This document shows positions 1 to 64,000 of a stretch of DNA of 64,000 bases, in pieces. The DNA comes from Streptococcus mitis 17/34 (lineage in GTDB: Bacteria; Bacillota; Bacilli; Lactobacillales; Streptococcaceae), in the NCBI GenBank assembly GCA_000430305.1, contig ASZZ01000001.1, forward strand, positions 62,001-126,000, written 5' to 3'. Both the position numbers and the translations under genes were made by a program. Each line of letters starts with the position of its first letter. Position 1 is the stretch's first letter. Under the pieces are notes generated by a model. The model was not told the DNA's origin and ran no database searches. It saw only the letters and a program-made list of their open reading frames with translations.

Positions 1-76
1 AATTAGCGAAATGCAATAAATTCAGATACAAATTGTAACGAAAACGAATACAAAAACACAAAAATAGAGAAACTAT

Positions 77-1111
77 TTATTTTTTGTTATAGTCAAAGCA
101 AATGACTTGTTCCTGTGCATCTACATAGGCGTGGACTCCGAAGGGTACAATGGCTCTTGGAGTTGCGTGGCCGACATTTAGATTATAGATAATCGGGATA
201 TTGCTGTCAATAATATCCAATAGTGCCTCTTTATAGTCGTCATAGAAAGTTTCATCCATAGGTTTTCCGACCAAGAGTCCACTGATGACCGCGAATATGC
301 CAGTGTCCTTTAAAGTCTGCAACATCTTTTTGAAGTCTTCTGGCTCAGGCTTTTCTTCGCTTGTTTCTAGCAAGAGGATTTTTCCTTCCCAGTCTGACAA
401 GTCAGGGAAAAGTTTGTATTTTTGGCAGAGCTCTGTGCTATATGCGTATCGAGAGTTGTCAAAGAGATCGTAGAGGGATTCGAGGCAACCGCCGAGGATT
501 TTCCCCTCGAACTGGGCATTTCCTTGTAACAAGTCAAAACCAGTATTTGCATGACTGACACGAGGTGTTCCCAGAGCCTTGGGACTAAAATCAGTTCGTT
601 CCTCATACCAAACATTGCTAGGGCGAATTTCTGAGATTCTTCCCGTCTCAATCAATTCTTTGAAGTAGTGAAGGCTATAGGTCAGCATTTCTTTTTCTAA
701 TTCACAAATGTCTGCTAAGAAGGATTGACCATAAAAAGTCTTGATTCCTAGTTTATGCAACATGAGGTGGTTCATGGTTGTATCCGAGAAGCCAAGAAAA
801 ATTTTTTGTTTGATAACTTTTTCTAGTTGCTCATTTTCAAAAAGATAAGGTAGTAAGCGATAGGTATCGTCTCCACCGATGGCGCATAGGATCATGTCGA
901 TGCTATCATCAGAAAAGGCATGAATCAAATCCTCTGCACGAGCTTTAGGATGGTCCTTGATAAAGTCTAATCCTTTTAGCGAATGAGGCAAAAAGGTAGG
1001 ATTGAGTCCCAGGTTCTTGAGACGTTGGACACCCAAGTCCACTTCGTGTTTGACAAAGTCCTCTCCGATAATGCCACTAGATAAACTAACAACACCAATA
1101 GTAGAAACCAT
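77..1111 (-). CDS. S66 family peptidase (LD-carboxypeptidase / MccF-like)
   Basis: A 344-residue cytosolic protein without a signal peptide. Visible S66 features are GGDD near residue 79, the nucleophile context LGFSDTT near residue 107 (Ser in FSD), a GGCLESL segment, and a C-terminal NVGHATPRAI segment supplying the likely catalytic His. Family members either cut LD-peptide bonds in murein tripeptides or, as MccF, hydrolyse microcin C-type aminoacyl nucleotides; the sequence does not decide between them. AGGAGG precedes the ATG at good spacing. It reads toward the window start and lies apart from the corA group. Family assignment is firm, substrate is not. Confidence 0.85.
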   Translation of the reverse strand: MVSTIGVVSLSSGIIGEDFVKHEVDLGVQRLKNLGLNPTFLPHSLKGLDFIKDHPKARAEDLIHAFSDDSIDMILCAIGGDDTYRLLPYLFENEQLEKVIKQKIFLGFSDTTMNHLMLHKLGIKTFYGQSFLADICELEKEMLTYSLHYFKELIETGRISEIRPSNVWYEERTDFSPKALGTPRVSHANTGFDLLQGNAQFEGKILGGCLESLYDLFDNSRYAYSTELCQKYKLFPDLSDWEGKILLLETSEEKPEPEDFKKMLQTLKDTGIFAVISGLLVGKPMDETFYDDYKEALLDIIDSNIPIIYNLNVGHATPRAIVPFGVHAYVDAQEQVICFDYNKK

Positions 1112-1210
1112 ATTTCTTCCTCCTAGAAATTGATTGAGCCTATTTTATCATAAAAGATGGGAGAAAACTATAGGGAAAAGGGTAGAGGGAAGCTTGTAGG
1201 CAAGCAAGTG

Positions 1211-1240
1211 AAAAAGCAACCGCTGGTGCAGTTGCTTTTC
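1211..1240 (-). terminator. Terminator of the corA-DUF1129-TfoX group
   Basis: Read on the minus strand, a GCAAC/GTTGC stem with a ten-base loop is followed by TTTTTC. It lies about 35 bases after the stop of the TfoX-like gene and would end the minus-strand transcript that begins before corA. Confidence 0.6.
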
Positions 1241-1272
1241 GTTTTCTAATCAGTAATCTCGCTAGATATGAG

Positions 1273-1620
1273 TTACTTGGTCAACTCTTGATTATAGGAG
1301 AGAGCCAAATCAATCCAGTAAGGCAATTCTTTTTGGCCTTCTATATCTAAGTCTATATACCCATGATAAAGGCGCCCCCTCATCAATGTAGTATGAGCTC
1401 CTGTTCGGGGTAGAACTTGCTTCTCCATTTCCTTGCCAATTCTGACCATAACCAGTTCATCCTTTCTGGAACTGACAGTAAGGACCATTTTACCACGAAT
1501 CATAAAGGCCAGGCCACCAAACAGCTTCTTTTCTTCTAGCTCTTCTTCGAAAATTTGGGGAGGAAGTTTGAGCGCTAGAATTTTTCGAATCTGCTGAGCT
1601 AAAGATTGACTATATGCCAT
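1273..1620 (-). CDS. TfoX/Sxy N-terminal domain protein
   Basis: A 115-residue single-domain protein matching the TfoX N-terminal family: an N-terminal helix, the EKKLFGGLAFMIRGKM segment (residues 30-45) and a C-terminal WIDLALSYNQEL helix. In gamma-proteobacteria TfoX/Sxy activates competence genes, but stand-alone Gram-positive copies have no established role, so no competence function is claimed. It is the last gene of a minus-strand group after corA and the DUF1129 gene, 15 bases behind the latter. Confidence 0.75.
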   Translation of the reverse strand: MAYSQSLAQQIRKILALKLPPQIFEEELEEKKLFGGLAFMIRGKMVLTVSSRKDELVMVRIGKEMEKQVLPRTGAHTTLMRGRLYHGYIDLDIEGQKELPYWIDLALSYNQELTK

Positions 1621-1635
1621 AGCTCTTTCCTTTTC

Positions 1636-2313
1636 TTAATAACGTGTTGGTCCTGCACTTGCGCTGCGGATGTTCAAGCGTTTCTTGAGATAAAAGCGAA
1701 GGGCTAGGAGGGCTGCTCCGATAATAGCTAGTGGCAATGGAGCAAGTACTGGGTTAAGGCTAGCTGGTAGGAAGCTTGTTGCAAAGAAGACAAGCAACCA
1801 AAGGAACATAGAAGCTAGGATAACTAGTACAGATTTCCAGAAAGGCGGACGTTGACTGCGGTCCATATCTGGTCCATAGTATTGGTAAACAAAGTAGTAC
1901 ATCAAGTAGAAGGCAAATCCACCAACCAGTCCAACTAATAGGAGGGTGACAAATCCATAGCCGAAAGCTTGATCTGCTGCAAAGAAGGTTGTGAGGGCGC
2001 TGACAAGGGCAAAGAGGCTAGTGATGAAAAGAGCTGAGTCCATAATCATGAGTTTTGGATCATCATTTTCTTTTGGATGCTCTTTTTCGTATTGTTCCTT
2101 GACAGTGAAGCTGTGAGCCCAGTGGGTCGGTGCGCCATAGAGGGAACGAGCAGTCGTACCCTTGGCTTGCTCTTCAAGGATTTGGGGAATAACTTCCTCA
2201 AAAATAGCCTTGATTTCAGCGTCTGTTTTCCCATCTTTGATGAATTGTTGGGTAGCGATGTGGATAAACTCTTGGTTTTTCTTTGTTAATTTTTGTAGAT
2301 CAATCTGAGACAT
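1636..2313 (-). CDS. DUF1129 family membrane protein
   Basis: A 225-residue protein when started at MSQIDLQKLTKKNQ. An upstream in-frame ATG overlaps the end of corA and lacks its own ribosome site, whereas AGAGGAG sits just before this start. The first about 90 residues are soluble and charged with many Gln/Glu; the rest holds four hydrophobic segments, the last followed by a basic tail. It matches the DUF1129 family of Firmicutes membrane proteins, of unknown function. It lies 11 bases after corA, so co-transcription with a divalent cation transporter is likely. Confidence 0.75.
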   Translation of the reverse strand: MSQIDLQKLTKKNQEFIHIATQQFIKDGKTDAEIKAIFEEVIPQILEEQAKGTTARSLYGAPTHWAHSFTVKEQYEKEHPKENDDPKLMIMDSALFITSLFALVSALTTFFAADQAFGYGFVTLLLVGLVGGFAFYLMYYFVYQYYGPDMDRSQRPPFWKSVLVILASMFLWLLVFFATSFLPASLNPVLAPLPLAIIGAALLALRFYLKKRLNIRSASAGPTRY

Positions 2314-2324
2314 AGGAACTCCTC

Positions 2325-3269
2325 TTAGAACCATTTTTTATGGATGAGATAGAGAGTGAGCGAGACACTCATAGCAAAGGCAATAAAGACGATTAACCAG
2401 AAAGCATTTGGCTCGCCGTTTAGGGGGATTTCATTATCCTTAAAGTTCATCCCGTAGGCAGAAAAGACCATGGTTGGGATGGACATGACGATAGTCACAA
2501 GGGCCAAGGTTTTCATGATGTTGTTCTGGTTGTTAGAAATGATAGAGGCGAAGGTCTCTGTCATAGAATGCAAGACGTTTCCATAAATGTCTGCCATCTC
2601 GATGGCCTGTTGAGTTTCAATCAGGGTATCTTCAAGCAGGTCTTCGTCCTCAAGGTATTTCTTGATATTGCTGGTTGAGCTGGTCAATTTCTTAATCACG
2701 CGCTCATTTGTTTTGAGGGAAGCCTTGAAATAGACGATGGTTTTTTCCAATTCCATGAGCTCAATCAATTCTTCATTACGAGTTGATTGATGCAGTTGAC
2801 TTTCGATTTGTTCACTCTTACGGTCAATTGAACGAAGGGCTGTTAGGTAAAGCTCTGCATTGCGATAAAGAATCTGGAAGATAAAACGCGAACGCATGAA
2901 GGTATAGAAATTACGCAATCGACGGTTGATAAAGACATCAAGGACTGGTAATGGTTCCAAACACGTAGTGATAATGGTTTCCTCGGTGATGATAATACCA
3001 AGCGGGATGGTTACGTAGTAGGTGCGATTATTTCTTTCTTCTGTGACCGGCACGTCTACGATAATCAGGGTGTACTCATCTTCAATCGTAATACGAGACA
3101 TTTCTTCCGCATCGAGCGGTGCTCGGAGGTCAGCAATATCGATATCGAAGGCGTTAGCGATTTCGAGTGATTCATTTTGAGTTGGATTAACGAGATTGAT
3201 CCAAGTACCCGGTTCAAGTGTATCGATCTCTTTAAATTCAGTTGTTGTAGAGAGAAAAACTTGTTTCAT
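2325..3269 (-). CDS. corA: CorA family magnesium transporter
   Basis: A 314-residue protein with the CorA plan: a long soluble N-terminal domain rich in helices, then two membrane segments at the C-terminus. The diagnostic YGMNF selectivity motif ends the first membrane segment, and the second ends with the basic tail HKKWF. The family forms pentameric channels carrying Mg2+, sometimes Co2+ or Ni2+. It is the first gene of a minus-strand group with its own promoter, divergent from uvrA. Together with the M-box controlled P-type ATPase at 7.7 kb, the window holds two unrelated magnesium uptake systems. Confidence 0.9.
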   Translation of the reverse strand: MKQVFLSTTTEFKEIDTLEPGTWINLVNPTQNESLEIANAFDIDIADLRAPLDAEEMSRITIEDEYTLIIVDVPVTEERNNRTYYVTIPLGIIITEETIITTCLEPLPVLDVFINRRLRNFYTFMRSRFIFQILYRNAELYLTALRSIDRKSEQIESQLHQSTRNEELIELMELEKTIVYFKASLKTNERVIKKLTSSTSNIKKYLEDEDLLEDTLIETQQAIEMADIYGNVLHSMTETFASIISNNQNNIMKTLALVTIVMSIPTMVFSAYGMNFKDNEIPLNGEPNAFWLIVFIAFAMSVSLTLYLIHKKWF

Positions 3270-3313
3270 ATCCCTTATCCTTTCTCATTTTTCAGATTTT
3301 TTCACACCGTACT

Positions 3314-3319
3314 ATTATA
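3314..3319 (-). promoter_or_regulatory. Promoter -10 box for corA
   Basis: On the minus strand TATAAT lies about 45 bases before the corA start. No clear -35 box is seen. The region between 3270 and 3400 carries back-to-back promoters for corA and uvrA. Confidence 0.5.
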
Positions 3320-3363
3320 CTACAAAATCGGCCTTTTGGGTAATAGAATCTCACTTTTTTTGG

Positions 3364-3369
3364 TATAAT
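3364..3369 (+). promoter_or_regulatory. Extended -10 promoter for uvrA
   Basis: TGGTATAAT forms an extended -10 box with no good -35. It decides the uvrA start: an in-frame ATG at 3368 lies inside the -10 box and so cannot be on this transcript, leaving ATG 3401. Confidence 0.65.
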
Positions 3370-3400
3370 GGTAAGCAATAATGGACTAGAAAGAACAAAG

Positions 3401-6232
3401 ATGCAAGATAAAATTGTCATTCATGGGGCGCGTGCCCATAATTTAAAAAATATTGATGTGGAGATTCCGCGAGACAAGCTAGTTGTTGTGACAGGCTTGT
3501 CAGGTTCAGGGAAATCCAGTTTGGCCTTTGACACCCTCTATGCGGAGGGGCAACGTCGCTATGTGGAGAGTTTGTCAGCCTACGCTCGCCAGTTTTTGGG
3601 AAATATGGAGAAGCCAGATGTAGATGCTATTGATGGTCTCAGCCCTGCTATTTCCATCGACCAAAAAACGACTAGCAAAAACCCTCGTTCAACGGTGGGA
3701 ACCACGACTGAAATCAATGACTATCTGCGTCTCCTCTACGCGCGTGTGGGGACGCCTTACTGTATCAACGGGCATGGGGCTATCAAGGCTTCTTCTGTGG
3801 AGCAAATCGTGGATAAGGTCTTAGAGTTGCCAGAACGCCAGCGCCTGCAAATCTTAGCCCCAGTTATCCGTAAGAAAAAAGGACAGCACAAGAGCGTTGT
3901 TGAAAAGATTCAGAAAGATGGGTATGTTCGTGTTCGTGTGGATGGGGAAGTCTATGATGTGACCGAAGTGCCAGAGCTGTTTAAGAGTAAGCAACACAAT
4001 ATTGATGTCGTGGTTGACCGTATCGTTATCAAGGAGGGTATCCGTAGTCGTCTCTTTGATTCCATTGAGGCTGCCCTTCGTATTGCAGAAGGTTATGTCA
4101 TTATCGACACCATGGACGATTCGGAGTTGCTCTTCTCTGAGCATTATGCCTGTCCAGTTTGTGGTTTTACTGTCCCAGAGTTAGAGCCACGTCTCTTCTC
4201 CTTCAATGCTCCTTTTGGTTCATGTAGTGAGTGTGATGGTTTGGGTATTAAGCTGGAGGTGGATACTGATTTGGTAGTGCCAGATGCCAGCAAAACGCTA
4301 CGTGAGGGAGCCTTGGCTCCTTGGAATCCTATCTCATCTAACTATTATCCAAATATGTTAGAGCAGGCTATGACAGCATTTGGAGTGGATATGGATAAGC
4401 CTTTTGAGGACTTGTCAGAAGAAGATAAGAACTTGATTCTCTACGGCTCAGATGGCAAGGAATTCCATTTCCACTATGAGAATGAATTTGGTGGTGTGCG
4501 CGATATCGATATTCCTTTTGAGGGAGTTGTCAATAATATTAAGCGTCGTTATCACGAGACCAATAGTGATTACACCCGCACTCAGATGCGCCTCTACATG
4601 AATGAGCTGACTTGCGGAACCTGTAACGGCTATCGTCTCAATGACCAGGCCTTGTCTGTCCGTGTGGGTGGCGAGCAAGGACCACATATCGGTGAAATTT
4701 CAGACCTGTCTATCGCAGATCACCTAGACTTGGTGAGCCAGCTGACCTTGTCTGAAAATGAAGCTATCATCGCCCGCCCGATTCTCAAGGAAATCAAGGA
4801 CCGCTTGACCTTCCTCAATAACGTAGGCCTCAACTATCTGACCCTGTCACGTTCGGCAGGAACCCTTTCAGGTGGTGAGAGCCAGCGAATTCGCTTGGCG
4901 ACCCAGATTGGTTCTAACCTATCAGGCGTCCTCTATATCCTAGACGAGCCGTCAATCGGTCTTCATCAGAGGGATAATGACCGTCTCATTGCCAGTCTCA
5001 AAAAGATGCGTGATTTGGGTAATACTCTCATAGTAGTGGAACATGACGAAGATACCATGCGTGAGGCTGATTATCTGATTGACGTTGGTCCTGGTGCGGG
5101 TGTTTTTGGTGGGGAAATTGTTGCGGCAGGTACGCCTAAACAGGTAGCTCGTAATAGTAAGTCTATCACAGGCCAGTACTTGTCAGGCAAACGTGCTATT
5201 CCAGTACCAGAAGAACGCCGTGTCGGAAATGGTCGTTTTATCGAGGTTACAGGAGCACGTGAGAACAACCTGCAAAATGTCACAGCTCGCTTCCCACTAG
5301 GAAAATTCATCGCAGTGACAGGGGTGTCGGGCTCAGGGAAATCAACCCTAATCAATAGCATTCTCAAAAAAGCTATTGCCCAGAAGCTCAACCGTAATTC
5401 AGACAAACCTGGTAAATTTAAGACTATTACAGGGATTGAGCATGTTGATCGTTTGATTGATATTGACCAAAGTCCTATCGGACGGACACCGAGGTCCAAC
5501 CCTGCTACCTATACAGGAGTCTTTGACGATATACGTGACCTCTTTGCTCAGACTAATGAAGCCAAGATTCGAGGCTACAAGAAGGGGCGTTTCAGTTTCA
5601 ACGTCAAGGGTGGTCGCTGTGAAGCCTGCTCAGGTGACGGGATTATCAAGATTGAGATGCACTTCTTGCCAGATGTTTATGTAGCTTGTGAGGTCTGTCA
5701 CGGAACCCGCTACAACAGTGAAACCCTAGAAGTTCACTACAAGGAAAAAAATATCTCGCAGGTCTTGGACATGACCGTCAACGATGCGGTAGAATTCTTC
5801 CAACACATTCCAAAGATTCAACGCAAACTTCAGACCATCAAGGATGTGGGACTGGGATATGTAACGCTAGGGCAACCTGCTACCACCCTTTCTGGAGGAG
5901 AAGCCCAGCGTATGAAGTTGGCTAGTGAACTCCACAAACGATCGACAGGAAAATCTTTCTACATTCTGGATGAGCCGACGACAGGTCTTCATACCGAGGA
6001 TATTGCTCGCTTGCTTAAGGTTTTAGCTCGCTTTGTAGACGATGGCAATACAGTACTCGTTATTGAGCACAATCTGGATGTTATCAAGACGGCAGACCAT
6101 ATTATTGACTTGGGACCTGAGGGCGGTGTCGGTGGTGGAACCATCATCGCAACAGGAACTCCAGAAGAAGTAGCGGCCAATGAAGCCAGCTACACAGGAC
6201 ACTATTTGAAAGGAAAGTTACATCATGAATAA
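3401..6232 (+). CDS. uvrA: Excinuclease ABC subunit A
   Basis: UvrA recognises bulky DNA lesions with UvrB in nucleotide excision repair. The 943-residue protein has two ABC ATPase modules: Walker [10 protein letters not shown] near residue 33 and GVSGSGKST near 640, with signatures [12 protein letters not shown] and [12 protein letters not shown]. Cysteine pairs of the zinc modules are visible (CPVCGF with CSECDG, CGTCNG, and CEACSGDG with CEVCHGTRY). The start at [10 protein letters not shown] is chosen because a longer in-frame start overlaps the promoter -10 box. The ribosome site before it is poor. It overlaps pepQ by eight bases, indicating a two-gene operon. Confidence 0.97.
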
Positions 6233-7286
6233 ACGTGTACAAGCATTTCTAGCTAAAATGCAAGAAAAAGAATTAGATGGAATCATCATCAATAACCTTA
6301 AAAACGTCTACTACTTGACTGGTTTTTGGGGTTCGAACGGAACAGTTTTTATCAGCCGTGACCGCCAGGTCTTGGTGACAGACTCTCGCTATATCATCGC
6401 AGCTAAGCAAGAAACCAGTGGGTTTGAGATTGTGGCTGACCGTGATGAATTGGCTGTCATTGCAGGCATTGTTAAGGATATGGGCTTGTCTCGAATTGGT
6501 TTTGAGGATGAGATTTCGGTCTCTTATTATCACCGTATGCAGGCAACTTTTGAAGGAATTGACTTACTTCCACAAACTCAGTTTGTTGAAGGTCTTCGTA
6601 TGATTAAGGATGAAGTGGAGATTGCAGCTATTCGCAAGGCTTGTTCTATCTCAGACCAAGCTTTCCGCGATGCGCTTGACTTTATTAAGCCAGGAAAGAC
6701 TGAAATTGAGATTGCCAACTTCCTTGACTTCCGTATGCGTGAGCTAGGAGCATCTGGCTTATCTTTTGATACTATTCTAGCTAGTGGGATCAACTCTTCT
6801 AAGCCCCATGCCCATCCTATGCACAAACCAGTGGAGCTAGGAGAAGCCATTACCATGGACTTCGGTTGCCTTTATGACCACTATGTCAGTGATATGACAC
6901 GGACTATCTACTTGGGGCATGTTAGCGACGAGCAAGCAGAGATTTACAATACGGTTTTGAAAGCCAACCAAGCTTTGATTGACCAGGCTAAGGCAGGATT
7001 AGGTTTCCGTGACTTTGACAAAATTCCTCGTGATATTATCATCGAGGCAGGCTATGGCGACTACTTTACCCACGGTATCGGACACGGTATTGGACTGGAT
7101 ATCCATGAGGAACCATACTTTAGCCAGACTTCTACAGAAACTATTAAGGCAGGTATGGCCTTGACAGACGAGCCGGGTATTTATATTGAAGGCAAATATG
7201 GTGTTCGTATCGAAGATGATATTCTGATTACAGAAACAGGTTGTGAATTGTTGACCCTAGCTCCAAAAGAGTTGATAGTTATTTAA
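6225..7286 (+). CDS. pepQ: M24 family Xaa-Pro dipeptidase/aminopeptidase
   Basis: A 353-residue pita-bread metallopeptidase that removes residues next to proline. The N-terminal creatinase-like domain (about 1-125) includes [12 protein letters not shown]; the catalytic domain shows the metal ligands in [17 protein letters not shown] (two Asp), [13 protein letters not shown] (His), [10 protein letters not shown] (Glu) and VRIEDD (Glu). Whether it is a strict dipeptidase (PepQ) or an aminopeptidase P cannot be settled by eye; pepQ follows usual streptococcal naming. The ATG overlaps the uvrA stop region, so translation is coupled to uvrA. Confidence 0.88.
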
Positions 7287-7306
7287 GAGTCAAACAACTC
7301 AAATGA

Positions 7307-7335
7307 TTGACTTTTAAATTTTAAAGGTTTATACT
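7307..7335 (+). promoter_or_regulatory. Promoter of the mgtA leader
   Basis: TTGACT (7307-7312) and TATACT (7330-7335) are separated by 17 bases, giving a start near 7342, just before the M-box. The -35 box lies in a small inverted repeat (AGTCAA/TTGACT) that might also weaken readthrough from pepQ. Confidence 0.7.
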
Positions 7336-7344
7336 GAAAAACGA

Positions 7345-7483
7345 AAACGGTAGGTGAGGCTACCATAGGGATACGGATGACTACCGCAAAGCAGTGGAGA
7401 CACTACTCGTTGGTCAACAGTCCTGGTCGCGAAGGCTAAGACTAAGCTCATTTCATTGCCCTATGGAGTTAAAGCTTGAACGA
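7345..7483 (+). promoter_or_regulatory. M-box magnesium riboswitch (ykoK leader)
   Basis: The segment follows the M-box consensus closely: GGTAGGTGAGGCTACC, then ATAGGGATAC, a variable hairpin region, GGTCAACAG, the GCCCTATGGAG block and the 3' TTAAAGCTTGAACG. M-boxes bind several Mg2+ ions and turn off Mg2+ transport genes when magnesium is plentiful. The location between a good promoter and an MgtA-type ATPase fits exactly. A terminator hairpin follows 23 bases later, so control is probably by transcription termination. Identified by eye; a covariance search (Rfam M-box, RF00380) would confirm. Confidence 0.9.
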
Positions 7484-7505
7484 AAAAACAGATATTTAGT
7501 TTTTT

Positions 7506-7534
7506 AATCCTGCCATTTTATGGTGGGATTTTCT
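7506..7534 (+). terminator. Terminator of the M-box expression platform
   Basis: AATCCTGCCA pairs with TGGTGGGATT (ten pairs, two of them G-U, six-base loop... of which TTTTA is unpaired) and runs into TTTTCT. It sits between the aptamer and the leader ORF. A competing AAAAAAC/GTTTTTT pairing lies just upstream. Confidence 0.6.
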
Positions 7535-7564
7535 ACTGTTTAAATCAAAGAAAGGAGATAGACG

Positions 7565-7636
7565 ATGCAAATTGACGACCATCCGGAACCGCACATACAC
7601 AGCCAATCGCTGATTTGTGTCGTTCTGCCCTTATAA
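7565..7636 (+). CDS. Candidate 23-residue leader peptide of mgtA
   Basis: An ATG with an excellent ribosome site (AAAGGAG, seven bases away) opens a 23-codon ORF starting M-Q-I-D-D-H-P-E-P-H-I-H and ending in a hydrophobic stretch with one Cys before TAA. It lies between the M-box terminator and the Mg2+ ATPase gene. The early acidic/proline run resembles in kind the E-P-D-P start of the enterobacterial mgtL leader peptide, where such nascent chains destabilise ribosomes at low Mg2+. No sequence homology is claimed. Codons 11 to 15 form the left arm of a strong hairpin, so translation should remodel the RNA. Function is inferred. Confidence 0.6.
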   Translation: MQIDDHPEPHIHSQSLICVVLPL

Positions 7637-7675
7637 AGTGATTGGTCTCTGTGTATGAAACACATCATTCATACA
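7595..7675 (+). promoter_or_regulatory. Competing hairpins between leader ORF and mgtA
   Basis: Hairpin A: 7595-7611 pairs with 7637-7656 (17 pairs including ATACACAG/CTGTGTAT and CCAATCGCT/AGTGATTGG, with a three-base bulge). Hairpin B: TGTATGAA (7652-7659) pairs perfectly with TTCATACA (7668-7675), three bases before the mgtA ribosome site AGGAG (7679-7683). A and B share bases 7652-7656 and exclude each other. A ribosome reaching the leader stop codon at 7634 would open A. This is the geometry of a leader-peptide switch. Confidence 0.6.
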
Positions 7676-7689
7676 GATAGGAGAAACCA

Positions 7690-10350
7690 ATGAAAACTAC
7701 AAAAGAAAGATTAGCAACAGCTATTCAAGTCCCTTTAGACGAGAGTCTAACTTTTTATCATACCAGTTTAAACGGTTTGACAGAGGAACAAGTCGAACAA
7801 AATCGTGACCTATATGGTGAAAACACCATTACCAAAGGTCAAGAAGACAGTATCCTCAAAAAGATTTACGAATCGATCATCAATCCCTTTACAATCATCT
7901 TGCTGGTTATCGCCGTGATTTCCTTAGTGACCAATGTCTGGTTGGCAAAACCAGGGCAAGAAGATCCGACGACTTCCATTATCATCGTTGTCCTAGTCCT
8001 CATTTCTGGTGGCATTCGATTTGTCCAAGAACTCCGCAGTGATAAGGCTGCGACCAATCTATCAAAAATGATTGTCAACACAGCGACTGTCATTCGTCAA
8101 GGAGAAATTCAAGAAGTACCTATCGATGACTTGGTAGTGGGTGACGTGGTTAAATTAAGCGCTGGAGATATGATTCCAGCAGACCTTCTTTTATTTGAGT
8201 CGCGCGATTTCTTTGTCCAACAGTCTGGCTTGACAGGAGAAAGTGATTCTGTTGAAAAATTGGCCTTGACCAAGGCAACAGTTCAACAACCTGATAGTCT
8301 GCTAGAAGCCGAATCCTTGGCTTTTATGGGAACCAATGTCTTATCTGGTAGTGCCAAGGCCGTGGTTTTGGCGGTTGGCGATGATACCATGATGGGGGCC
8401 ATTGAGCAGACCCTGAACACCTATGATGAGCCCACTTCGTTTGAACGAGAGATGAATAGTATCTCTTGGCTCTTGATCCGTTTGATGTTGGTCATGGTGC
8501 CCATCGTTTTCTTGTCCAATGGTTTAACAGATGGCGACTGGCTGGAAGCTGGCGTATTTGCTTTGAGTGTTGGTGTTGGATTGACACCTGAGATGCTTCC
8601 TATGATCATCACGGCCAGTCTAGCAAAAGGTTCTATTATCATGGCCAAGGAAAAGGTGGTTATCAAGAAACTCAATGCCATACAGGACTTAGGGGCTATT
8701 GATATCTTGTGTACAGATAAGACAGGAACTCTAACCCAAGACGAAATCGTTCTAGAATATCCCTTGGACATCCACGGACGCTTGGATTTGACCGTTTTGA
8801 GACGAGCTTATCTTAATTCCTACTTTCAAACTGGCTTGAAAAATTTGATGGACAGAGCCATCATCAAACGGACTGAAAAGGAAGCAAAAGAACACGCTCT
8901 CTTGCAAAATCTAGATCAAACCTTTCAAAAAATAGATGAGCTTCCCTTTGATTTTGAACGTAGACGGATGAGTGTTATCGTTAAGGATGAACACGAAGTT
9001 GTTAGTTTGGTAACCAAGGGTGCCCTAGAGGAAATGCTTGCGATTTCCAGTCATGCGGAATACCAAGGAGTGATTACTCCCTTGACAGATGCTATTAGAG
9101 AAGAAATTTTAGCGGAAGTACGACAACTCAATCAACAAGGTTTGCGTGTCTTGGGAGTGGCCTATAAGTCAGGTTTGAGGGAAGGTCATTCCTATACAGT
9201 TGATGATGAAGGGGATATGATTCTAACTGGTTATTTAGCCTTTCTAGATCCTCCTAAACCGTCTGCAGCACCAGCAATTAAGGCTCTGTTAGAACATGGG
9301 GTTCAAACAAAGATTTTGACGGGAGACAACGAAAAGGTTACCCAAGCAGTCTGTGAAAAGGTTGGTTTGGATATCAATCAGATGCTGTTGGGATCGGAAA
9401 TTGATCAGATGAGTGATCAAGAATTGGCCCAAGCTGTAGAGGAGGTAACTGTCTTTGCCAAACTTTCTCCTGACCAAAAAGCACGGATTATTTTGCAATT
9501 TAAGGCTAATGGTCATGCTGTCGGCTATATGGGAGATGGAATCAATGATGCTCCTTCTATGAAAGTTGCAGATGTGGGGATTTCTGTTGATACAGCAGTA
9601 GATATTGCCAAAGAAACAGCTGATGTTATCCTACTTGATAAGGATCTCATGGTGCTTGAAAAAGGACTTGTTGAAGGACGTAAGGTCTATGCAAATATGA
9701 CCAAATATATCAAGATGACAGTGAGTTCTAATTTTGGGAATATCTTATCCCTATTGGTCTCTGGAATCTTTTTACCCTTTTTACCGATGGCACCAGTCCA
9801 TTTGATTATTCTAAATCTAGTCTATGATTTGTCTTGTATTGCCTTGCCTTTTGACAAGGTGGATAAAGATTTTTTGAGAAATCCGCATACCTGGGAAGCT
9901 AAGTCCATCACGCGTTTTATGGTCTGGATGGGTCCGATCTCTTCTGCCTTTGATATTTTGACCTTTATTTTGCTCTATTTTATCATTGTCCCCATGACGA
10001 CAGGTCATGCCTATGTTCATGGAGCAGAGTCGGCTGTAGGATTTATTGTCTTGTTCCAGACAGGTTGGTTTATCGAGTCTATGTGGTCACAGACCATGGT
10101 TATCCATATGCTGCGTTCAGCCAAAATTCCCTTTTTACAAAGTCGTCCAGCTTGGCTAGTCCTTGTGACAACCTTATTGGCTGCAGCCTTTGTGACCTTC
10201 CTTCCCTACAGTCCACTCGCAAGCCTACTTCATCTCACTCCTTTAAAACCGATTTATTTCATCTTCTTACTTTTCATCATTATTTTGTATATGATTAGCG
10301 TGACAATTGTGAAAAAAATCTATATCAAGAAATATAAAGAATGGCTGTAA
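7690..10350 (+). CDS. mgtA: Magnesium-translocating P-type ATPase
   Basis: An 886-residue P3B-type ATPase importing Mg2+ across the membrane. Landmarks: SGLTGES actuator motif, PEMLP in the ion-binding membrane helix (from residue 300), the phosphorylated Asp 343 in DKTGTLT, KGA in the nucleotide domain, and GDGIND at about 615-620. The C-terminal membrane region has LVYDLSCIALPFDKVD, typical of MgtA/MgtB. AGGAG precedes the ATG by six bases. Control by the upstream M-box, and perhaps by the leader peptide and hairpins, makes it a low-magnesium gene. I do not recall this gene between pepQ and spx in pneumococcal reference strains, so it may be accessory. Confidence 0.93.
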   Translation: MKTTKERLATAIQVPLDESLTFYHTSLNGLTEEQVEQNRDLYGENTITKGQEDSILKKIYESIINPFTIILLVIAVISLVTNVWLAKPGQEDPTTSIIIVVLVLISGGIRFVQELRSDKAATNLSKMIVNTATVIRQGEIQEVPIDDLVVGDVVKLSAGDMIPADLLLFESRDFFVQQSGLTGESDSVEKLALTKATVQQPDSLLEAESLAFMGTNVLSGSAKAVVLAVGDDTMMGAIEQTLNTYDEPTSFEREMNSISWLLIRLMLVMVPIVFLSNGLTDGDWLEAGVFALSVGVGLTPEMLPMIITASLAKGSIIMAKEKVVIKKLNAIQDLGAIDILCTDKTGTLTQDEIVLEYPLDIHGRLDLTVLRRAYLNSYFQTGLKNLMDRAIIKRTEKEAKEHALLQNLDQTFQKIDELPFDFERRRMSVIVKDEHEVVSLVTKGALEEMLAISSHAEYQGVITPLTDAIREEILAEVRQLNQQGLRVLGVAYKSGLREGHSYTVDDEGDMILTGYLAFLDPPKPSAAPAIKALLEHGVQTKILTGDNEKVTQAVCEKVGLDINQMLLGSEIDQMSDQELAQAVEEVTVFAKLSPDQKARIILQFKANGHAVGYMGDGINDAPSMKVADVGISVDTAVDIAKETADVILLDKDLMVLEKGLVEGRKVYANMTKYIKMTVSSNFGNILSLLVSGIFLPFLPMAPVHLIILNLVYDLSCIALPFDKVDKDFLRNPHTWEAKSITRFMVWMGPISSAFDILTFILLYFIIVPMTTGHAYVHGAESAVGFIVLFQTGWFIESMWSQTMVIHMLRSAKIPFLQSRPAWLVLVTTLLAAAFVTFLPYSPLASLLHLTPLKPIYFIFLLFIIILYMISVTIVKKIYIKKYKEWL

Positions 10351-10439
10351 ATTTCATTTTGTCAAGAAAAAAGTACGAAAATGGCGAAAAAAAGTCAAAA
10401 AAATTTAAAAATAGGTCGCAAGTCGGATGTTTTTTATGG

Positions 10440-10445
10440 TATAAT
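10440..10445 (+). promoter_or_regulatory. Extended -10 promoter for spx
   Basis: TATGGTATAAT gives a strong extended -10 box, 41 bases before the spx ATG. No convincing -35. Confidence 0.6.
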
Positions 10446-10486
10446 AGACTAAACTGATAGTAACATGTAGCGAAAGGGGTAGGTAC

Positions 10487-10885
10487 ATGATTAAAATTTA
10501 TACAGTCTCAAGTTGTACTAGCTGTAAAAAAGCAAAAACCTGGCTCAATGCCCACCAGTTAAGTTATAAAGAACAAAACCTTGGTAAAGAAGGAATTACG
10601 AGAGAAGAATTACTGGATATTCTAACCAAAACAGATAACGGAATAGCCAGCATCGTTTCATCTAAAAATCGCTATGCCAAAGCCCTTGGAGTGGATATTG
10701 AAGATTTGAGTGTTAATGAAGTCCTCAATCTGATTATGGAAACACCGAGAATTTTAAAGAGCCCAATTCTTGTAGATGAAAAACGCCTGCAAGTTGGCTA
10801 TAAGGAAGACGATATTCGTGCCTTCCTACCACGCTCTGTCCGTAATGTAGAAAATGCAGAAGCACGTTTGCGTGCAGCTCTATAA
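10487..10885 (+). CDS. spx: Spx/ArsC family transcriptional regulator
   Basis: Spx proteins bind the RNA polymerase alpha C-terminal domain and redirect transcription in thiol and oxidative stress. The 132-residue product has the expected length and thioredoxin-like ArsC fold, with the redox switch Cys10-Thr-Ser-Cys13 intact and the RPIL-equivalent segment as RILKSPILVDEKRLQVGY. Streptococci carry two Spx paralogues; which one this is cannot be told by eye. It has its own promoter and a weak terminator-like hairpin after the gene (10891-10915). Confidence 0.9.
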   Translation: MIKIYTVSSCTSCKKAKTWLNAHQLSYKEQNLGKEGITREELLDILTKTDNGIASIVSSKNRYAKALGVDIEDLSVNEVLNLIMETPRILKSPILVDEKRLQVGYKEDDIRAFLPRSVRNVENAEARLRAAL

Positions 10886-10890
10886 ACATC

Positions 10891-10915
10891 AAGGCTGGGA
10901 GCAATTCTCAGTCTT
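10891..10915 (+). terminator. Weak terminator after spx
   Basis: AAGGCTGGGA can pair with TTCTCAGTCTT using G-U pairs around a short loop, followed by TGTTCTGTTTT. The T tract is interrupted, so readthrough into the lipoprotein gene is possible. Confidence 0.45.
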
Positions 10916-10950
10916 GTTCTGTTTTAATCTGAAAAAGAAAGAAGAGAGAA

Positions 10951-11520
10951 ATGAAAAAAATTGTTCTTGTTAGTCTAGCTTTCCTTTTTGTCCTGGCTGG
11001 TTGTGGGCAGAAAAAAGAAACTGCAACAGCTACAAAAACAGAAAAGGATACGCTTCAGTCAGCATTGCCAGTTATTGAAAATGCCGAGAAGAATACAGTT
11101 GTAACCAAGACTTTGGTCTTGCCCAAGTCAGATGATGGTAGCCAGCAAACCCAAACCATTACTTATAAAGACAAAACTTTTTTGAGCCTAACCATTCAAC
11201 AAAAGCGTCCAGTCTCAGATGAGCTGAAGACTTATATTGACCAACATGGAGTGGAAGAAACTCAAAAAGCTCTTCTCGAGGCGGAAGAGAAAGATGAATC
11301 CATCATAGAAGCTCGTAAATTGGCAGGCTTTAAGCTTGAAACCAAATTATTAAGTGCAACAGAACTTCAAACAACGACTAGTTATGATTTTCAAGTTTTG
11401 GATGTCAAGAAGGCTTCTCAGACTGAGTATCTGAAGAACATTGGTTTAGAAAATCTCTTGAAGAATGAACCAAGCAAATATATTTCAGACAGATTGGCAA
11501 ATGGCGCGACAGAACAATAG
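10951..11520 (+). CDS. Lipoprotein, DUF1307/YehR-like (tentative)
   Basis: A 189-residue secreted lipoprotein: basic start, hydrophobic core and lipobox LAGC placing the lipidated Cys at residue 19, followed by a Lys/Thr-rich linker. The remaining domain (about 45-185) is a mixed alpha/beta region with many Lys and Glu, and resembles the YehR-type DUF1307 family, though that assignment is from memory of pattern only. No catalytic motif is evident. It sits between spx and the ireB operon with its own ribosome site (AAGAGAG). Confidence 0.8.
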   Translation: MKKIVLVSLAFLFVLAGCGQKKETATATKTEKDTLQSALPVIENAEKNTVVTKTLVLPKSDDGSQQTQTITYKDKTFLSLTIQQKRPVSDELKTYIDQHGVEETQKALLEAEEKDESIIEARKLAGFKLETKLLSATELQTTTSYDFQVLDVKKASQTEYLKNIGLENLLKNEPSKYISDRLANGATEQ

Positions 11521-11570
11521 AAAATCCAAATAAATAGACTGCCTGAATTGTAGAAGGTAAGGAATTATGC

Positions 11571-11576
11571 TATAAT
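11571..11576 (+). promoter_or_regulatory. Extended -10 promoter of the ireB-ruvX operon
   Basis: TATGCTATAAT (extended -10) lies 30 bases before the ireB start codon. Confidence 0.6.
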
Positions 11577-11606
11577 GGTACTATTCTAAGGAAAGAGGGT
11601 GTTAGA

Positions 11607-11872
11607 ATGGGATTTACTGAAGAAACAGTACGTTTTAAATTGGACGATTCCAATAAAAAAGAAATTAGCGAAACTTTGACTGATGTCTATGCTTCGTTGA
11701 ACGATAAGGCTACAACCCAATTAACCAAATCGTAGGTTACGTATTGAGTGGAGACCCTGCCTACGTTCCTCGTTATAATAATGCACGAAATCAAATCCGT
11801 AAATATGAGCGTGATGAAATCGTTGAGGAGTTGGTTCGCTACTACCTTAAAGGACAAGGAGTCGATCTGTAA
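11607..11872 (+). pseudogene. ireB: IreB (DUF965/UPF0297), frameshifted in this sequence
   Basis: IreB is a small substrate of the PASTA kinase/phosphatase pair (IreK/IreP in enterococci; StkP/PhpP here). The reading [18 protein letters not shown] breaks after NDK at 11708: the sequence has AAGGCTAC where AAGGGCTAC restores the rest ([20 protein letters not shown] to the end, GQGVDL). With one G added the gene is 88 codons plus stop, the exact family length. The family is conserved and the loss falls in a G run, so a sequencing error is the likeliest cause. It is the first gene of an operon with ruvX four bases downstream. Confidence 0.85.
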
Positions 11873-11875
11873 CCT

Positions 11876-12295
11876 ATGAGAATTATGGGATTGGACGTCG
11901 GTTCAAAAACGGTAGGGGTGGCCATCAGCGATCCGCTCGGTTTTACAGCTCAAGGGCTTGAAATCATCCAAATCAATGAGGAGCAAGGCCAATTTGGTTT
12001 TGACCGCGTTAAGGAGTTGGTTGATACTTACAAGGTGGAACGATTTGTAGTGGGCTTGCCTAAAAACATGAACAATACAAGCGGACCGCGCGTGGAAGCT
12101 AGTCAAGCATACGGAGCAAAGCTAGAGGAGCTTTTTGGTTTACCAGTAGATTATCAAGATGAACGCTTGACAACAGTTGCTGCAGAGCGCATGTTGATTG
12201 AACAAGCAGATATCAGTCGCAATAAGCGCAAGAAAGTCATTGATAAGTTAGCAGCTCAGCTGATTTTACAAAATTATTTAGATAGAAAATTTTAA
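11876..12295 (+). CDS. ruvX: RuvX/YqgF-type Holliday junction resolvase homologue
   Basis: A 139-residue RNase H-fold nuclease of the YqgF family, which acts in pre-16S rRNA 5'-end maturation and was proposed as a Holliday junction resolvase. The first catalytic Asp is in [16 protein letters not shown], followed by [13 protein letters not shown] and the [13 protein letters not shown] segment; the final acidic position is near [10 protein letters not shown]. Length is normal. It starts three bases after the ireB stop, so it is translated with ireB and the DUF1292 gene. Confidence 0.92.
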
Positions 12296-12309
12296 TATAA
12301 GGAGAGGCT

Positions 12310-12615
12310 ATGTCACACGATCATAACCACGAACACGAAGAACGTGAACTAATCACACTAGTAGATGAGCAAGGAAACGAAACCTTGTTTGAAATCCTTT
12401 TGACCATTGACGGAAAAGAAGAATTTGGTAAAAACTATGTTCTTCTAGTACCAGTTAACGCAGAAGAAGACGAAGACGGACAAGTTGAAATCCAAGCTTA
12501 CTCATTCATCGAAAACGAAGATGGAACAGAAGGTGAATTGCAACCAATCCCAGAAGACTCAGAAGACGAATGGAACATGATTGAAGAAGTTTTCAACAGC
12601 TTTATAGAGGAGTAA
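12310..12615 (+). CDS. DUF1292 (YrzB-like) acidic protein
   Basis: A 101-residue, very acidic protein with a His-rich start ([11 protein letters not shown]) and the DUF1292 core [18 protein letters not shown] followed by YVLLVPV. The family is always found with ireB and ruvX in Firmicutes, as here, but its function is unknown. AAGGAGAG lies just before the start. The N-terminal histidines could bind metal, which is a guess. A strong terminator follows directly after the stop. Confidence 0.88.
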
Positions 12616-12636
12616 AAACGTCCGGGGGACGTTTTT
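12614..12636 (+). terminator. Terminator of the ireB-ruvX-DUF1292 operon
   Basis: AAAAACGTCC pairs perfectly with GGACGTTTTT around a GGG loop; the T run is part of the stem. It begins inside the stop codon of the DUF1292 gene. Confidence 0.8.
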
Positions 12637-12639
12637 AGC

Positions 12640-12776
12640 CTGACGCTAAAAATAAAAATCGTCAGTAAGTCCAGTGGATGTTGTGAGCCCAACTCCTAGA
12701 AATTAGAAGAGTTGAACGTCTTGTAGACGTGTTTAGCCCTGCGCTAGAAAATAGAAACGCAGGTATATCCAGTGGA
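12640..12776 (+). repeat. Array of small hairpins with conserved loops and varying stems
   Basis: Three hairpins share an A-rich loop close to CTAGAAATAGAA but have different perfect six-pair stems: CTGACG/CGTCAG (12640-12665), CAACTC/GAGTTG (12690-12714) and CCTGCG/CGCAGG (12738-12763). Each follows AGCC(C). Between them lie TCCAGTGGA mini-palindromes (12670-12678 and 12768-12776) and an ACGTC/GACGT hairpin (12716-12730). The unit is thus roughly duplicated. Stem divergence with kept pairing implies selection on structure. I do not recognise the element. Confidence 0.7.
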
Positions 12777-12829
12777 TGTTTTACCCCAGATTAACATTTA
12801 TAGTAGCTAGTTATTAGCTAACCAGGTAA

Positions 12830-12861
12830 GAGGTTGGGACGAAAATCCTGGCCTCGTTTTT
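12830..12861 (+). terminator. Hairpin with T run before folC
   Basis: GAGGTTGGGAC pairs imperfectly with ATCCTGGCCTC and is followed by GTTTTTG. It lies 56 bases before folC and would end transcripts coming through the hairpin array. Confidence 0.6.
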
Positions 12862-12917
12862 GTTACTTATCATGCTTTGATGTGGTAGTTGGTTGGACAT
12901 TTGTCAAGGAGATGTAT

Positions 12918-14168
12918 ATGTTTGAAGTTGAAGAATGGCTCCATAGTCGGATTGGTTTGAATTTTCGATCAGGTTTGGGCCGAATGCAGCAAGCGGTGGA
13001 TTTGTTAGGAAATCCTGAGCAGTCTTACCCTATTATCCACGTCACTGGGACTAATGGAAAAGGCTCTACCATTGCTTTTATGAGGGAGTTATTTATGGGG
13101 CATGGCAAAAAAGTTGCGACCTTTACCTCCCCTCATATCGTCTCTATCAATGACCGAATCTGCATTAATGGGGAACCAATAGCTGATGCAGACTTTATCC
13201 GTTTAGCTGAGCAGGTCAAGGAGATGGAAAAAACGCTTGTGCAAACCCATGACCAGTTGTCTTTTTTTGAATTGCTGACTTTGATTGCTTTTCTTTATTT
13301 TAGGGAGCAAGAGGTGGATTTGGTTCTACTAGAAGTGGGAATTGGTGGCTTACTTGACACGACCAATGTGGTAACTGGAGAGATTGCTGTCATCAGCTCC
13401 ATCGGACTTGATCATCAGGAGACTCTGGGTGACAGTATAGCAGCAATTGCAGAGCAGAAAGCTGGTATTTTTAAGGTTGGTAAAAAGGCAGTGATTGCTA
13501 AGTTGCCTTCAGAAGCTAGGCTTGTTTGTCAGAAAAAAGCAGACTCTTTAGCTGTTGACCTTTATCAGGCAGGTCAGGATTTTTCAATGCTAAAGGGTGA
13601 TTTTTCAAGTTCTTTGGGTACTCTTTCACAGTTGAAAATAGGCTTAGAAGGAGCCTATCAGCAGGAAAATGCAGCTTTGGCGTTGCAAACTTTTCTTCTC
13701 TTTATGAGGGAAGAAAAGGAAATTGTTGATGAGCAGGCTGTAAGACAGGCTTTAGCGAAAACCTATTGGGCTGGTCGTTTGGAGCGTATTCGTCCTCAGA
13801 TTTATTTGGACGGTGCTCATAACCTCCCAGCCTTGACTCGCTTGGTTGAGTTTATCAAAGAAAAAGAGCAGGAAGATTATCGTCCTCAAATCCTCTTTGG
13901 AGCCTTGAAACGTAAGGATTATCAAGGGATGTTAGGTTATCTGACTGAAAATTTACCTCAGGTAGAACTCAAGGTGACAGGCTTTGACTATCAAGGGTCC
14001 TTGGACGAGACAGATGTGACCGGTTACCATATAATTCCTTCTTACCGAGAATTTATCAGCAGTTTTGAAGCAAGGGCAGACGCGCAGGACTTGTTGTTCA
14101 TTACAGGGTCTCTCTATTTTATCTCAGAAGTACGGATTCACCTACAGGAGCATGAGCAGATAAATTGA
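12918..14168 (+). CDS. folC: Bifunctional folylpolyglutamate/dihydrofolate synthase
   Basis: FolC adds glutamate to dihydropteroate and folates with ATP. The 416-residue product shows the P-loop HVTGTNGKGST near residue 39, the folate-binding FTSPHI segment, EVGIGGLLDTTN, SIGLDHQETLG and, in the C-terminal domain, YLDGAHN. The start at MFEVEEWLHS is set by AAGGAG six bases upstream; the frame stays open further upstream through the terminator-like hairpin region but has no ribosome site there. The gene stop overlaps the -35 box of the next gene. Confidence 0.92.
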   Translation: MFEVEEWLHSRIGLNFRSGLGRMQQAVDLLGNPEQSYPIIHVTGTNGKGSTIAFMRELFMGHGKKVATFTSPHIVSINDRICINGEPIADADFIRLAEQVKEMEKTLVQTHDQLSFFELLTLIAFLYFREQEVDLVLLEVGIGGLLDTTNVVTGEIAVISSIGLDHQETLGDSIAAIAEQKAGIFKVGKKAVIAKLPSEARLVCQKKADSLAVDLYQAGQDFSMLKGDFSSSLGTLSQLKIGLEGAYQQENAALALQTFLLFMREEKEIVDEQAVRQALAKTYWAGRLERIRPQIYLDGAHNLPALTRLVEFIKEKEQEDYRPQILFGALKRKDYQGMLGYLTENLPQVELKVTGFDYQGSLDETDVTGYHIIPSYREFISSFEARADAQDLLFITGSLYFISEVRIHLQEHEQIN

Positions 14169-14193
14169 CCTCCTTTTTTGAACTTGTTATACT
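14165..14193 (+). promoter_or_regulatory. Promoter for the lipoprotein gene after folC
   Basis: TTGACC (14165-14170) overlaps the folC stop codon; TATACT (14188-14193) follows after 17 bases. Confidence 0.65.
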
Positions 14194-14252
14194 AGGGGAA
14201 CTGCCAGTTAGAAGAAAATTGCTCTAAATTGGTAGAAGAAAGGAAATTCATC

Positions 14253-14717
14253 ATGAAATTAAAAAGATTCACACTTTCTCTTGCTTCTCTAGCAAGTCTT
14301 AGTCTCTTAGTAGCTTGTTCACAGAGAGCTCAACAGGTTCCACAACCAGCAGCTCAATCGCAAACTCAACAAACTCAGCAATCACAACCTGCTGTTTCAT
14401 CTTCTACAGAAAATACAAACCAGGTAGCAACAAGTTCTTCACAAAATACAGTTACAGCTCAACCAACTAATATTGATGGGACTTATACCGGTCAGGATGA
14501 CGGAGACCGTATCACTTTAGTGGTAACTGGAACTACTGGTACATGGACTGAGCTCGAATCTGACGGGGATCAGAAAGTCAAACAGGTTAGCTTCGATGCA
14601 GCCAATCAACGTATGATTATTGGTGATGATGCCAAGATTTATACAATCAATGGCAATCAGATGATTATTGACGATATGGATAGAGACGCTTCAGATCGTA
14701 TCGTTTTATCAAAATAG
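14253..14717 (+). CDS. Small Ser/Thr/Gln-rich lipoprotein
   Basis: A 154-residue lipoprotein starting MKLKRFTLSLASL, with lipobox LVAC putting the lipidated Cys at about residue 23. An upstream in-frame ATG is ignored because AGAAAGGAAA precedes this one. After the Cys comes a low-complexity linker of Gln, Ser, Thr and Pro (about 25-75), then a compact beta-rich domain of about 75 residues with GTYTGQDDGDRITLVV and ending in RDASDRIVLSK. Exposed on the membrane face of the wall; no catalytic signature seen. Function unknown. Confidence 0.8.
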   Translation: MKLKRFTLSLASLASLSLLVACSQRAQQVPQPAAQSQTQQTQQSQPAVSSSTENTNQVATSSSQNTVTAQPTNIDGTYTGQDDGDRITLVVTGTTGTWTELESDGDQKVKQVSFDAANQRMIIGDDAKIYTINGNQMIIDDMDRDASDRIVLSK

Positions 14718-14723
14718 ACTAGA

Positions 14724-14750
14724 AGGAGACTGGATTTTTTGGTCTCTTTT
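14724..14750 (+). terminator. Terminator after the lipoprotein gene
   Basis: GGAGAC pairs with GTCTCT around a T-rich loop, followed by TTTT, seven bases after the stop codon. Confidence 0.6.
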
Positions 14751-14816
14751 ATGATTACTCAGAAAAATGATCATAAATACTTGCCTTCTAGCGAATACCT
14801 ACGTTATACTAGTATC

Positions 14817-14921
14817 ATACTCAATGAAAATCAAAGAGCAAACTAGGAAGCTAGCCGCAGGCTGTACTTAAGTACGGCAAGGTGAAGCTGACGTGGTTTG
14901 AATTTGATTTTCGAAGAGTAT
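14817..14921 (-). repeat. BOX element (A and C modules, no B)
   Basis: The 105-base element begins ATACTCAATGAAAATCAAAG and ends in TCGAAGAGTAT, with the boxA core GGCAAGGTGAAGCTGACG inside. Its ends are complementary. It is in reverse boxA-boxC orientation and, by eye, differs at only three positions from the copy at 33841. BOX elements are non-coding repeats scattered in S. pneumoniae and S. mitis intergenic regions. Confidence 0.9.
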
Positions 14922-14962
14922 CAATTACCTGTTTTTAGCATTCAAACTATCAAGGAGGGGAT

Positions 14963-16495
14963 ATGAAATATAGAAAATTTCAATTATTAATGTCCAAGTA
15001 TGGTTTTAGTCTTTCGATTATGCTACTTGAACTTTCTCTTGTTTTTGGTCTCTTTCTGTATTTAGGGCGTATGGCTCCTATTCTATGGGTCATTCTCTTA
15101 ATCTTTATGAGTATGGCGACTATCGTAGCGATTGTCAATCGTTCCATGGCACCTGAAAGCAAGGTAATGTGGCTAGTGGTGACTTTTGTTCCTGTCATTG
15201 GCCCCTTGCTCTATCTGATGTTTGGTGAAAGGCGATTGTCCAAAAAAGAAATCAAGCAGTTGGACAAACTTGGTTCCATGCATTTTCGGGAGGATAACAG
15301 TAAAGCTCTCCGCCAGAAATTGAAGGAAGATGATAAGGCAGCTTACGGAGTGATCAAATCTTTGTTAAGTATGGATAGCAATGCCGATGTCTATGATCGA
15401 ACAGACTCACAATTCTTTTCTTCGGGTGAAAGCATGTGGCAACATATGTTGGAAGACCTCAAGAAAGCCGAAAAATTTATCTTTCTAGAGTACTATATTG
15501 TCGAAGAAGGTCTGATGTGGGATAGCATATTAGATATACTAGAGCAAAAGGCAGCTCAGGGTGTAGAGATCAAGATGCTCTATGATGATATCGGCTGTAT
15601 GGCAACTTTACCTGGAGATTATACTATTCAGCTTCGTAGTCGAGGAATTGAAGCTCATAAGTTTAATAAGGTAATTCCTCGTCTGACTGTGGCTTATAAC
15701 AATCGGGACCATCGTAAAATCCTTGTCATAGATGGTCAGGTAGCTTATACAGGAGGCATTAACTTAGCCGATGAGTACATCAATCATGTAGAACGCTTTG
15801 GCTACTGGAAGGACAGTGGGATTCGCTTAGATGGTCTTGGTGTTAAGGCTCTCACCCGTCTCTTTTTGATGACTTGGTACATCAATCGTGGGGAAATCAG
15901 CGATTTTGACCAGTATCACTTGGAAAACCAACCTTGTTCTGGCCAAGGGCTCTGCATTCCTTACGGTAGTGGACCCAAGCCCATCTTCCGTACCCAGGTA
16001 GGGAAAAAAGTCTATCAAAGTTTGATTAATCAGGCTACTGATTCAGTCTATATTACAACGCCCTATTTGATTATTGACTATGACTTGACAGAGAGTATTA
16101 AAAATGCAGCTATGAGGGGTGTCGATGTCCGCATCGTGACTCCTTTCATTCCAGATAAGAAATTAATCCAACTCATCACAAGAGGGGCCTATCCGGATTT
16201 GTTGTCAGCAGGAGTAAGGATTTTTGAGTATAGTCCAGGTTTTATCCACAGTAAACAAATCTTAGTGGATAAGGACTTTGCTGCAGTTGGGACCATTAAC
16301 TTAGATTATAGAAGTTTGCTTCACCACTATGAAAATGCAGTCTTGCTATATAAAACAGAATCAATCACTGAGATTCAAAAAGATTTTCAAGAGATTTTTT
16401 CAGCATCTCAAGAAATTTTCCCTCATACGATAAAAAATAGCTGGTATCAGAAATTGATTAAGGAAATAGCCCAGTTATTCGCCCCAATCTTATAA
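14963..16495 (+). CDS. cls: Cardiolipin synthase (phospholipase D family)
   Basis: A 510-residue membrane enzyme that condenses two phosphatidylglycerol molecules into cardiolipin. Two hydrophobic segments near the N-terminus (about 10-75) precede two PLD domains with HKD motifs: His250 in NRDHRKILVIDG and His429 in FIHSKQILVDKDFAAVG. Length and order match bacterial Cls. A GGAGGGG ribosome site lies six bases before the ATG. It is flanked by a BOX element and followed by a good terminator, so is probably monocistronic. Confidence 0.93.
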   Translation: MKYRKFQLLMSKYGFSLSIMLLELSLVFGLFLYLGRMAPILWVILLIFMSMATIVAIVNRSMAPESKVMWLVVTFVPVIGPLLYLMFGERRLSKKEIKQLDKLGSMHFREDNSKALRQKLKEDDKAAYGVIKSLLSMDSNADVYDRTDSQFFSSGESMWQHMLEDLKKAEKFIFLEYYIVEEGLMWDSILDILEQKAAQGVEIKMLYDDIGCMATLPGDYTIQLRSRGIEAHKFNKVIPRLTVAYNNRDHRKILVIDGQVAYTGGINLADEYINHVERFGYWKDSGIRLDGLGVKALTRLFLMTWYINRGEISDFDQYHLENQPCSGQGLCIPYGSGPKPIFRTQVGKKVYQSLINQATDSVYITTPYLIIDYDLTESIKNAAMRGVDVRIVTPFIPDKKLIQLITRGAYPDLLSAGVRIFEYSPGFIHSKQILVDKDFAAVGTINLDYRSLLHHYENAVLLYKTESITEIQKDFQEIFSASQEIFPHTIKNSWYQKLIKEIAQLFAPIL

Positions 16496-16501
16496 GAAAT
16501 C

Positions 16502-16535
16502 TAGGACTCAGGATACAACCCAGTCCTATTTTTCT
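16502..16535 (+). terminator. Terminator of cls
   Basis: TAGGACT pairs with AGTCCTA, followed by TTTTTC. Confidence 0.75.
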
Positions 16536-16542
16536 TGCCTTT

Positions 16543-16550
16543 TACGAATA
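16543..16550 (+). promoter_or_regulatory. Com-box (SigX/ComX promoter)
   Basis: TACGAATA is an exact match to the streptococcal com-box (cin-box) used by the alternative sigma factor SigX for late competence genes. It sits after the cls terminator and 20 bases before the start codon of a 39-codon ORF with a strong ribosome site. Confidence 0.8.
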
Positions 16551-16569
16551 AGAAGATGTAGGAGGAAAG

Positions 16570-16689
16570 ATGCTAACTCAGAAAGAATTGAACTATATCA
16601 TGACATTTAAACAGACACATTTACACCGATTTCGGGAAATTGAAACCTTTGTGAAACTATGCAAAAAATCACTCAAACAGCCATCGTAA
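16570..16689 (+). CDS. Small basic protein under a com-box
   Basis: A 39-residue ORF with an excellent ribosome site (GGAGGAAA, ATG close by) directly downstream of a com-box. The peptide is basic and helical-looking (MLTQKELNYIMTFKQTHLHR, then FREIETFVKLCKKSLKQPS), without a signal peptide or membrane segment. It should be made only in competent cells. The next gene, a membrane protein, starts 60 bases later and may be on the same transcript; pneumococcal literature uses the name Ccs4 for a competence-induced gene in this neighbourhood, but I cannot say which ORF it denotes. Confidence 0.65.
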   Translation: MLTQKELNYIMTFKQTHLHRFREIETFVKLCKKSLKQPS

Positions 16690-16749
16690 GCTGACAATTC
16701 TAGGTCTTTTTGATATACTAAGACAGATAAATTGAATAGGAGAAACGAC

Positions 16750-18302
16750 ATGGCTGTATATGGCAGAATCGAAGAAGTATCCGAAACGATACAGAGTAAT
16801 GAAATTGAAAATAGATTGGATAGGAACCTTGAATCTCATGTAGAAAAAGAAGAGCAGGTAGCTTTCCCATTTTTCAGACTCATCATTGGAAGTACGATTG
16901 CGACAATTTTTTCTGTGGTGATTCCTTTACTTTTAGATATGGTAAGTCCTTCTCAGGCGCAGGATTTGTATATAGGGTGGGCTTTACATCAGGGAGGACA
17001 GCTCTACAGTAGCTATTATGCTGGTCAAGGTCTTCTCTATTACTTACTACTTTACATTACCCAAGGAGGCATCCTTTTTGCTTTGGTAGAATGGCTAGCC
17101 TCTTAGGAGGGGGGTATTTCCTTTTTTCTGCAACTGACTATCTGACGGGACAGAGGGATCAAGCCAAACAACTCCTAACAATATTTTATATTTTGGTGTC
17201 TGGTCTCGGTTTTGGTGGAGGCTATGCTACTATCTTAGCTCTGCCATTCCTGTTTGCAGGATTGTCATTCATAGCAGCGTATCTATCAAATCCTAACCAT
17301 GACAAGGGATTTCTACGTCTGGGGCTTTTCTTAGCCCTCTCATTTTTCATAGAGCCCCTTACAAGCCTTCTCTTTACTGTAGTAGTAATGATAGGTTTAT
17401 TTGTCTTTAATGTTGGACATGGACGCTTTATACATGGAGTTTATCAATTTTTTGCGGCAGCACTTGGTTTCTCTCTCCTATTTTATCCTTTAGGCTACTA
17501 TGTCATCATTTCAGGAGATTTTGGAGAGGCTCTAGGGAGTCTTTTGTATCCGATTGATTCCCTTCAGTTCTTTGCGAATCCTAAACTAATGGATAATGTT
17601 GTATTCTATGGTTTGTTGACCTTTGGATTAGGAGCTTTCATTCTTATTTTTCTCGGTTTGTTCCAATCTAAATCATCAAGATTATATGTTATTTCAGTGC
17701 CAGCTAGCTTTGTTTTCTTATTTGTATTAGTCTTGCTGCTTTTTTCTCAAGAACCTCTTCATGGTTCGCGTTTGATTTTAATTCTTCCATTTTTACTCCT
17801 TCTTTTGATGACCAGTATTCATGGGAAACATTCAGCTAGAGGAGCTCGCCGTCGGAGAAGAGAAGAAGTTCCTACTTTATGGAAAAAATTTATGAAAGGG
17901 AATCTTTACTTACCGATACTTGTGGTGGCTTATCTGATTGCAATTCCTTTTGTAGCTCGTTTTGTCTTGCATCCGGCTTCTTATGGAGAACAACATCAAG
18001 TAGTAGATAGAGTCAAACAAGAGACAAGTGAGGGAGACCAAATCTATATCTGGGATTCACATGTTCAGATGTATAAGGAAAGCCAGCGTTTAGCTGGATC
18101 CATGTTCCCATCACCTCTTCTTTACACGAATACAGAAGAAAATAAAGCCAGCTTGATTCATGACTTGAAAGAAAATCAACCTAAGTTGATTGTGGTAAAC
18201 GATAAGGTAGCAGTCTGGTCTGAAGTGGAAACACTCTTGAAAGAAAATTACCAACAAGTAAAGACTGATTACTCAGAATTCAAAGTCTATAAAATCAAAT
18301 AA
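16750..18302 (+). pseudogene. Multi-spanning GT-C-like membrane protein, frameshifted in this sequence
   Basis: After a short charged N-terminus there are about ten hydrophobic segments, an early GWALHQGGQLYSSYY segment followed by GQGLLYYLLL (reminiscent of the loop-1 region of PMT-like GT-C glycosyltransferases), and a C-terminal outer domain with DQIYIWDSHVQMYKES. The frame breaks at 17103: one T added in TCTTAGG rejoins EWLAS to the downstream frame, giving 517 codons. The start is ATG 16750 with TAGGAG before it; an in-frame TTG at 16732 lies before that site. It probably belongs to the com-box transcript. Enzyme activity is only suggested. Confidence 0.65.
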
Positions 18303-18304
18303 CG

Positions 18305-18363
18305 AAATCAATATCTTGTGGATTTTTAAAAATTATCTGATTTTTACCACAAGATATTGATTT
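18305..18363 (+). promoter_or_regulatory. 17-bp inverted repeat before nrdD: terminator and/or paired NrdR boxes
   Basis: Bases 18305-18321 and 18347-18363 are perfect 17-bp inverted repeats. Each arm contains CAAGATATTG (or its complement), which fits the conserved core CwAnATnTwG of the NrdR box. The right arm runs into TTTTTCTTTTT, so the same structure also makes a rho-independent terminator for the upstream gene. Arm centres are 42 bases apart, close to four helical turns. The nrdD -10 box follows at 18379. Confidence 0.6.
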
Positions 18364-18378
18364 TTCTTTTTAGAGTGG

Positions 18379-18384
18379 TATAAT
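18379..18384 (+). promoter_or_regulatory. Extended -10 promoter of nrdD
   Basis: TGGTATAAT lies 16 bases after the inverted repeat and 37 bases before the nrdD ATG. Confidence 0.6.
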
Positions 18385-18421
18385 ACTTTTTAGATATCCT
18401 AGTTTAGAAAAGAGCAAGTAT

Positions 18422-20629
18422 ATGATTGCACTAGAAGAAAAAATCACAACTTTACCAACTCTCTTCGTGGAAAAACGAGATGGGAGACGTGTTGTATTTG
18501 ATGTGGATAAGATTGATAAGGCTCTCCACAAGGCGGCAGACAAGGTTATGGACGTGACACCCTTGGTTGAAAAGCGCCTAAATGCTCTGACCGAGCGAAT
18601 TGTCACAGAAATTCATAGTCGCTTTCCACAGGGGGTTAAGATTTATGAAATCCAAAATATCGTAGAACATGAACTCCTTGAAGCCAAAGAATATGCTCTG
18701 GCTGAGGAGTATATTACTTATCGGACACAGAGGGATTTTGAGCGCTCAAAAGCGACAGATATTAACTTTAGTATCCATAAGCTGCTCAACAAAGATCAAG
18801 CAGTTGTCAATGAAAATGCCAATAAAGACAGCGATGTCTTTAATACCCAGCGTGATTTGACAGCAGGGATTGTTGGGAAGTCAATCGGGTTGCAAATGCT
18901 TCCTAAGCACGTAGCCAATGCCCACCAAAAGGGGGATATACACTATCACGATTTGGACTACAGCCCCTATACCCCTATGACCAACTGCTGTTTGATTGAT
19001 TTTAGAGGTATGTTGGAAAATGGTTTTAAGATTGGGAATGCAGAGGTAGAAAGTCCCAAGTCTATCCAGACTGCGACAGCTCAGATTTCCCAAATCATTG
19101 CCAACGTTGCTTCTAGTCAGTACGGGGGCTGTTCAGCTGACCGCATCGATGAGGTCTTGGCGCCTTATGCAGAGAAGAACTATCAAAAACATCTCAAAGA
19201 TGCAGAAGAGTGGGTTTTGCCTGACAAACGGGAAGATTACGCTTGGAAGAAAACACAAAAAGACATCTACGATGCCATGCAATCTCTCGAGTATGAAATC
19301 AATACTCTCTTTACTTCAAATGGGCAAACACCTTTTACTTCTCTAGGTTTTGGTCTAGGAACTAGTCGTTTTGAGCGTGAAATTCAAAAAGCTATCTTGA
19401 CTATTCGGATCAAGGGGCTTGGTTCAGAACACCGCACAGCCATCTTCCCTAAACTCATCTTTACACTAAAAAGAGGCCTCAACTTAGAGGAGGGAACTCC
19501 AAACTACGACATCAAGCAGTTGGCCCTAGAGTGCGCAACCAAACGGATGTACCCAGACGTTTTGTCTTATGATAAGATTGTTGACTTGACAGGTTCTTTC
19601 AAGGTTCCTATGGGATGCCGTTCTTTCCTCCAAGGATGGAAAGACGAGAATGGTGTAGAAGTCAATTCAGGTCGGATGAATCTAGGTGTTGTGACAGTCA
19701 ATCTGCCTCGTATCGCCCTCGAGTCTGAAGGCGATATGAATAAGTTCTGGGAAATCTTCAACGAGCGGATGAATATCGCAGAAGATGCTCTGGTTTACCG
19801 TGTCGAACGGACCAAGGAAGCTACACCAGCTAACGCACCAATCCTCTACCAGTACGGTGCTTTTGGCCATCGTCTAGGTAAAGAAGAAAGTGTTGACCAG
19901 CTCTTTAAGAATCGTCGTGCAACCGTTTCGCTAGGTTACATCGGTTTATACGAAGTGGCTACTGTCTTCTTTGGAAATAGCTGGGAACACGATCCAGAAG
20001 CCAAGGAATTCACGCTGGATATCATTCGTGATATGAAACGCCGTGTAGAAGAGTGGTCAGACCAATATGGCTATCATTTCTCAATTTATTCAACACCATC
20101 TGAAAGTCTGACAGATCGTTTCTGCCGACTAGATACAGAGAAATTTGGCTCTATTCCTGATATCACAGATAAGGAATACTACACCAATTCTTTCCACTAC
20201 GATGTTCGTAAAAATCCAACACCGTTTGAAAAATTAGACTTTGAGAAAGTCTATCCAGAAGCAGGTGCGTCAGGTGGTTTTATCCATTATTGTGAGTATC
20301 CAGTTCTTCAGCAAAATCCAAAGGCCTTGGAAGCTGTCTGGGACTATGCCTATGACCGCGTGGGCTATCTAGGAACCAATACTCCGATTGACCGTTGCTA
20401 CAAGTGTGACTTTGAAGGGGATTTTGAACCAACTGAGAGAGGATTTGCTTGTCCAAACTGTGGCAATAGCGACCCTAAAACCGTAGATGTGGTCAAACGA
20501 ACTTGTGGCTATCTAGGTAATCCTCAAGCAAGACCTATGGTTAATGGACGTCACAAGGAAATCGCTGCGCGTGTCAAACACATGAATGGCTCAACGATTA
20601 AAATAGCTGGCCATCAAGTAACAAATTAG
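18422..20629 (+). CDS. nrdD: Anaerobic ribonucleoside-triphosphate reductase
   Basis: NrdD reduces ribonucleoside triphosphates to deoxy forms without oxygen, using a glycyl radical installed by NrdG. The 735-residue product begins with an ATP-cone (VEKRDGRRVVFDVDKIDKAL, about 15-100), has the zinc cysteines CYKC and CPNC near the C-terminus, and the glycyl radical loop RTCGYLGNPQARP close to the end. All landmarks are present at normal length. It heads an operon with a small gene, a GNAT gene, nrdG and a kinase-like gene. The putative NrdR boxes upstream would couple it to dATP/ATP levels. Confidence 0.96.
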   Translation: MIALEEKITTLPTLFVEKRDGRRVVFDVDKIDKALHKAADKVMDVTPLVEKRLNALTERIVTEIHSRFPQGVKIYEIQNIVEHELLEAKEYALAEEYITYRTQRDFERSKATDINFSIHKLLNKDQAVVNENANKDSDVFNTQRDLTAGIVGKSIGLQMLPKHVANAHQKGDIHYHDLDYSPYTPMTNCCLIDFRGMLENGFKIGNAEVESPKSIQTATAQISQIIANVASSQYGGCSADRIDEVLAPYAEKNYQKHLKDAEEWVLPDKREDYAWKKTQKDIYDAMQSLEYEINTLFTSNGQTPFTSLGFGLGTSRFEREIQKAILTIRIKGLGSEHRTAIFPKLIFTLKRGLNLEEGTPNYDIKQLALECATKRMYPDVLSYDKIVDLTGSFKVPMGCRSFLQGWKDENGVEVNSGRMNLGVVTVNLPRIALESEGDMNKFWEIFNERMNIAEDALVYRVERTKEATPANAPILYQYGAFGHRLGKEESVDQLFKNRRATVSLGYIGLYEVATVFFGNSWEHDPEAKEFTLDIIRDMKRRVEEWSDQYGYHFSIYSTPSESLTDRFCRLDTEKFGSIPDITDKEYYTNSFHYDVRKNPTPFEKLDFEKVYPEAGASGGFIHYCEYPVLQQNPKALEAVWDYAYDRVGYLGTNTPIDRCYKCDFEGDFEPTERGFACPNCGNSDPKTVDVVKRTCGYLGNPQARPMVNGRHKEIAARVKHMNGSTIKIAGHQVTN

Positions 20630-20640
20630 AAAGAAATGAA

Positions 20641-20781
20641 ATGGGAAAATATCAATTAGACGATAAAGGGCGTGCACAAGTGACCCGTTATCACGAGAAA
20701 CATTCTAAAGGTGGAGTTGGTAAGAAAGAACGTTTGCTCAACCTCAAAGAACAATTTTTAAACAAGAATAAGAAAAAATAA
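20641..20781 (+). CDS. Small basic conserved protein in the nrdD operon
   Basis: A 46-residue, Lys/Arg-rich protein (starts MGKYQLDDKGRAQVTRYHEK and ends NLKEQFLNKNKKK) placed 11 bases after nrdD. The ribosome site is weak (AGAAAGAA), so translation may depend on nrdD. Its position suggests a role with the reductase, but no domain is recognised. A terminator-like hairpin follows. Good codon use and a clean start-stop between two hairpin-bounded genes favour it being real. Confidence 0.65.
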   Translation: MGKYQLDDKGRAQVTRYHEKHSKGGVGKKERLLNLKEQFLNKNKKK

Positions 20782-20808
20782 AAGTGAGAGTCAGCTCTCG
20801 CTTTTCTC
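20782..20808 (+). terminator. Hairpin after the small nrdD-operon gene
   Basis: AAGTGAGAG pairs with CTCTCGCTT around a TCAG loop, followed by TTCTCTT. May attenuate expression of the genes downstream. Confidence 0.6.
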
Positions 20809-20824
20809 TTAGTGGGAGGTAAGG

Positions 20825-21331
20825 ATGGAACTACGCAGACCAAGAATAGCGGATAAGAAAGCTGTTATAGATATGATGGAGGAATTTGAAAAATATCAGT
20901 CGCCTCATGACGGTGGTTTCTGGGATCAAGAGAATTTTTCCTATGAAGACTGGTTAGAAAGCAATCAGAATCAGGAAATGGGAATTAATCTGTCTGAAGG
21001 ATGGGTTCCAGCAATTCAACTAGTAGCTTTTTCCGAGAAAGGTCAAGCACTTGGATTTCTTAATCTCCGATTGCGCCTCAGTGACTATTTGCTAGAAGTA
21101 GGTGGCCACATAGCTACTCCATCCGCCCTTCTGAAAGAGGTAAAGGTTATGCCAAAAAAAGCCCTCAGACAAGGCCTGAAAGTTGCTAAGGAAAAGAACA
21201 TCAAGAAAGCTCTTGTGACCTGTAGCGTGAATAATCCTGCTAGCAGATCAGTCATTCTAGCAAATGGAGGGATTCTTGAAGATGTTCGTAATGGAGTTGA
21301 GCGTTATTGGATAGAGGTAGCGAATGAATAA
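20825..21331 (+). CDS. GNAT acetyltransferase with a locally scrambled segment
   Basis: A 168-residue GNAT-fold acetyltransferase (residues 1-95 and 115-168 read normally). Residues about 97-112 look wrong: the text reads VGGHIATPSALLKEVKVMPKK. Adding one G at 21113 and removing one A from the A7 run at 21154-21160 gives HIGYSIRPSERGKGYAKKAL, the acetyl-CoA binding R-x-x-G-x-G/A loop expected there. The gene therefore holds a compensating deletion and insertion, most likely sequencing errors. Acceptor substrate unknown. Overlaps nrdG by eight bases, so co-translated. Confidence 0.85.
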   Translation: MELRRPRIADKKAVIDMMEEFEKYQSPHDGGFWDQENFSYEDWLESNQNQEMGINLSEGWVPAIQLVAFSEKGQALGFLNLRLRLSDYLLEVGGHIATPSALLKEVKVMPKKALRQGLKVAKEKNIKKALVTCSVNNPASRSVILANGGILEDVRNGVERYWIEVANE

Positions 21332-21914
21332 TCCAAAACCACAAGAATGGAAAAGCGAGGAACTTAGTCAAGGCCGTATCATTGACTACAAGGCCTTTAA
21401 CTTTGTTGATGGCGAAGGCGTGCGTAACTCTCTCTATGTATCAGGTTGCATGTTTCACTGCGAGGGATGTTATAATGTTGCGACTTGGTCTTTTAATGCA
21501 GGCATTCCCTATACAGCAGAATTAGAAGAACAGATCATGGCAGACCTTGCTCAACCTTATGTTCAGGGCTTGACCTTGCTGGGAGGGGAGCCCTTTCTCA
21601 ATACGGGCATTCTCTTGCCACTCGTGAAACGTATCCGGAAGGAATTGCCAGACAAAGACATCTGGTCCTGGACGGGCTACACTTGGGAAGAAATGATGCT
21701 GGAGACTCCAGACAAACGGGAACTATTATCCTTGATTGACATCCTCGTCGATGGACGGTATGATCGAACTAAGAGAAATCTCATGCTTCAATTTCGAGGT
21801 TCGTCAAATCAACGAATTATCGATGTGCCAAAATCCCTCAAAAGTGGGCAAGTAGTGATTTGGGACAAGCTTAATGACGGAAAAGAAAGCTATGAACAGG
21901 TGAAGAGAGAATGA
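21324..21914 (+). CDS. nrdG: Anaerobic ribonucleotide reductase activating protein
   Basis: NrdG is the radical SAM activase that makes the glycyl radical of NrdD. The 196-residue product has the [4Fe-4S] motif C42-x3-C46-x2-C49 (SGCMFHCEGCYN), the GGEPF motif for SAM binding near residue 93, and SWTGYTWEEM. Length is normal. It sits in the nrdD operon, its start overlapping the GNAT gene and its stop overlapping the next gene start (ATGA). Confidence 0.95.
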   Translation: MNNPKPQEWKSEELSQGRIIDYKAFNFVDGEGVRNSLYVSGCMFHCEGCYNVATWSFNAGIPYTAELEEQIMADLAQPYVQGLTLLGGEPFLNTGILLPLVKRIRKELPDKDIWSWTGYTWEEMMLETPDKRELLSLIDILVDGRYDRTKRNLMLQFRGSSNQRIIDVPKSLKSGQVVIWDKLNDGKESYEQVKRE

Positions 21915-22527
21915 AGAGAAAAGACTTAATAGACCAGCTTGTCTCAGAAATAGAAACGGGAAAAGTCAGGACACTGGCATATACGGTCATGGGGCTTCGG
22001 GTAAATCAACCTTTGCACAGGAATTGTACCAAGCTTTGGATTCTACTAAAGTAAATTTGCTAGAAACAGATCCCTATATCACCTCAGAACGTCACCTGGT
22101 AGTACCAAAGCAAGCGCCAGATCAAAAGGTGACAGCTTGTCTCCCAGTGGCACATGAACTGGGAAGTTTGCAGAGAGATATCTTAGCCTTGCAGGCGGGT
22201 ATGGATGTCTTGACAATTGAAGAAGCTTGGAGGGCTAGTGAGATCTTGTCTGGAGAAAAACCGATTCTGATTGTTGAAGGGATGTCTGTTGGCTTTCTGC
22301 CAAAGGAACTCTTTGACAAAACCATCTGTTTCTACACGGATGAGGAGACCGAATTAAAGCGGCGTCTAGCTCGAGATACGACTGTGAGAAATCGCGATAC
22401 TTCCTTTATATTAGCTAGCCATCAGATGAGACGGGAGCAATATCTATACTACTATAAAGAAACCGAGTCAGAAGCGGACATTCTAGTGAAACAATCAGAA
22501 GATAAATTTGAGGTCAAGAGAACTTGA
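21911..22527 (+). pseudogene. Uridine-kinase-like P-loop protein, frameshifted in this sequence
   Basis: The ATG overlaps the nrdG stop. The frame begins MKRKDLIDQLVSEIETGKVR and breaks at 21976, where CTGGCATA should read CTGGGCATA; the added G yields the Walker A motif GIYGHGASGKST and joins the remaining frame for 205 codons total. Later features are a phosphate acceptor-like LLETDPYI and the lid-like RRLARDTTVRNRD segment. Similar proteins are annotated as uridine kinase or nucleoside kinase; substrate unproven. The P-loop is intact after one base, so the break is probably a sequencing error. Confidence 0.75.
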
Positions 22528-22606
22528 ATTATATAGAAGAAAATCCCTAATTTTAGAAAGAAAAAATAGGAAAACAGTTTCATTGTAAAAAAACGAAAAA
22601 ACAGCA

Positions 22607-22636
22607 ACAAATCCCTTGCAATCGCAGGGGATTTGT
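22607..22636 (+). terminator. Terminator of the nrdD operon
   Basis: ACAAATCCCTTGC pairs with GCAGGGGATTTGT (one G-U) around a four-base loop. The T tract after it is poor (GTTATTCTATT). Confidence 0.6.
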
Positions 22637-22690
22637 GTTATTCTATTATGGTGCTGTAAATTACAGCTTTAGCTTTGATGCAAGAGGTTG

Positions 22691-22728
22691 CGACACGCTC
22701 GGTTGCATTGCCACGCAACACCGCGTCG
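22691..22728 (+). promoter_or_regulatory. Structured leader of the S10 operon
   Basis: Within the 250-base gap before rpsJ, GGTTGC pairs with GCAACACC and the flanking CGACACG with CGCGTCG, forming a GC-rich hairpin about 50 bases before the rpsJ ribosome site. The promoter of the operon could not be placed with certainty; TATTAT at 22644 is one candidate. The hairpin may serve ribosomal protein feedback, which is inference only. Confidence 0.4.
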
Positions 22729-22780
22729 GTTTTCTTGTGGAGCTAGCCTATTATCTTAAATAGACGAAAAGGAGAAAAAG

Positions 22781-23089
22781 ATGGCAAACAAAAAAATCCG
22801 TATCCGTTTGAAAGCTTACGAACACCGTACGCTTGACACAGCGGCTGCAAAAATCGTAGAATCAGCTACTCGTACAGGTGCACAAGTTGCGGGTCCAATC
22901 CCACTTCCAACTGAACGTAGCCTCTACACAATTATTCGTGCGACTCACAAATACAAAGACTCTCGCGAACAATTTGAAATGCGTACACACAAACGTTTGA
23001 TCGACATCGTTAACCCAACTCAAAAAACAGTTGATGCCTTGATGAAATTGGATCTTCCAAGTGGTGTAAACGTAGAAATCAAACTTTAA
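22781..23089 (+). CDS. rpsJ: 30S ribosomal protein S10
   Basis: First gene of the S10 operon; 102 residues of normal length ([20 protein letters not shown]). S10 lies in the 30S head and also forms the NusB-S10 antitermination complex. The loop linked to tetracycline/tigecycline resistance reads [11 protein letters not shown], the wild-type form as I recall it. AAAGGAG precedes the ATG. Confidence 0.98.
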
Positions 23090-23171
23090 TCTAAAGCTTG
23101 ATACCTTGAGCATAAAAAACGCTCGTTAAAAACTTTTTGAATAAAAAATATAGAAAAGGAACTATTTTCTC

Positions 23172-23798
23172 ATGACAAAAGGAATCTTAGGGAAAAAAGT
23201 GGGAATGACTCAAATCTTCACTGAAGCTGGCGAATTGATCCCTGTAACAGTTATTGAAGCAACTCCAAACGTTGTTCTTCAAGTTAAAACTGTTGAAACA
23301 GACGGATACAACGCTATCCAAGTTGGTTTCGATGACAAACGCGAAGTATTGAGCAACAAACCTGCTAAAGGACATGTAGCGAAAGCTAACACGGCTCCTA
23401 AGCGCTTCATTCGTGAATTCAAAAACGTTGAAGGCTTGGAAGTTGGTGCTGAAATCACAGTTGAAACATTCGCAGCTGGAGACGTTGTTGACGTAACTGG
23501 TACTTCTAAAGGTAAAGGTTTCCAAGGTGTTATCAAACGCCACGGACAATCACGTGGACCAATGGCTCACGGTTCTCGTTACCACCGTCGTCCAGGTTCT
23601 ATGGGACCTGTTGCACCTAACCGCGTATTCAAAGGTAAAAATCTTGCAGGACGTATGGGTGGCGACCGCGTAACAATTCAAAACCTTGAAGTTGTACAAG
23701 TTGTTCCAGAAAAGAACGTTATCCTTATCAAAGGTAACGTACCAGGTGCTAAGAAATCTCTTATCACTATCAAATCAGCAGTTAAAGCTGGTAAATAA
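23172..23798 (+). CDS. rplC: 50S ribosomal protein L3
   Basis: 208 residues, starting [17 protein letters not shown]3 nucleates 50S assembly and its central loop approaches the peptidyl transferase centre; the loop segment [20 protein letters not shown] is complete and shows no obvious linezolid or tiamulin type change. Second gene of the S10 operon, 82 bases after rpsJ. Confidence 0.98.
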
Positions 23799-23822
23799 TA
23801 AAGAAAGGGGAAATCAGTCACA

Positions 23823-24446
23823 ATGGCAAACGTAACATTATTTGACCAAACTGGTAAAGAAGCTGGCCAAGTTGTTCTTAACGATGCAGTATTTGGTATC
23901 GAACCAAATGAATCAGTTGTGTTTGATGTGATCATCAGCCAACGCGCAAGCCTTCGTCAAGGGACACACGCTGTTAAAAACCGCTCTGCAGTATCAGGTG
24001 GTGGACGCAAACCATGGCGTCAAAAAGGAACTGGACGTGCTCGTCAAGGTTCTATCCGCTCACCACAATGGCGTGGTGGTGGTGTTGTCTTCGGACCAAC
24101 TCCACGTTCATACGGCTACAAACTTCCACAAAAAGTTCGTCGCCTAGCTCTTAAATCAGTTTACTCTGAAAAAGTTGCTGAAAACAAATTCGTAGCTGTA
24201 GACGCTCTTTCATTTACAGCTCCAAAAACTGCTGAATTTGCAAAAGTTCTTGCAGCATTGAGCATCGATTCTAAAGTTCTTGTTATCCTTGAAGAAGGAA
24301 ATGAATTCGCAGCTCTTTCAGCTCGTAACCTTCCAAATGTGAAAGTTGCAACTGCTACAACTGCAAGTGTTCTTGACATCGCAAATAGCGACAAACTTCT
24401 TGTCACACAAGCAGCTATCTCTAAAATCGAGGAGGTTCTTGCATAA
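23823..24446 (+). CDS. rplD: 50S ribosomal protein L4
   Basis: 207 residues. L4 lines the peptide exit tunnel. The loop where macrolide-resistance changes occur reads [19 protein letters not shown], the wild-type motif. Its stop overlaps the rplW start (ATAATG context), so the two are coupled. In E. coli L4 represses its own operon; whether this holds here is unknown. Confidence 0.98.
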
Positions 24447-24742
24447 TGAATTTGTATGATGTTATCAAAAAACCTGTAATCACTGAAAGCTCAATGGCTC
24501 AACTTGAAGCAGGCAAATATGTATTTGAAGTTGACACTCGTGCACACAAACTTTTGATCAAGCAAGCTGTTGAAGCTGCTTTCGAAGGTGTTAAAGTTGC
24601 CAACGTTAACACAATCAACGTAAAACCAAAAGCTAAACGTGTTGGACGTTACACTGGTTTTACTAACAAAACTAAAAAAGCTATCATCACACTTACAGCT
24701 GATTCAAAAGCAATCGAGTTGTTTGCTGCTGAAGCTGAATAA
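24446..24742 (+). CDS. rplW: 50S ribosomal protein L23
   Basis: 98 residues, starting [18 protein letters not shown]23 lies at the tunnel exit and docks trigger factor and SRP. Overlaps rplD by one base and carries GGAGG in the end of rplD as its ribosome site. Confidence 0.98.
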
Positions 24743-24759
24743 TCTAAGGAGGAAATATC

Positions 24760-25593
24760 GTGGGAATTCGTGTTTATAAACCAACAACAAACGGTCGCCG
24801 TAATATGACTTCTTTGGATTTCGCTGAAATCACAACAAGCACTCCTGAAAAATCATTGCTTGTTGCATTGAAGAGCAAGGCTGGTCGTAACAACAACGGT
24901 CGTATCACTGTTCGTCACCAAGGTGGTGGACACAAACGTTTCTACCGTTTGGTTGACTTCAAACGTAACAAAGACAACGTTGAAGCAGTTGTTAAAACAA
25001 TCGAGTACGATCCGAACCGTTCTGCAAACATCGCTCTTGTACACTACACTGACGGTGTAAAAGCATACATCATCGCTCCAAAAGGTCTTGAAGTAGGTCA
25101 ACGTATCGTTTCAGGTCCAGAAGCAGATATCAAAGTCGGAAACGCTCTTCCACTTGCTAACATCCCAGTTGGTACTTTAATCCACAACATCGAGTTGAAA
25201 CCAGGTCGTGGTGGTGAATTGGTACGTGCTGCTGGAGCATCTGCTCAAGTATTGGGTTCTGAAGGTAAATACGTGCTTGTTCGTCTTCAATCAGGTGAAG
25301 TTCGTATGATTCTTGGAACTTGCCGTGCTACAGTTGGTGTTGTCGGAAACGAACAACATGGACTTGTAAACCTTGGTAAAGCAGGACGTAGCCGTTGGAA
25401 AGGTATCCGCCCAACAGTTCGTGGTTCTGTAATGAACCCTAACGATCACCCACACGGTGGTGGTGAAGGTAAAGCACCAGTTGGTCGTAAAGCACCATCT
25501 ACTCCATGGGGCAAACCTGCTCTTGGTCTTAAAACTCGTAACAAGAAAGCGAAATCTGACAAACTTATCGTTCGTCGTCGCAACGAGAAATAA
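24760..25593 (+). CDS. rplB: 50S ribosomal protein L2
   Basis: 277 residues with a GTG start (GGAGG six bases upstream). L2 is needed for subunit joining and peptidyl transferase activity. The conserved C-terminal segment [19 protein letters not shown], with the His important for peptidyl transfer, is present. Followed by a 103-base structured spacer before rpsS. Confidence 0.98.
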
Positions 25594-25600
25594 TATTAAA

Positions 25601-25656
25601 CTAGTCGCTTAAGCAACTAGTAAATCCGCCAGCTCGGTAGCGCTCCATAGGAGCGC
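25601..25656 (+). repeat. Two hairpins in the rplB-rpsS spacer
   Basis: CTAGTCGCTTAAGCAACTAG (25601-25620) folds on itself, and GCGCTCC (25640-25646) pairs perfectly with GGAGCGC (25650-25656) over a three-base loop. There is no T tract, so these are not terminators. They could protect or process the long message. Confidence 0.55.
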
Positions 25657-25696
25657 AAGCCGCTGTGGTACAACATTTAAAGGAGAAAATATAAAA

Positions 25697-25978
25697 ATGG
25701 GACGCAGTCTTAAAAAAGGACCTTTCGTCGATGAGCATTTGATGAAAAAAGTTGAAGCTCAAGCTAACGACGAAAAGAAAAAAGTTATTAAAACTTGGTC
25801 ACGTCGTTCAACGATCTTCCCAAGTTTCATTGGTTACACTATTGCAGTTTATGACGGACGTAAACACGTACCTGTTTACATCCAAGAAGACATGGTAGGT
25901 CACAAACTTGGTGAATTTGCACCAACTCGTACTTACAAAGGTCACGCTGCAGACGACAAGAAAACACGTAGAAAATAA
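25697..25978 (+). CDS. rpsS: 30S ribosomal protein S19
   Basis: 93 residues, starting [21 protein letters not shown]19 binds the 30S head with S13. It is preceded by AAAGGAG and the structured spacer after rplB; rplV follows 11 bases later. Confidence 0.98.
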
Positions 25979-25989
25979 GGAGAACATAA

Positions 25990-26334
25990 ATGGCAGAAAT
26001 TACTTCAGCTAAAGCAATGGCTCGTACAGTACGTGTTTCACCTCGTAAATCACGTCTTGTTCTTGATAACATCCGTGGTAAAAGCGTAGCCGATGCAATC
26101 GCAATCTTGACATTCACCCCAAACAAAGCTGCTGAAATCATCTTGAAAGTTTTGAACTCAGCTGTAGCTAACGCTGAAAACAACTTTGGTTTGGATAAAG
26201 CTAACTTGGTAGTATCTGAAGCATTCGCAAACGAAGGACCAACTATGAAACGTTTCCGTCCACGTGCGAAAGGTTCAGCTTCACCAATCAACAAACGTAC
26301 AGCTCACATCACTGTAGCTGTTGCAGAAAAATAA
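25990..26334 (+). CDS. rplV: 50S ribosomal protein L22
   Basis: 114 residues. L22 lines the exit tunnel with L4; the beta-hairpin tip region [20 protein letters not shown] is complete without the insertions seen in macrolide-resistant mutants. AAGGAG lies before the ATG, and the end of the gene supplies AAGGAGG for rpsC. Confidence 0.98.
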
Positions 26335-26346
26335 GGAGGTAAAATC

Positions 26347-27000
26347 GTGGGTCAAAAAGTACATCCAATTGGTATGCGTGTCGGCATCATCCGTGATTGG
26401 GATGCCAAATGGTATGCTGAAAAAGAATACGCGGATTACCTTCATGAAGATCTTGCAATCCGTAAATTCGTTCAAAAAGAACTTGCTGACGCAGCAGTTT
26501 CAACTATCGAAATCGAACGCGCAGTAAACAAAGTTAACGTTTCACTTCACACTGCTAAACCAGGTATGGTTATCGGTAAAGGTGGTGCTAACGTTGATGC
26601 ACTCCGTGCAAAACTTAACAAATTGACTGGAAAACAAGTACACATCAACATCATCGAAATCAAACAACCAGATTTGGATGCTCACCTTGTAGGTGAAGGA
26701 ATTGCTCGTCAATTGGAGCAACGTGTTGCTTTCCGTCGTGCACAAAAACAAGCAATCCAACGTGCAATGCGTGCTGGAGCTAAAGGAATCAAAACTCAAG
26801 TATCAGGTCGTTTGAACGGTGCAGATATCGCCCGTGCTGAAGGATACTCTGAAGGAACTGTTCCACTTCACACACTTCGTGCAGATATCGATTACGCTTG
26901 GGAAGAAGCAGATACTACATACGGTAAACTTGGTGTTAAAGTATGGATCTACCGTGGTGAAGTTCTTCCAGCTCGCAAAAACACTAAAGGAGGTAAATAA
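26347..27000 (+). CDS. rpsC: 30S ribosomal protein S3
   Basis: 217 residues with a GTG start and AAGGAGG before it. The KH RNA-binding signature [12 protein letters not shown] is present near residue 76. S3 lies at the mRNA entry and has helicase activity with S4 and S5. Confidence 0.98.
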
Positions 27001-27003
27001 CCA

Positions 27004-27417
27004 ATGTTAGTACCTAAACGTGTTAAACACCGTCGTGAATTCCGTGGAAAAATGCGCGGTGAAGCAAAAGGTGGAAAAGAAGTAGCATTCGGTGAATACG
27101 GTCTTCAAGCTACAACTAGCCACTGGATCACTAACCGCCAAATCGAAGCTGCTCGTATCGCCATGACTCGTTACATGAAACGTGGTGGTAAAGTTTGGAT
27201 TAAAATCTTCCCACACAAATCATACACTGCTAAAGCTATCGGTGTGCGTATGGGATCTGGTAAAGGGGCACCTGAAGGTTGGGTAGCACCAGTTAAACGT
27301 GGTAAAGTGATGTTCGAAATCGCTGGTGTATCTGAAGAGATTGCACGCGAAGCGCTTCGTCTTGCTAGCCACAAATTGCCAGTTAAATGTAAATTCGTAA
27401 AACGTGAAGCAGAATAA
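27004..27417 (+). CDS. rplP: 50S ribosomal protein L16
   Basis: 137 residues, starting [20 protein letters not shown]16 helps position the A-site tRNA. Arg at position 51, changed in some evernimicin-resistant pneumococci from memory, falls in [14 protein letters not shown], which looks unaltered. Starts three bases after rpsC. Confidence 0.98.
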
Positions 27418-27426
27418 GGAGAAGGC

Positions 27427-27633
27427 ATGAAACTTAATGAAGTAAAAGAATTTGTTAAAGAACTTCGTGGTCTTTCTCAAGAAGAACTCGCGAAGCGCGA
27501 AAACGAATTGAAAAAAGAATTGTTTGAACTTCGTTTCCAAGCTGCTACTGGTCAATTGGAACAAACAGCTCGCTTGAAAGAAGTTAAAAAACAAATCGCT
27601 CGTATCAAAACAGTTCAATCTGAAACGAAATAA
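27427..27633 (+). CDS. rpmC: 50S ribosomal protein L29
   Basis: 68 residues, almost entirely helical ([20 protein letters not shown]). L29 sits beside L23 at the tunnel exit. AAGGAG before the ATG, nine bases after rplP. Confidence 0.97.
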
Positions 27634-27657
27634 TAGACTAGGGAAGGAGAAATTTCA

Positions 27658-27918
27658 ATGGAACGCAATAATCGTAAAGTTCTTGTTGGACGTGTTGTAT
27701 CTGACAAAATGGACAAGACAATCACAGTTGTAGTTGAAACAAAACGTAACCACCCAGTCTATGGTAAACGTATTAACTACTCTAAAAAATACAAAGCTCA
27801 TGATGAAAACAATGTTGCCAAAGAAGGCGATATCGTACGTATCATGGAAACTCGTCCGCTTTCAGCTACAAAACGTTTCCGTCTTGTAGAAGTTGTTGAA
27901 GAAGCGGTCATCATCTAA
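27658..27918 (+). CDS. rpsQ: 30S ribosomal protein S17
   Basis: 86 residues, OB-fold ([20 protein letters not shown]). S17 is an early 16S rRNA binder. Preceded by AAGGAG; last gene of the classical S10 part before rplN. Confidence 0.97.
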
Positions 27919-27943
27919 TCAAACCTGAAAGGAGAAAACTGAA

Positions 27944-28312
27944 ATGATTCAAACAGAAACTCGTTTGAAAGTCGCAGACAACAGCGGTGCTCGCGAAATC
28001 TTGACTATCAAAGTTCTTGGTGGTTCAGGACGTAAATTTGCAAACATCGGTGATGTTATCGTGGCATCTGTAAAACAAGCTACTCCTGGTGGTGCGGTTA
28101 AAAAAGGTGACGTTGTTAAAGCAGTTATCGTTCGTACTAAATCAGGTGCTCGTCGTGCTGATGGTTCATACATCAAATTTGACGAAAACGCAGCAGTTAT
28201 CATCCGTGAAGACAAAACTCCTCGCGGAACACGTATCTTTGGCCCAGTTGCACGTGAATTGCGTGAAGGTGGCTTCATGAAGATCGTGTCACTTGCTCCA
28301 GAAGTACTTTAA
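27944..28312 (+). CDS. rplN: 50S ribosomal protein L14
   Basis: 122 residues ([20 protein letters not shown]). L14 forms an intersubunit bridge and is the binding site of the silencing factor RsfS. First gene of the spc part; AAAGGAG before the ATG. Confidence 0.98.
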
Positions 28313-28333
28313 TTTTTAGAAACAAACTAGTCC

Positions 28334-28366
28334 CCTGGATTTACCTCCAGGGTGCCCTTATGGGCG
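28334..28366 (+). repeat. Hairpins in the rplN-rplX spacer
   Basis: CCCTGGA (28334-28340) pairs with TCCAGGG (28347-28353), followed directly by GCCC/GGGC (28355-28366). No T tract. Position matches where E. coli has none of its S8 site, so a regulatory role is unproven. Confidence 0.55.
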
Positions 28367-28390
28367 TAAGAAAAATCAAGGAGAAACCTA

Positions 28391-28696
28391 ATGTTTGTAA
28401 AAAAAGGCGACAAAGTTCGCGTAATCGCTGGTAAAGATAAGGGAACAGAAGCTGTTGTCCTTACTGCCCTTCCAAAAGTAAACAAAGTTATCGTTGAAGG
28501 TGTTAACATCGTTAAGAAACACCAACGTCCAACTAACGAACTTCCTCAAGGTGGTATCATCGAAAAAGAAGCAGCTATCCACGTATCAAACGTTCAAGTA
28601 TTGGACAAAAATGGTGTAGCTGGTCGTGTTGGTTACAAATTTGTAGACGGTAAAAAAGTTCGCTACAACAAAAAATCAGGCGAAGTGCTTGATTAA
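28391..28696 (+). CDS. rplX: 50S ribosomal protein L24
   Basis: 101 residues with the KOW motif [20 protein letters not shown] at the start. L24 is one of the two assembly initiators of the 50S subunit. AAGGAG precedes the ATG after the hairpin spacer. Confidence 0.98.
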
Positions 28697-28719
28697 TCAC
28701 GAAGGAAAGGAGAAGTATA

Positions 28720-29262
28720 ATGGCAAATCGTTTAAAAGAAAAATATCTTAATGAAGTAGTTCCTGCTTTGACAGAACAATTCAACTACTCATCAGTGATG
28801 GCTGTGCCTAAAGTAGATAAGATCGTTTTGAACATGGGTGTTGGTGAAGCTGTATCAAACGCTAAAAGCCTTGAAAAAGCTGCTGAAGAATTGGCACTTA
28901 TCTCAGGTCAAAAACCACTTATCACTAAAGCTAAAAAATCAATCGCCGGCTTCCGTCTTCGTGAAGGTGTTGCGATCGGTGCAAAAGTTACCCTTCGTGG
29001 TGAACGTATGTACGAATTCTTGGATAAATTGGTTTCAGTTTCACTTCCACGTGTACGTGACTTCCACGGTGTTCCAACAAAATCATTTGATGGACGCGGA
29101 AACTACACACTTGGTGTGAAAGAACAATTGATCTTCCCAGAAATCAACTTCGATGACGTTGACAAAACTCGTGGTCTTGACATCGTTATCGTAACAACTG
29201 CTAACACTGACGAAGAGTCACGTGCATTGCTTACAGGCCTTGGAATGCCTTTTGCAAAATAA
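28720..29262 (+). CDS. rplE: 50S ribosomal protein L5
   Basis: 180 residues ([20 protein letters not shown]). L5 binds 5S rRNA with L18 and contacts the P-site tRNA. AAAGGAG before the ATG; rpsN follows after 17 bases. Confidence 0.98.
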
Positions 29263-29279
29263 TATAGGAGGTAAATCTA

Positions 29280-29465
29280 ATGGCTAAAAAATCAATGATT
29301 GCTAAGAACAAACGTCCAGCGAAGTTCTCTACTCAAGCTTATACTCGTTGTGAAAAATGTGGTCGTCCACATTCAGTTTACCGCAAATTTAAACTTTGCC
29401 GTGTTTGCTTCCGTGAATTAGCTTACAAAGGACAAATTCCTGGTGTAACAAAAGCATCTTGGTAA
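29280..29465 (+). CDS. rpsN: 30S ribosomal protein S14, zinc type
   Basis: 61 residues, the short zinc-binding form (also called rpsZ/type Z) with Cys24, Cys27, Cys40 and Cys43 (CEKC and CRVC). TAGGAGG before the ATG. Followed by an unusual 180-base structured spacer. Confidence 0.97.
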
Positions 29466-29570
29466 TTCTAGCTTTCAATCCCGTCGTGCTTCGTCGTTAT
29501 CTGCTTTTGCCTAACTCAAGTTATGCCTGCAAGCAGATGCCTAGAATCACTTAGGAATTGAAACCTAGAA
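29466..29570 (+). ncRNA. Structured RNA in the rpsN-rpsH spacer
   Basis: The first 105 bases after rpsN fold into a closed structure: TTCTAG plus TTTCAAT (29466-29479) pair with ATTGAAA plus CTAGAA (29557-29570) with one C-C mismatch, and inside it ATCTGCTT (29499-29506) pairs perfectly with AAGCAGAT (29531-29538). No T tract follows. In E. coli the equivalent operon is controlled by S8 binding near rplE; a feedback or processing role is possible here. No family recognised. Confidence 0.5.
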
Positions 29571-29645
29571 ACATATTCTGAGCCTAGCTCAATCATTAAC
29601 TAGCAAGTGCAACTTGCAAACTACTAGTAAGAGGAGAAAAATAAA

Positions 29646-30044
29646 ATGGTTATGACTGACCCAATCGCAGACTTCCTAACTCGTATTCGTAACGCTAACC
29701 AAGCGAAACACGAAGTACTTGAAGTACCTGCATCAAACATCAAAAAAGGGATTGCTGAAATCCTTAAACGCGAAGGTTTTGTAAAAAACGTTGAAATCAT
29801 CGAAGATGACAAACAAGGCATCATCCGTGTATTCCTTAAATACGGACCAAACGGTGAAAAAGTTATCACTAACTTGAAACGTGTTTCTAAACCAGGACTT
29901 CGTGTCTACAAAAAACGTGAAGACCTTCCAAAAGTTCTTAACGGACTTGGAATTGCTATCCTTTCAACTTCTGAAGGTTTGCTTACTGATAAAGAAGCAC
30001 GCCAAAAGAATGTTGGTGGGGAAGTTATCGCTTACGTTTGGTAA
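29646..30044 (+). CDS. rpsH: 30S ribosomal protein S8
   Basis: 132 residues ([20 protein letters not shown]). S8 is a primary 16S rRNA binder and, in E. coli, the repressor of the spc operon. It is bracketed here by two long structured spacers, which makes it the first suspect for binding them. AGAGGAG precedes the ATG. Confidence 0.98.
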
Positions 30045-30065
30045 AATCAAGATACAAAGCTCGTA

Positions 30066-30140
30066 AAGAACAAAGCAAAATTAGGAAGTTGGAGAAGTTT
30101 GTTTACAAACAAGCCAACTTATCTATTTTGCACAGTTCTT
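30066..30140 (+). ncRNA. Long hairpin in the rpsH-rplF spacer
   Basis: A 75-base near-continuous hairpin: AAGAAC (30066-30071) with GTTCTT (30135-30140); the segment 30075-30092 with 30114-30131 (mostly paired, including GCAAAAT/ATTTTGC and AAGTTGG/CCAACTT); and GTTTGT (30097-30102) with ACAAAC (30105-30110) at the tip. No T tract, so it is not a standard terminator. Candidate RNase III site or protein-binding leader. Confidence 0.55.
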
Positions 30141-30235
30141 AGAGCGTGTTCAATTTAGCTATTGAACTCAATAAGTATCTGAACCCCGTGAAAACTGGCC
30201 GTTAGGGCCTGACAATTTAACAGGAGAAATTAAAC

Positions 30236-30772
30236 ATGTCACGTATTGGTAATAAAGTTATCGTGTTGCCTGCTGGTGTTGAACTCACTAACAATGACAA
30301 CGTTGTAACTGTAAAAGGACCTAAAGGAGAACTTACTCGTGAGTTCTCAAAAGATATTGAAATCCGTGTGGAAGGTACTGAAGTAACTCTTCACCGTCCA
30401 AACGATTCAAAAGAAATGAAAACTATCCACGGAACTACTCGTGCCCTTTTGAACAACATGGTTGTTGGTGTATCAGAAGGATTCAAGAAAGAACTTGAAA
30501 TGCGCGGGGTTGGTTACCGTGCACAACTTCAAGGATCTAAACTTGTTTTGGCTGTTGGTAAATCTCATCCAGACGAAGTTGAAGCTCCAGAAGGAATTAC
30601 TTTTGAACTTCCAAACCCAACAACAATTGTTGTTAGCGGAATTTCAAAAGAAGTAGTTGGTCAAACAGCTGCTTACGTACGTAGCCTTCGTTCACCAGAG
30701 CCATATAAAGGTAAAGGTATCCGTTACGTTGGTGAATTCGTTCGCCGTAAAGAAGGTAAAACAGGTAAATAA
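30236..30772 (+). CDS. rplF: 50S ribosomal protein L6
   Basis: 178 residues, two repeated RNA-binding domains ([20 protein letters not shown]; conserved [13 protein letters not shown] near the C-terminus). L6 lies near the factor-binding site. CAGGAG before the ATG. Confidence 0.98.
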
Positions 30773-30855
30773 TGTTGAGTGGTTGATTCTCAACCACCAA
30801 CCTATTTTCCAACTTTGTGCATAGCACACGATTTAAAACTAAAGAGGTGAAAACT

Positions 30856-31212
30856 GTGATTTCAAAACCAGATAAAAACAAACTCCGCCAAAAACGCCAC
30901 CGTCGCGTTCGCGGAAAACTCTCTGGAACTGCTGATCGCCCACGTTTGAACGTATTCCGTTCTAATACAGGCATCTACGCTCAAGTGATTGATGACGTAG
31001 CGGGTGTAACGCTCGCAAGTGCTTCAACTCTTGACAAAGAAGTTTCAAAAGGAACTAAAACTGAACAAGCCGTTGCTGTCGGTAAACTCGTTGCAGAACG
31101 TGCAAACGCTAAAGGTATTTCAGAAGTGGTGTTCGACCGCGGTGGATATCTATATCACGGACGTGTGAAAGCTTTGGCTGATGCAGCTCGTGAAAACGGA
31201 TTGAAATTCTAA
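30856..31212 (+). CDS. rplR: 50S ribosomal protein L18
   Basis: 118 residues. The start is taken as GTG 30856 ([18 protein letters not shown]) because AGAGGTG lies eight bases before it and the length then matches the family; an in-frame ATG at 30817 has no ribosome site. L18 binds 5S rRNA. Confidence 0.96.
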
Positions 31213-31229
31213 TAGGAGGACACTAGAAA

Positions 31230-31724
31230 ATGGCATTTAAAGACAATGCAGTTGAATTAGAAGAACGCGTAGTTGCTGTCAACCGTGTTACAAAAGTTGT
31301 TAAAGGTGGACGTCGTCTTCGTTTCGCAGCTCTTGTTGTTGTTGGTGACCACAACGGTCGCGTAGGATTTGGTACTGGTAAAGCTCAAGAAGTTCCAGAA
31401 GCAATCCGTAAAGCAGTAGACGATGCTAAGAAAAACTTGATCGAAGTTCCTATGGTTGGAACAACAATCCCACACGAAGTTCTTTCAGAATTCGGTGGAG
31501 CTAAAGTATTGTTGAAACCTGCTGTAGAAGGTTCTGGAGTTGCCGCTGGTGGTGCAGTTCGTGCCGTTGTGGAATTGGCAGGTGTGGCAGATATTACATC
31601 TAAATCACTTGGTTCTAACACTCCAATCAACATTGTTCGTGCAACTGTTGAAGGTTTGAAACAATTGAAACGCGCTGAAGAAGTTGCTGCCCTTCGTGGT
31701 ATTTCAGTTTCTGATTTGGCATAA
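31230..31724 (+). CDS. rpsE: 30S ribosomal protein S5
   Basis: 164 residues with the double-stranded RNA-binding N-terminal domain ([16 protein letters not shown]) and the spectinomycin-contact loop KVVKGGRR intact. AGGAGG before the ATG. Confidence 0.98.
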
Positions 31725-31737
31725 GAAAGGGGATAAA

Positions 31738-31920
31738 ATGGCTCAAATTAAAATTACTTTGACTAAGTCTCCAATCGGACGCATTCCATCACAACGTAAA
31801 ACTGTTGTAGCACTTGGACTTGGCAAATTGAACAGCTCTGTTATTAAAGAAGACAACGCTGCTATCCGTGGTATGATCACAGCAGTATCTCACTTGGTAA
31901 CAGTTGAAGAAGTAAACTAA
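31738..31920 (+). CDS. rpmD: 50S ribosomal protein L30
   Basis: 60 residues starting [20 protein letters not shown], with AAAGGGG before the ATG. The frame is open further upstream inside rpsE, but this start gives the family length. Confidence 0.97.
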
Positions 31921-31925
31921 TGAAT

Positions 31926-32024
31926 TTTTAGGGGATGTGCAGTATACCATCCCCTAAAACTAGATATAGTCATCTATGATGACGTCGTATAGGCGAGTTG
32001 ATGGGGGAGACAACCTTTTCTCCC
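31926..32024 (+). repeat. Hairpins in the rpmD-rplO spacer
   Basis: TTTTAGGGGATG (31926-31937) pairs perfectly with CATCCCCTAAAA (31948-31959) over ten bases, followed not by T's but by CTAGATATAG. A second hairpin, GGGAGA (32005-32010) with TCTCCC (32019-32024), comes next. The first could terminate weakly on either strand because its ends are A/T rich. Confidence 0.55.
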
Positions 32025-32064
32025 TTATCGGCGCTAGCATTTTACAAAAGAGGAGAAAATAAAA

Positions 32065-32505
32065 ATGAAACTTCATGAATTGAAACCTGCAGAAGGTTCT
32101 CGTAAAGTACGTAACCGCGTTGGTCGTGGTACTTCATCAGGTAACGGTAAAACATCTGGTCGTGGTCAAAAAGGTCAAAAAGCTCGTAGCGGTGGCGGAG
32201 TTCGCCTTGGTTTTGAAGGTGGACAAACTCCATTGTTCCGTCGTCTTCCAAAACGTGGATTCACTAACATCAACGCTAAAGAATACGCAATTGTGAACCT
32301 TGACCAATTGAACGTCTTTGAAGATGGTGCTGAAGTTACTCCAGTTGTTCTTATCGAAGCAGGAATTGTTAAAGCTGAAAAATCAGGTGTTAAGATTCTT
32401 GGTAACGGTGAGTTGACTAAGAAATTGACTGTGAAAGCAGCTAAATTCTCTAAATCAGCTGAAGAAGCTATCACTGCTAAAGGTGGTTCAGTAGAAGTCA
32501 TCTAA
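32065..32505 (+). CDS. rplO: 50S ribosomal protein L15
   Basis: 146 residues with the Gly-rich N-terminal arm ([20 protein letters not shown]). L15 is a late assembly protein. AGAGGAG before the ATG; secY follows 12 bases on. Confidence 0.98.
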
Positions 32506-32517
32506 GAGAGGTGACCT

Positions 32518-33828
32518 ATGTTTTTTAAATTATTAAGAGAAGCTCTTAAAGTCAAGCAGGTTCGATCAAAAATTTTGTTTACAATTTTTATCGTGTTGGT
32601 CTTTCGTATCGGAACTAGTATTACAGTTCCTGGTGTGAATGCCAATAGCTTGAATGCTTTAAGTGGATTATCCTTCTTAAACATGTTGAGCTTGGTGTCA
32701 GGGAATGCCATGAAAAACTTCTCAGTTTTTGCACTTGGTGTTAGTCCCTACATTACAGCCTCTATCGTTGTCCAACTCTTGCAAATGGATATTTTACCCA
32801 AGTTTGTAGAGTGGGGGAAACAAGGGGAAGTAGGTCGAAGAAAATTGAATCAAGCTACTCGTTATATTGCTCTTGGTCTAGCCTTTGTGCAATCTATCGG
32901 GATTACAGCTGGTTTTAATACTTTGGCTGGAGCTCAATTATTGAAAACAGCTCTTACTCCACAAGTCTTTATCATGATTGGTATCATTTTAACAGCTGGT
33001 AGCATGATTGTGACTTGGTTGGGAGAGCAAATTACAGATAAGGGATACGGAAATGGTGTTTCTATGATTATCTTTGCTGGGATTGTTGCCTCAATTCCAG
33101 AGATGATTCAGGGCATCTATGTAGACTACTTTGTAAACGTTCCAAGTAGCCGTATCAACTCATCTATCATTTTCGTAATCATCTTGATTATTGCTGTATT
33201 GTTGATCATTTACTTTACAACTTATGTTCAACAAGCAGAATACAAAATTCCAATCCAATATACGAAGGTTGCACAAGGTGCTCCATCTAGCTCTTACCTT
33301 CCATTGAAGGTAAACCCTGCTGGAGTTATCCCTGTTATCTTCGCAAGTTCGATTACTGCAGCGCCTGCGGCTATTCTTCAGTTTTTGAGCGCTACAGGTC
33401 ATGATTGGGCTTGGGTAAGAACCGCACAAGAAATGCTGGCAACAACTTCACCAACTGGTATTGCCATGTATGCTTTATTGATTATTCTCTTTACATTCTT
33501 CTACACGTTTGTACAGATTAATCCTGAAAAAGCGGCAGAGAACCTACAAAAGAGCGGTGCCTATATCCATGGAGTTCGTCCTGGTAAAGGTACAGAAGAA
33601 TATATGTCTAAACTTCTTCGTCGTCTTGCAACTGTTGGTTCCCTCTTCCTTGGTGTGATTTCTATTTTACCGATTGTAGCAAAAGATTTCTTTGGACTTT
33701 CAGAAGCGGTTGCTTTTGGAGGAACCAGTCTTTTGATCATTATCTCTACAGGTATTGAAGGAATCAAACAATTGGAAGGATACCTATTGAAACGTAAGTA
33801 TGTTGGTTTCATGGATAGAACAGAATAA
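32518..33828 (+). CDS. secY: Preprotein translocase subunit SecY
   Basis: 436 residues with ten membrane segments; the channel of the Sec translocon. The plug region follows the first segment (PGVNANSLNALSGLSFLNML) and the cytosolic loops with ATRYIALGLA and RPGKGTEEYM that contact SecA and ribosomes are present. As in most bacteria it follows rplO in the spc operon. GAGAGGTG before the ATG. A BOX element begins 12 bases after its stop. Confidence 0.98.
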   Translation: MFFKLLREALKVKQVRSKILFTIFIVLVFRIGTSITVPGVNANSLNALSGLSFLNMLSLVSGNAMKNFSVFALGVSPYITASIVVQLLQMDILPKFVEWGKQGEVGRRKLNQATRYIALGLAFVQSIGITAGFNTLAGAQLLKTALTPQVFIMIGIILTAGSMIVTWLGEQITDKGYGNGVSMIIFAGIVASIPEMIQGIYVDYFVNVPSSRINSSIIFVIILIIAVLLIIYFTTYVQQAEYKIPIQYTKVAQGAPSSSYLPLKVNPAGVIPVIFASSITAAPAAILQFLSATGHDWAWVRTAQEMLATTSPTGIAMYALLIILFTFFYTFVQINPEKAAENLQKSGAYIHGVRPGKGTEEYMSKLLRRLATVGSLFLGVISILPIVAKDFFGLSEAVAFGGTSLLIIISTGIEGIKQLEGYLLKRKYVGFMDRTE

Positions 33829-33840
33829 AAGTATTTACTG

Positions 33841-33945
33841 ATACTCTTCGAAAATCAAATTCAAACCACGTCAGCTTCACCTTGCCGTACTCAAGTACAG
33901 CCTGTGACTAGCTTCCTAGTTTGCTCTTTGATTTTCATTGAGTAT
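33841..33945 (+). repeat. BOX element (A and C modules) between secY and adk
   Basis: A 105-base element beginning ATACTCTTCGAAAATCAAAT and ending TTTTCATTGAGTAT, with the boxA core CGTCAGCTTCACCTTGCCGTA. It is the same variant as the copy at 14817 in opposite orientation, differing at three positions by eye. It lies inside the ribosomal protein/secY operon, so it is probably transcribed. Confidence 0.9.
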
Positions 33946-34015
33946 GAATCAGTAAATGCTGAGGGAGTGGAGGTTTAAACTCTGACATTTGTGAGAGTTT
34001 GGTCTCCCCTCTTCT

Positions 34016-34070
34016 ATTTTGTTTTTAAATAGGGGTGAAAAGACTTTTTGCTTCTATTTAAAAATAAAAT
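34016..34070 (+). repeat. A/T-rich 17-bp hairpin at the adk ribosome site
   Basis: ATTTTG plus TTTTTAAATAG (34016-34032) pairs with CTATTTAAAAA plus TAAAAT (34054-34070), with one G-U. The AAGGAG of adk begins right after it. The structure could tune adk translation or bound an RNA end. Confidence 0.5.
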
Positions 34071-34084
34071 AAGGAGATCAAATC

Positions 34085-34723
34085 ATGAATCTTTTGATTA
34101 TGGGCTTACCTGGTGCAGGTAAGGGAACTCAAGCAGCAAAAATCGTAGAACAATTCCATGTTGCACATATCTCAACAGGTGATATGTTCCGTGCTGCTAT
34201 GGCAAATCAAACTGAAATGGGTGTTCTTGCCAAGTCATACATTGACAAGGGTGAATTGGTTCCTGACGAAGTTACAAATGGAATCGTAAAAGAACGTCTT
34301 TCACAAGATGATATTAAAGAAACAGGATTCTTGTTGGATGGTTACCCACGTACAATCGAACAAGCTCATGCCTTGGACAAAACATTGGCTGAACTTGGCA
34401 TTGAACTAGAAGGTGTCATCAACATTGAAGTGAATCCAGATAGCCTCTTGGAACGTTTGAGTGGTCGTATCATTCACCGCGTAACGGGAGAAACTTTCCA
34501 CAAGGTCTTTAACCCACCAGTCGACTATAAAGAAGAAGATTATTACCAACGTGAAGACGATAAACCTGAGACAGTAAAACGTCGTTTGGATGTTAATATT
34601 GCTCAAGGAGAACCAATCATTGCTCACTACCGTGCCAAAGGTTTGGTTCATGACATCGAAGGTAATCAAGATATCAATGATGTCTTCTCAGATATCGAAA
34701 AAGTATTGACAAATTTGAAATAA
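34085..34723 (+). CDS. adk: Adenylate kinase
   Basis: Catalyses AMP + ATP to two ADP. 212 residues with the P-loop [10 protein letters not shown] at residue 7, the AMP-binding [11 protein letters not shown] and LDGYPRT segments, and a lid ([18 protein letters not shown]) that lacks the four zinc cysteines found in Bacillus Adk, as is usual in streptococci. It keeps the secY-adk order and is separated from secY by a BOX element. Confidence 0.97.
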
Positions 34724-34737
34724 AGCGTTTTTCACAC

Positions 34738-34766
34738 TTGCAAAAATCCGCTACAAATGTTATACT
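34738..34766 (+). promoter_or_regulatory. Promoter before infA
   Basis: TTGCAA (34738-34743) and TATACT (34761-34766) separated by 17 bases. It would start a transcript for infA, rpmJ, rpsM, rpsK, rpoA and rplQ. Confidence 0.65.
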
Positions 34767-34839
34767 GAGATAGTCTGACTTATAATTGTTGTCTCTGTGT
34801 CTAGAGGCATCGAATCGAAATTTATGGAGGTGCTTTTGC

Positions 34840-35058
34840 GTGGCAAAAGACGATGTGATTGAAGTTGAAGGCAAAGTAGTTGATACAATGCCGAATGCAA
34901 TGTTTACGGTTGAACTTGAAAATGGACATCAGATTTTAACAACAGTTTCTGGTAAAATTCGTAAAAACTATATTCGTATTTTAGCGGGAGATCGTGTTAC
35001 TGTCGAAATGAGTCCATATGACTTGACACGTGGACGTATCACTTACCGCTTTAAATAA
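34840..35058 (+). CDS. infA: Translation initiation factor IF-1
   Basis: 72 residues, a single S1/OB domain ([20 protein letters not shown]) that blocks the 30S A site during initiation. The start is GTG 34840 with TGGAGGTG upstream; a more upstream ATG in frame would precede the ribosome site. First gene of the alpha part of the cluster, with its own promoter. Confidence 0.97.
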
Positions 35059-35082
35059 TCGAAAAACTTGGAGGGATAAGAA

Positions 35083-35199
35083 ATGAAAGTAAGACCATCG
35101 GTCAAACCAATTTGCGAATACTGTAAAGTTATTCGTCGTAATGGTCGTGTTATGGTAATTTGCCCAGCAAATCCAAAACACAAACAACGTCAAGGATAA
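35083..35199 (+). CDS. rpmJ: 50S ribosomal protein L36
   Basis: 38 residues with the zinc ligands Cys11, Cys14, Cys27 and His33 ([12 protein letters not shown]). TGGAGGG before the ATG. It is the zinc-binding (C+) form. Confidence 0.97.
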
Positions 35200-35216
35200 G
35201 ATAGAAAGGAGAAAAC

Positions 35217-35582
35217 ATGGCTCGTATTGCTGGAGTTGACATTCCAAATGACAAACGCGTAGTAATCTCATTGACTTATGTTTATGGTATCGGACTTGCA
35301 ACATCTAAGAAAATTTTGGCTGCTGCTGGAATCTCAGAAGATGTTCGTGTACGTGATCTTACATCAGATCAAGAAGATGCTATCCGTCGTGAAGTGGATG
35401 CAATCAAAGTTGAAGGTGACCTTCGTCGTGAAGTAAACTTGAACATCAAACGTTTGATGGAAATCGGTTCATACCGTGGTATCCGTCACCGTCGTGGACT
35501 TCCTGTCCGTGGACAAAACACTAAAAACAACGCTCGCACTCGTAAAGGTAAAGCTGTTGCGATTGCTGGTAAGAAAAAATAA
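35217..35582 (+). CDS. rpsM: 30S ribosomal protein S13
   Basis: 121 residues ([20 protein letters not shown]) with the helix-two-turn-helix and basic C-terminal tail. S13 bridges the subunits. AAAGGAG before the ATG. Confidence 0.98.
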
Positions 35583-35599
35583 TATAGGAGGTAAAAGTC

Positions 35600-35983
35600 T
35601 TGGCTAAACCAACACGTAAACGTCGTGTGAAAAAGAATATCGAATCTGGTATTGCTCATATTCACGCTACATTTAATAACACTATTGTTATGATTACTGA
35701 TGTGCATGGTAATGCAATTGCTTGGTCATCAGCTGGTGCTCTTGGTTTCAAAGGTTCTCGTAAATCTACACCATTCGCTGCTCAAATGGCTTCAGAAGCT
35801 GCTGCTAAATCTGCACAAGAACACGGTCTTAAATCAGTTGAAGTTACTGTAAAAGGTCCAGGTTCTGGTCGTGAGTCAGCTATTCGTGCGCTTGCTGCCG
35901 CTGGTCTTGAAGTAACAGCAATTCGTGATGTGACTCCAGTGCCACACAATGGTGCTCGTCCTCCAAAACGTCGCCGTGTATAA
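35600..35983 (+). CDS. rpsK: 30S ribosomal protein S11
   Basis: 127 residues read from a TTG start (AGGAGG nine bases upstream, no ATG nearby). S11 forms the platform with S7. C-terminal [15 protein letters not shown] is typical. Confidence 0.97.
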
Positions 35984-36025
35984 TCATCGCATTACACTGC
36001 TTTTCGTTTAAGAGGGAGTAACTAA

Positions 36026-36961
36026 ATGATCGAGTTTGAAAAACCAAATATAACAAAAATTGATGAAAATAAAGATTATGGCAAGTTTGTAATCGAACCA
36101 CTTGAACGTGGCTACGGTACAACTCTTGGTAACTCTCTTCGTCGTGTACTTCTAGCTTCTCTACCAGGAGCAGCTGTGACATCTATTAACATTGATGGTG
36201 TGTTACATGAGTTTGACACAGTTCCAGGTGTTCGTGAAGACGTGATGCAAATCATTCTGAACATTAAAGGAATTGCAGTGAAATCGTACGTTGAAGACGA
36301 AAAAATCATCGAACTGGATGTTGAAGGTCCTGCTGAAGTAACAGCTGGTGACATTTTGACAGATAGCGATATTGAAATTGTAAATCCAGATCATTATCTC
36401 TTTACAATCGGTGAAGGTTCTTCTCTAAAAGCGACTATGACTGTTAACAGTGGTCGTGGATATGTACCTGCAGATGAAAATAAAAAGGATAATGCACCAG
36501 TTGGGACACTTGCTGTAGATTCTATTTATACACCAGTTACCAAAGTCAACTATCAAGTTGAACCTGCTCGTGTAGGTAGCAACGATGGTTTTGACAAACT
36601 AACCCTTGAAATCTTGACAAATGGAACAATTATTCCAGAAGATGCTTTAGGGCTTTCAGCACGTATTTTGACAGAACATCTTGATTTGTTTACAAATCTT
36701 ACTGAGATTGCTAAGTCAACTGAAGTGATGAAAGAAGCTGATACTGAATCTGACGACCGTATTTTGGATCGTACGATTGAGGAACTGGACTTATCTGTGC
36801 GTTCATACAACTGTTTGAAACGTGCCGGTATCAATACTGTGCATGATTTGACAGAAAAATCTGAAGCAGAGATGATGAAAGTACGAAATCTTGGACGCAA
36901 GAGTTTGGAAGAAGTGAAACTCAAACTCATTGATTTGGGTCTTGGATTAAAAGATAAATAA
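36026..36961 (+). CDS. rpoA: RNA polymerase subunit alpha
   Basis: 311 residues: N-terminal dimerisation domain (about 1-228) with [17 protein letters not shown], a linker, and the C-terminal domain (about 245-311; [19 protein letters not shown]) that binds UP elements and Spx. GAGGGAG before the ATG. Usual place between rpsK and rplQ. Confidence 0.98.
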
Positions 36962-36972
36962 AGGAGGAATAC

Positions 36973-37359
36973 ATGGCTTACCGTAAACTAGGACGCACTA
37001 GCTCACAACGTAAAGCAATGCTTCGCGATTTGACAACTGACCTTTTGATCAACGAATCAATCGTGACAACTGAAGCTCGTGCTAAAGAAATCCGTAAAAC
37101 TGTTGAAAAAATGATTACTCTAGGTAAACGTGGTGATTTGCATGCACGTCGTCAAGCAGCTGCTTTCGTACGTAATGAAATCGCATCTGAAAACTATGAT
37201 GAAGCAACTGATAAGTACACTTCTACTACAGCACTTCAAAAATTGTTCTCAGAAATCGCACCTCGTTATGCTGAACGTAACGGTGGATACACTCGTATCC
37301 TTAAAACTGAACCACGTCGTGGTGATGCAGCGCCAATGGCGATCATCGAATTAGTATAA
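36973..37359 (+). CDS. rplQ: 50S ribosomal protein L17
   Basis: 128 residues ([20 protein letters not shown]). Last gene of the ribosomal protein cluster, 11 bases after rpoA with AAGGAGG. Followed by a structured RNA and a strong terminator. Confidence 0.98.
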
Positions 37360-37375
37360 AATCATCAATTTTGTT

Positions 37376-37462
37376 GAGTGTTATGATGATGGAGTCTTGT
37401 GCTCTTAGTCTAGCTCTGGTCTACCGCTAGGATTTCGGTCCTAGCGGGAACACTCATCATAA
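37376..37462 (+). ncRNA. Structured 3' RNA after rplQ (candidate ncRNA)
   Basis: A central perfect hairpin CCGCTAGGA/TCCTAGCGG with loop TTTCGG (37424-37447) is enclosed by two overlapping, mutually exclusive closing stems: GAGTGTT/AACACTC (37376-37382 with 37449-37455) and TTATGATGA/TCATCATAA (37381-37389 with 37454-37462). Alternative pairings of this kind suggest a switch or an sRNA. It might belong to a known streptococcal motif such as the asd RNA, which I could not verify. Confidence 0.5.
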
Positions 37463-37472
37463 GTTGGGATAG

Positions 37473-37537
37473 TAGACGCTTGTTTACGAAATTGTTTTTT
37501 TCTTAAGAACAACTTCGTAAGCAGGCGTTTTTGAGTA
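37473..37537 (+). terminator. Terminator of the ribosomal protein cluster
   Basis: ACGCTTGTTTACGAA pairs with TTCGTAAGCAGGCGT (small mismatches) around an inner TTGTT/AACAA stem, followed by TTTTTG. Confidence 0.7.
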
Positions 37538-37555
37538 TTTAAGTTGGAATTATGC

Positions 37556-37561
37556 TATACT
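37556..37561 (+). promoter_or_regulatory. Extended -10 promoter of the ACT-DUF711 pair
   Basis: TATGCTATACT (extended -10) lies 62 bases before the ACT-domain gene. Confidence 0.5.
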
Positions 37562-37623
37562 ATTTAAGAAGAAATCTGCTGAATGTTCAGGTTTCCCATT
37601 TTAAGAAGAATTGGAGTTTGCTT

Positions 37624-37890
37624 ATGAAAGCGATTATAACTGTTGTTGGTAAAGATAAATCTGGAATTGTTGCAGGTGTTTCTGGTAAAATTGCAGAATT
37701 GGGTTTGAACATTGATGATATCTCTCAAACTGTCTTGGATGAATATTTCACGATGATGGCTGTCGTCTCTAGCGATGAAAAGCAAGATTTTACGTATCTT
37801 CGTAATGAATTTGAAACTTTTGGTCAAACTTTGAATGTGAAAATTAATATTCAGAGTGCAGCGATTTTCGAAGCTATGTATAATATCTAG
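37624..37890 (+). CDS. ACT domain protein (UPF0237)
   Basis: 88 residues, a single ACT regulatory domain (MKAIITVVGKDKSGIVAGVS) of the UPF0237/GcvR-like type that binds small ligands, often amino acids. The start with TTGGAG upstream is used; an in-frame ATG 24 codons earlier overlaps the -10 box. It is paired nine bases ahead of the DUF711 gene, an arrangement conserved in Firmicutes, suggesting a joint sensor-enzyme unit of unknown substrate. Confidence 0.88.
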   Translation: MKAIITVVGKDKSGIVAGVSGKIAELGLNIDDISQTVLDEYFTMMAVVSSDEKQDFTYLRNEFETFGQTLNVKINIQSAAIFEAMYNI

Positions 37891-37899
37891 GAGGTGCAC

Positions 37900-39235
37900 A
37901 TGGATATTAGACAAGTTACTGAAACCATCGCCATGATTGAGGAGCAAAACTTCGATATCAGAACTATTACCATGGGAATTTCCCTTTTGGACTGTATTGA
38001 TCCAGATATTAATCGTGCAGCGGAGAAAATTTATCAAAAGATTACGGCCAAGGCAGCTAATTTAGTGGCTGTTGGGGATGAAATTGCAGCTGAGTTGGGA
38101 ATTCCAATTGTTAATAAGCGTGTATCGGTGACTCCTATTTCTCTAATTGGAGCTGCGACAGATGCGACGGACTACGTGGTTTTGGCAAAAGCGCTTGATA
38201 AGGCTGCGAAAGAGATTGGTGTGGACTTTATTGGTGGTTTTTCTGCTTGGTACAAAAGGGTTATCAAAAGGGAGATGAGATTCTCATCAATTCTATTCCT
38301 CGTGCTTTAGCAGAAACGGACAAGGTCTGCTCGTCAGTCAATATCGGTTCAACCAAGTCTGGTATTAATATGACCGCTGTAGCAGATATGGGACGAATTA
38401 TTAAGGAAACGGCTCATCTATCTGATATGGGGGCAGCTAAGCTGGTTGTATTTGCTAATGCTGTTGAGGACAATCCGTTTATGGCAGGTGCTTTCCACGG
38501 TGTTGGGGAAGCGGATGTTATCATCAATGTCGGGGTTTCTGGGCCTGGTGTGGTGAAGCGTGCTTTGGAAAAAGTTCGTGGAGAGAGCTTTGATGTAGTA
38601 GCCGAAACGGTCAAGAAGACTGCCTTTAAAATTACTCGTATTGGTCAATTGGTTGGTCAAATGGCAAGCGAGAGATTAGGTGTGGAATTTGGTATTGTTG
38701 ACTTGAGTTTGGCGCCAACCCCTGCGGTTGGAGACTCTGTGGCACGTGTCCTTGAGGAGATGGGACTAGAAACAGTTGGTACGCATGGAACGACGGCTGC
38801 CTTGGCTCTCTTGAACGACCAAGTTAAGAAGGGCGGAGTGATGGCCTGCAACCAAGTCGGTGGTTTGTCTGGTGCCTTTATCCCCGTCTCTGAGGATGAG
38901 GGGATGATTGCTGCAGTGCAAACTGGTTCTCTTAATTTAGAAAAACTAGAAGCCATGACGCTATCTGTTCTGTTGGATTGGATATGATTGCCATCCCAGA
39001 GGATACGCCTGCTGAAACCATTGCTGCTATGATTGCAGATGAAGCTGCAATTGGTGTTATTAACATGAAGACAACGGCTGTTCGTATCATTCCAAAAGGA
39101 AAAGAAGGAGATATGATTGAGTTTGGTGGCCTATTAGGAACTGCACCTGTTATGAAGGTCAATGGAGCTTCGTCTGTTGATTTCATTTCTCGTGGAGGGC
39201 AAATCCCAGCACCAATTCATAGTTTTAAAAATTAA
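37900..39235 (+). pseudogene. DUF711 (UPF0210, PFL-like) protein, two frameshifts in this sequence
   Basis: The family is a roughly 445-residue protein of unknown function paired with an ACT protein. Here three pieces are needed: 37900-38247, 38247-38960 and 38960-39235. Adding one T at 38247 (GCTTGG to GCTTTGG, restoring [14 protein letters not shown]) and one G at 38960 (ACGCT to ACGGCT, restoring [18 protein letters not shown]) gives exactly 445 codons. All blocks are otherwise conserved, including [19 protein letters not shown] precedes the start. Two independent one-base losses in an otherwise perfect gene favour sequencing errors. Confidence 0.85.
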
Positions 39236-39250
39236 GAAAATAGGAGAAAT

Positions 39251-39267
39251 TTTAAGTTCTATTTAAG
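39251..39267 (+). promoter_or_regulatory. CiaR box of the long csRNA
   Basis: TTTAAG-TTCTA-TTTAAG is a perfect CiaR direct repeat (N5 spacing). Ten bases after it is TATATT; a second -10 candidate TATAAT is at 39283. Confidence 0.9.
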
Positions 39268-39289
39268 GTTAGCTGTGTATATTATAATC

Positions 39290-39440
39290 ATTAAATAAAG
39301 ACCTCCTAATATTATTTGAAACAGATAACACTGATTTAGTTTGAATTTGATTTTCATCTAATATCTTTATTTAATAGAACTCCTAAACTTTTTCATAATA
39401 ATCTCCTGCAAAAGTCGCCTGTATGGGTGGCTTTTGTTTT
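39290..39440 (+). ncRNA. CiaR-dependent small RNA, long form (csRNA)
   Basis: The RNA contains ACCTCCTAA and AATCTCCTG, anti-ribosome-site tracts typical of csRNAs, and ends in the terminator AAAAGTCGCC/GGGTGGCTTTT with a T run. Csr RNAs of the CiaRH regulon repress targets such as comC by pairing at ribosome sites. Compared with the three short copies in this window, the first hairpin (TTAAATAAAG/CTTTATTTAA) carries a 55-base insertion (39310-39364) in its loop. With a start near 39290 it is about 151 nt. The start is estimated. Confidence 0.88.
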
Positions 39441-39451
39441 ATCATCCATGA

Positions 39452-39457
39452 TATAAT
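39452..39457 (+). promoter_or_regulatory. Extended -10 promoter of gpmB
   Basis: TGATATAAT lies 12 bases after the csRNA terminator and 22 bases before the gene start. Confidence 0.55.
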
Positions 39458-39479
39458 AGAAGCAAACGGAGGACGGAAA

Positions 39480-40172
39480 ATGGTAAAAGTACGATTGTAT
39501 TTGGTACGTCATGGTAAGACCATGTTTAACACGATTGGTCGCGCGCAAGGTTGGAGCGATACTCCCTTAACAGCTGAAGGTGAGCGAGGGATTCAAGAAT
39601 TAGGAATTGGTTTGCAAGAATCTGGTATACAGTTTGAGCGCGCTTATTCGAGTGATTCTGGTCGCACCATTCAAACCATGGGAATCATACTTGAAGAACT
39701 GGGCTTGCAGGGGAAAATCCCTTATCGCATGGACAAGCGTATCAGAGAATGGTGTTTTGGTAGCTTTGACGGAGCCTACGATGGCGATCTTTTCATGGGC
39801 ATTATTCCTCGTATCTTTAATGTGGACCATGTTCACCAATTGTCTTATGCTGAACTGGCTGAGGGCTTGGTAGAGGTTGATACAGCTGGTTGGGCTGAAG
39901 GCTGGGAAAAACTCAGCGGCCGAATCAAGGAAGGTTTTGAAGCAATTGCTAAAGAAATGGAAGAACAAGGTGGGGGCAATGCCCTTGTCGTTAGCCACGG
40001 AATGACCATTGGAACCATTGTTTATCTGATTAATGGCATGCATCCGCATGGTCTCGATAATGGTAGCGTGACCATCCTTGAATATGAGGACGGCCAGTTT
40101 AGCGTTGAGGTTGTTGGTGACCGTAGTTATCGAAAACTAGGACGGGAGAAGATGCAAGAGACAAATAGTTAA
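39480..40172 (+). CDS. gpmB: Histidine phosphatase family (phosphoglycerate mutase-like)
   Basis: 230 residues. The catalytic LVRHGKTMFN motif is at residues 9-18 and the second His lies in VVSHGMTIG. Cofactor-dependent mutases are close relatives, but many such proteins are phosphatases of other substrates, so the gpmB name is by convention. Start with GGAGGACGG upstream; the in-frame upstream ATG at 39423 lies inside the csRNA terminator. Confidence 0.85.
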   Translation: MVKVRLYLVRHGKTMFNTIGRAQGWSDTPLTAEGERGIQELGIGLQESGIQFERAYSSDSGRTIQTMGIILEELGLQGKIPYRMDKRIREWCFGSFDGAYDGDLFMGIIPRIFNVDHVHQLSYAELAEGLVEVDTAGWAEGWEKLSGRIKEGFEAIAKEMEEQGGGNALVVSHGMTIGTIVYLINGMHPHGLDNGSVTILEYEDGQFSVEVVGDRSYRKLGREKMQETNS

Positions 40173-40332
40173 TAGAAGTTAGCTCCAAATGGGGGCTAAT
40201 TTTTTATACTGTTATATAAGCTGGATTTGCGATTCAGTCTTTCTTGGCATACAAGCCCAAAAGAACATTTCTCGTCTTTCAAATTCCCTCAAAAATGGTA
40301 TAATAGTAGCATCACAAAATTGGAGAGAGACC

Positions 40333-42833
40333 ATGAGTTTTTACAATCATAAAGAAATTGAGCCTAAGTGGCAAGGTTACTGGGCAGAACATCATACATT
40401 TAAGACTGGAACAGATGCATCAAAACCGAAGTTTTATGCGCTTGATATGTTCCCTTATCCGTCTGGAGCGGGTCTACACGTAGGACACCCAGAAGGTTAC
40501 ACTGCAACCGATATCCTCAGCCGTTACAAACGTGCGCAAGGTTATAATGTCCTTCACCCAATGGGTTGGGATGCTTTTGGTTTGCCGGCTGAACAGTATG
40601 CTATGGATACAGGTAATGACCCAGCAGAATTTACAGCTGAAAACATTGCCAACTTCAAACGTCAAATCAATGCGCTTGGATTCTCTTACGACTGGGATCG
40701 TGAAGTCAACACAACAGATCCAAACTACTACAAGTGGACTCAATGGATTTTCACCAAGCTTTACGAAAAAGGTTTGGCTTATGAAGCGGAAGTGCCAGTA
40801 AACTGGGTTGAGGAACTGGGAACAGCCATTGCAAACGAAGAAGTCCTTCCTGACGGAACTTCTGAGCGTGGAGGCTATCCAGTTGTCCGTAAACCAATGC
40901 GCCAATGGATGCTTAAAATCACTGCCTATGCAGAGCGTCTGCTTAACGATTTAGATGAACTTGACTGGCCAGAGTCTATCAAGGACATGCAACGCAACTG
41001 GATTGGTAAATCAACTGGTGCCAATGTCACCTTCAAAGTGAAAGGGACTGACAAGGAATTTACAGTCTTTACCACTCGTCCGGACACCCTTTTCGGTGCG
41101 ACTTTCACTGTCTTGGCTCCTGAGCATGACTTGGTTGACGCTATCACAAGTCCAGAGCAAGCAGAGGCTGTAGCAGACTACAAACACCAAGCTAGTCTGA
41201 AATCAGACTTGGCTCGTACAGATCTTGCTAAGGAAAAAACAGGAGTTTGGACTGGTACTTATGCCATCAACCCTGTCAATGGCAAGGAAATCCCAATCTG
41301 GATTGCGGACTATGTTCTTGCTAGCTATGGAACAGGTGCGGTAATGGCTGTTCCTGCCCACGACCAACGTGACTGGGAATTTGCCAAACAATTTGACCTT
41401 CCAATCGTAGAGGTGCTGGAAGGTGGAAATGTAGCAGAAGCTGCCTACACAGAAGATGGACTTCATGTCAATTCAGACTTCCTAAATGGATTGAATAAAG
41501 AAGATGCTATTGCTAAGATTGTGGCTTGGTTGGAAGAGAAAGGTTGTGGACAAGAGAAAGTTACTTACCGTCTCCGCGACTGGCTCTTTAGTCGTCAACG
41601 TTACTGGGGTGAGCCAATTCCAATTATTCATTGGGAAGATGGAACCTCAACAGCTGTCCCTGAAAATGAATTGCCACTTGTCTTGCCTGTAACCAAGGAT
41701 ATTCGCCCTTCAGGTACAGGGGAAAGTCCATTGGCTAACTTGACAGACTGGCTTGAAGTGACTCGTGAAGATGGCGTCAAAGGTCGTCGCGAAACAAACA
41801 CTATGCCACAGTGGCTGGTTCAAGCTGGTACTACCTCCGTTATATTGACCCACACAATACTGAGAAATTGGCTGATGAGGATCTCCTCAAACAATGGTTG
41901 CCAGTGGATATCTACGTGGGTGGTGCAGAGCATGCTGTACTTCACTTGCTCTACGCTCGTTTTTGGCACAAATTCCTCTATGACCTCGGCGTTGTTCCGA
42001 CTAAGGAGCCATTCCAAAAACTCTTTAACCAAGGGATGATTTTGGGAACAAGCTACCGAGACCACCGTGGCGCGCTTGTAGCGACTGATAAGGTTGAAAA
42101 ACGTGATGGTTCTTTCTTCCATGTAGAAACAGGAGAAGAGTTGGAGCAAGCACCAGCTAAGATGTCTAAATCTCTTAAGAACGTTGTTAATCCAGACGAC
42201 GTGGTGGAACAATACGGTGCCGACACTCTTCGTGTCTATGAAATGTTCATGGGCCCACTTGATGCGTCTATCGCTTGGTCTGAAGAAGGTCTAGAAGGAA
42301 GCCGTAAATTCCTTGACCGTGTTTACCGTTTGATTACAAGTAAAGAAATCGTCGAAGAAAACAATGGCGCTCTCGACAAGGTTTATAACGAAACCGTTAA
42401 AGCTGTCACAGAGCAAATCGAGTCTATGAAATTCAACACAGCCATTGCCCAACTCATGGTCTTTGTCAACGCGGCTAACAAGGAAGACAAACTCTATGTA
42501 GACTATGCCAAAGGCTTTATTCAATTGATTGCTCCATTTGCACCTCACTTGGCAGAAGAGCTCTGGCAAACTGTTGCAGCAACAGGTGAATCAATCTCTT
42601 ACGTGGCTTGGCCAACATGGGACGAAAGCAAATTGGTTGAAGATGAAATCGAAATCGTCGTCCAAATTAAAGGAAAAGTCCGCGCTAAACTCATGGTCGC
42701 TAAAGATCTATCACGTGAAGAATTACAAGAAATTGCTCTAGCGGATGAAAAAGTCAAAGCAGAAATTGATGGTAAGGAAATCGTGAAAGTGATTAGTGTA
42801 CCAAATAAATTGGTTAACATTGTTGTAAAATAA
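40333..42833 (+). pseudogene. leuS: Leucyl-tRNA synthetase, frameshifted in this sequence
   Basis: LeuRS charges tRNA-Leu and is essential. The frame from [17 protein letters not shown] runs through the HIGH-type motif ([15 protein letters not shown]) and the CP1 editing domain, then breaks at 41813: CAGTGGCTGG should be CAGTGGGCTGG, restoring [15 protein letters not shown]. The second part has the KMSKS motif ([10 protein letters not shown]). With one G added the length is 833 codons, the family norm. A living cell needs this gene, so the break is almost surely an error. Extended -10 TGGTATAAT is at 40296; no T-box leader is present. Confidence 0.93.
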
Positions 42834-42924
42834 CCAATTTATTTGCTGATTTCCAACCTCAAACAGTTTCCCAAACTGTTTGAACCAACTAAACTCGTTA
42901 AATATCGTTGTGAAATAGGATAGG

Positions 42925-42956
42925 AATCCTTCAGAGTAGAATCTGGAGGATTTTTT
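42925..42956 (+). terminator. Terminator of leuS
   Basis: AATCCTTCAGA pairs with TCTGGAGGATT (one G-U), followed by TTTTG. Confidence 0.8.
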
Positions 42957-43027
42957 GTATCTTCTTATGAAAGTATGATATACTATGGGCAACTATAAAG
43001 TTTGAAAAGCGAAACAAGGAGAAAGCT

Positions 43028-43723
43028 ATGCCAGTAAATGAATATGGTCAGATGATTGGTGAGTCAATGGAAGGTTATACACATGGTGAATTGCCTGCTA
43101 TTGATCTCTTAGAAGGGCGTTATGCTCGGATAGAGGCTCTTTCGGTGGAAAAGCATGCGGAGGATTTATTAGCTGTTTATGGTCCAGATACGCCTCGGGA
43201 AATGTGGACCTACCTCTTTCAGGAACCAGTGGTAGATATGGAGGAGCTGGTTAGCCTTTTAAATCAGATGTTGGCTCGTAAGGATCGCTTTTACTATGCG
43301 ATTGTAGACAAGGGAACTAGTAAGGCTTCAGGAACATTTTCTCTCATGCGCATTGACCAGAATAACCGAGTAATAGAAGTGGGTGCCGTCACCTTTTCTA
43401 CAGAGCTCAGGGGAACACGGATAGGGACAGAGGCTCAGTATCTTCTGGCTCGCTATGTTTTTGAGGAGCTTAACTATCGTCGCTACGAGTGGAAATGCGA
43501 TTCTCTAAATCTCCCATCAAGACGAGCTGCGGAACGTTTGGGATTTATTTATGAGGGAACCTTCCGCCAGGCAGTCGTTTATAAGGGACGTACTCGTGAT
43601 ACAGATTGGTTGTCTATGATTGATAAGGATTGGCCTCAAGTCAAAGCTCGTTTGGAAGCATGGTTGGCTCCTGAAAATTTTGATAAAAATGGACGACAGT
43701 ACAAGAGCTTAAGAGAGCTTTAA
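43028..43723 (+). CDS. GNAT acetyltransferase, RimJ/RimL type
   Basis: 231 residues with the GNAT acetyl-CoA region (VGAVTFSTELRGTRIGTEAQ) and the RimL-like C-terminal pattern ERLGFIYEGTFRQAVVYKGR. The N-terminus (about 1-45) is an added segment. Proteins like this modify N-termini of ribosomal proteins or small molecules; the substrate is unknown. AAGGAGAAA before the ATG; another GNAT gene follows 11 bases later. Confidence 0.85.
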   Translation: MPVNEYGQMIGESMEGYTHGELPAIDLLEGRYARIEALSVEKHAEDLLAVYGPDTPREMWTYLFQEPVVDMEELVSLLNQMLARKDRFYYAIVDKGTSKASGTFSLMRIDQNNRVIEVGAVTFSTELRGTRIGTEAQYLLARYVFEELNYRRYEWKCDSLNLPSRRAAERLGFIYEGTFRQAVVYKGRTRDTDWLSMIDKDWPQVKARLEAWLAPENFDKNGRQYKSLREL

Positions 43724-43734
43724 TAGGTGTTGAC

Positions 43735-44151
43735 ATGATCACTATTAAAAAGCAAGAAATTGTCAAGTTAGAGGATGTTTTGCATCTCTATCAGGCTGTC
43801 GGTTGGACAAATTATACCCACCAACCAGAGATGCTGGAGCAGGCCTTATCTCATTCATTAGCGATTTATGTGGCGCTTGATGATGATACTGTGGTGGGCT
43901 TGATTCGTTTGGTTGGAGATGGATTCTCATCAGTATTGGTTCAGGATTTAATCGTTTTACCTATCTATCAGCGTCAAGGGATTGGTAGTACCCTAATGAA
44001 AGAGGCTTTAGAGGATTACAAAGATGTCTATCAAGTTCAGCTGGTGACAGAAGAGACAGAAAAAACCTTTGGATTCTATCGTTCTATGGGCTTTGAAATC
44101 TTATCCACCTATAATTGTATAGGGATGACTTGGGTAAATCGAGAAAAATAA
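43735..44151 (+). CDS. GNAT acetyltransferase, small
   Basis: 138 residues of a minimal GNAT fold with the acetyl-CoA motif YQRQGIGSTLM (R-Q-G-I-G) near residue 81 and a C-terminal FYRSMGFEIL strand-helix. Substrate unknown. The ribosome site is weak (TAGGTG), so translation may depend on the GNAT gene just upstream. Confidence 0.85.
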   Translation: MITIKKQEIVKLEDVLHLYQAVGWTNYTHQPEMLEQALSHSLAIYVALDDDTVVGLIRLVGDGFSSVLVQDLIVLPIYQRQGIGSTLMKEALEDYKDVYQVQLVTEETEKTFGFYRSMGFEILSTYNCIGMTWVNREK

Positions 44152-44166
44152 CAACACTAGTTTTTT

Positions 44167-44183
44167 CTTAAGCAAAGTTTAAG
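44167..44183 (+). promoter_or_regulatory. CiaR box of the second csRNA
   Basis: CTTAAG-CAAAG-TTTAAG, N5 spacing, with TATCAT ten bases downstream as the likely -10. Confidence 0.85.
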
Positions 44184-44205
44184 GATGGTCTAGTATCATA
44201 TAGTC

Positions 44206-44301
44206 ATTAAATAAAGACCTCCTAACTTTATTTAATGAAATCCTAAAACTTTTTTTCATAATAATCTCCTAATGAAGTCACCCAATCAGGTGGCTTTTTT
44301 G
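44206..44301 (+). ncRNA. CiaR-dependent small RNA (csRNA, short form)
   Basis: About 96 nt: hairpin TTAAATAAAG/CTTTATTTAA with ACCTCC in the loop, an unpaired AAATCCTAAAACTTTTT stretch, AATCTCCT, and the terminator GTCACCCAATCAGGTGGC with a six-T run. Nearly the same as the third copy, 190 bases downstream. Ends are estimated from the -10 box and terminator. Confidence 0.88.
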
Positions 44302-44356
44302 TGGGGTGAGGTTATGGTAATAAAAAGTTTTTGAAAAATGGTAGAATTTGAGAAAA

Positions 44357-44373
44357 GTTAAGCTAGTTTTAAG
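44357..44373 (+). promoter_or_regulatory. CiaR box of the third csRNA
   Basis: GTTAAG-CTAGT-TTTAAG, one mismatch from the consensus, with TATCAT ten bases downstream. Confidence 0.85.
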
Positions 44374-44395
44374 TTTCGTCTTGTATCATATAATC

Positions 44396-44492
44396 ATTAA
44401 ATAAAGACCTCCTAACTTTATTTAATAAAATCCTAAACTTTTCTTTTTCATAATAATCTCCCTTAACTCCACCCAATCAGGTGGAGTTTTTT
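44396..44492 (+). ncRNA. CiaR-dependent small RNA (csRNA, short form)
   Basis: About 97 nt with the same order of parts as the second copy: ACCTCC loop hairpin, linker, AATCTCCC and the terminator CTCCACC/GGTGGAG with TTTTTT. It forms a tandem pair with the second copy. Confidence 0.88.
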
Positions 44493-44587
44493 GGCTCTAT
44501 TTCGGGCTTTTGAGGACTATTCTAAAATAATTTTCCGATATTTTCCGGTATTTTCGGATTTTGGTCGGGGAATTGGAGGGGACTTTT

Positions 44588-44791
44588 TTAGGAAATATGA
44601 CTAAGAAATAGGTCTGTTGTTGCTTCGGCTACTTCAAACTCAATTTGATTGTAAGTGACTGTTAATTGAAGGACTGGAACTGTTGTAATAATGATTTTGC
44701 TTGTCCAGTAGTGGCGTATTAAATGAGGAGTGACATGTAAGATTGTCTCTTCATTTACTAAATCAAAATTTCTATGAAATTGATAGAATCC
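44588..44791 (-). pseudogene. C-terminal remnant of an unrecognised protein
   Basis: On the minus strand 67 codons stay open after a stop, without an ATG (segments NEETILHVTPHLIRHYWTSK and EFEVAEATTDLFLSHIS). The composition looks like real protein, and the frame ends in TAA at 44588. There is no ribosome site. It is best seen as the tail of a decayed gene in the csRNA-toxin interval. No family recognised. Confidence 0.4.
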
Positions 44792-44862
44792 CTAACTTTC
44801 TCTTAAACTTGAAAGTCTTGTTGTAAAACGGTTAAAGCTTGAGAAGCTGAGGATATAAACCT

Positions 44863-44891
44863 TTGACAAATTTTGTGAACTGTGGGATAAT
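44863..44891 (+). promoter_or_regulatory. Promoter of the Fst antitoxin RNA
   Basis: TTGACA (44863-44868) and GATAAT (44886-44891) with a 17-base spacer: one of the strongest promoters in the window, as expected for an unstable antitoxin RNA made in excess. Confidence 0.8.
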
Positions 44892-44897
44892 AAAAAG

Positions 44898-44975
44898 GAA
44901 TTGAGTACTAGTTCTATATCATGGACTAGAAAAGACCTCAAGCTAACTTCCACATTAAGCTTGAGGTCTTTTTTG
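44898..44975 (+). ncRNA. Antitoxin RNA of the Fst-type type I system
   Basis: A short RNA reading toward the toxin gene and ending in the shared bidirectional terminator AAAGACCTCAAGCT/AGCTTGAGGTCTTT (44931-44971). Near its start it carries TTGAGTACTAGTTC...ATCATGG, a direct repeat of the sequence over the toxin start codons (45052-45073). Because the two genes are transcribed toward each other, the repeat makes the RNAs complementary at the toxin initiation site, as in the pAD1 par locus. Confidence 0.8.
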
Positions 44976-44978
44976 ACA

Positions 44979-45071
44979 CTATTTGTCCTTGTTTAGCCAT
45001 TTATCGACTAATCGAAGAACGACACCGACCACAATTGGTCCGATGATAGTTTTGAGTACTAATTCCATCAT
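44979..45071 (-). CDS. Fst-family type I toxin (holin-like peptide)
   Basis: A 30-residue peptide: MMELVLKTIIGPIVVGVV then LRLVDKWLNKDK. One membrane helix with Pro near its middle and a charged tail, the plan of Fst/Ldr-type toxins that insert in the membrane. A very strong ribosome site (AAAGGAGGTGA) precedes tandem ATGs; it can pair with an upstream CACCGCCT segment, matching the 5' stem that delays toxin translation in Fst messages. Its mRNA starts near 45112. Paired with the convergent antitoxin RNA, it forms a complete par-like locus. Confidence 0.85.
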   Translation of the reverse strand: MMELVLKTIIGPIVVGVVLRLVDKWLNKDK

Positions 45072-45118
45072 GGGCTATCTCACCTCCTTTCGTAGGCGGT
45101 GTAGCAGTGCCGAACAAT

Positions 45119-45124
45119 ATTATA
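45119..45124 (-). promoter_or_regulatory. Toxin promoter -10 box
   Basis: On the minus strand TGTGGTATAAT is an extended -10 box, about 50 bases before the toxin start. Confidence 0.65.
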
Positions 45125-45145
45125 CCACATACGTGCTAAAGTCGG

Positions 45146-45171
45146 AAGTCGCCTAATTAGGTGGCTTTTTT
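45146..45171 (+). terminator. Orphan csRNA-type terminator before ruvB
   Basis: AAGTCGCC/GGTGGCTT with a run of T's has the same design as the csRNA terminators (for example at 44280) but no csRNA body or CiaR box is found before it. It may be the stump of a lost csRNA copy. Confidence 0.6.
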
Positions 45172-45192
45172 GTTTGTGGCTTGTATTTTTGA

Positions 45193-45198
45193 TATAAT
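45193..45198 (+). promoter_or_regulatory. Extended -10 promoter of ruvB, possibly giving a leaderless mRNA
   Basis: TGATATAAT ends seven bases before the A of the ruvB ATG, so the transcript should begin at or next to the start codon. No ribosome site is possible between them. Confidence 0.6.
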
Positions 45199-45204
45199 AG
45201 AGCC

Positions 45205-46203
45205 ATGAGTAGAATTTTAGATAATGAGATAATGGGGGATGAGGAGTTAGTAGAACGCACGCTCCGTCCTCAGTACTTACGTGAATATATTGGGCAGGAC
45301 AAGGTCAAGGACCAGCTCCAAATCTTTATCGAGGCTGCCAAAATGCGGGATGAAGCGCTGGATCATGTGCTCTTATTTGGCCCTCCAGGTTTGGGAAAAA
45401 CGACCATGGCCTTTGTTATTGCCAATGAATTGGGAGTAAATCTCAAGCAGACTTCGGGTCCAGTCATTGAAAAAGCAGGTGATTTGGTAGCGATTCTGAA
45501 TGATTTAGAGCCTGGGGATGTCCTCTTTATTGATGAGATTCATCGTTTGCCCATGTCAGTGGAAGAGGTACTTTACAGTGCGATGGAGGACTTCTACATT
45601 GACATCATGATTGGTGCTGGTGAAGGCAGTCGCAGTGTTCATTTGGAGTTGCCACCTTTCACTTTGATTGGTGCGACGACTCGGGCTGGTATGCTTTCCA
45701 ATCCTCTACGGGCACGTTTTGGGATTACAGGTCATATGGAGTATTATGCTCATGCTGACTTGACAGAAATTGTCGAGCGGACAGCAGATATTTTTGAGAT
45801 GGAAATCACTCATGAGGCAGCCTCTGAGTTGGCTTTGCGCAGTCGTGGAACCCCTCGTATTGCCAATCGCTTACTCAAGCGCGTGCGCGATTTTGCCCAG
45901 ATTATGGGGAATGGGGTTATCGATGATCTTATTACCGATAAGGCTCTGACCATGCTAGATGTTGACCATGAAGGCTTGGACTATGTAGACCAGAAAATTC
46001 TTCGCACCATGATTGAGATGTATGGCGGTGGTCCTGTCGGTCTAGGAACTCTTTCTGTGAATATCGCTGAAGAGCGTGAGACGGTTGAGGATATGTACGA
46101 ACCTTACTTGATTCAAAAAGGTTTTATCATGCGGACACGGTCTGGACGGGTTGCAACGGCTAAGGCCTACGAGCATTTAGGTTATGAATACAGTGAAAAA
46201 TGA
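45205..46203 (+). CDS. ruvB: Holliday junction branch migration helicase RuvB
   Basis: 332 residues. RuvB is the hexameric AAA+ motor driving branch migration with RuvA. Walker [10 protein letters not shown] is near residue 60, Walker B DEIHR near 112, sensor GATTRAG near 155, and the C-terminal winged helix contains [11 protein letters not shown] and RTRSGRVAT. The start codon follows the -10 box so closely that the mRNA is probably leaderless; the family start [10 protein letters not shown] agrees with it. Overlaps the next gene by 20 bases. Confidence 0.96.
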
Positions 46204-46756
46204 GCAAGAAATACTAGAGGTTTTTAGAGAAAATCCGGATATGATGACTATTCTGACCATCATCCGAGATTTTGGTCTGAAAGACTCGTGGTTGGCAGCA
46301 GGTTCGGTACGAAATTTCATATGGAATCTCTTGTCAGACAGGCCACCTTTTGACTGTGAAACAGATGTTGATGTCATTTTCTTTGATCCAGATATTTCTT
46401 ATGAGGAAACCTTGTCCCTAGAGAAAAAGTTGAGAGCGGATTTTCCTCAGTACCAGTGGGAGTTGAAAAATCAGGTCTATATGCACCAGCACAGTCCTCA
46501 CACTGCTCCCTATACCAGCTCTCGTGATGCTATGAGTAAGTATCCAGAACAGTGTACTGCGGTTGGGCTCCGTTTGAATGAAGAATACGCTTTAGAATTC
46601 TTTACTCCTTATGGACTTGAGGATATTGTGAATTTTCAAGTTCGTCCAACTCCTCATTTTTTAGAGAATCAAGACCGAATGAAGCTCTATCAAACACGAT
46701 TATCCAAGAAAAATTGGCAAGAGAAATGGAAAAATTTGATTTTTACAAATACTTAA
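46184..46756 (+). CDS. Nucleotidyltransferase family protein (DUF925/NTP_transf_6)
   Basis: 190 residues. [10 protein letters not shown] near residue 39 and [11 protein letters not shown] near residue 60 give the G-S and D-x-D pattern of the nucleotidyltransferase fold. Biochemical role is unknown. The start lies inside the ruvB end (20-base overlap), so translation is coupled. A csRNA follows immediately, its CiaR box overlapping the stop codon. Confidence 0.82.
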
Positions 46757-46768
46757 GGAAACTTTAAG
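46752..46768 (+). promoter_or_regulatory. CiaR box of the fourth csRNA
   Basis: CTTAAG-GAAAC-TTTAAG with TATACT (46779-46784) ten bases on. The box overlaps the stop codon of the nucleotidyltransferase gene. Confidence 0.88.
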
Positions 46769-46789
46769 CTAGGAAGTGTATACTAAGTA

Positions 46790-46887
46790 CATAAGTTAAG
46801 AAGACCTTAACTTAAACTCCTAAAACTTTTTCATAATAATCTCCCTATAAAAAATAGAGTCGCCCAATCAGGCGACTTATTTTTTTG
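46790..46887 (+). ncRNA. CiaR-dependent small RNA (csRNA, divergent copy)
   Basis: About 98 nt. The first hairpin differs from the other copies (GTTAAG/CTTAAC with AAGACC) and lacks the ACCTCC loop, keeping ACTCCTAAAACTTTTTC and AATCTCCC and the terminator GTCGCC/GGCGAC with T's. Loss of the first anti-ribosome-site loop suggests a narrower target set. Confidence 0.87.
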
Positions 46888-46949
46888 AAAAATGGGCTTG
46901 GTGCCTGAGAATAAATAGCTTAGTGATAGAAGAAAATAGGGAAATATGG

Positions 46950-46955
46950 TATAAT
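46950..46955 (+). promoter_or_regulatory. Extended -10 promoter of the uppS operon
   Basis: TATGGTATAAT lies 33 bases before uppS. Confidence 0.6.
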
Positions 46956-46987
46956 GAAACGATAGATTTTTGAATAGGAATAAGATC

Positions 46988-47746
46988 ATGTTTGGATTTT
47001 TTAAGAAAGATAAGGCTGTGGAAGTAGAGGTTCCGACACAGGTTCCTGCTCATATCGGCATCATCATGGATGGCAATGGCCGTTGGGCTAAAAAACGTAT
47101 GCAACCGCGAGTCTTCGGACACAAGGCGGGCATGGAAGCATTGCAAACTGTGACCAAGGCAGCCAACAAACTGGGAGTTAAGGTTATTACAGTTTATGCT
47201 TTTTCTACAGAAAATTGGACTCGTCCAGATCAGGAAGTCAAGTTTATCATGAACTTGCCAGTAGAGTTTTATGACAATTATGTCCCTGAACTGCATGCGA
47301 ATAATGTTAAGATTCAAATGATTGGGGAGACAGATCGCCTGCCTAAGCAAACCTTTGAAGCTCTGACTAAAGCTGAGGAATTGACTAAGAACAACACAGG
47401 TTTGATTCTTAATTTTGCCCTCAACTATGGTGGACGCGCTGAGATTACACAGGCCCTTAAGTTGATTTCCCAGGATGTGTTAGATGCCAAAATCAACCCA
47501 GGTGACATCACAGAGGAATTGATTGGCAACTATCTCTTTACCCAGCATTTGCCTAAGGACTTACGAGATCCAGACTTGATTATCCGTACTAGTGGAGAAT
47601 TGCGTTTGAGTAATTTCCTTCCATGGCAGGGAGCCTATAGTGAGCTCTATTTTACGGATACCTTATGGCCTGATTTTGACGAAGTAACCTTGCAGGAAGC
47701 CATTCTTGCCTACAATCGTCGTCATCGCCGATTTGGAGGAGTTTAG
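46988..47746 (+). CDS. uppS: Undecaprenyl diphosphate synthase
   Basis: 252 residues. Makes the C55 lipid carrier for cell wall and capsule by cis-condensation of isopentenyl diphosphate. The catalytic Asp28 is in HIGIIMDGNGRW and the C-terminal signature RTSGELRLSNFLPWQ is complete. The ATG with TAGGAAT upstream is chosen; an in-frame ATG six codons earlier would leave no ribosome site. First gene of uppS-cdsA-rseP-proS. Confidence 0.95.
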   Translation: MFGFFKKDKAVEVEVPTQVPAHIGIIMDGNGRWAKKRMQPRVFGHKAGMEALQTVTKAANKLGVKVITVYAFSTENWTRPDQEVKFIMNLPVEFYDNYVPELHANNVKIQMIGETDRLPKQTFEALTKAEELTKNNTGLILNFALNYGGRAEITQALKLISQDVLDAKINPGDITEELIGNYLFTQHLPKDLRDPDLIIRTSGELRLSNFLPWQGAYSELYFTDTLWPDFDEVTLQEAILAYNRRHRRFGGV

Positions 47747-47754
47747 GAGGAGAT

Positions 47755-48558
47755 ATGACAAAGGATTTACAAAAAAGAACCTTGTTCGCAGGGATTGCCC
47801 TGGCTATTTTCCTACCGATTTTAATGATTGGGGGACTCTTGCTTCAGATAACAATTGGAATCATAGCCATGCTAGCCATGCATGAACTTTTGAAGATGAG
47901 AGGTCTAGAGACCATGACTATGGAGGGGCTCTTGACCCTCTTTGCAACCTTTGCCTTGACCATTCCCTTGGAGAATTACCTGACTTTTTTGCCAGTTGAT
48001 GGGAATGTGGTGGCTTATAGTGTGTTGATTTCAATCATGTTAGGAACGACTGTTTTTAGCAAGTCGTATACGATTGAGGATGCTGTTTTCCCTCTTGCTA
48101 TGAGCTTTTATGTGGGCTTTGGATTTAATGCTTTACTAGATGCTCGTGTTGCAGGTTTGGACAAGGCTCTCTTAGCCTTGTGTATCGTCTGGGCGACCGA
48201 CAGTGGTGCCTATCTTGCTGGGATGAACTATGGGAAACGAAAATTAGCACCAAGGGTATCGCCTAATAAAACACTTGAGGGTGCCTTTGGCGGTGTTTTA
48301 GGAGCAATTTTAGTAACCATCATCTTTATGATAGTTGACAGTACAGTTGCTCTGCCGTATGGAATTTACAAGATGTCAGTCTTTGCTATTTTCTTTAGCA
48401 TAGCTGGACAATTTGGTGATTTACTAGAAAGTTCGATTAAGCGTCACTTTGGTGTTAAGGATTCTGGGAAATTTATCCCTGGACATGGTGGTGTTTTGGA
48501 TCGTTTCGATAGTATGTTGCTTGTATTTCCAATCATGCACTTATTTGGACTCTTTTAA
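47755..48558 (+). CDS. cdsA: Phosphatidate cytidylyltransferase
   Basis: 267 residues, about eight membrane segments. Makes CDP-diacylglycerol from phosphatidate and CTP. The C-terminal signature SIKRHFGVKDSGKFIPGHGG, with the metal-binding Asp/His residues, is intact. GGAGGAG before the ATG, eight bases after uppS. Confidence 0.95.
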   Translation: MTKDLQKRTLFAGIALAIFLPILMIGGLLLQITIGIIAMLAMHELLKMRGLETMTMEGLLTLFATFALTIPLENYLTFLPVDGNVVAYSVLISIMLGTTVFSKSYTIEDAVFPLAMSFYVGFGFNALLDARVAGLDKALLALCIVWATDSGAYLAGMNYGKRKLAPRVSPNKTLEGAFGGVLGAILVTIIFMIVDSTVALPYGIYKMSVFAIFFSIAGQFGDLLESSIKRHFGVKDSGKFIPGHGGVLDRFDSMLLVFPIMHLFGLF

Positions 48559-48579
48559 TCAAAAGACGGAGGAAATACT

Positions 48580-49839
48580 ATGCTCGGAATTTTAACCTTT
48601 ATTCTGGTTTTCGGAATTATTGTGGTGGTGCACGAGTTTGGGCACTTCTACTTTGCCAAGAAATCAGGAATTCTAGTGCGTGAATTTGCCATTGGTATGG
48701 GGCCAAAAATCTTTGCTCATATTGGCAAGGATGGAACGGCCTATACCATTCGAATCTTGCCTCTGGGTGGCTATGTCCGTATGGCCGGTTGGGGTGATGA
48801 TACGACTGAAATCAAGACAGGAACTCCTGTCAGTTTGACGCTTACTGATGATGGTAAGGTTAAACGCATCAATCTTTCAGGTAAAAAATTAGATCAAACA
48901 GCCCTCCCTATGCAGGTGACCCAGTTTGACTTTGAAGACAAGCTCTTTATCAAGGGCTTGGTTCTGGAAGAAGAGAAAACATTTGCAGTGGATCACGATG
49001 CAACGGTTGTAGAAGCAGATGGAACTGAGGTTCGGATTGCTCCCTTGGATGTTCAATATCAAAATGCAACTATCTGGGGAAAACTGATTACCAACTTTGC
49101 AGGTCCTATGAACAACTTTATCTTAGGTGTCGTTGTTTTCTGGATTTTAATCTTCATGCAGGGTGGTGTCAGAGATGTCGATACCAACCAGTTCCATGTT
49201 ATGCCCCAAGGGGCTTTGGCTAAGGTAGGAGTGCCAGAAACGGCTCAGATTACCAAGATTGGCTCACATGAGATTAGCAACTGGGAAAGTTTGATTCAGG
49301 CTGTGGAATCAGAAACCAAAGATAAGACGGCCCCGACTTTGGATGTGACTATTTCTGAAAATGGTAGTGACAAACAAGTAACTGTTACCCCAGAAGAAAA
49401 TCAAGGTCGATATCTTCTAGGTGTTCAACCAGGAATTAAGTCGGACTTTCTATCCATTTTTGTAGGTGGATTTACAAGTGCTGCTGACTCGGCTCTCCGA
49501 ATTCTATCGGCTCTGAAAAATCTGATTTTCCAACCGGATTTGAACAAGTTAGGTGGACCTGTTGCCATCTTTAAGGCAAGTAGTGATGCTGCTAAAAATG
49601 GAATTGAAAATGTCTTGTACTTTTTGGCAATAATTTCCATCAATATCGGGATTTTTAATCTTATTCCGATTCCAGCTCTGGATGGTGGTAAGATTGTGCT
49701 CAATATCCTGGAAGCCATCCGCCGCAAACCATTGAAACAAGAAATTGAAACCTATGTCACCTTGGCCGGAGTGGTCATCATGGTTGTCTTGATGATTGCT
49801 GTGACCTGGAATGACATTATGCGACTCTTTTTTAGATAA
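48580..49839 (+). CDS. eep: Site-2 metalloprotease RseP/Eep
   Basis: 419 residues. Intramembrane zinc protease: H18-E19-x-x-H22 in the first membrane segment, a PDZ domain (about 200-280) and the [11 protein letters not shown] motif supplying the third ligand near residue 357. In streptococci and enterococci Eep processes pheromone precursors and signal-peptide remnants and has regulatory substrates. GGAGGAA before the ATG. Confidence 0.94.
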
Positions 49840-51705
<1,866 letters not shown>

Positions 51706-51803
51706 AAACTATAATCAGAAGAAAAACAAGGAAAAAATGTAACTAGTTTTTACCTTGTTTTTTCTGTATAATGGGAAAAATGACTAGATAAAGAGGTAAA
51801 TGT

Positions 51804-53183
51804 ATGCTAAGATTTCCAAAGGATTTTGTCTGGGGATCCTCCACTTCTGGGCCGCAGACAGAAGGGCGTGTAGCTGGTGACGGCAAGGGAGATAATCTCT
51901 GGGATTACTGGTACCAAGTGGAGCCAAATCGTTACTATAATGGGATTGGTCCAGATAAGACATCGACTTTTTATGAAAATTGGGAACAGGATATTGAGCT
52001 TTTGTTAGAGACTGGTCACACGGCCTTTCGGACTTCTATCCAGTGGTCACGGATTTTTCCACAAGGCTGTGGAAAAGTCAATCCTCAAGGTGTGGATTTC
52101 TATCGTAAGGTCTTTGAGGCTATTAAGGCTAAGGGGATTCGTCTGTTAGTCAATCTCTACCACTTTGATTTGCCTTTTTCACTTCAAGAGGATGGCGATG
52201 GTTGGGAAAATAAGGCGACTGTCTCAGCCTATGAAGACTATGCTCGTTTCTGTTTTGAGACTTATGGAGATTTAGTGGATCAATGGATTACCTTTAATGA
52301 GCCTATCGTTCCTGTAGAATTTGGCTATTTCTACGATGCACATTATCCACATAAGGTGGATGCAGAAGCGGCGGTTAAAGTAGCCTACCACACACAATTA
52401 GCTAGCAGTCTAGCGGTCAAGGCCTGTCATGAACTCTTACCTGATTCCAAAATTGGGATTGTCCTCAACTTGACACCGGCTTATCCACGTAGCCAGCATC
52501 CTGCTGATGTCAAAGCTGCTCGTATTGCGGACCTTTTTCAGGCCCAATCTTTCTTAGATCCGTCTGTTTTGGGGACTTATCCACAGGAGTTGGTAGAAAT
52601 CTTGCATGAACACGGTCTCTTACCTGATACTACGGAGGAGGAGTTGGAACTCATTCGTGATAATACGGTGGACTTCCTCGGTGTCAACTATTATCAACCT
52701 TTGCGTGTTATGGCACCTCGATTTGCTAAACATCCAGAGAGTCCACTCTTGCCAGAACATTTTTACGAGCCATATGTTATGCCTGGACGTAAAATTAATC
52801 CTCACCGTGGCTGGGAAATTTATGAGCAAGGGATTTATGACATCGCCCAAAATATCAAGGAAAATTATAGTAATATCGAATGGATGTTGACAGAAAATGG
52901 TATGGGTGTTGAAGGAGAGGAAAAATTCCGTGAGAATGGAATGATTCAAGATGATTATCGTATTGACTTTGTAAAAGGTCATCTTCGTGAACTGCACCGT
53001 GCCATTGAAGACGGAGCCAATTGTAAGGGCTACTTAATTTGGACTTTTATCGATTGTTGGTCATGGCTCAACAGCTATAAAAACCGCTATGGTTTGGTCG
53101 AACTAGACTTGGAAACGCAAGAACGCCGTCTGAAGAAATCAGGGCACTGGTTCAAGGAACTAAGCGACAATAATGGATTTTAA
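51804..53183 (+). CDS. Glycoside hydrolase family 1 (6-phospho-beta-glucosidase-like)
   Basis: 459 residues. GH1 motifs are ITFNEPIVP (acid/base Glu, near residue 170) and MLTENGMG (nucleophile Glu, near 361). Begins FPKDFVWGSSTSGPQTEG. Most streptococcal GH1 enzymes cut phosphorylated beta-glucosides imported by PTS, but no PTS gene is adjacent, so the substrate is uncertain. AGAGGTAA before the ATG; a strong -10 (TGTATAATGG) lies near 51765. Confidence 0.88.
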   Translation: MLRFPKDFVWGSSTSGPQTEGRVAGDGKGDNLWDYWYQVEPNRYYNGIGPDKTSTFYENWEQDIELLLETGHTAFRTSIQWSRIFPQGCGKVNPQGVDFYRKVFEAIKAKGIRLLVNLYHFDLPFSLQEDGDGWENKATVSAYEDYARFCFETYGDLVDQWITFNEPIVPVEFGYFYDAHYPHKVDAEAAVKVAYHTQLASSLAVKACHELLPDSKIGIVLNLTPAYPRSQHPADVKAARIADLFQAQSFLDPSVLGTYPQELVEILHEHGLLPDTTEEELELIRDNTVDFLGVNYYQPLRVMAPRFAKHPESPLLPEHFYEPYVMPGRKINPHRGWEIYEQGIYDIAQNIKENYSNIEWMLTENGMGVEGEEKFRENGMIQDDYRIDFVKGHLRELHRAIEDGANCKGYLIWTFIDCWSWLNSYKNRYGLVELDLETQERRLKKSGHWFKELSDNNGF

Positions 53184-53185
53184 AA

Positions 53186-53224
53186 AAGACTCTGACTGAT
53201 TGTCCTAATTGGTCAGAGCTTTTA
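53186..53224 (+). terminator. Terminator after the GH1 gene
   Basis: CTCTGAC (53190-53196) pairs with GTCAGAG (53212-53218), followed by CTTTTAC. Confidence 0.65.
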
Positions 53225-53244
53225 CTTACAGGAGTTTAATTTCA

Positions 53245-53258
53245 ACTATACCAATTTT
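53245..53258 (+). promoter_or_regulatory. Upstream copy of the ACTATACCAATTTT operator-like repeat
   Basis: ACTATACCAATTTT just before the glmS -35 box, repeated exactly at 53324-53337 after the transcription start. The ATACCA core resembles GntR-type NagR (dre) sites described for amino-sugar genes in streptococci; assignment is from memory. Confidence 0.5.
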
Positions 53259-53263
53259 TATTC

Positions 53264-53292
53264 TTGACAAGTGAAAGAAACAAGTATATACT
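53264..53292 (+). promoter_or_regulatory. Promoter of glmS
   Basis: TTGACA (53264-53269) and TATACT (53287-53292) with a 17-base spacer, flanked by two identical 14-base operator-like repeats. Confidence 0.8.
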
Positions 53293-53323
53293 GTTTTTGC
53301 TGATTCTATAAAAGAGGAATCAG

Positions 53324-53337
53324 ACTATACCAATTTT
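53324..53337 (+). promoter_or_regulatory. Downstream copy of the ACTATACCAATTTT operator-like repeat
   Basis: Exact copy of the 14-base repeat at 53245, located in the 5' leader, just after a TGATTC/GAATCA hairpin. Paired sites around the promoter would allow repression by looping or roadblock. Confidence 0.5.
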
Positions 53338-53373
53338 AAGGAGAAAGCACAGCTGGTCTGTGTAGTATATACT

Positions 53374-55182
53374 ATGTGTGGAATTGTTGGTGTTGTTGGA
53401 AACACAAATGCAACTGATATTTTGATTCAAGGGCTTGAAAAGCTTGAATACCGTGGTTATGATTCTGCGGGGATTTTTGTCCTAGGTGGTGCTGAAAACC
53501 ATCTAGTCAAGGCGGTTGGTCGTATTGCAGAATTGTCTGCCAAGACAGCTGGTGTTGAGGGAACAACTGGTATCGGACATACTCGTTGGGCAACTCACGG
53601 GAAACCAACTGAGGACAATGCTCACCCACACCGCTCTGAGACTGAACGTTTTGTCTTGGTGCACAACGGGGTGATTGAGAACTACCTAGAAATCAAGGAA
53701 GAATACCTTGCGGGTCACCACTTCAAGGGGCAAACAGATACTGAAATCGCTGTTCACTTGATTGGAAAATTTGCGGAAGAAGAAGGTCTCTCAGTTCTTG
53801 AAGCCTTCAAAAAAGCTCTTCACATCATCCGTGGTTCCTATGCCTTTGCCTTGATTGACTCTGAAAATCCAGATGTCATCTATGTGGCTAAGAACAAATC
53901 ACCACTTTTGATTGGTCTTGGAGATGGCTACAACATGGTCTGCTCAGACGCCATGGCTATGATTCGTGAAACCAATCAATACATGGAAATCCATGACCAA
54001 GAGTTGGTAATCGTCAAGGCTGATAGCGTAGAAGTTCAAGATTATGATGGTAACAGTCGTGAACGTGCTAGCTATACTGCGGAACTTGACTTGTCAGATA
54101 TCGGTAAGGGAACTTACCCTTACTACATGCTTAAGGAAATTGATGAGCAACCAACTGTTATGCGTAAACTCATCCAAGCCTACACAGATGAGGCTGGTCA
54201 AGTAGTGGTTGATTCTGCTATCATTAAGGCTGTTCAAGACGCAGACCGCATCTACATTCTTGCAGCTGGAACATCTTACCATGCAGGATTTGCTTCTAAG
54301 AAGATGCTGGAAGAATTGACTGATACACCAGTTGAACTTGGAATCTCATCTGAGTGGGGCTACGGCATGCCACTTCTCAGCAAGAAACCACTTTTCATCT
54401 TTATCAGCCAGTCTGGTGAAACAGCGGATAGCCGTCAGGTTTTGGTCAAGGCTAATGAAATGGGAATCCCAAGCTTGACAGTGACAAATGTCCCAGGTTC
54501 AACCCTTTCACGTGAAGCTAACCATACCATGCTCCTTCATGCAGGTCCTGAAATTGCCGTAGCATCAACCAAGGCCTATACAGCGCAAATTGCAGCCCTT
54601 GCCTTCCTTGCAAAAGCAGTCGGAGAAGCAAATGGCAATGCTAAAGCGCAAGCCTTTGACCTGGTTCATGAATTGTCAATCGTAGCTCAGTCTATCGAAT
54701 CAACTCTTTCTGAGAAAGAAACCATTGAAGCCAAGGTTCGCGAGCTTCTTGAAACCACTCGTAACGCCTTTTACATCGGACGTGGTCAAGATTACTACGT
54801 AGCCATGGAAGCAAGTCTCAAACTCAAAGAGATTTCTTACATCCAGTGTGAAGGCTTTGCGGCAGGAGAACTCAAGCACGGAACCATTGCCTTGATTGAA
54901 GAAGGAACGCCTGTTTTGGCCCTCTTGTCTGATCCAGTTCTTGCTAACCACACTCGTGGAAATATCCAAGAGGTCGCAGCCCGTGGTGCCAAGGTGCTTA
55001 CTATCGCAGAAGAGAATGTTGCCAAAGATACAGACGATATCGTCCTTACGACCGTACACCCTTACCTCTCACCAATCTCAATGGTTGTACCAACGCAATT
55101 GGTCGCTTACTTTGCAACACTACACCGTGGTCTTGATGTGGATAAACCACGTAACCTTGCTAAATCAGTAACGGTAGAATAA
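53374..55182 (+). CDS. glmS: Glucosamine-6-phosphate synthase
   Basis: 602 residues. Converts fructose-6-phosphate and glutamine to glucosamine-6-phosphate, the entry to wall amino sugars. Cys2 (MCGIVGVVG) is the glutaminase nucleophile after Met removal; two SIS domains bind the sugar (SQSGETADS near residue 348), and the C-terminus ends [13 protein letters not shown]. The leader is only about 75 nt and has no glmS ribozyme; control seems to be by the paired operator-like repeats. Confidence 0.97.
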
Positions 55183-55185
55183 GCT

Positions 55186-55213
55186 AAAAAAGTCTAGTTT
55201 ATCTAGGCTTTTT
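55186..55213 (+). terminator. Terminator of glmS
   Basis: AAAAAGTCTAG pairs with CTAGGCTTTTT; T's are in the stem and follow it. Confidence 0.75.
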
Positions 55214-55253
55214 CTTGTGAGCAAATCGGTTGCTTGTACTCATGATTCGTGTT

Positions 55254-55367
55254 ATACTCTTCGAAAGTCTCTTCAAACTATGTCAGCTTCCATCTGCAAC
55301 CTCAAAACACTGTTTTGAGCAGCCTGCGGCTAGCTTCCTAGTTTGCTCTTTGATTTTCACTGAGTAT
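55254..55367 (+). repeat. BOX element with a partial B module
   Basis: A 114-base element from ATACTCTTCGAAAGTCTC to TTTTCACTGAGTAT. Between the A and C ends it holds CAACCTCAAAACACTGTTTTGAGCA, a shortened boxB-like hairpin, so it is a different subtype from the other two copies. Confidence 0.88.
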
Positions 55368-55416
55368 TAGAATAATTTTTCAAATTGAAGGACAGAGATA
55401 GATAAGGAGAATCACA

Positions 55417-56465
55417 ATGGTAGAATTGGGAATTTCAACATTTGGGGAAACAACGGAGCTTGAGGGAACTGGACAGACTTACAGTCATGCCGAACGCATT
55501 CGTCAGTTGGTGGCGGAGATTGAGTTGGCTGACAAGGTTGGTTTGGATGTGTATGGGATTGGTGAGCACCATCGAGCGGATTTTGCAGTATCAGCTCCAG
55601 AGATTGTTCTGGCCGCTGGGGCAGTCAATACCAAGAAAATCCGTTTGACTAGTGCAGTCAGCATACTCTCAAGCATGGACCCGATTCGTTTGTTCCAACA
55701 GTATGCCACTATCGATGCTTTGTCAAATGGACGAGCGGATATTATGGCTGGAAGGGGCTCTTTCACGGAATCTTTCCCGCTATTTGGTTATGATTTGAAA
55801 GACTACGAAGCCTCTTTGATGAGAAATTAGACTTGCTTCAGTTAGTCAATGAAAAGACTAAGCTAGACTGGAAAGGTCGATTGACCCAAACAATTTCTGG
55901 CAAAGAAGTCTATCCTCGTCCAGTTCAGGACAAATTGCCCTTGTGGATAGCGACAGGTGGTCATGTAGAGTCAACAGTGAAGATTGCTCAGGCAGGCTTA
56001 CCGATTGTCTATGCCATTATTGGTGGCAATCCGCGTTACTTTAAAAAATTGATTCAGGCTTATCGTGAGATTGGGAGCGAAGCGGGCTATGCCAGTCATG
56101 AGCTGAAGGTCGGAGCCCATTCTTGGGGTTGGATTGCTGAGGATGGCGATCAGGCTGTGAAAGATTATTTCCATCCGACCAAGCAAGTGGTGGATGCTAT
56201 TTCCAAAGACCGTCCACACTGGCAGGAGTTGCGTTATGAACAATATATGGAGCAGGTAGGGCCAAATGGAGCCATGTTTGTGGGTAATCCTGATCAGGTA
56301 GCAGAAAAATTGATTCGCATGATAGAGGATTTAGGTTTGGACCGCTTCATGCTCCATCTACCGCTTGGTTCTATGCCTCATGAACAAGTTCTAAGAGCTA
56401 TTGAACTCTTCGGCACGCAAGTGGCTCCAAAAGTACGGGCTTATTTTGCCATGAAAGAGGCTTAA
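55417..56465 (+). pseudogene. LLM class flavin-dependent monooxygenase, frameshifted in this sequence
   Basis: A luciferase-like (bacterial luciferase fold) oxidoreductase: [50 protein letters not shown], then HLPLGSMPHEQVLRAIELFG at the C-terminus. Such enzymes use reduced FMN; the substrate is unknown. The frame breaks at 55811, where GAAGCCTCTTT should read GAAGCCCTCTTT, restoring [14 protein letters not shown] and 349 codons. AAGGAGAA before the ATG. One lost C in a C run suggests a sequencing error. Confidence 0.82.
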
Positions 56466-56515
56466 TAAAAAATCCTTATCAAGCTTATTAGGACGACAAA
56501 TATTGTACAAAAATT

Positions 56516-56549
56516 AATCCCCCAAGCTATAATGCTTGGGGGATTTTTC
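56516..56549. terminator. Bidirectional terminator between the monooxygenase and spuA genes
   Basis: AATCCCCCAAGC pairs perfectly with GCTTGGGGGATT around TATAAT, with T's on the plus side and A-rich sequence upstream that gives T's on the minus side. It serves two converging genes. Confidence 0.8.
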
Positions 56550-56564
56550 TATAGGAGGGCTAGT

Positions 56565-59500
56565 TTAGTTCTCTTTTTTGTTTTTTAGTAAGAACCCGAG
56601 ACCTAGAAGGGCAAGGAGACTGATTCCTGCCAACAGGAGTTTGTGATCATTTTTGGTTCCTGTATTTGGAAGTTCAGCTTGTTTAGCTGGGGTTGCAGGC
56701 GTATTTTCCTTGCTAGAGTTATCTACAGCTTCGTTTTGAACAGCTTCTTTGACAGATGATGCTTGTGGCTCTTGTACTGGTTTTTCAGCTTGTGAATCAG
56801 TTGTAGTTTGGCTAGGTCTATTATCTGTCTCAGCTACGTTTGCATCTGGTTTTGCAGAATCAGGTTTAGTTTGTGGAGCTGGATTTTGCTGTTCCGGTTT
56901 GACGACTCGGTTTGGAGTATTGACTTGACCGTTATTTTGACCTTGCTCTTGTGTTAAGCTAGAAAGATTAAATTCTGGTTTTTCTTCCACAGCTGGGGCA
57001 ACAATGGCACCGCCTTGAGAGACTCGAAGAACAGTGGCTGTAAGGGCATTTAATTTCAAGCCTTTTTCAGTCCATTCAAGTCCTTTCGGGTTGGCAATTC
57101 CGACTGGTCCTGCTTGGTTTTCATCTGCTAAAACTTCAGCATTTCTGAGGTGGGCAAAGGCAGTTCCTAAGTTAAATTCACGAGCTTTTTCGTCCGCATT
57201 GACAAAGACTGCATAGATATCACCGTTTGGAGCAGTGATTTGGTAGCCAATCACTACATCTTCTTTTTCCACACCATTTTGGCCTGGGACAGTGATGAGG
57301 TGGACACGGTCTTTGATCTCTTGGAGACTCTTGAGTCGGAAGGCATCTGTAGATTGACGAAGGGCAATCAACCCTTTCATATAGTCACGGCTCTTGACAT
57401 TTTCAGGATAAGCTTTACCATCTGTAGCCTTAGTCCAGTCAAACTTATTGATAGCATCGCTAGAATCGTAAGAATCATGGATAAAGTAAGGATAGTCGAA
57501 TGGATTGCCGTCCTTATCACGCAACAAGTGAGATTTGTTTGGAACCTTATCCTCTGCTACTGGAGTCTTGTAGGCTGGATCACGGAATTGTTTGGTACGC
57601 CCATATTCCTGACCAGAGTGGATAAATGGAGTTCCTTGAGCTGTCAAGACCATGAGGTTTCCAAGTCGCAAACGACGATGGATTTCAGCATAGTTCTCAG
57701 CCTTGCTTGGGTCTTTTTTGATAGACTGGGCAATGATGTCAAAGAGGGTCAAGTTATCATGGGCTGCGATGTATTGGATGACATCTCCAGGGCTGTCTGC
57801 TTCAAAGTTGGTTGGTTGAGCAATCAGATTTTTAAAGATAGTGTTGATATCACGCTTGCCACCTGTGATAAAAGCAGGTTGACCTTCATTTGGATAACCA
57901 GACTTGAGGTTATTACGGATGTCATCTGAAAAGACAGCAACAGTATCGGTATGTTTCATCCAATCTTGGTCAGCAGCTCTAGTAGGCATATTTTCATCAC
58001 CAGCATAGGTTCTCCAACCTTCACCAAGCATGATAAGATTTGGATTAAGGGCGCGTGCAGCCTTGTAAGCTTCTTCGATAGAAGCGGCGTCATGGTCTCC
58101 CATCATATCGAAACGGAATCCATCAACTTTGTAGGTATCAACCAGATATTTGATAGAGTCAACTAGGAGACGTTTGGTCATATGGTGGGTTGTCCCCAAG
58201 CGTCCACCACCAAAGCTAGTTCGTGGTGTTCCATCAGCATCCATAAAGTGGTAGTAATTTGGCTCTAGGTCTTCAAAGATATTGACTTTGGCTGTGTGGT
58301 TATAAACGACATCTAGGATAGCTCCCATGCCACGTTTGTGGATTTCGTTGATGAGGTTTTTAAATTCTGCGATTCGTTTCTCTGGATTCTTAGGATCGCT
58401 TGAGTACATACCAGTCAAGGAGAAGTAGTTTTGAGGGTCATATCCCCAGTTGTAGTTGCTATTGCTTGAAGCATAGTCAGACAAGCGTTCATGGTTTTTC
58501 AATTCATTGACAAAGTAGTAAGACAAGACTGGAAGGAGCTGGATGTGGGTTACACCCAAGTCTTTGAGATAGTCTAGTTTTTCAATGAAGGCTTCAAAAG
58601 TACCAAATGGCTTAGTCAAATCTTTTGCGATGGCAGGATCTGAAGTGAAGTCACGCACATGAGCTTCATAGATGACAGCATCTTCGCGCGATTTGAAGTT
58701 GCGAATCTTACCATAAGTCAAGTCTTGAGGTCCTAGTTTAGCTGGATCTACAAAGGCAGCTTTAGCCACTTTATGGGCATCGTCAATCTTAGCATCGTCA
58801 CTATTCCAAGCAGCGAGGGATTTAGCGTAAGGATCGAGTGCAAGAACAGTTTTACCTTGACGCTCGATTTGGTATTGATAATAGTAGCCAGTGAAATCTG
58901 TGATGCCTAGTTTGTTTGTGCTATCTAGAGTTTGTTTCCAAGTTCCTCTTTCCCCTTTTTCAAGAGCGACAGTTCCAACTACTTTTTCAGGGTCATTCTT
59001 GTCATAGACAACAACAGAAACCTTATCAGCACTTGGTGACCAAAGAGTCAAATCAACCTGTTTTCCTTCTTCTTTTAGGTAAGCTCCAAGTTTACCATCA
59101 TAGCTGTAAGTCTCATCTTTAAGACGCCAGCTTGTTTTGGTAGTGAATTTGTCAGAGTTGTAGCTAACGGTATAAGGATGTTTTGTATCAGAGAAATCTC
59201 CGCTGTAAGTCACTTTCTTACCAGCTTCATCGATTGCAACATCAGTGATAGTTACTTTGTTTCCTAGATGATTGGTGATGTTGGAGTGTTTGAGGATATC
59301 TTCTTTTTTAGCACCGACAAGTGTTGAAAAACTACTTTCAATGCTAGAAGTTCCTACGTGTTGAGCTCCTGTCATGCGGATATCGTGCACATAGTAGGGG
59401 TTGGTGTAGATGGTTTCGTCATCATCTTTTAGGAAAATTTGGCTATGATTTTTCAAATCTGTGAATTTATAATCTTCTTTACGGATTTTCACATCGTCTC

Positions 59501-60461
59501 CTTGTTTCTTTCTGTCTAGTAATAAGAATCCAAGATCTTTAGCTGCATCCTTGAGTGGAATATCGATATAGCGACCATATTTGCCTGTAGCCGTAAAGTC
59601 TGTTCCGTTAGGCCATTCACCACTACTTGGATTTTTCACATCTCCCCAGTACCAGAGAGATTTCTTGTCATAGTTGCCATCTGTACGGTAGTAGTTGACG
59701 CGAATAGTTCCTGCAGGTTGTGGCTCGTAAGAGAAAACCTTGTGATCTTGGTCCAACCAAGCCTCATTCATCTTTGGTGCCAGTTTTTCTACCGATTTAT
59801 CGCCGGTCAGATTTTTTCCAGCTGTATTATTGATGAGGAAGCTAATTTTCTTGGCTTGTTCTCCCTTTAATTTGACATCTAGGTAGTAGCCGTAGTTATC
59901 TTTTTTGGCATCCTTAAAGGATAAGGCTCCGTTAGGCCAGTTTTCAGAAGGTTTTTCAACATCGTCCCAAGTCCAGAGTCCTTGAGAATCCTTGTTTTCT
60001 TCAGGAAGTTTTTTGACATGGATACGGAAGTAGTTGTCTTCGATGGGCTCTTCTGCTTTAGTTTCAGTCGTTACTGGACTAGTAGAAGTAGTTGACTCAC
60101 TTGAACGATCTTGTCTGGTTTGTGGTGCTGAATCGGTTGGACTTGCAACAGGAGTTGTTGGCTTTGTTGCAGGTTTTTCTTCTTTTGTCTCTAGGGAAGC
60201 GTTTGCATTATTAGGTGAAGAAAAATCGCTTTCGTTCTTGCCAGCGATGTTTGTTGCATCAGTAAGAGGTTGAGTAAGGGCAGTAGTAGTTTCACTATTA
60301 CTTTCGTTAGTGGTTGTAGTATTTTCCTTGGCTGAGATAGTTGGTGTAGCCATAGCAAGTAGGACAAGACTTGCTCCGATAAGGACAGAACCAGTTCCAT
60401 TTTTGAGGGAACGGATGCTGTAGACCATTTTTTTCTCAGTGTGAGCTGGTGTTTTTCTCAT
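56565..60461 (-). CDS. spuA: Cell-wall anchored pullulanase (SpuA type)
   Basis: 1298 residues. Cuts alpha-1,6 bonds of pullulan and glycogen at the cell surface. Order: YSIRK-type signal (YSIRSLKNGTGSVLIG, residues 14-29), a Thr/Ser-rich linker, two CBM41 glycogen-binding modules (about 145-345, each with LWxWGDV/LWTWDDV-like patterns), a CBM48/N-terminal domain, the GH13 barrel with YNWGYDP, DVVYNHT, GFRFDMMGDHD (nucleophile Asp), MLGEGW (acid Glu) and AAHDN, a Pro/Gln-rich wall linker, and LPNTG at 1264-1268 with a membrane tail. It is opposite in strand to its neighbours and has a cre site at its promoter. Confidence 0.96.
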   Translation of the reverse strand: MRKTPAHTEKKMVYSIRSLKNGTGSVLIGASLVLLAMATPTISAKENTTTTNESNSETTTALTQPLTDATNIAGKNESDFSSPNNANASLETKEEKPATKPTTPVASPTDSAPQTRQDRSSESTTSTSPVTTETKAEEPIEDNYFRIHVKKLPEENKDSQGLWTWDDVEKPSENWPNGALSFKDAKKDNYGYYLDVKLKGEQAKKISFLINNTAGKNLTGDKSVEKLAPKMNEAWLDQDHKVFSYEPQPAGTIRVNYYRTDGNYDKKSLWYWGDVKNPSSGEWPNGTDFTATGKYGRYIDIPLKDAAKDLGFLLLDRKKQGDDVKIRKEDYKFTDLKNHSQIFLKDDDETIYTNPYYVHDIRMTGAQHVGTSSIESSFSTLVGAKKEDILKHSNITNHLGNKVTITDVAIDEAGKKVTYSGDFSDTKHPYTVSYNSDKFTTKTSWRLKDETYSYDGKLGAYLKEEGKQVDLTLWSPSADKVSVVVYDKNDPEKVVGTVALEKGERGTWKQTLDSTNKLGITDFTGYYYQYQIERQGKTVLALDPYAKSLAAWNSDDAKIDDAHKVAKAAFVDPAKLGPQDLTYGKIRNFKSREDAVIYEAHVRDFTSDPAIAKDLTKPFGTFEAFIEKLDYLKDLGVTHIQLLPVLSYYFVNELKNHERLSDYASSNSNYNWGYDPQNYFSLTGMYSSDPKNPEKRIAEFKNLINEIHKRGMGAILDVVYNHTAKVNIFEDLEPNYYHFMDADGTPRTSFGGGRLGTTHHMTKRLLVDSIKYLVDTYKVDGFRFDMMGDHDAASIEEAYKAARALNPNLIMLGEGWRTYAGDENMPTRAADQDWMKHTDTVAVFSDDIRNNLKSGYPNEGQPAFITGGKRDINTIFKNLIAQPTNFEADSPGDVIQYIAAHDNLTLFDIIAQSIKKDPSKAENYAEIHRRLRLGNLMVLTAQGTPFIHSGQEYGRTKQFRDPAYKTPVAEDKVPNKSHLLRDKDGNPFDYPYFIHDSYDSSDAINKFDWTKATDGKAYPENVKSRDYMKGLIALRQSTDAFRLKSLQEIKDRVHLITVPGQNGVEKEDVVIGYQITAPNGDIYAVFVNADEKAREFNLGTAFAHLRNAEVLADENQAGPVGIANPKGLEWTEKGLKLNALTATVLRVSQGGAIVAPAVEEKPEFNLSSLTQEQGQNNGQVNTPNRVVKPEQQNPAPQTKPDSAKPDANVAETDNRPSQTTTDSQAEKPVQEPQASSVKEAVQNEAVDNSSKENTPATPAKQAELPNTGTKNDHKLLLAGISLLALLGLGFLLKNKKEN

Positions 60462-60493
60462 AATGATTCTCCAATCAATAAATTTCTATATCA

Positions 60494-60531
60494 GTATAGC
60501 ATGTAGTAAAACAATATGCAAGCGTTTTCTT
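60494..60531 (-). promoter_or_regulatory. spuA promoter with overlapping cre (CcpA) site
   Basis: On the minus strand TTGCAT (60517-60522) and TATACT (60494-60499) are 17 bases apart. TGCAAGCGTTTTCT (60518-60531), read on the plus strand, fits the cre consensus TGNAANCGNTTNCA except for the last base and covers the -35 box. Glucose repression by CcpA is therefore expected. Confidence 0.75.
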
Positions 60532-60574
60532 TAAATTGAACTAAAAGAAAATCGCAACAGGTTTTCTGTTACGA

Positions 60575-62053
60575 CTAAGCTAGTCTTTCTTTATGAATTT
60601 GTGAACTCAAAAGGTGGAGGTGGTGAAATAGTTCTGCAGTAGAAAGATTCCGACTACAAATAATGGGTTTCGGACAATTGGAAACAGGAAAGGTAGTGAT
60701 AACAATATCGTGTGGAATTTGATTGAGAATTGAGAAAGAAATAGTAGATTCTTCCCAAGAATCAAATAGATAGAGATTGTTACCGTAGTGAGTTAGGGTG
60801 TCGATAAGGTTTTGTGCGTGATGGCTATCTAGATGACTGATGACTAAAACACGTATTTTGGGAAGTTTTTGAAGTAATTGGACTAAAATCCGTTGTCCTT
60901 GAATCGAAAAGGTGTAGACAAGTTCTTGTAGTTTAATGGATTTATTTTCTAGCCCCATTTCAGTCAGATAAGATTGGAATTTGTGTTGACTTACTTCAAA
61001 TAGTTTTGGAAATTCTGCCTGATAATTGTTTAAAATCTGGGATTTCTGTTTGTCAAGAGACTGTTCACTAAGTAGATGGAAGAAATCAGATTGGGCAGTG
61101 TAGTGGAGGAGCCAAATCAATTCTTCTCTATTTTCAATCTGTAGGTGAAATTCTTTAGCCAGCTCTTCTAGAATTTGACTCAATAAACGGTAGGATTTTT
61201 GAATGTGATGGATATCACCCAGTGCTCCATTGTTAGGATTGTTTGTGCTTTGAAGAGATTTGATTGGGTTTGAAAATAGCTGTTCCAGTGTCTCCTTTTT
61301 CGGTTCAAAATGGAGCTTTTTAGCCAGCTTTTTGATATCTTGTTCAAACTGGGGAATCTGCATGAGGGAGCTGTAGTGACTGGTTAAAAGAGGAGTAGGA
61401 TTTTCGATGAAATGTCCCTTATTTAAACGCTCTAGATTGATAGCTAGGGTATATTTGATTTGCCGTAGACCGCTGAGGTTGGGTGAAACTTGTTGGGCGT
61501 TTAAAAATAGCTGAATCAGGTGAGTGAGTGATTCTTCAGAAATAGAAGGGAAGGGCCAATCAAGAAAACTATGACCTTGGCTAAAGTAGTCTAGATAAAA
61601 GGCGCGGATGTCTTCTTCTGCTCCTCCCAAGACTAAAGGGGAAGGTTGGATACTGACGCCATAGTGTTGTGGAAGTTTAGTGTTGAGACAATGGATGATT
61701 TCCTCAATCTGCTCTGGATTAGTCGAAAGCGTCTGGCACATTTGGTCAAGTGATTGCCCCTCTTTGAAAAACAGACAGTTCAAAAAAGAGTAGGTTGCAG
61801 ATTGTTCAAAGATTGCAATCTGAGGATCCAAGCTATTTTGGAGGTCAAACTGTAATTGGATGCCTTTTTTTCTTGATCGAATAAGGAGGTTTGGAAATAA
61901 TTGCTCAAGTTTAAAAAGGTGTTCTTGCAATTCTTCTGCTGACAGATTCAGATTTTCTGATAAAGATGAATCTTGTATCCAATCCTGGTGTTTGGCTAGT
62001 TCTTCCAATAACATTAGCAAATTTTGTTCTGTTTCAGAAAGCAAAATATCCAT
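60575..62053 (-). CDS. Mga/RofA-like transcriptional regulator
   Basis: 492 residues. An N-terminal helix-turn-helix region (about 1-110: MDILLSETEQNLLMLLEELA and an HTH with LSENLNLSAEELQEHLFKL), a long helical middle with PRD-like character, and a C-terminal EIIB-like alpha/beta domain (IRVLVISHLDSHHAQNLIDT) typical of Mga and RofA/RALP stand-alone virulence regulators. The ATG is set by AAGGAGG six bases upstream. It is read in the same direction as spuA, 113 bases before it, so may regulate it. Target unknown. Confidence 0.8.
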   Translation of the reverse strand: MDILLSETEQNLLMLLEELAKHQDWIQDSSLSENLNLSAEELQEHLFKLEQLFPNLLIRSRKKGIQLQFDLQNSLDPQIAIFEQSATYSFLNCLFFKEGQSLDQMCQTLSTNPEQIEEIIHCLNTKLPQHYGVSIQPSPLVLGGAEEDIRAFYLDYFSQGHSFLDWPFPSISEESLTHLIQLFLNAQQVSPNLSGLRQIKYTLAINLERLNKGHFIENPTPLLTSHYSSLMQIPQFEQDIKKLAKKLHFEPKKETLEQLFSNPIKSLQSTNNPNNGALGDIHHIQKSYRLLSQILEELAKEFHLQIENREELIWLLHYTAQSDFFHLLSEQSLDKQKSQILNNYQAEFPKLFEVSQHKFQSYLTEMGLENKSIKLQELVYTFSIQGQRILVQLLQKLPKIRVLVISHLDSHHAQNLIDTLTHYGNNLYLFDSWEESTISFSILNQIPHDIVITTFPVSNCPKPIICSRNLSTAELFHHLHLLSSQIHKERLA

Positions 62054-62253
62054 AACAAACCTCCTTATATATTTATACATATATATTAAAAGAAAAAGCG
62101 AGTAAAGTCAAGAAAAATAGGCTAGGATAAAATAGGAAAATCTAAATTTACTATATTTTTCTTGGGCTATTAAACTGAAAATGAAGTTTGCAAAGTGATA
62201 GTAGAATGCAAATTCTCATAGGAAAAGATTTTGTCAAAAAATCGTCAATTCCC

Positions 62254-62282
62254 TTGAAAAATCTAGCTAATTAGGGTATAAT
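62254..62282 (+). promoter_or_regulatory. Promoter of rpoB
   Basis: TTGAAA (62254-62259) and TATAAT (62277-62282) separated by 17 bases, 253 bases before the rpoB start codon. Confidence 0.75.
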
Positions 62283-62337
62283 GTAAATAATCATTTGTCG
62301 TAGGTTTTGTCTGAAATATTGTCCAGACAAGGCTCAC

Positions 62338-62381
62338 AGCAGTTAAATCTTCTGAAAAAGTCAGATTTAGCTGCTCTTTTT
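62338..62381 (+). terminator. Attenuator in the rpoB leader
   Basis: AGCAGTTAAATCT (62338-62350) pairs with AGATTTAGCTGCT (62363-62375; one G-U), followed by CTTTTTG. A complete intrinsic terminator between the promoter and rpoB. A smaller GTCTG/CAGAC hairpin precedes it. RpoB expression must depend on readthrough or on a second promoter in the remaining 150 bases. Confidence 0.7.
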
Positions 62382-62534
62382 GTGCTTTTTTTCAGGATTT
62401 CGAGTATTTGTAACAAAGATTTAAAGATTCTGAAAATTCATCAAGAGGACACGGTGATAGGGGTTATACAACCATATGACGATTAGAAAGCCTGATTGAT
62501 AAGGCTTGGAACTTATTTACAAAGGAGAATCATC

Positions 62535-64000
62535 TTGGCAGGACATGACGTTCAATACGGGAAACATCGTACCCGTCGTAGTTTTTCAAGAATCAAAGAA
62601 GTTCTTGACTTACCAAATTTGATTGAAATTCAAACTGATTCATTCAAAGCTTTCCTAGACCACGGTCTGAAGGAAGTATTTGAAGATGTATTGCCAATTT
62701 CAAACTTCACAGATACGATGGAGTTGGAATTTGTTGGATATGAAATCAAGGAACCAAAATACACGCTAGAAGAAGCTCGTATCCATGATGCTAGCTACTC
62801 AGCACCAATTTTTGTAACCTTCCGCTTGATTAATAAAGAAACAGGCGAAATCAAGACCCAAGAAGTTTTCTTTGGTGATTTCCCAATCATGACAGAAATG
62901 GGTACTTTCATCATCAATGGTGGTGAACGTATCATCGTATCTCAGTTGGTTCGCTCACCAGGTGTTTACTTTAACGACAAAGTTGATAAAAACGGTAAAG
63001 TGGGCTATGGTTCAACTATTATCCCTAACCGTGGAGCTTGGTTGGAGCTTGAAAGCGACTCAAAAGACATCGCCTACACTCGTATCGACCGTACTCGTAA
63101 GATTCCATTTACGACCTTGGTTCGTGCTCTTGGTTTCTCAGGTGATGATGAAATCTTTGATATCTTTGGTGATAGCGAATTGGTTCGCAACACTGTTGAA
63201 AAAGATATCCACAAGAATCCAATGGACTCTCGTACAGACGAAGCCTTGAAAGAAATTTACGAACGCCTTCGTCCAGGTGAACCTAAGACTGCTGAAAGCT
63301 CACGTAGCTTGCTTGTAGCTCGTTTCTTTGACCCACGTCGCTATGACTTGGCAGCAGTTGGTCGTTACAAAATCAATAAAAAACTCAATGTTAAAACACG
63401 CTTGCTCAACCAAACCATTGCGGAACCATTGGTAGATCCTGAAACAGGAGAAATCTTGGTAGAAGCTGGAACAATCATGACTCGTAGCGTGATTGAAAGT
63501 ATTGAAAGCCATTTGGATGGTGACTTGAACAAGATTGTTTATATTCCAAATGATGCAGCCGTTGTGACTGAGCCAGTTGTTCTTCAAAAATTCAAGGTTG
63601 TTGCACCAACTGATCCAGACCGTGTCGTAACGATCATTGGTAATGCTAACCCAGATGACAAGGTTCGTATCGTCACTCCTGCAGATATCCTTGCAGAGAT
63701 GAGCTACTTCCTCAACTTGGCTGAAGGACTTGGCCGTGTAGATGATATCGACCACCTTGGAAACCGTCGTATCCGTGCGGTAGGTGAATTGCTTGCTAAC
63801 CAAGTACGTCTTGGACTTTCTCGTATGGAACGTAATGTCCGTGAACGTATGTCTGTTCAAGACAACGAAGTCTTGACACCACAACAAATTATCAATATCC
63901 GTCCTGTAACAGCTGCGGTTAAAGAATTCTTTGGTTCATCACAGTTGTCCCAGTTCATGGACCAACACAACCCGCTTTCTGAGTTGTCTCACAAACGCCG
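62535..64000 (+). CDS. rpoB: RNA polymerase subunit beta, 3' end cut by window
   Basis: The first 488 codons of RpoB, starting at TTG 62535 ([20 protein letters not shown]) with AAAGGAG ten bases upstream. The window ends inside the rifampicin pocket: [18 protein letters not shown] then SHKR. Residues at E. coli positions 513, 516 and 526 are Gln, Asp and His, the susceptible state; position 531 is beyond the edge. The usual rplJ-rplL neighbours are absent upstream, as normal for streptococci. Confidence 0.95.

Follow-up and report, generated by a model that had tools for sequence, protein, structure and literature searches.

Organization of the mgtA leader region

The window (the whole 64,000-nucleotide stretch of Streptococcus mitis 17/34 DNA that was analysed) carries the following features upstream of and including mgtA.

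7307..7335, + strand: sigma-70-type promoter-like site, TTGACT-17 nt-TATACT (10/12 consensus matches; consensus only)
7344..7495, + strand: M-box magnesium riboswitch aptamer, RF00380 (covariance model, full length)
7506..7532, + strand: terminator-like hairpin, M-box expression platform (10 bp stem, 7506-7515/7521-7530, short T run; read off the sequence)
7553..7557, + strand: leader Shine-Dalgarno (SD) sequence AGGAG (GGAG retained in 165/165 aligned leader loci)
7562..7572, + strand: segment a, leader start region, able to pair with c (98.4% of cells paired, 23 sequences)
7565..7636, + strand: leader ORF, MQIDDHPEPHIHSQSLICVVLPL, ATG start, 23 aa (ORF list, conservation, selection on first codons)
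7571..7591, + strand: acidic/proline run I-D-D-H-P-E-P, proposed ribosome-destabilising element (pN/pS 0.015 vs 0.905 downstream)
7594..7610, + strand: segment b, 5′ arm of hairpin 1 within the leader ORF (core helix 97.6% paired, two double-change pairs)
7613..7623, + strand: segment c, late ORF, able to pair with a (a:c conservation; minimum-energy fold)
7638..7657, + strand: segment d, partner of b (hairpin 1) or of e (mgtA SD/start) (folding and helix conservation)
7652..7675, + strand: hairpin 2, tip of the d:e stem (in 15/23 aligned leaders, no double changes)
7679..7692, + strand: segment e, mgtA SD and start region, predicted to be sequestered by d (sequence, folding, helix conservation)
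7690..10350, + strand: mgtA, magnesium-translocating P-type ATPase (TIGR01524)

RF00380 matched the window over model positions 1-169 with 89.6 bits (cut-off 44; E 2.8e-18), which identifies the aptamer as an M-box, and the mgtA product scored 1079 bits against TIGR01524 (cut-off 611), as a member of that family does. The promoter-like site is weak evidence alone, six sites this good being seen where 2.5 are expected per 1 kb. The terminator-like hairpin is missing from the output of a strict terminator scan; relatives have comparable stems differing in their letters, as judged by eye. Behind the M-box, the sole Rfam match at E ≤1 was L10_leader, rejected at 18.2 bits, below the cut-off of 44. 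A short ORF with an acidic/proline start before a magnesium P-type ATPase is the arrangement of the mgtL type. An earlier note on this DNA had listed a promoter, an M-box, a terminator, a 23-codon ORF preceded by a good ribosome site, a pair of mutually exclusive hairpins and mgtA; all were recovered, its M-box by the RF00380 match.

Selection on the start of the leader peptide

An M-box is present in 148/284 Streptococcus genomes and an acidic leader in every one of these (148/148). The leader has D-D-H-P-E-P codons in 130 and another acidic start in 18 (DDYPEP, MPNDDHPSQ, MSSDDHPIS, MPEDGHPEK, MQIDDHTEP, MLSDDYSEK or MDNSPVPEPS, the last preceding an mgtE-like gene). The DDHPEP codon pattern itself was found in 130/284 genomes, at one site each, as against 10 genomes for the reversed pattern used as control. 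Every one of the 130 sites shares the strand of the M-box and follows it, at a distance of 74-162 bases in 122 cases and of about 800 in the other 8. Among loci L001-L181, those of other acidic start are L001, L004, L006, L025-L027, L104, L105, L107, L172 and L174; L048 (run of N) and L109-L111 (Abiotrophia, Granulicatella and a related record) also lack the DDHPEP type.

The start codon and SD sequence are retained in 165/165 aligned leader loci, some genomes being counted more than once. Nearly all substitutions in the acidic/proline codons leave the amino acid unchanged: pN/pS is 0.015 for I-D-D-H-P-E-P and 0.905 for the following nine codons, in rows picked by a motif covering the first stretch (ID[DE].[PT]EP), a choice that favours the first codons. 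The earlier note had named conservation of the start codon in relatives and the balance of synonymous and non-synonymous changes as checks on its proposal, and both came out in its favour. Because the first codons are near-invariant in amino acid and later codons are not, selection acts on the peptide start, the rest of the ORF behaving as RNA. Early Asp/Glu codons and a strong SD sequence in a short ORF also suggest a leader of the mgtQ type.

Mutually exclusive pairings in the leader RNA

As read from the sequence, hairpin 1 is formed by 7594-7602/7649-7657 and 7603-7610/7638-7645, and hairpin 2 by 7652-7658/7669-7675, its end lying three bases before the mgtA AGGAG (7679-7683). The two have 7652-7657 in common by our count, five bases by the earlier one. 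Folding of region 7540-7700 gave a z of -2.73 relative to dinucleotide shuffles, 3/200 of which were equally good. The minimum-energy fold joins 7641-7645 to 7687-7691, which reaches into the mgtA start codon, and 7646-7649 to 7681-7684 within the SD sequence. Since d pairs with the mgtA SD and start codon region, hairpin 2 would be the tip of a longer stem hiding both. The same fold pairs the leader start (7563-7572) with the late ORF (7613-7622). Neither the SD/start-hiding stem nor this second pairing figured in the earlier note.

Both alternative helices are kept in relatives. The b:d core helix is 97.6% paired, with two double-change pairs, against 14-42% in slid controls; the double changes all come from a single sequence, L102. 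The a:c helix is paired in 98.4% of cells over 23 sequences (slid controls, 29-52%), with two double-change pairs against three in the +2 slid control. The inner d:e helix showed no double changes, and its sixth pair is absent in 9/23 sequences. The pairing of hairpin 1 thus held up, with double changes, as the earlier note had anticipated; hairpin 2 as drawn there is present and near-invariant in 15/23 aligned leaders, missing in the other eight, and lacks covariation. The conserved element is, on the folding model, the longer SD-hiding stem rather than hairpin 2. A predicted stem that would hide the ribosome binding site (RBS) and exclude an anti-sequestering stem matches the mgtQ type.

Folding of the leader RNA around a ribosome

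Nascent-RNA folding of 23 leaders gave a mean P(b:d) of 0.92 when a ribosome occupied the early codons and 0.00 when it occupied b; the mgtA SD-AUG was unpaired at 0.76 if b holds d and 0.42 if d is free. In prefix folds of the window leader P(b:d) was 0.86 even without a ribosome, and in those of all 15 mitis/sanguinis-type leaders a:c pairing stayed at 0.00-0.04, i.e. unformed. The switch score of 17/44 leaders, hand-chosen and with start positions supplied, beat at least 59/60 shuffles, where about 1.4 would be expected; another 17/44 were indistinct from shuffles (at least 18/60 equally high).

Equilibrium folding with ribosome masks covered 20 leaders; for the RNA of the window taken by itself it fails to reveal the switch: in the full leader, SD-AUG accessibility was 0.44 with and 0.43 without an early ribosome. 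A ribosome at the leader stop codon covers d and the mgtA site opens, from 0.43 to 0.74. As such a ribosome would also open the mgtA site, the OFF state would need refolding between ribosomes.

Absence of Rho in Streptococcus

The Rho RNA-binding domain was found in 0/284 Streptococcus genomes and detected in 9/14 control genomes. Rho-dependent termination of mgtA in the manner of mgtL was rejected on this ground. With Rho absent, the mgtL mechanism is not transferable, and mgtA control should, by analogy, be translational, as in Salmonella mgtQ-mgtB and unlike mgtL. The proposal of a peptide-based second layer behind the riboswitch passed its comparative tests, losing the covariation of hairpin 2 and a mechanism of the mgtL type.

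Acidic leaders in other genera

In further genera, mgtA is preceded by acidic leaders of unrelated sequence in 54/74 blind-picked leaders. Across the 74, Asp or Glu occupies residue 2 in 64%, residue 3 in 57% and residues 4-30 in 0-24%. By the blind ORF rule, 29/103 other-genus regions were leaderless, including 8/8 of g9; in g4 and g32, part of the members carry an octapeptide that is not acidic. Most of the 103 regions are search matches with top scores, several of them from a shared genus, rather than a random draw; L312-L325 lie outside them. A comparable ORF was found in 0/22 other M-box genes, classed by eye from their N-termini as not being magnesium pumps. L290 was shifted to the test set, its gene being mgtA-like by eye, and neither blind set includes L252 (no start found), L294, L295 and L305 (mgtE-like or ambiguous by eye) or L302 (start ambiguous). 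The two-tier arrangement that the earlier note had proposed for this operon would extend beyond the operon and the streptococci.

Discussion

Our analysis gives good reason to think that MgtA is under two-layer magnesium control, an M-box being followed by an acidic/proline leader ORF that would act as second sensor. Computation gave us the parts, the evidence that the peptide start is under selection, the conservation of the exclusive b:d and a:c pairings, the absence of Rho and the spread to other lineages. From these we infer that the leader ORF is translated, that ribosomes drop off at low Mg2+, and which way the switch works. At low Mg2+ the M-box would permit transcription past its own terminator. 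The leader would then be translated, and its D-D-H-P-E-P start would make ribosomes pause or drop off when Mg2+ is low. A ribosome halted early would leave b free to form b:d, exposing the mgtA SD sequence and start (ON); one passing through b would let d pair with them (OFF). In some relatives the ribosome-free RNA may be OFF too, aided by the pairing of leader start and late ORF. Ribosome loss at low magnesium, caused by the acidic, proline-rich start, is probably what turns pump synthesis on.

Part of this evidence could be read as ordinary translational coupling, in which any ribosome on the leader melts the sequestering stem and the acidic start tunes leader translation without sensing magnesium. 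The opening of the mgtA site by a stop-codon ribosome (0.43 to 0.74) fits this, as does the start of d two bases past the leader stop codon. We consider it rather unlikely: peptide selection is limited to the acidic/proline codons, acidic starts recur among unrelated sequences, and leader and pump translation were measured to be inverse in the mgtQ analogue (PMC8092293, excerpt). It is quite improbable that the ORF is an attenuator whose proline (or histidine/aspartate) codons read tRNA charging, with only an indirect link to mgtA. Recurrent proline codons are shared by many leaders, and the Salmonella mgtP leader reportedly responds to charged tRNA-Pro (same excerpt); against this, many other-genus leaders are acidic without proline in the first ten codons (MDDSSQ..., MEDSS...), acidity is commoner than proline, and the ORF sits between a magnesium riboswitch and a magnesium pump.

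That the ORF serves to make a small protein with a function of its own, such as a regulator or subunit of MgtA, instead of acting in cis as a sensor, would explain the strong conservation of start codon and ribosome site. A pN/pS of 0.905, however, leaves nearly no peptide constraint beyond the seventh codon, undisrupted Streptococcus mgtA leaders range from 18 to 32 residues, and C-termini vary among lineages while the pairing is retained; we hold this reading to be very improbable. An equally slim chance attaches to selection on RNA pairing alone, with the acidic codons a by-product of a:c and b:d and the ORF barely translated. The a:c helix does cover the start codon and conserved nucleotides, but most of the D-D-H-P-E-P run falls outside a (7562-7572) and b (7594-7610), and the third positions of its codons vary (GAC/GAT, CCG/CCA/CCC, GAA/GAG) with the amino acids constant.

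Returning to two-layer control, the leaders of other genera tip the balance slightly towards a wider role, in which the ribosome would serve Bacilli generally as the second sensor of magnesium and unrelated acidic leaders would repeatedly have arisen or been remodelled behind M-boxes before MgtA, sometimes MgtE. Aptamer and ribosome would make a double gate, in streptococci one without Rho. To our knowledge, regulation by acidic, ribosome-destabilising nascent chains is known from enterobacteria only; if our reading is true, it extends to Gram-positives, including a genus without Rho. A single mRNA would then combine two stacked sensors of one ion, a riboswitch and a peptide. What is new is the proposed place of such leaders, themselves already known, as second magnesium sensor behind M-boxes. 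A search of the open-access literature, preprints excluded, brought up no Gram-positive mgtA described as having an acidic leader ORF downstream of an M-box; PMC10219788 has no magnesium or mgtA terms, and the excerpt of PMC13009471 nothing bearing on such a leader. Why a leader ORF stands behind pump M-boxes and not behind the other M-box genes examined is a testable question. The unrelated leaders offer a natural collection for sorting the acidic/proline starts that destabilise ribosomes at low Mg2+ from those that do not.

We know of no M-box in the Salmonella mgtQ region. The papers compared here are cited for excerpts of each. The M-box itself is an ordinary one with a terminator-like platform, like the ykoK-leader riboswitches before corA, mgtE and mgtA, and differs from those as described (PMC4072509) in its proposed peptide-based second layer. 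A conserved small ORF behind an M-box, in layered control, also occurs at Mycobacterium tuberculosis pe20 (rv1805A); there, however, the M-box controls the uORF by anti-SD pairing and Rho, and the excerpt proposes no acidic ribosome-destabilising start (PMC12810186). The EPDP-like acidic/proline start of mgtL before mgtA in Salmonella and E. coli resembles ours, and low-Mg2+ drop-off there raises mgtA; mgtL acts by way of Rho-dependent termination (PMC11282234), whereas the Rho domain is found in 0/284 Streptococcus genomes.

In Salmonella mgtQ-mgtB the same logic has been demonstrated by experiment (PMC8092293). Both systems have a short ORF with early Asp/Glu codons, a magnesium transporter downstream and translational control, predicted in our case, and exclusive stems, 1:2 plus 3:4 (RBS hidden) against 2:3 (RBS free), which here are likewise predicted (PMC8092293). 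They differ in that the mgtQ ORF is 8 codons long and sits within a PhoP-controlled operon, between mgtC and mgtB (PMC8092293), whereas ours has 23 codons and occurs in Gram-positives, in a 5′ leader downstream of an M-box. Stem 1:2 of mgtQ restores the OFF state; its possible counterpart a:c is kept, yet unformed in mitis/sanguinis-type prefix folds. Compared by anatomy, these leaders and enterobacterial mgtQ/mgtL are likelier to reflect convergence than common descent, since leaders differ even within the order.

Architecture of the mgtA leader

All of the parts that the earlier note had placed at 7307-7700, upstream from a magnesium P-type ATPase gene (TIGR01524 model), are present: a promoter-like site, an M-box (recovered by the Rfam search), a terminator-like hairpin, a 23-codon open reading frame (ORF) and two hairpins that share bases. 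The window contains:

within 7307-7700, promoter-like site (consensus scan)
7344-7495, M-box (RF00380, 89.6 bits)
7506-7530, terminator-like hairpin (read from sequence)
7565-7636, leader ORF, 23 codons, AGGAG seven bases upstream
37375-37447, L17DE element
39290-39437, 44206-44300, 44396-44491 and 46790-46882, four Cia-dependent small RNAs (RF02379)
62293-62350, Lacto-rpoB element

The leader fold beats those of shuffled sequences (z -2.73). In the minimum-energy structure, segment d, just after the ORF, pairs (7641-7649) with the mgtA Shine-Dalgarno (SD) sequence and start (segment e; 7681-7684 and 7687-7691). The resulting stem, missed in the earlier note, is longer than hairpin 2 (7652-7675) and has it as its tip. 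Also missed was the pairing of the leader start (segment a, 7563-7572) with the late ORF (segment c, 7613-7622). Three pairings are thus predicted: a:c, b:d (hairpin 1, segment b lying inside the ORF) and d:e (the sequestering stem). Because d is common to both, b:d and d:e are mutually exclusive; a:c crosses b:d.

An acidic leader start accompanies the streptococcal M-box

An M-box was found in 148 of 284 Streptococcus genomes. Of the 284, 130 carry the D-D-H-P-E-P codon pattern, at one site each (the reversed pattern matches 10 genomes), and every site lies downstream of an M-box on the same contig and strand, at 74-162 bases in 122 cases and 800-804 in 8. The 18 M-box genomes that lack it, read individually, have DDYPEP (eight), MPNDDHPSQ (five) and, once each, MSSDDHPIS, MPEDGHPEK, MQIDDHTEP, MLSDDYSEK and, before an mgtE-like gene, MDNSPVPEPS. 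Combined, these data place an acidic leader start in 148/148 M-box genomes; for 130 of these the evidence is the codon string together with its location. GGAG stands at the right distance in 165/165 aligned leader loci, a set counting some genomes more than once. The predicted conservation of the ORF in relatives is therefore borne out. Undisrupted mgtA leaders span 18 to 32 residues. Another Streptococcus (L002, genome G051) has, after its M-box, a leader MDNSPVPEPSLIVKG... that lies 191 bases upstream of a gene judged by eye to be mgtE-like.

In 18 of the 165 loci, all Streptococcus (L055, L057, L064, L066, L067, L074 and 12 more), leader and mgtA are separated by an inserted repeat at least about 105 bases long; in the loci inspected by eye, it lies within the sequestering-stem loop, and the stems themselves are undamaged. 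The gap exceeds 90 bases in 20 loci, the other two being L045 (Streptococcus mitis ColumbLawn) and the like locus L153. In both, the later leader has been replaced by a similar repeat, into which the ORF continues, making a natural variant that retains the acidic start without the switch. Between M-box and leader ORF, sanguinis/cristatus-type genomes carry a gene of 203 codons whose likeness to glutathione transferases was judged by eye alone (L085:1732-2343, L078:1732-2343).

Among 27 distinct leader sequences from the 165 loci, changes in the I-D-D-H-P-E-P codons are almost all synonymous (pN/pS 0.015, in rows selected by a motif covering these first codons, which biases toward this result), as against 0.905 in codons 8-16. 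The synonymous versus non-synonymous comparison thus favors a selected peptide start. Leaders picked blind show the same start in nearly all alignable cases. The pattern fits a short N-terminal element that would act on the ribosome, followed by sequence kept for RNA pairing.

Conservation of the alternative pairings

In an alignment of 23 leaders, whose counts are inflated by relatedness, pairing holds in 97.6% of cells for the b:d core (14-42% when slid), 98.4% for a:c (29-52% when slid, one slid version showing more double changes) and 88.4% for the inner d:e helix, the last with zero double changes. The covariation expected of both hairpins holds in part: two b:d pairs show double changes, each time in the same leader (L102); hairpin 2 is fully paired and near-invariant in 15/23 rows and missing in 8/23. 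In these eight, d reads ..CTCC.. opposite GGAG, so that the SD itself is paired, by other letters.

The capacity of d to pair with both b and e was scored in 44 hand-picked leaders: 17 scored above 59 or more of their 60 dinucleotide-shuffled versions (about 1.4 expected), 17 were unremarkable and 10 fell between. Among Granulicatella/Abiotrophia-type leaders, unalignable with the 23, L110 and L111 beat 60/60 shuffles and L109 57/60. Toward the end of several leader ORFs (L190, L195, L197, L200, L204, L206 and others) stands a DNA string like TTATTRTCTATYTGTTT; its reading frame differs from case to case, and it can base-pair with the start of the leader.

Predicted direction of the proposed switch

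Folding of nascent prefixes, with the mgtA site still unmade, gave a mean b:d probability over the 23 leaders of 0.58 for ribosome-free RNA, 0.92 when a ribosome occupies early codons and 0.00 when one occupies b. The unpaired probability of the mgtA SD-AUG averages 0.76 with d bound to b and 0.42 with d free. Without a ribosome, b:d does not form in parasanguinis-, australis- and vestibularis-type leaders, and an early ribosome raises its probability from 0.00-0.08 to 0.80-1.00; a:c accounts for the absence in L079 (0.90), L092 (0.97) and partly L093 (0.51), other pairs doing so elsewhere. In the window leader b:d is likely without any ribosome (0.86, nascent prefixes). Equilibrium folds of the complete window leader speak against the direction suggested by the nascent prefixes: they are the same without a ribosome and with an early one, and one halted at the stop codon would mask d and open the mgtA site. 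The OFF state would thus depend on refolding between ribosomes.

Acidic leaders in other genera

M-boxes occur in 278/395 genomes from the order, Streptococcus included. In other genera, a rule that ignores composition (ATG, 8-60 codons, SD match of at least 5, best within 300 bases) yields an ORF in 74 of 103 regions upstream of mgtA-type genes, compared with 0/22 other M-box genes and 3/40 other window genes (one of the three with two D/E). At least two D/E fall in residues 2-10 of 54/74 leaders versus 20.7% of nucleotide-shuffled starts; D or E occupies residue 2 in 64%, residue 3 in 57% and residues 4-30 in 0-24%. Such leaders occur in 19/31 genera (e.g., MDDSSQ, MEDSEP, MGDDPQ, MPEPDS, MSGDDP, EEVEEPDS, NDSPGDD, DPDSS). 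In one genus (g9) the rule finds no ORF in 8/8 regions. Some members of genera g4 and g32 (L208, L254, L255, L257, L258, L259) carry a non-acidic octapeptide, MVKRCI(I/L)(S/L) or MIKRCILT, whose SD is 7-8 bases long, possibly another kind of sensor.

Of eight regions outside the order, six (L314-L319), from more distant Bacilli, have an M-box, then a leader starting MEGSPS, MEDGHS, MDSSPS or MDDSSS (SD match only 4 in four of them); L312 and L313 lack both the M-box and an acidic leader of this sort. A terminator-like hairpin (by eye) between ORF and mgtA in the six suggests transcriptional rather than translational attenuation.

Probable mode of control and relation to known systems

The mgtL mechanism requires Rho (PMC11282234). 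The Rho RNA-binding domain was found in 0/284 Streptococcus genomes by a search positive in 9/14 control genomes, and an mgtL-type mechanism is therefore excluded in this genus. The remaining mode is likely translational control, by analogy with mgtQ-mgtB (PMC8092293). The peptide-based second layer proposed in the earlier note, in which putative leader translation and ribosome drop-off at low Mg2+ would turn on mgtA, is supported in its core; hairpin 2 gives way to the longer SD-hiding stem.

The open-access literature searched (no preprints) held no acidic leader ORF behind an M-box before mgtA in Gram-positives. In M. tuberculosis, pe20 has an M-box upstream of a conserved uORF, which like the present leader follows the riboswitch, with no acidic sensor role described in the part of PMC12810186 available. 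Of the known systems, Salmonella mgtQ-mgtB comes closest. As reported in PMC8092293, it has early Asp/Glu codons and stems 1:2 and 3:4 that alternate with 2:3, and MgtB falls upon loss of the mgtQ start codon or acidic residues. The streptococcal leader, as judged from sequence and predicted folds, resembles it in most features compared, with the early stem a:c a possible further parallel. Unlike mgtQ-mgtB, it follows an M-box and is distributed across Gram-positives.
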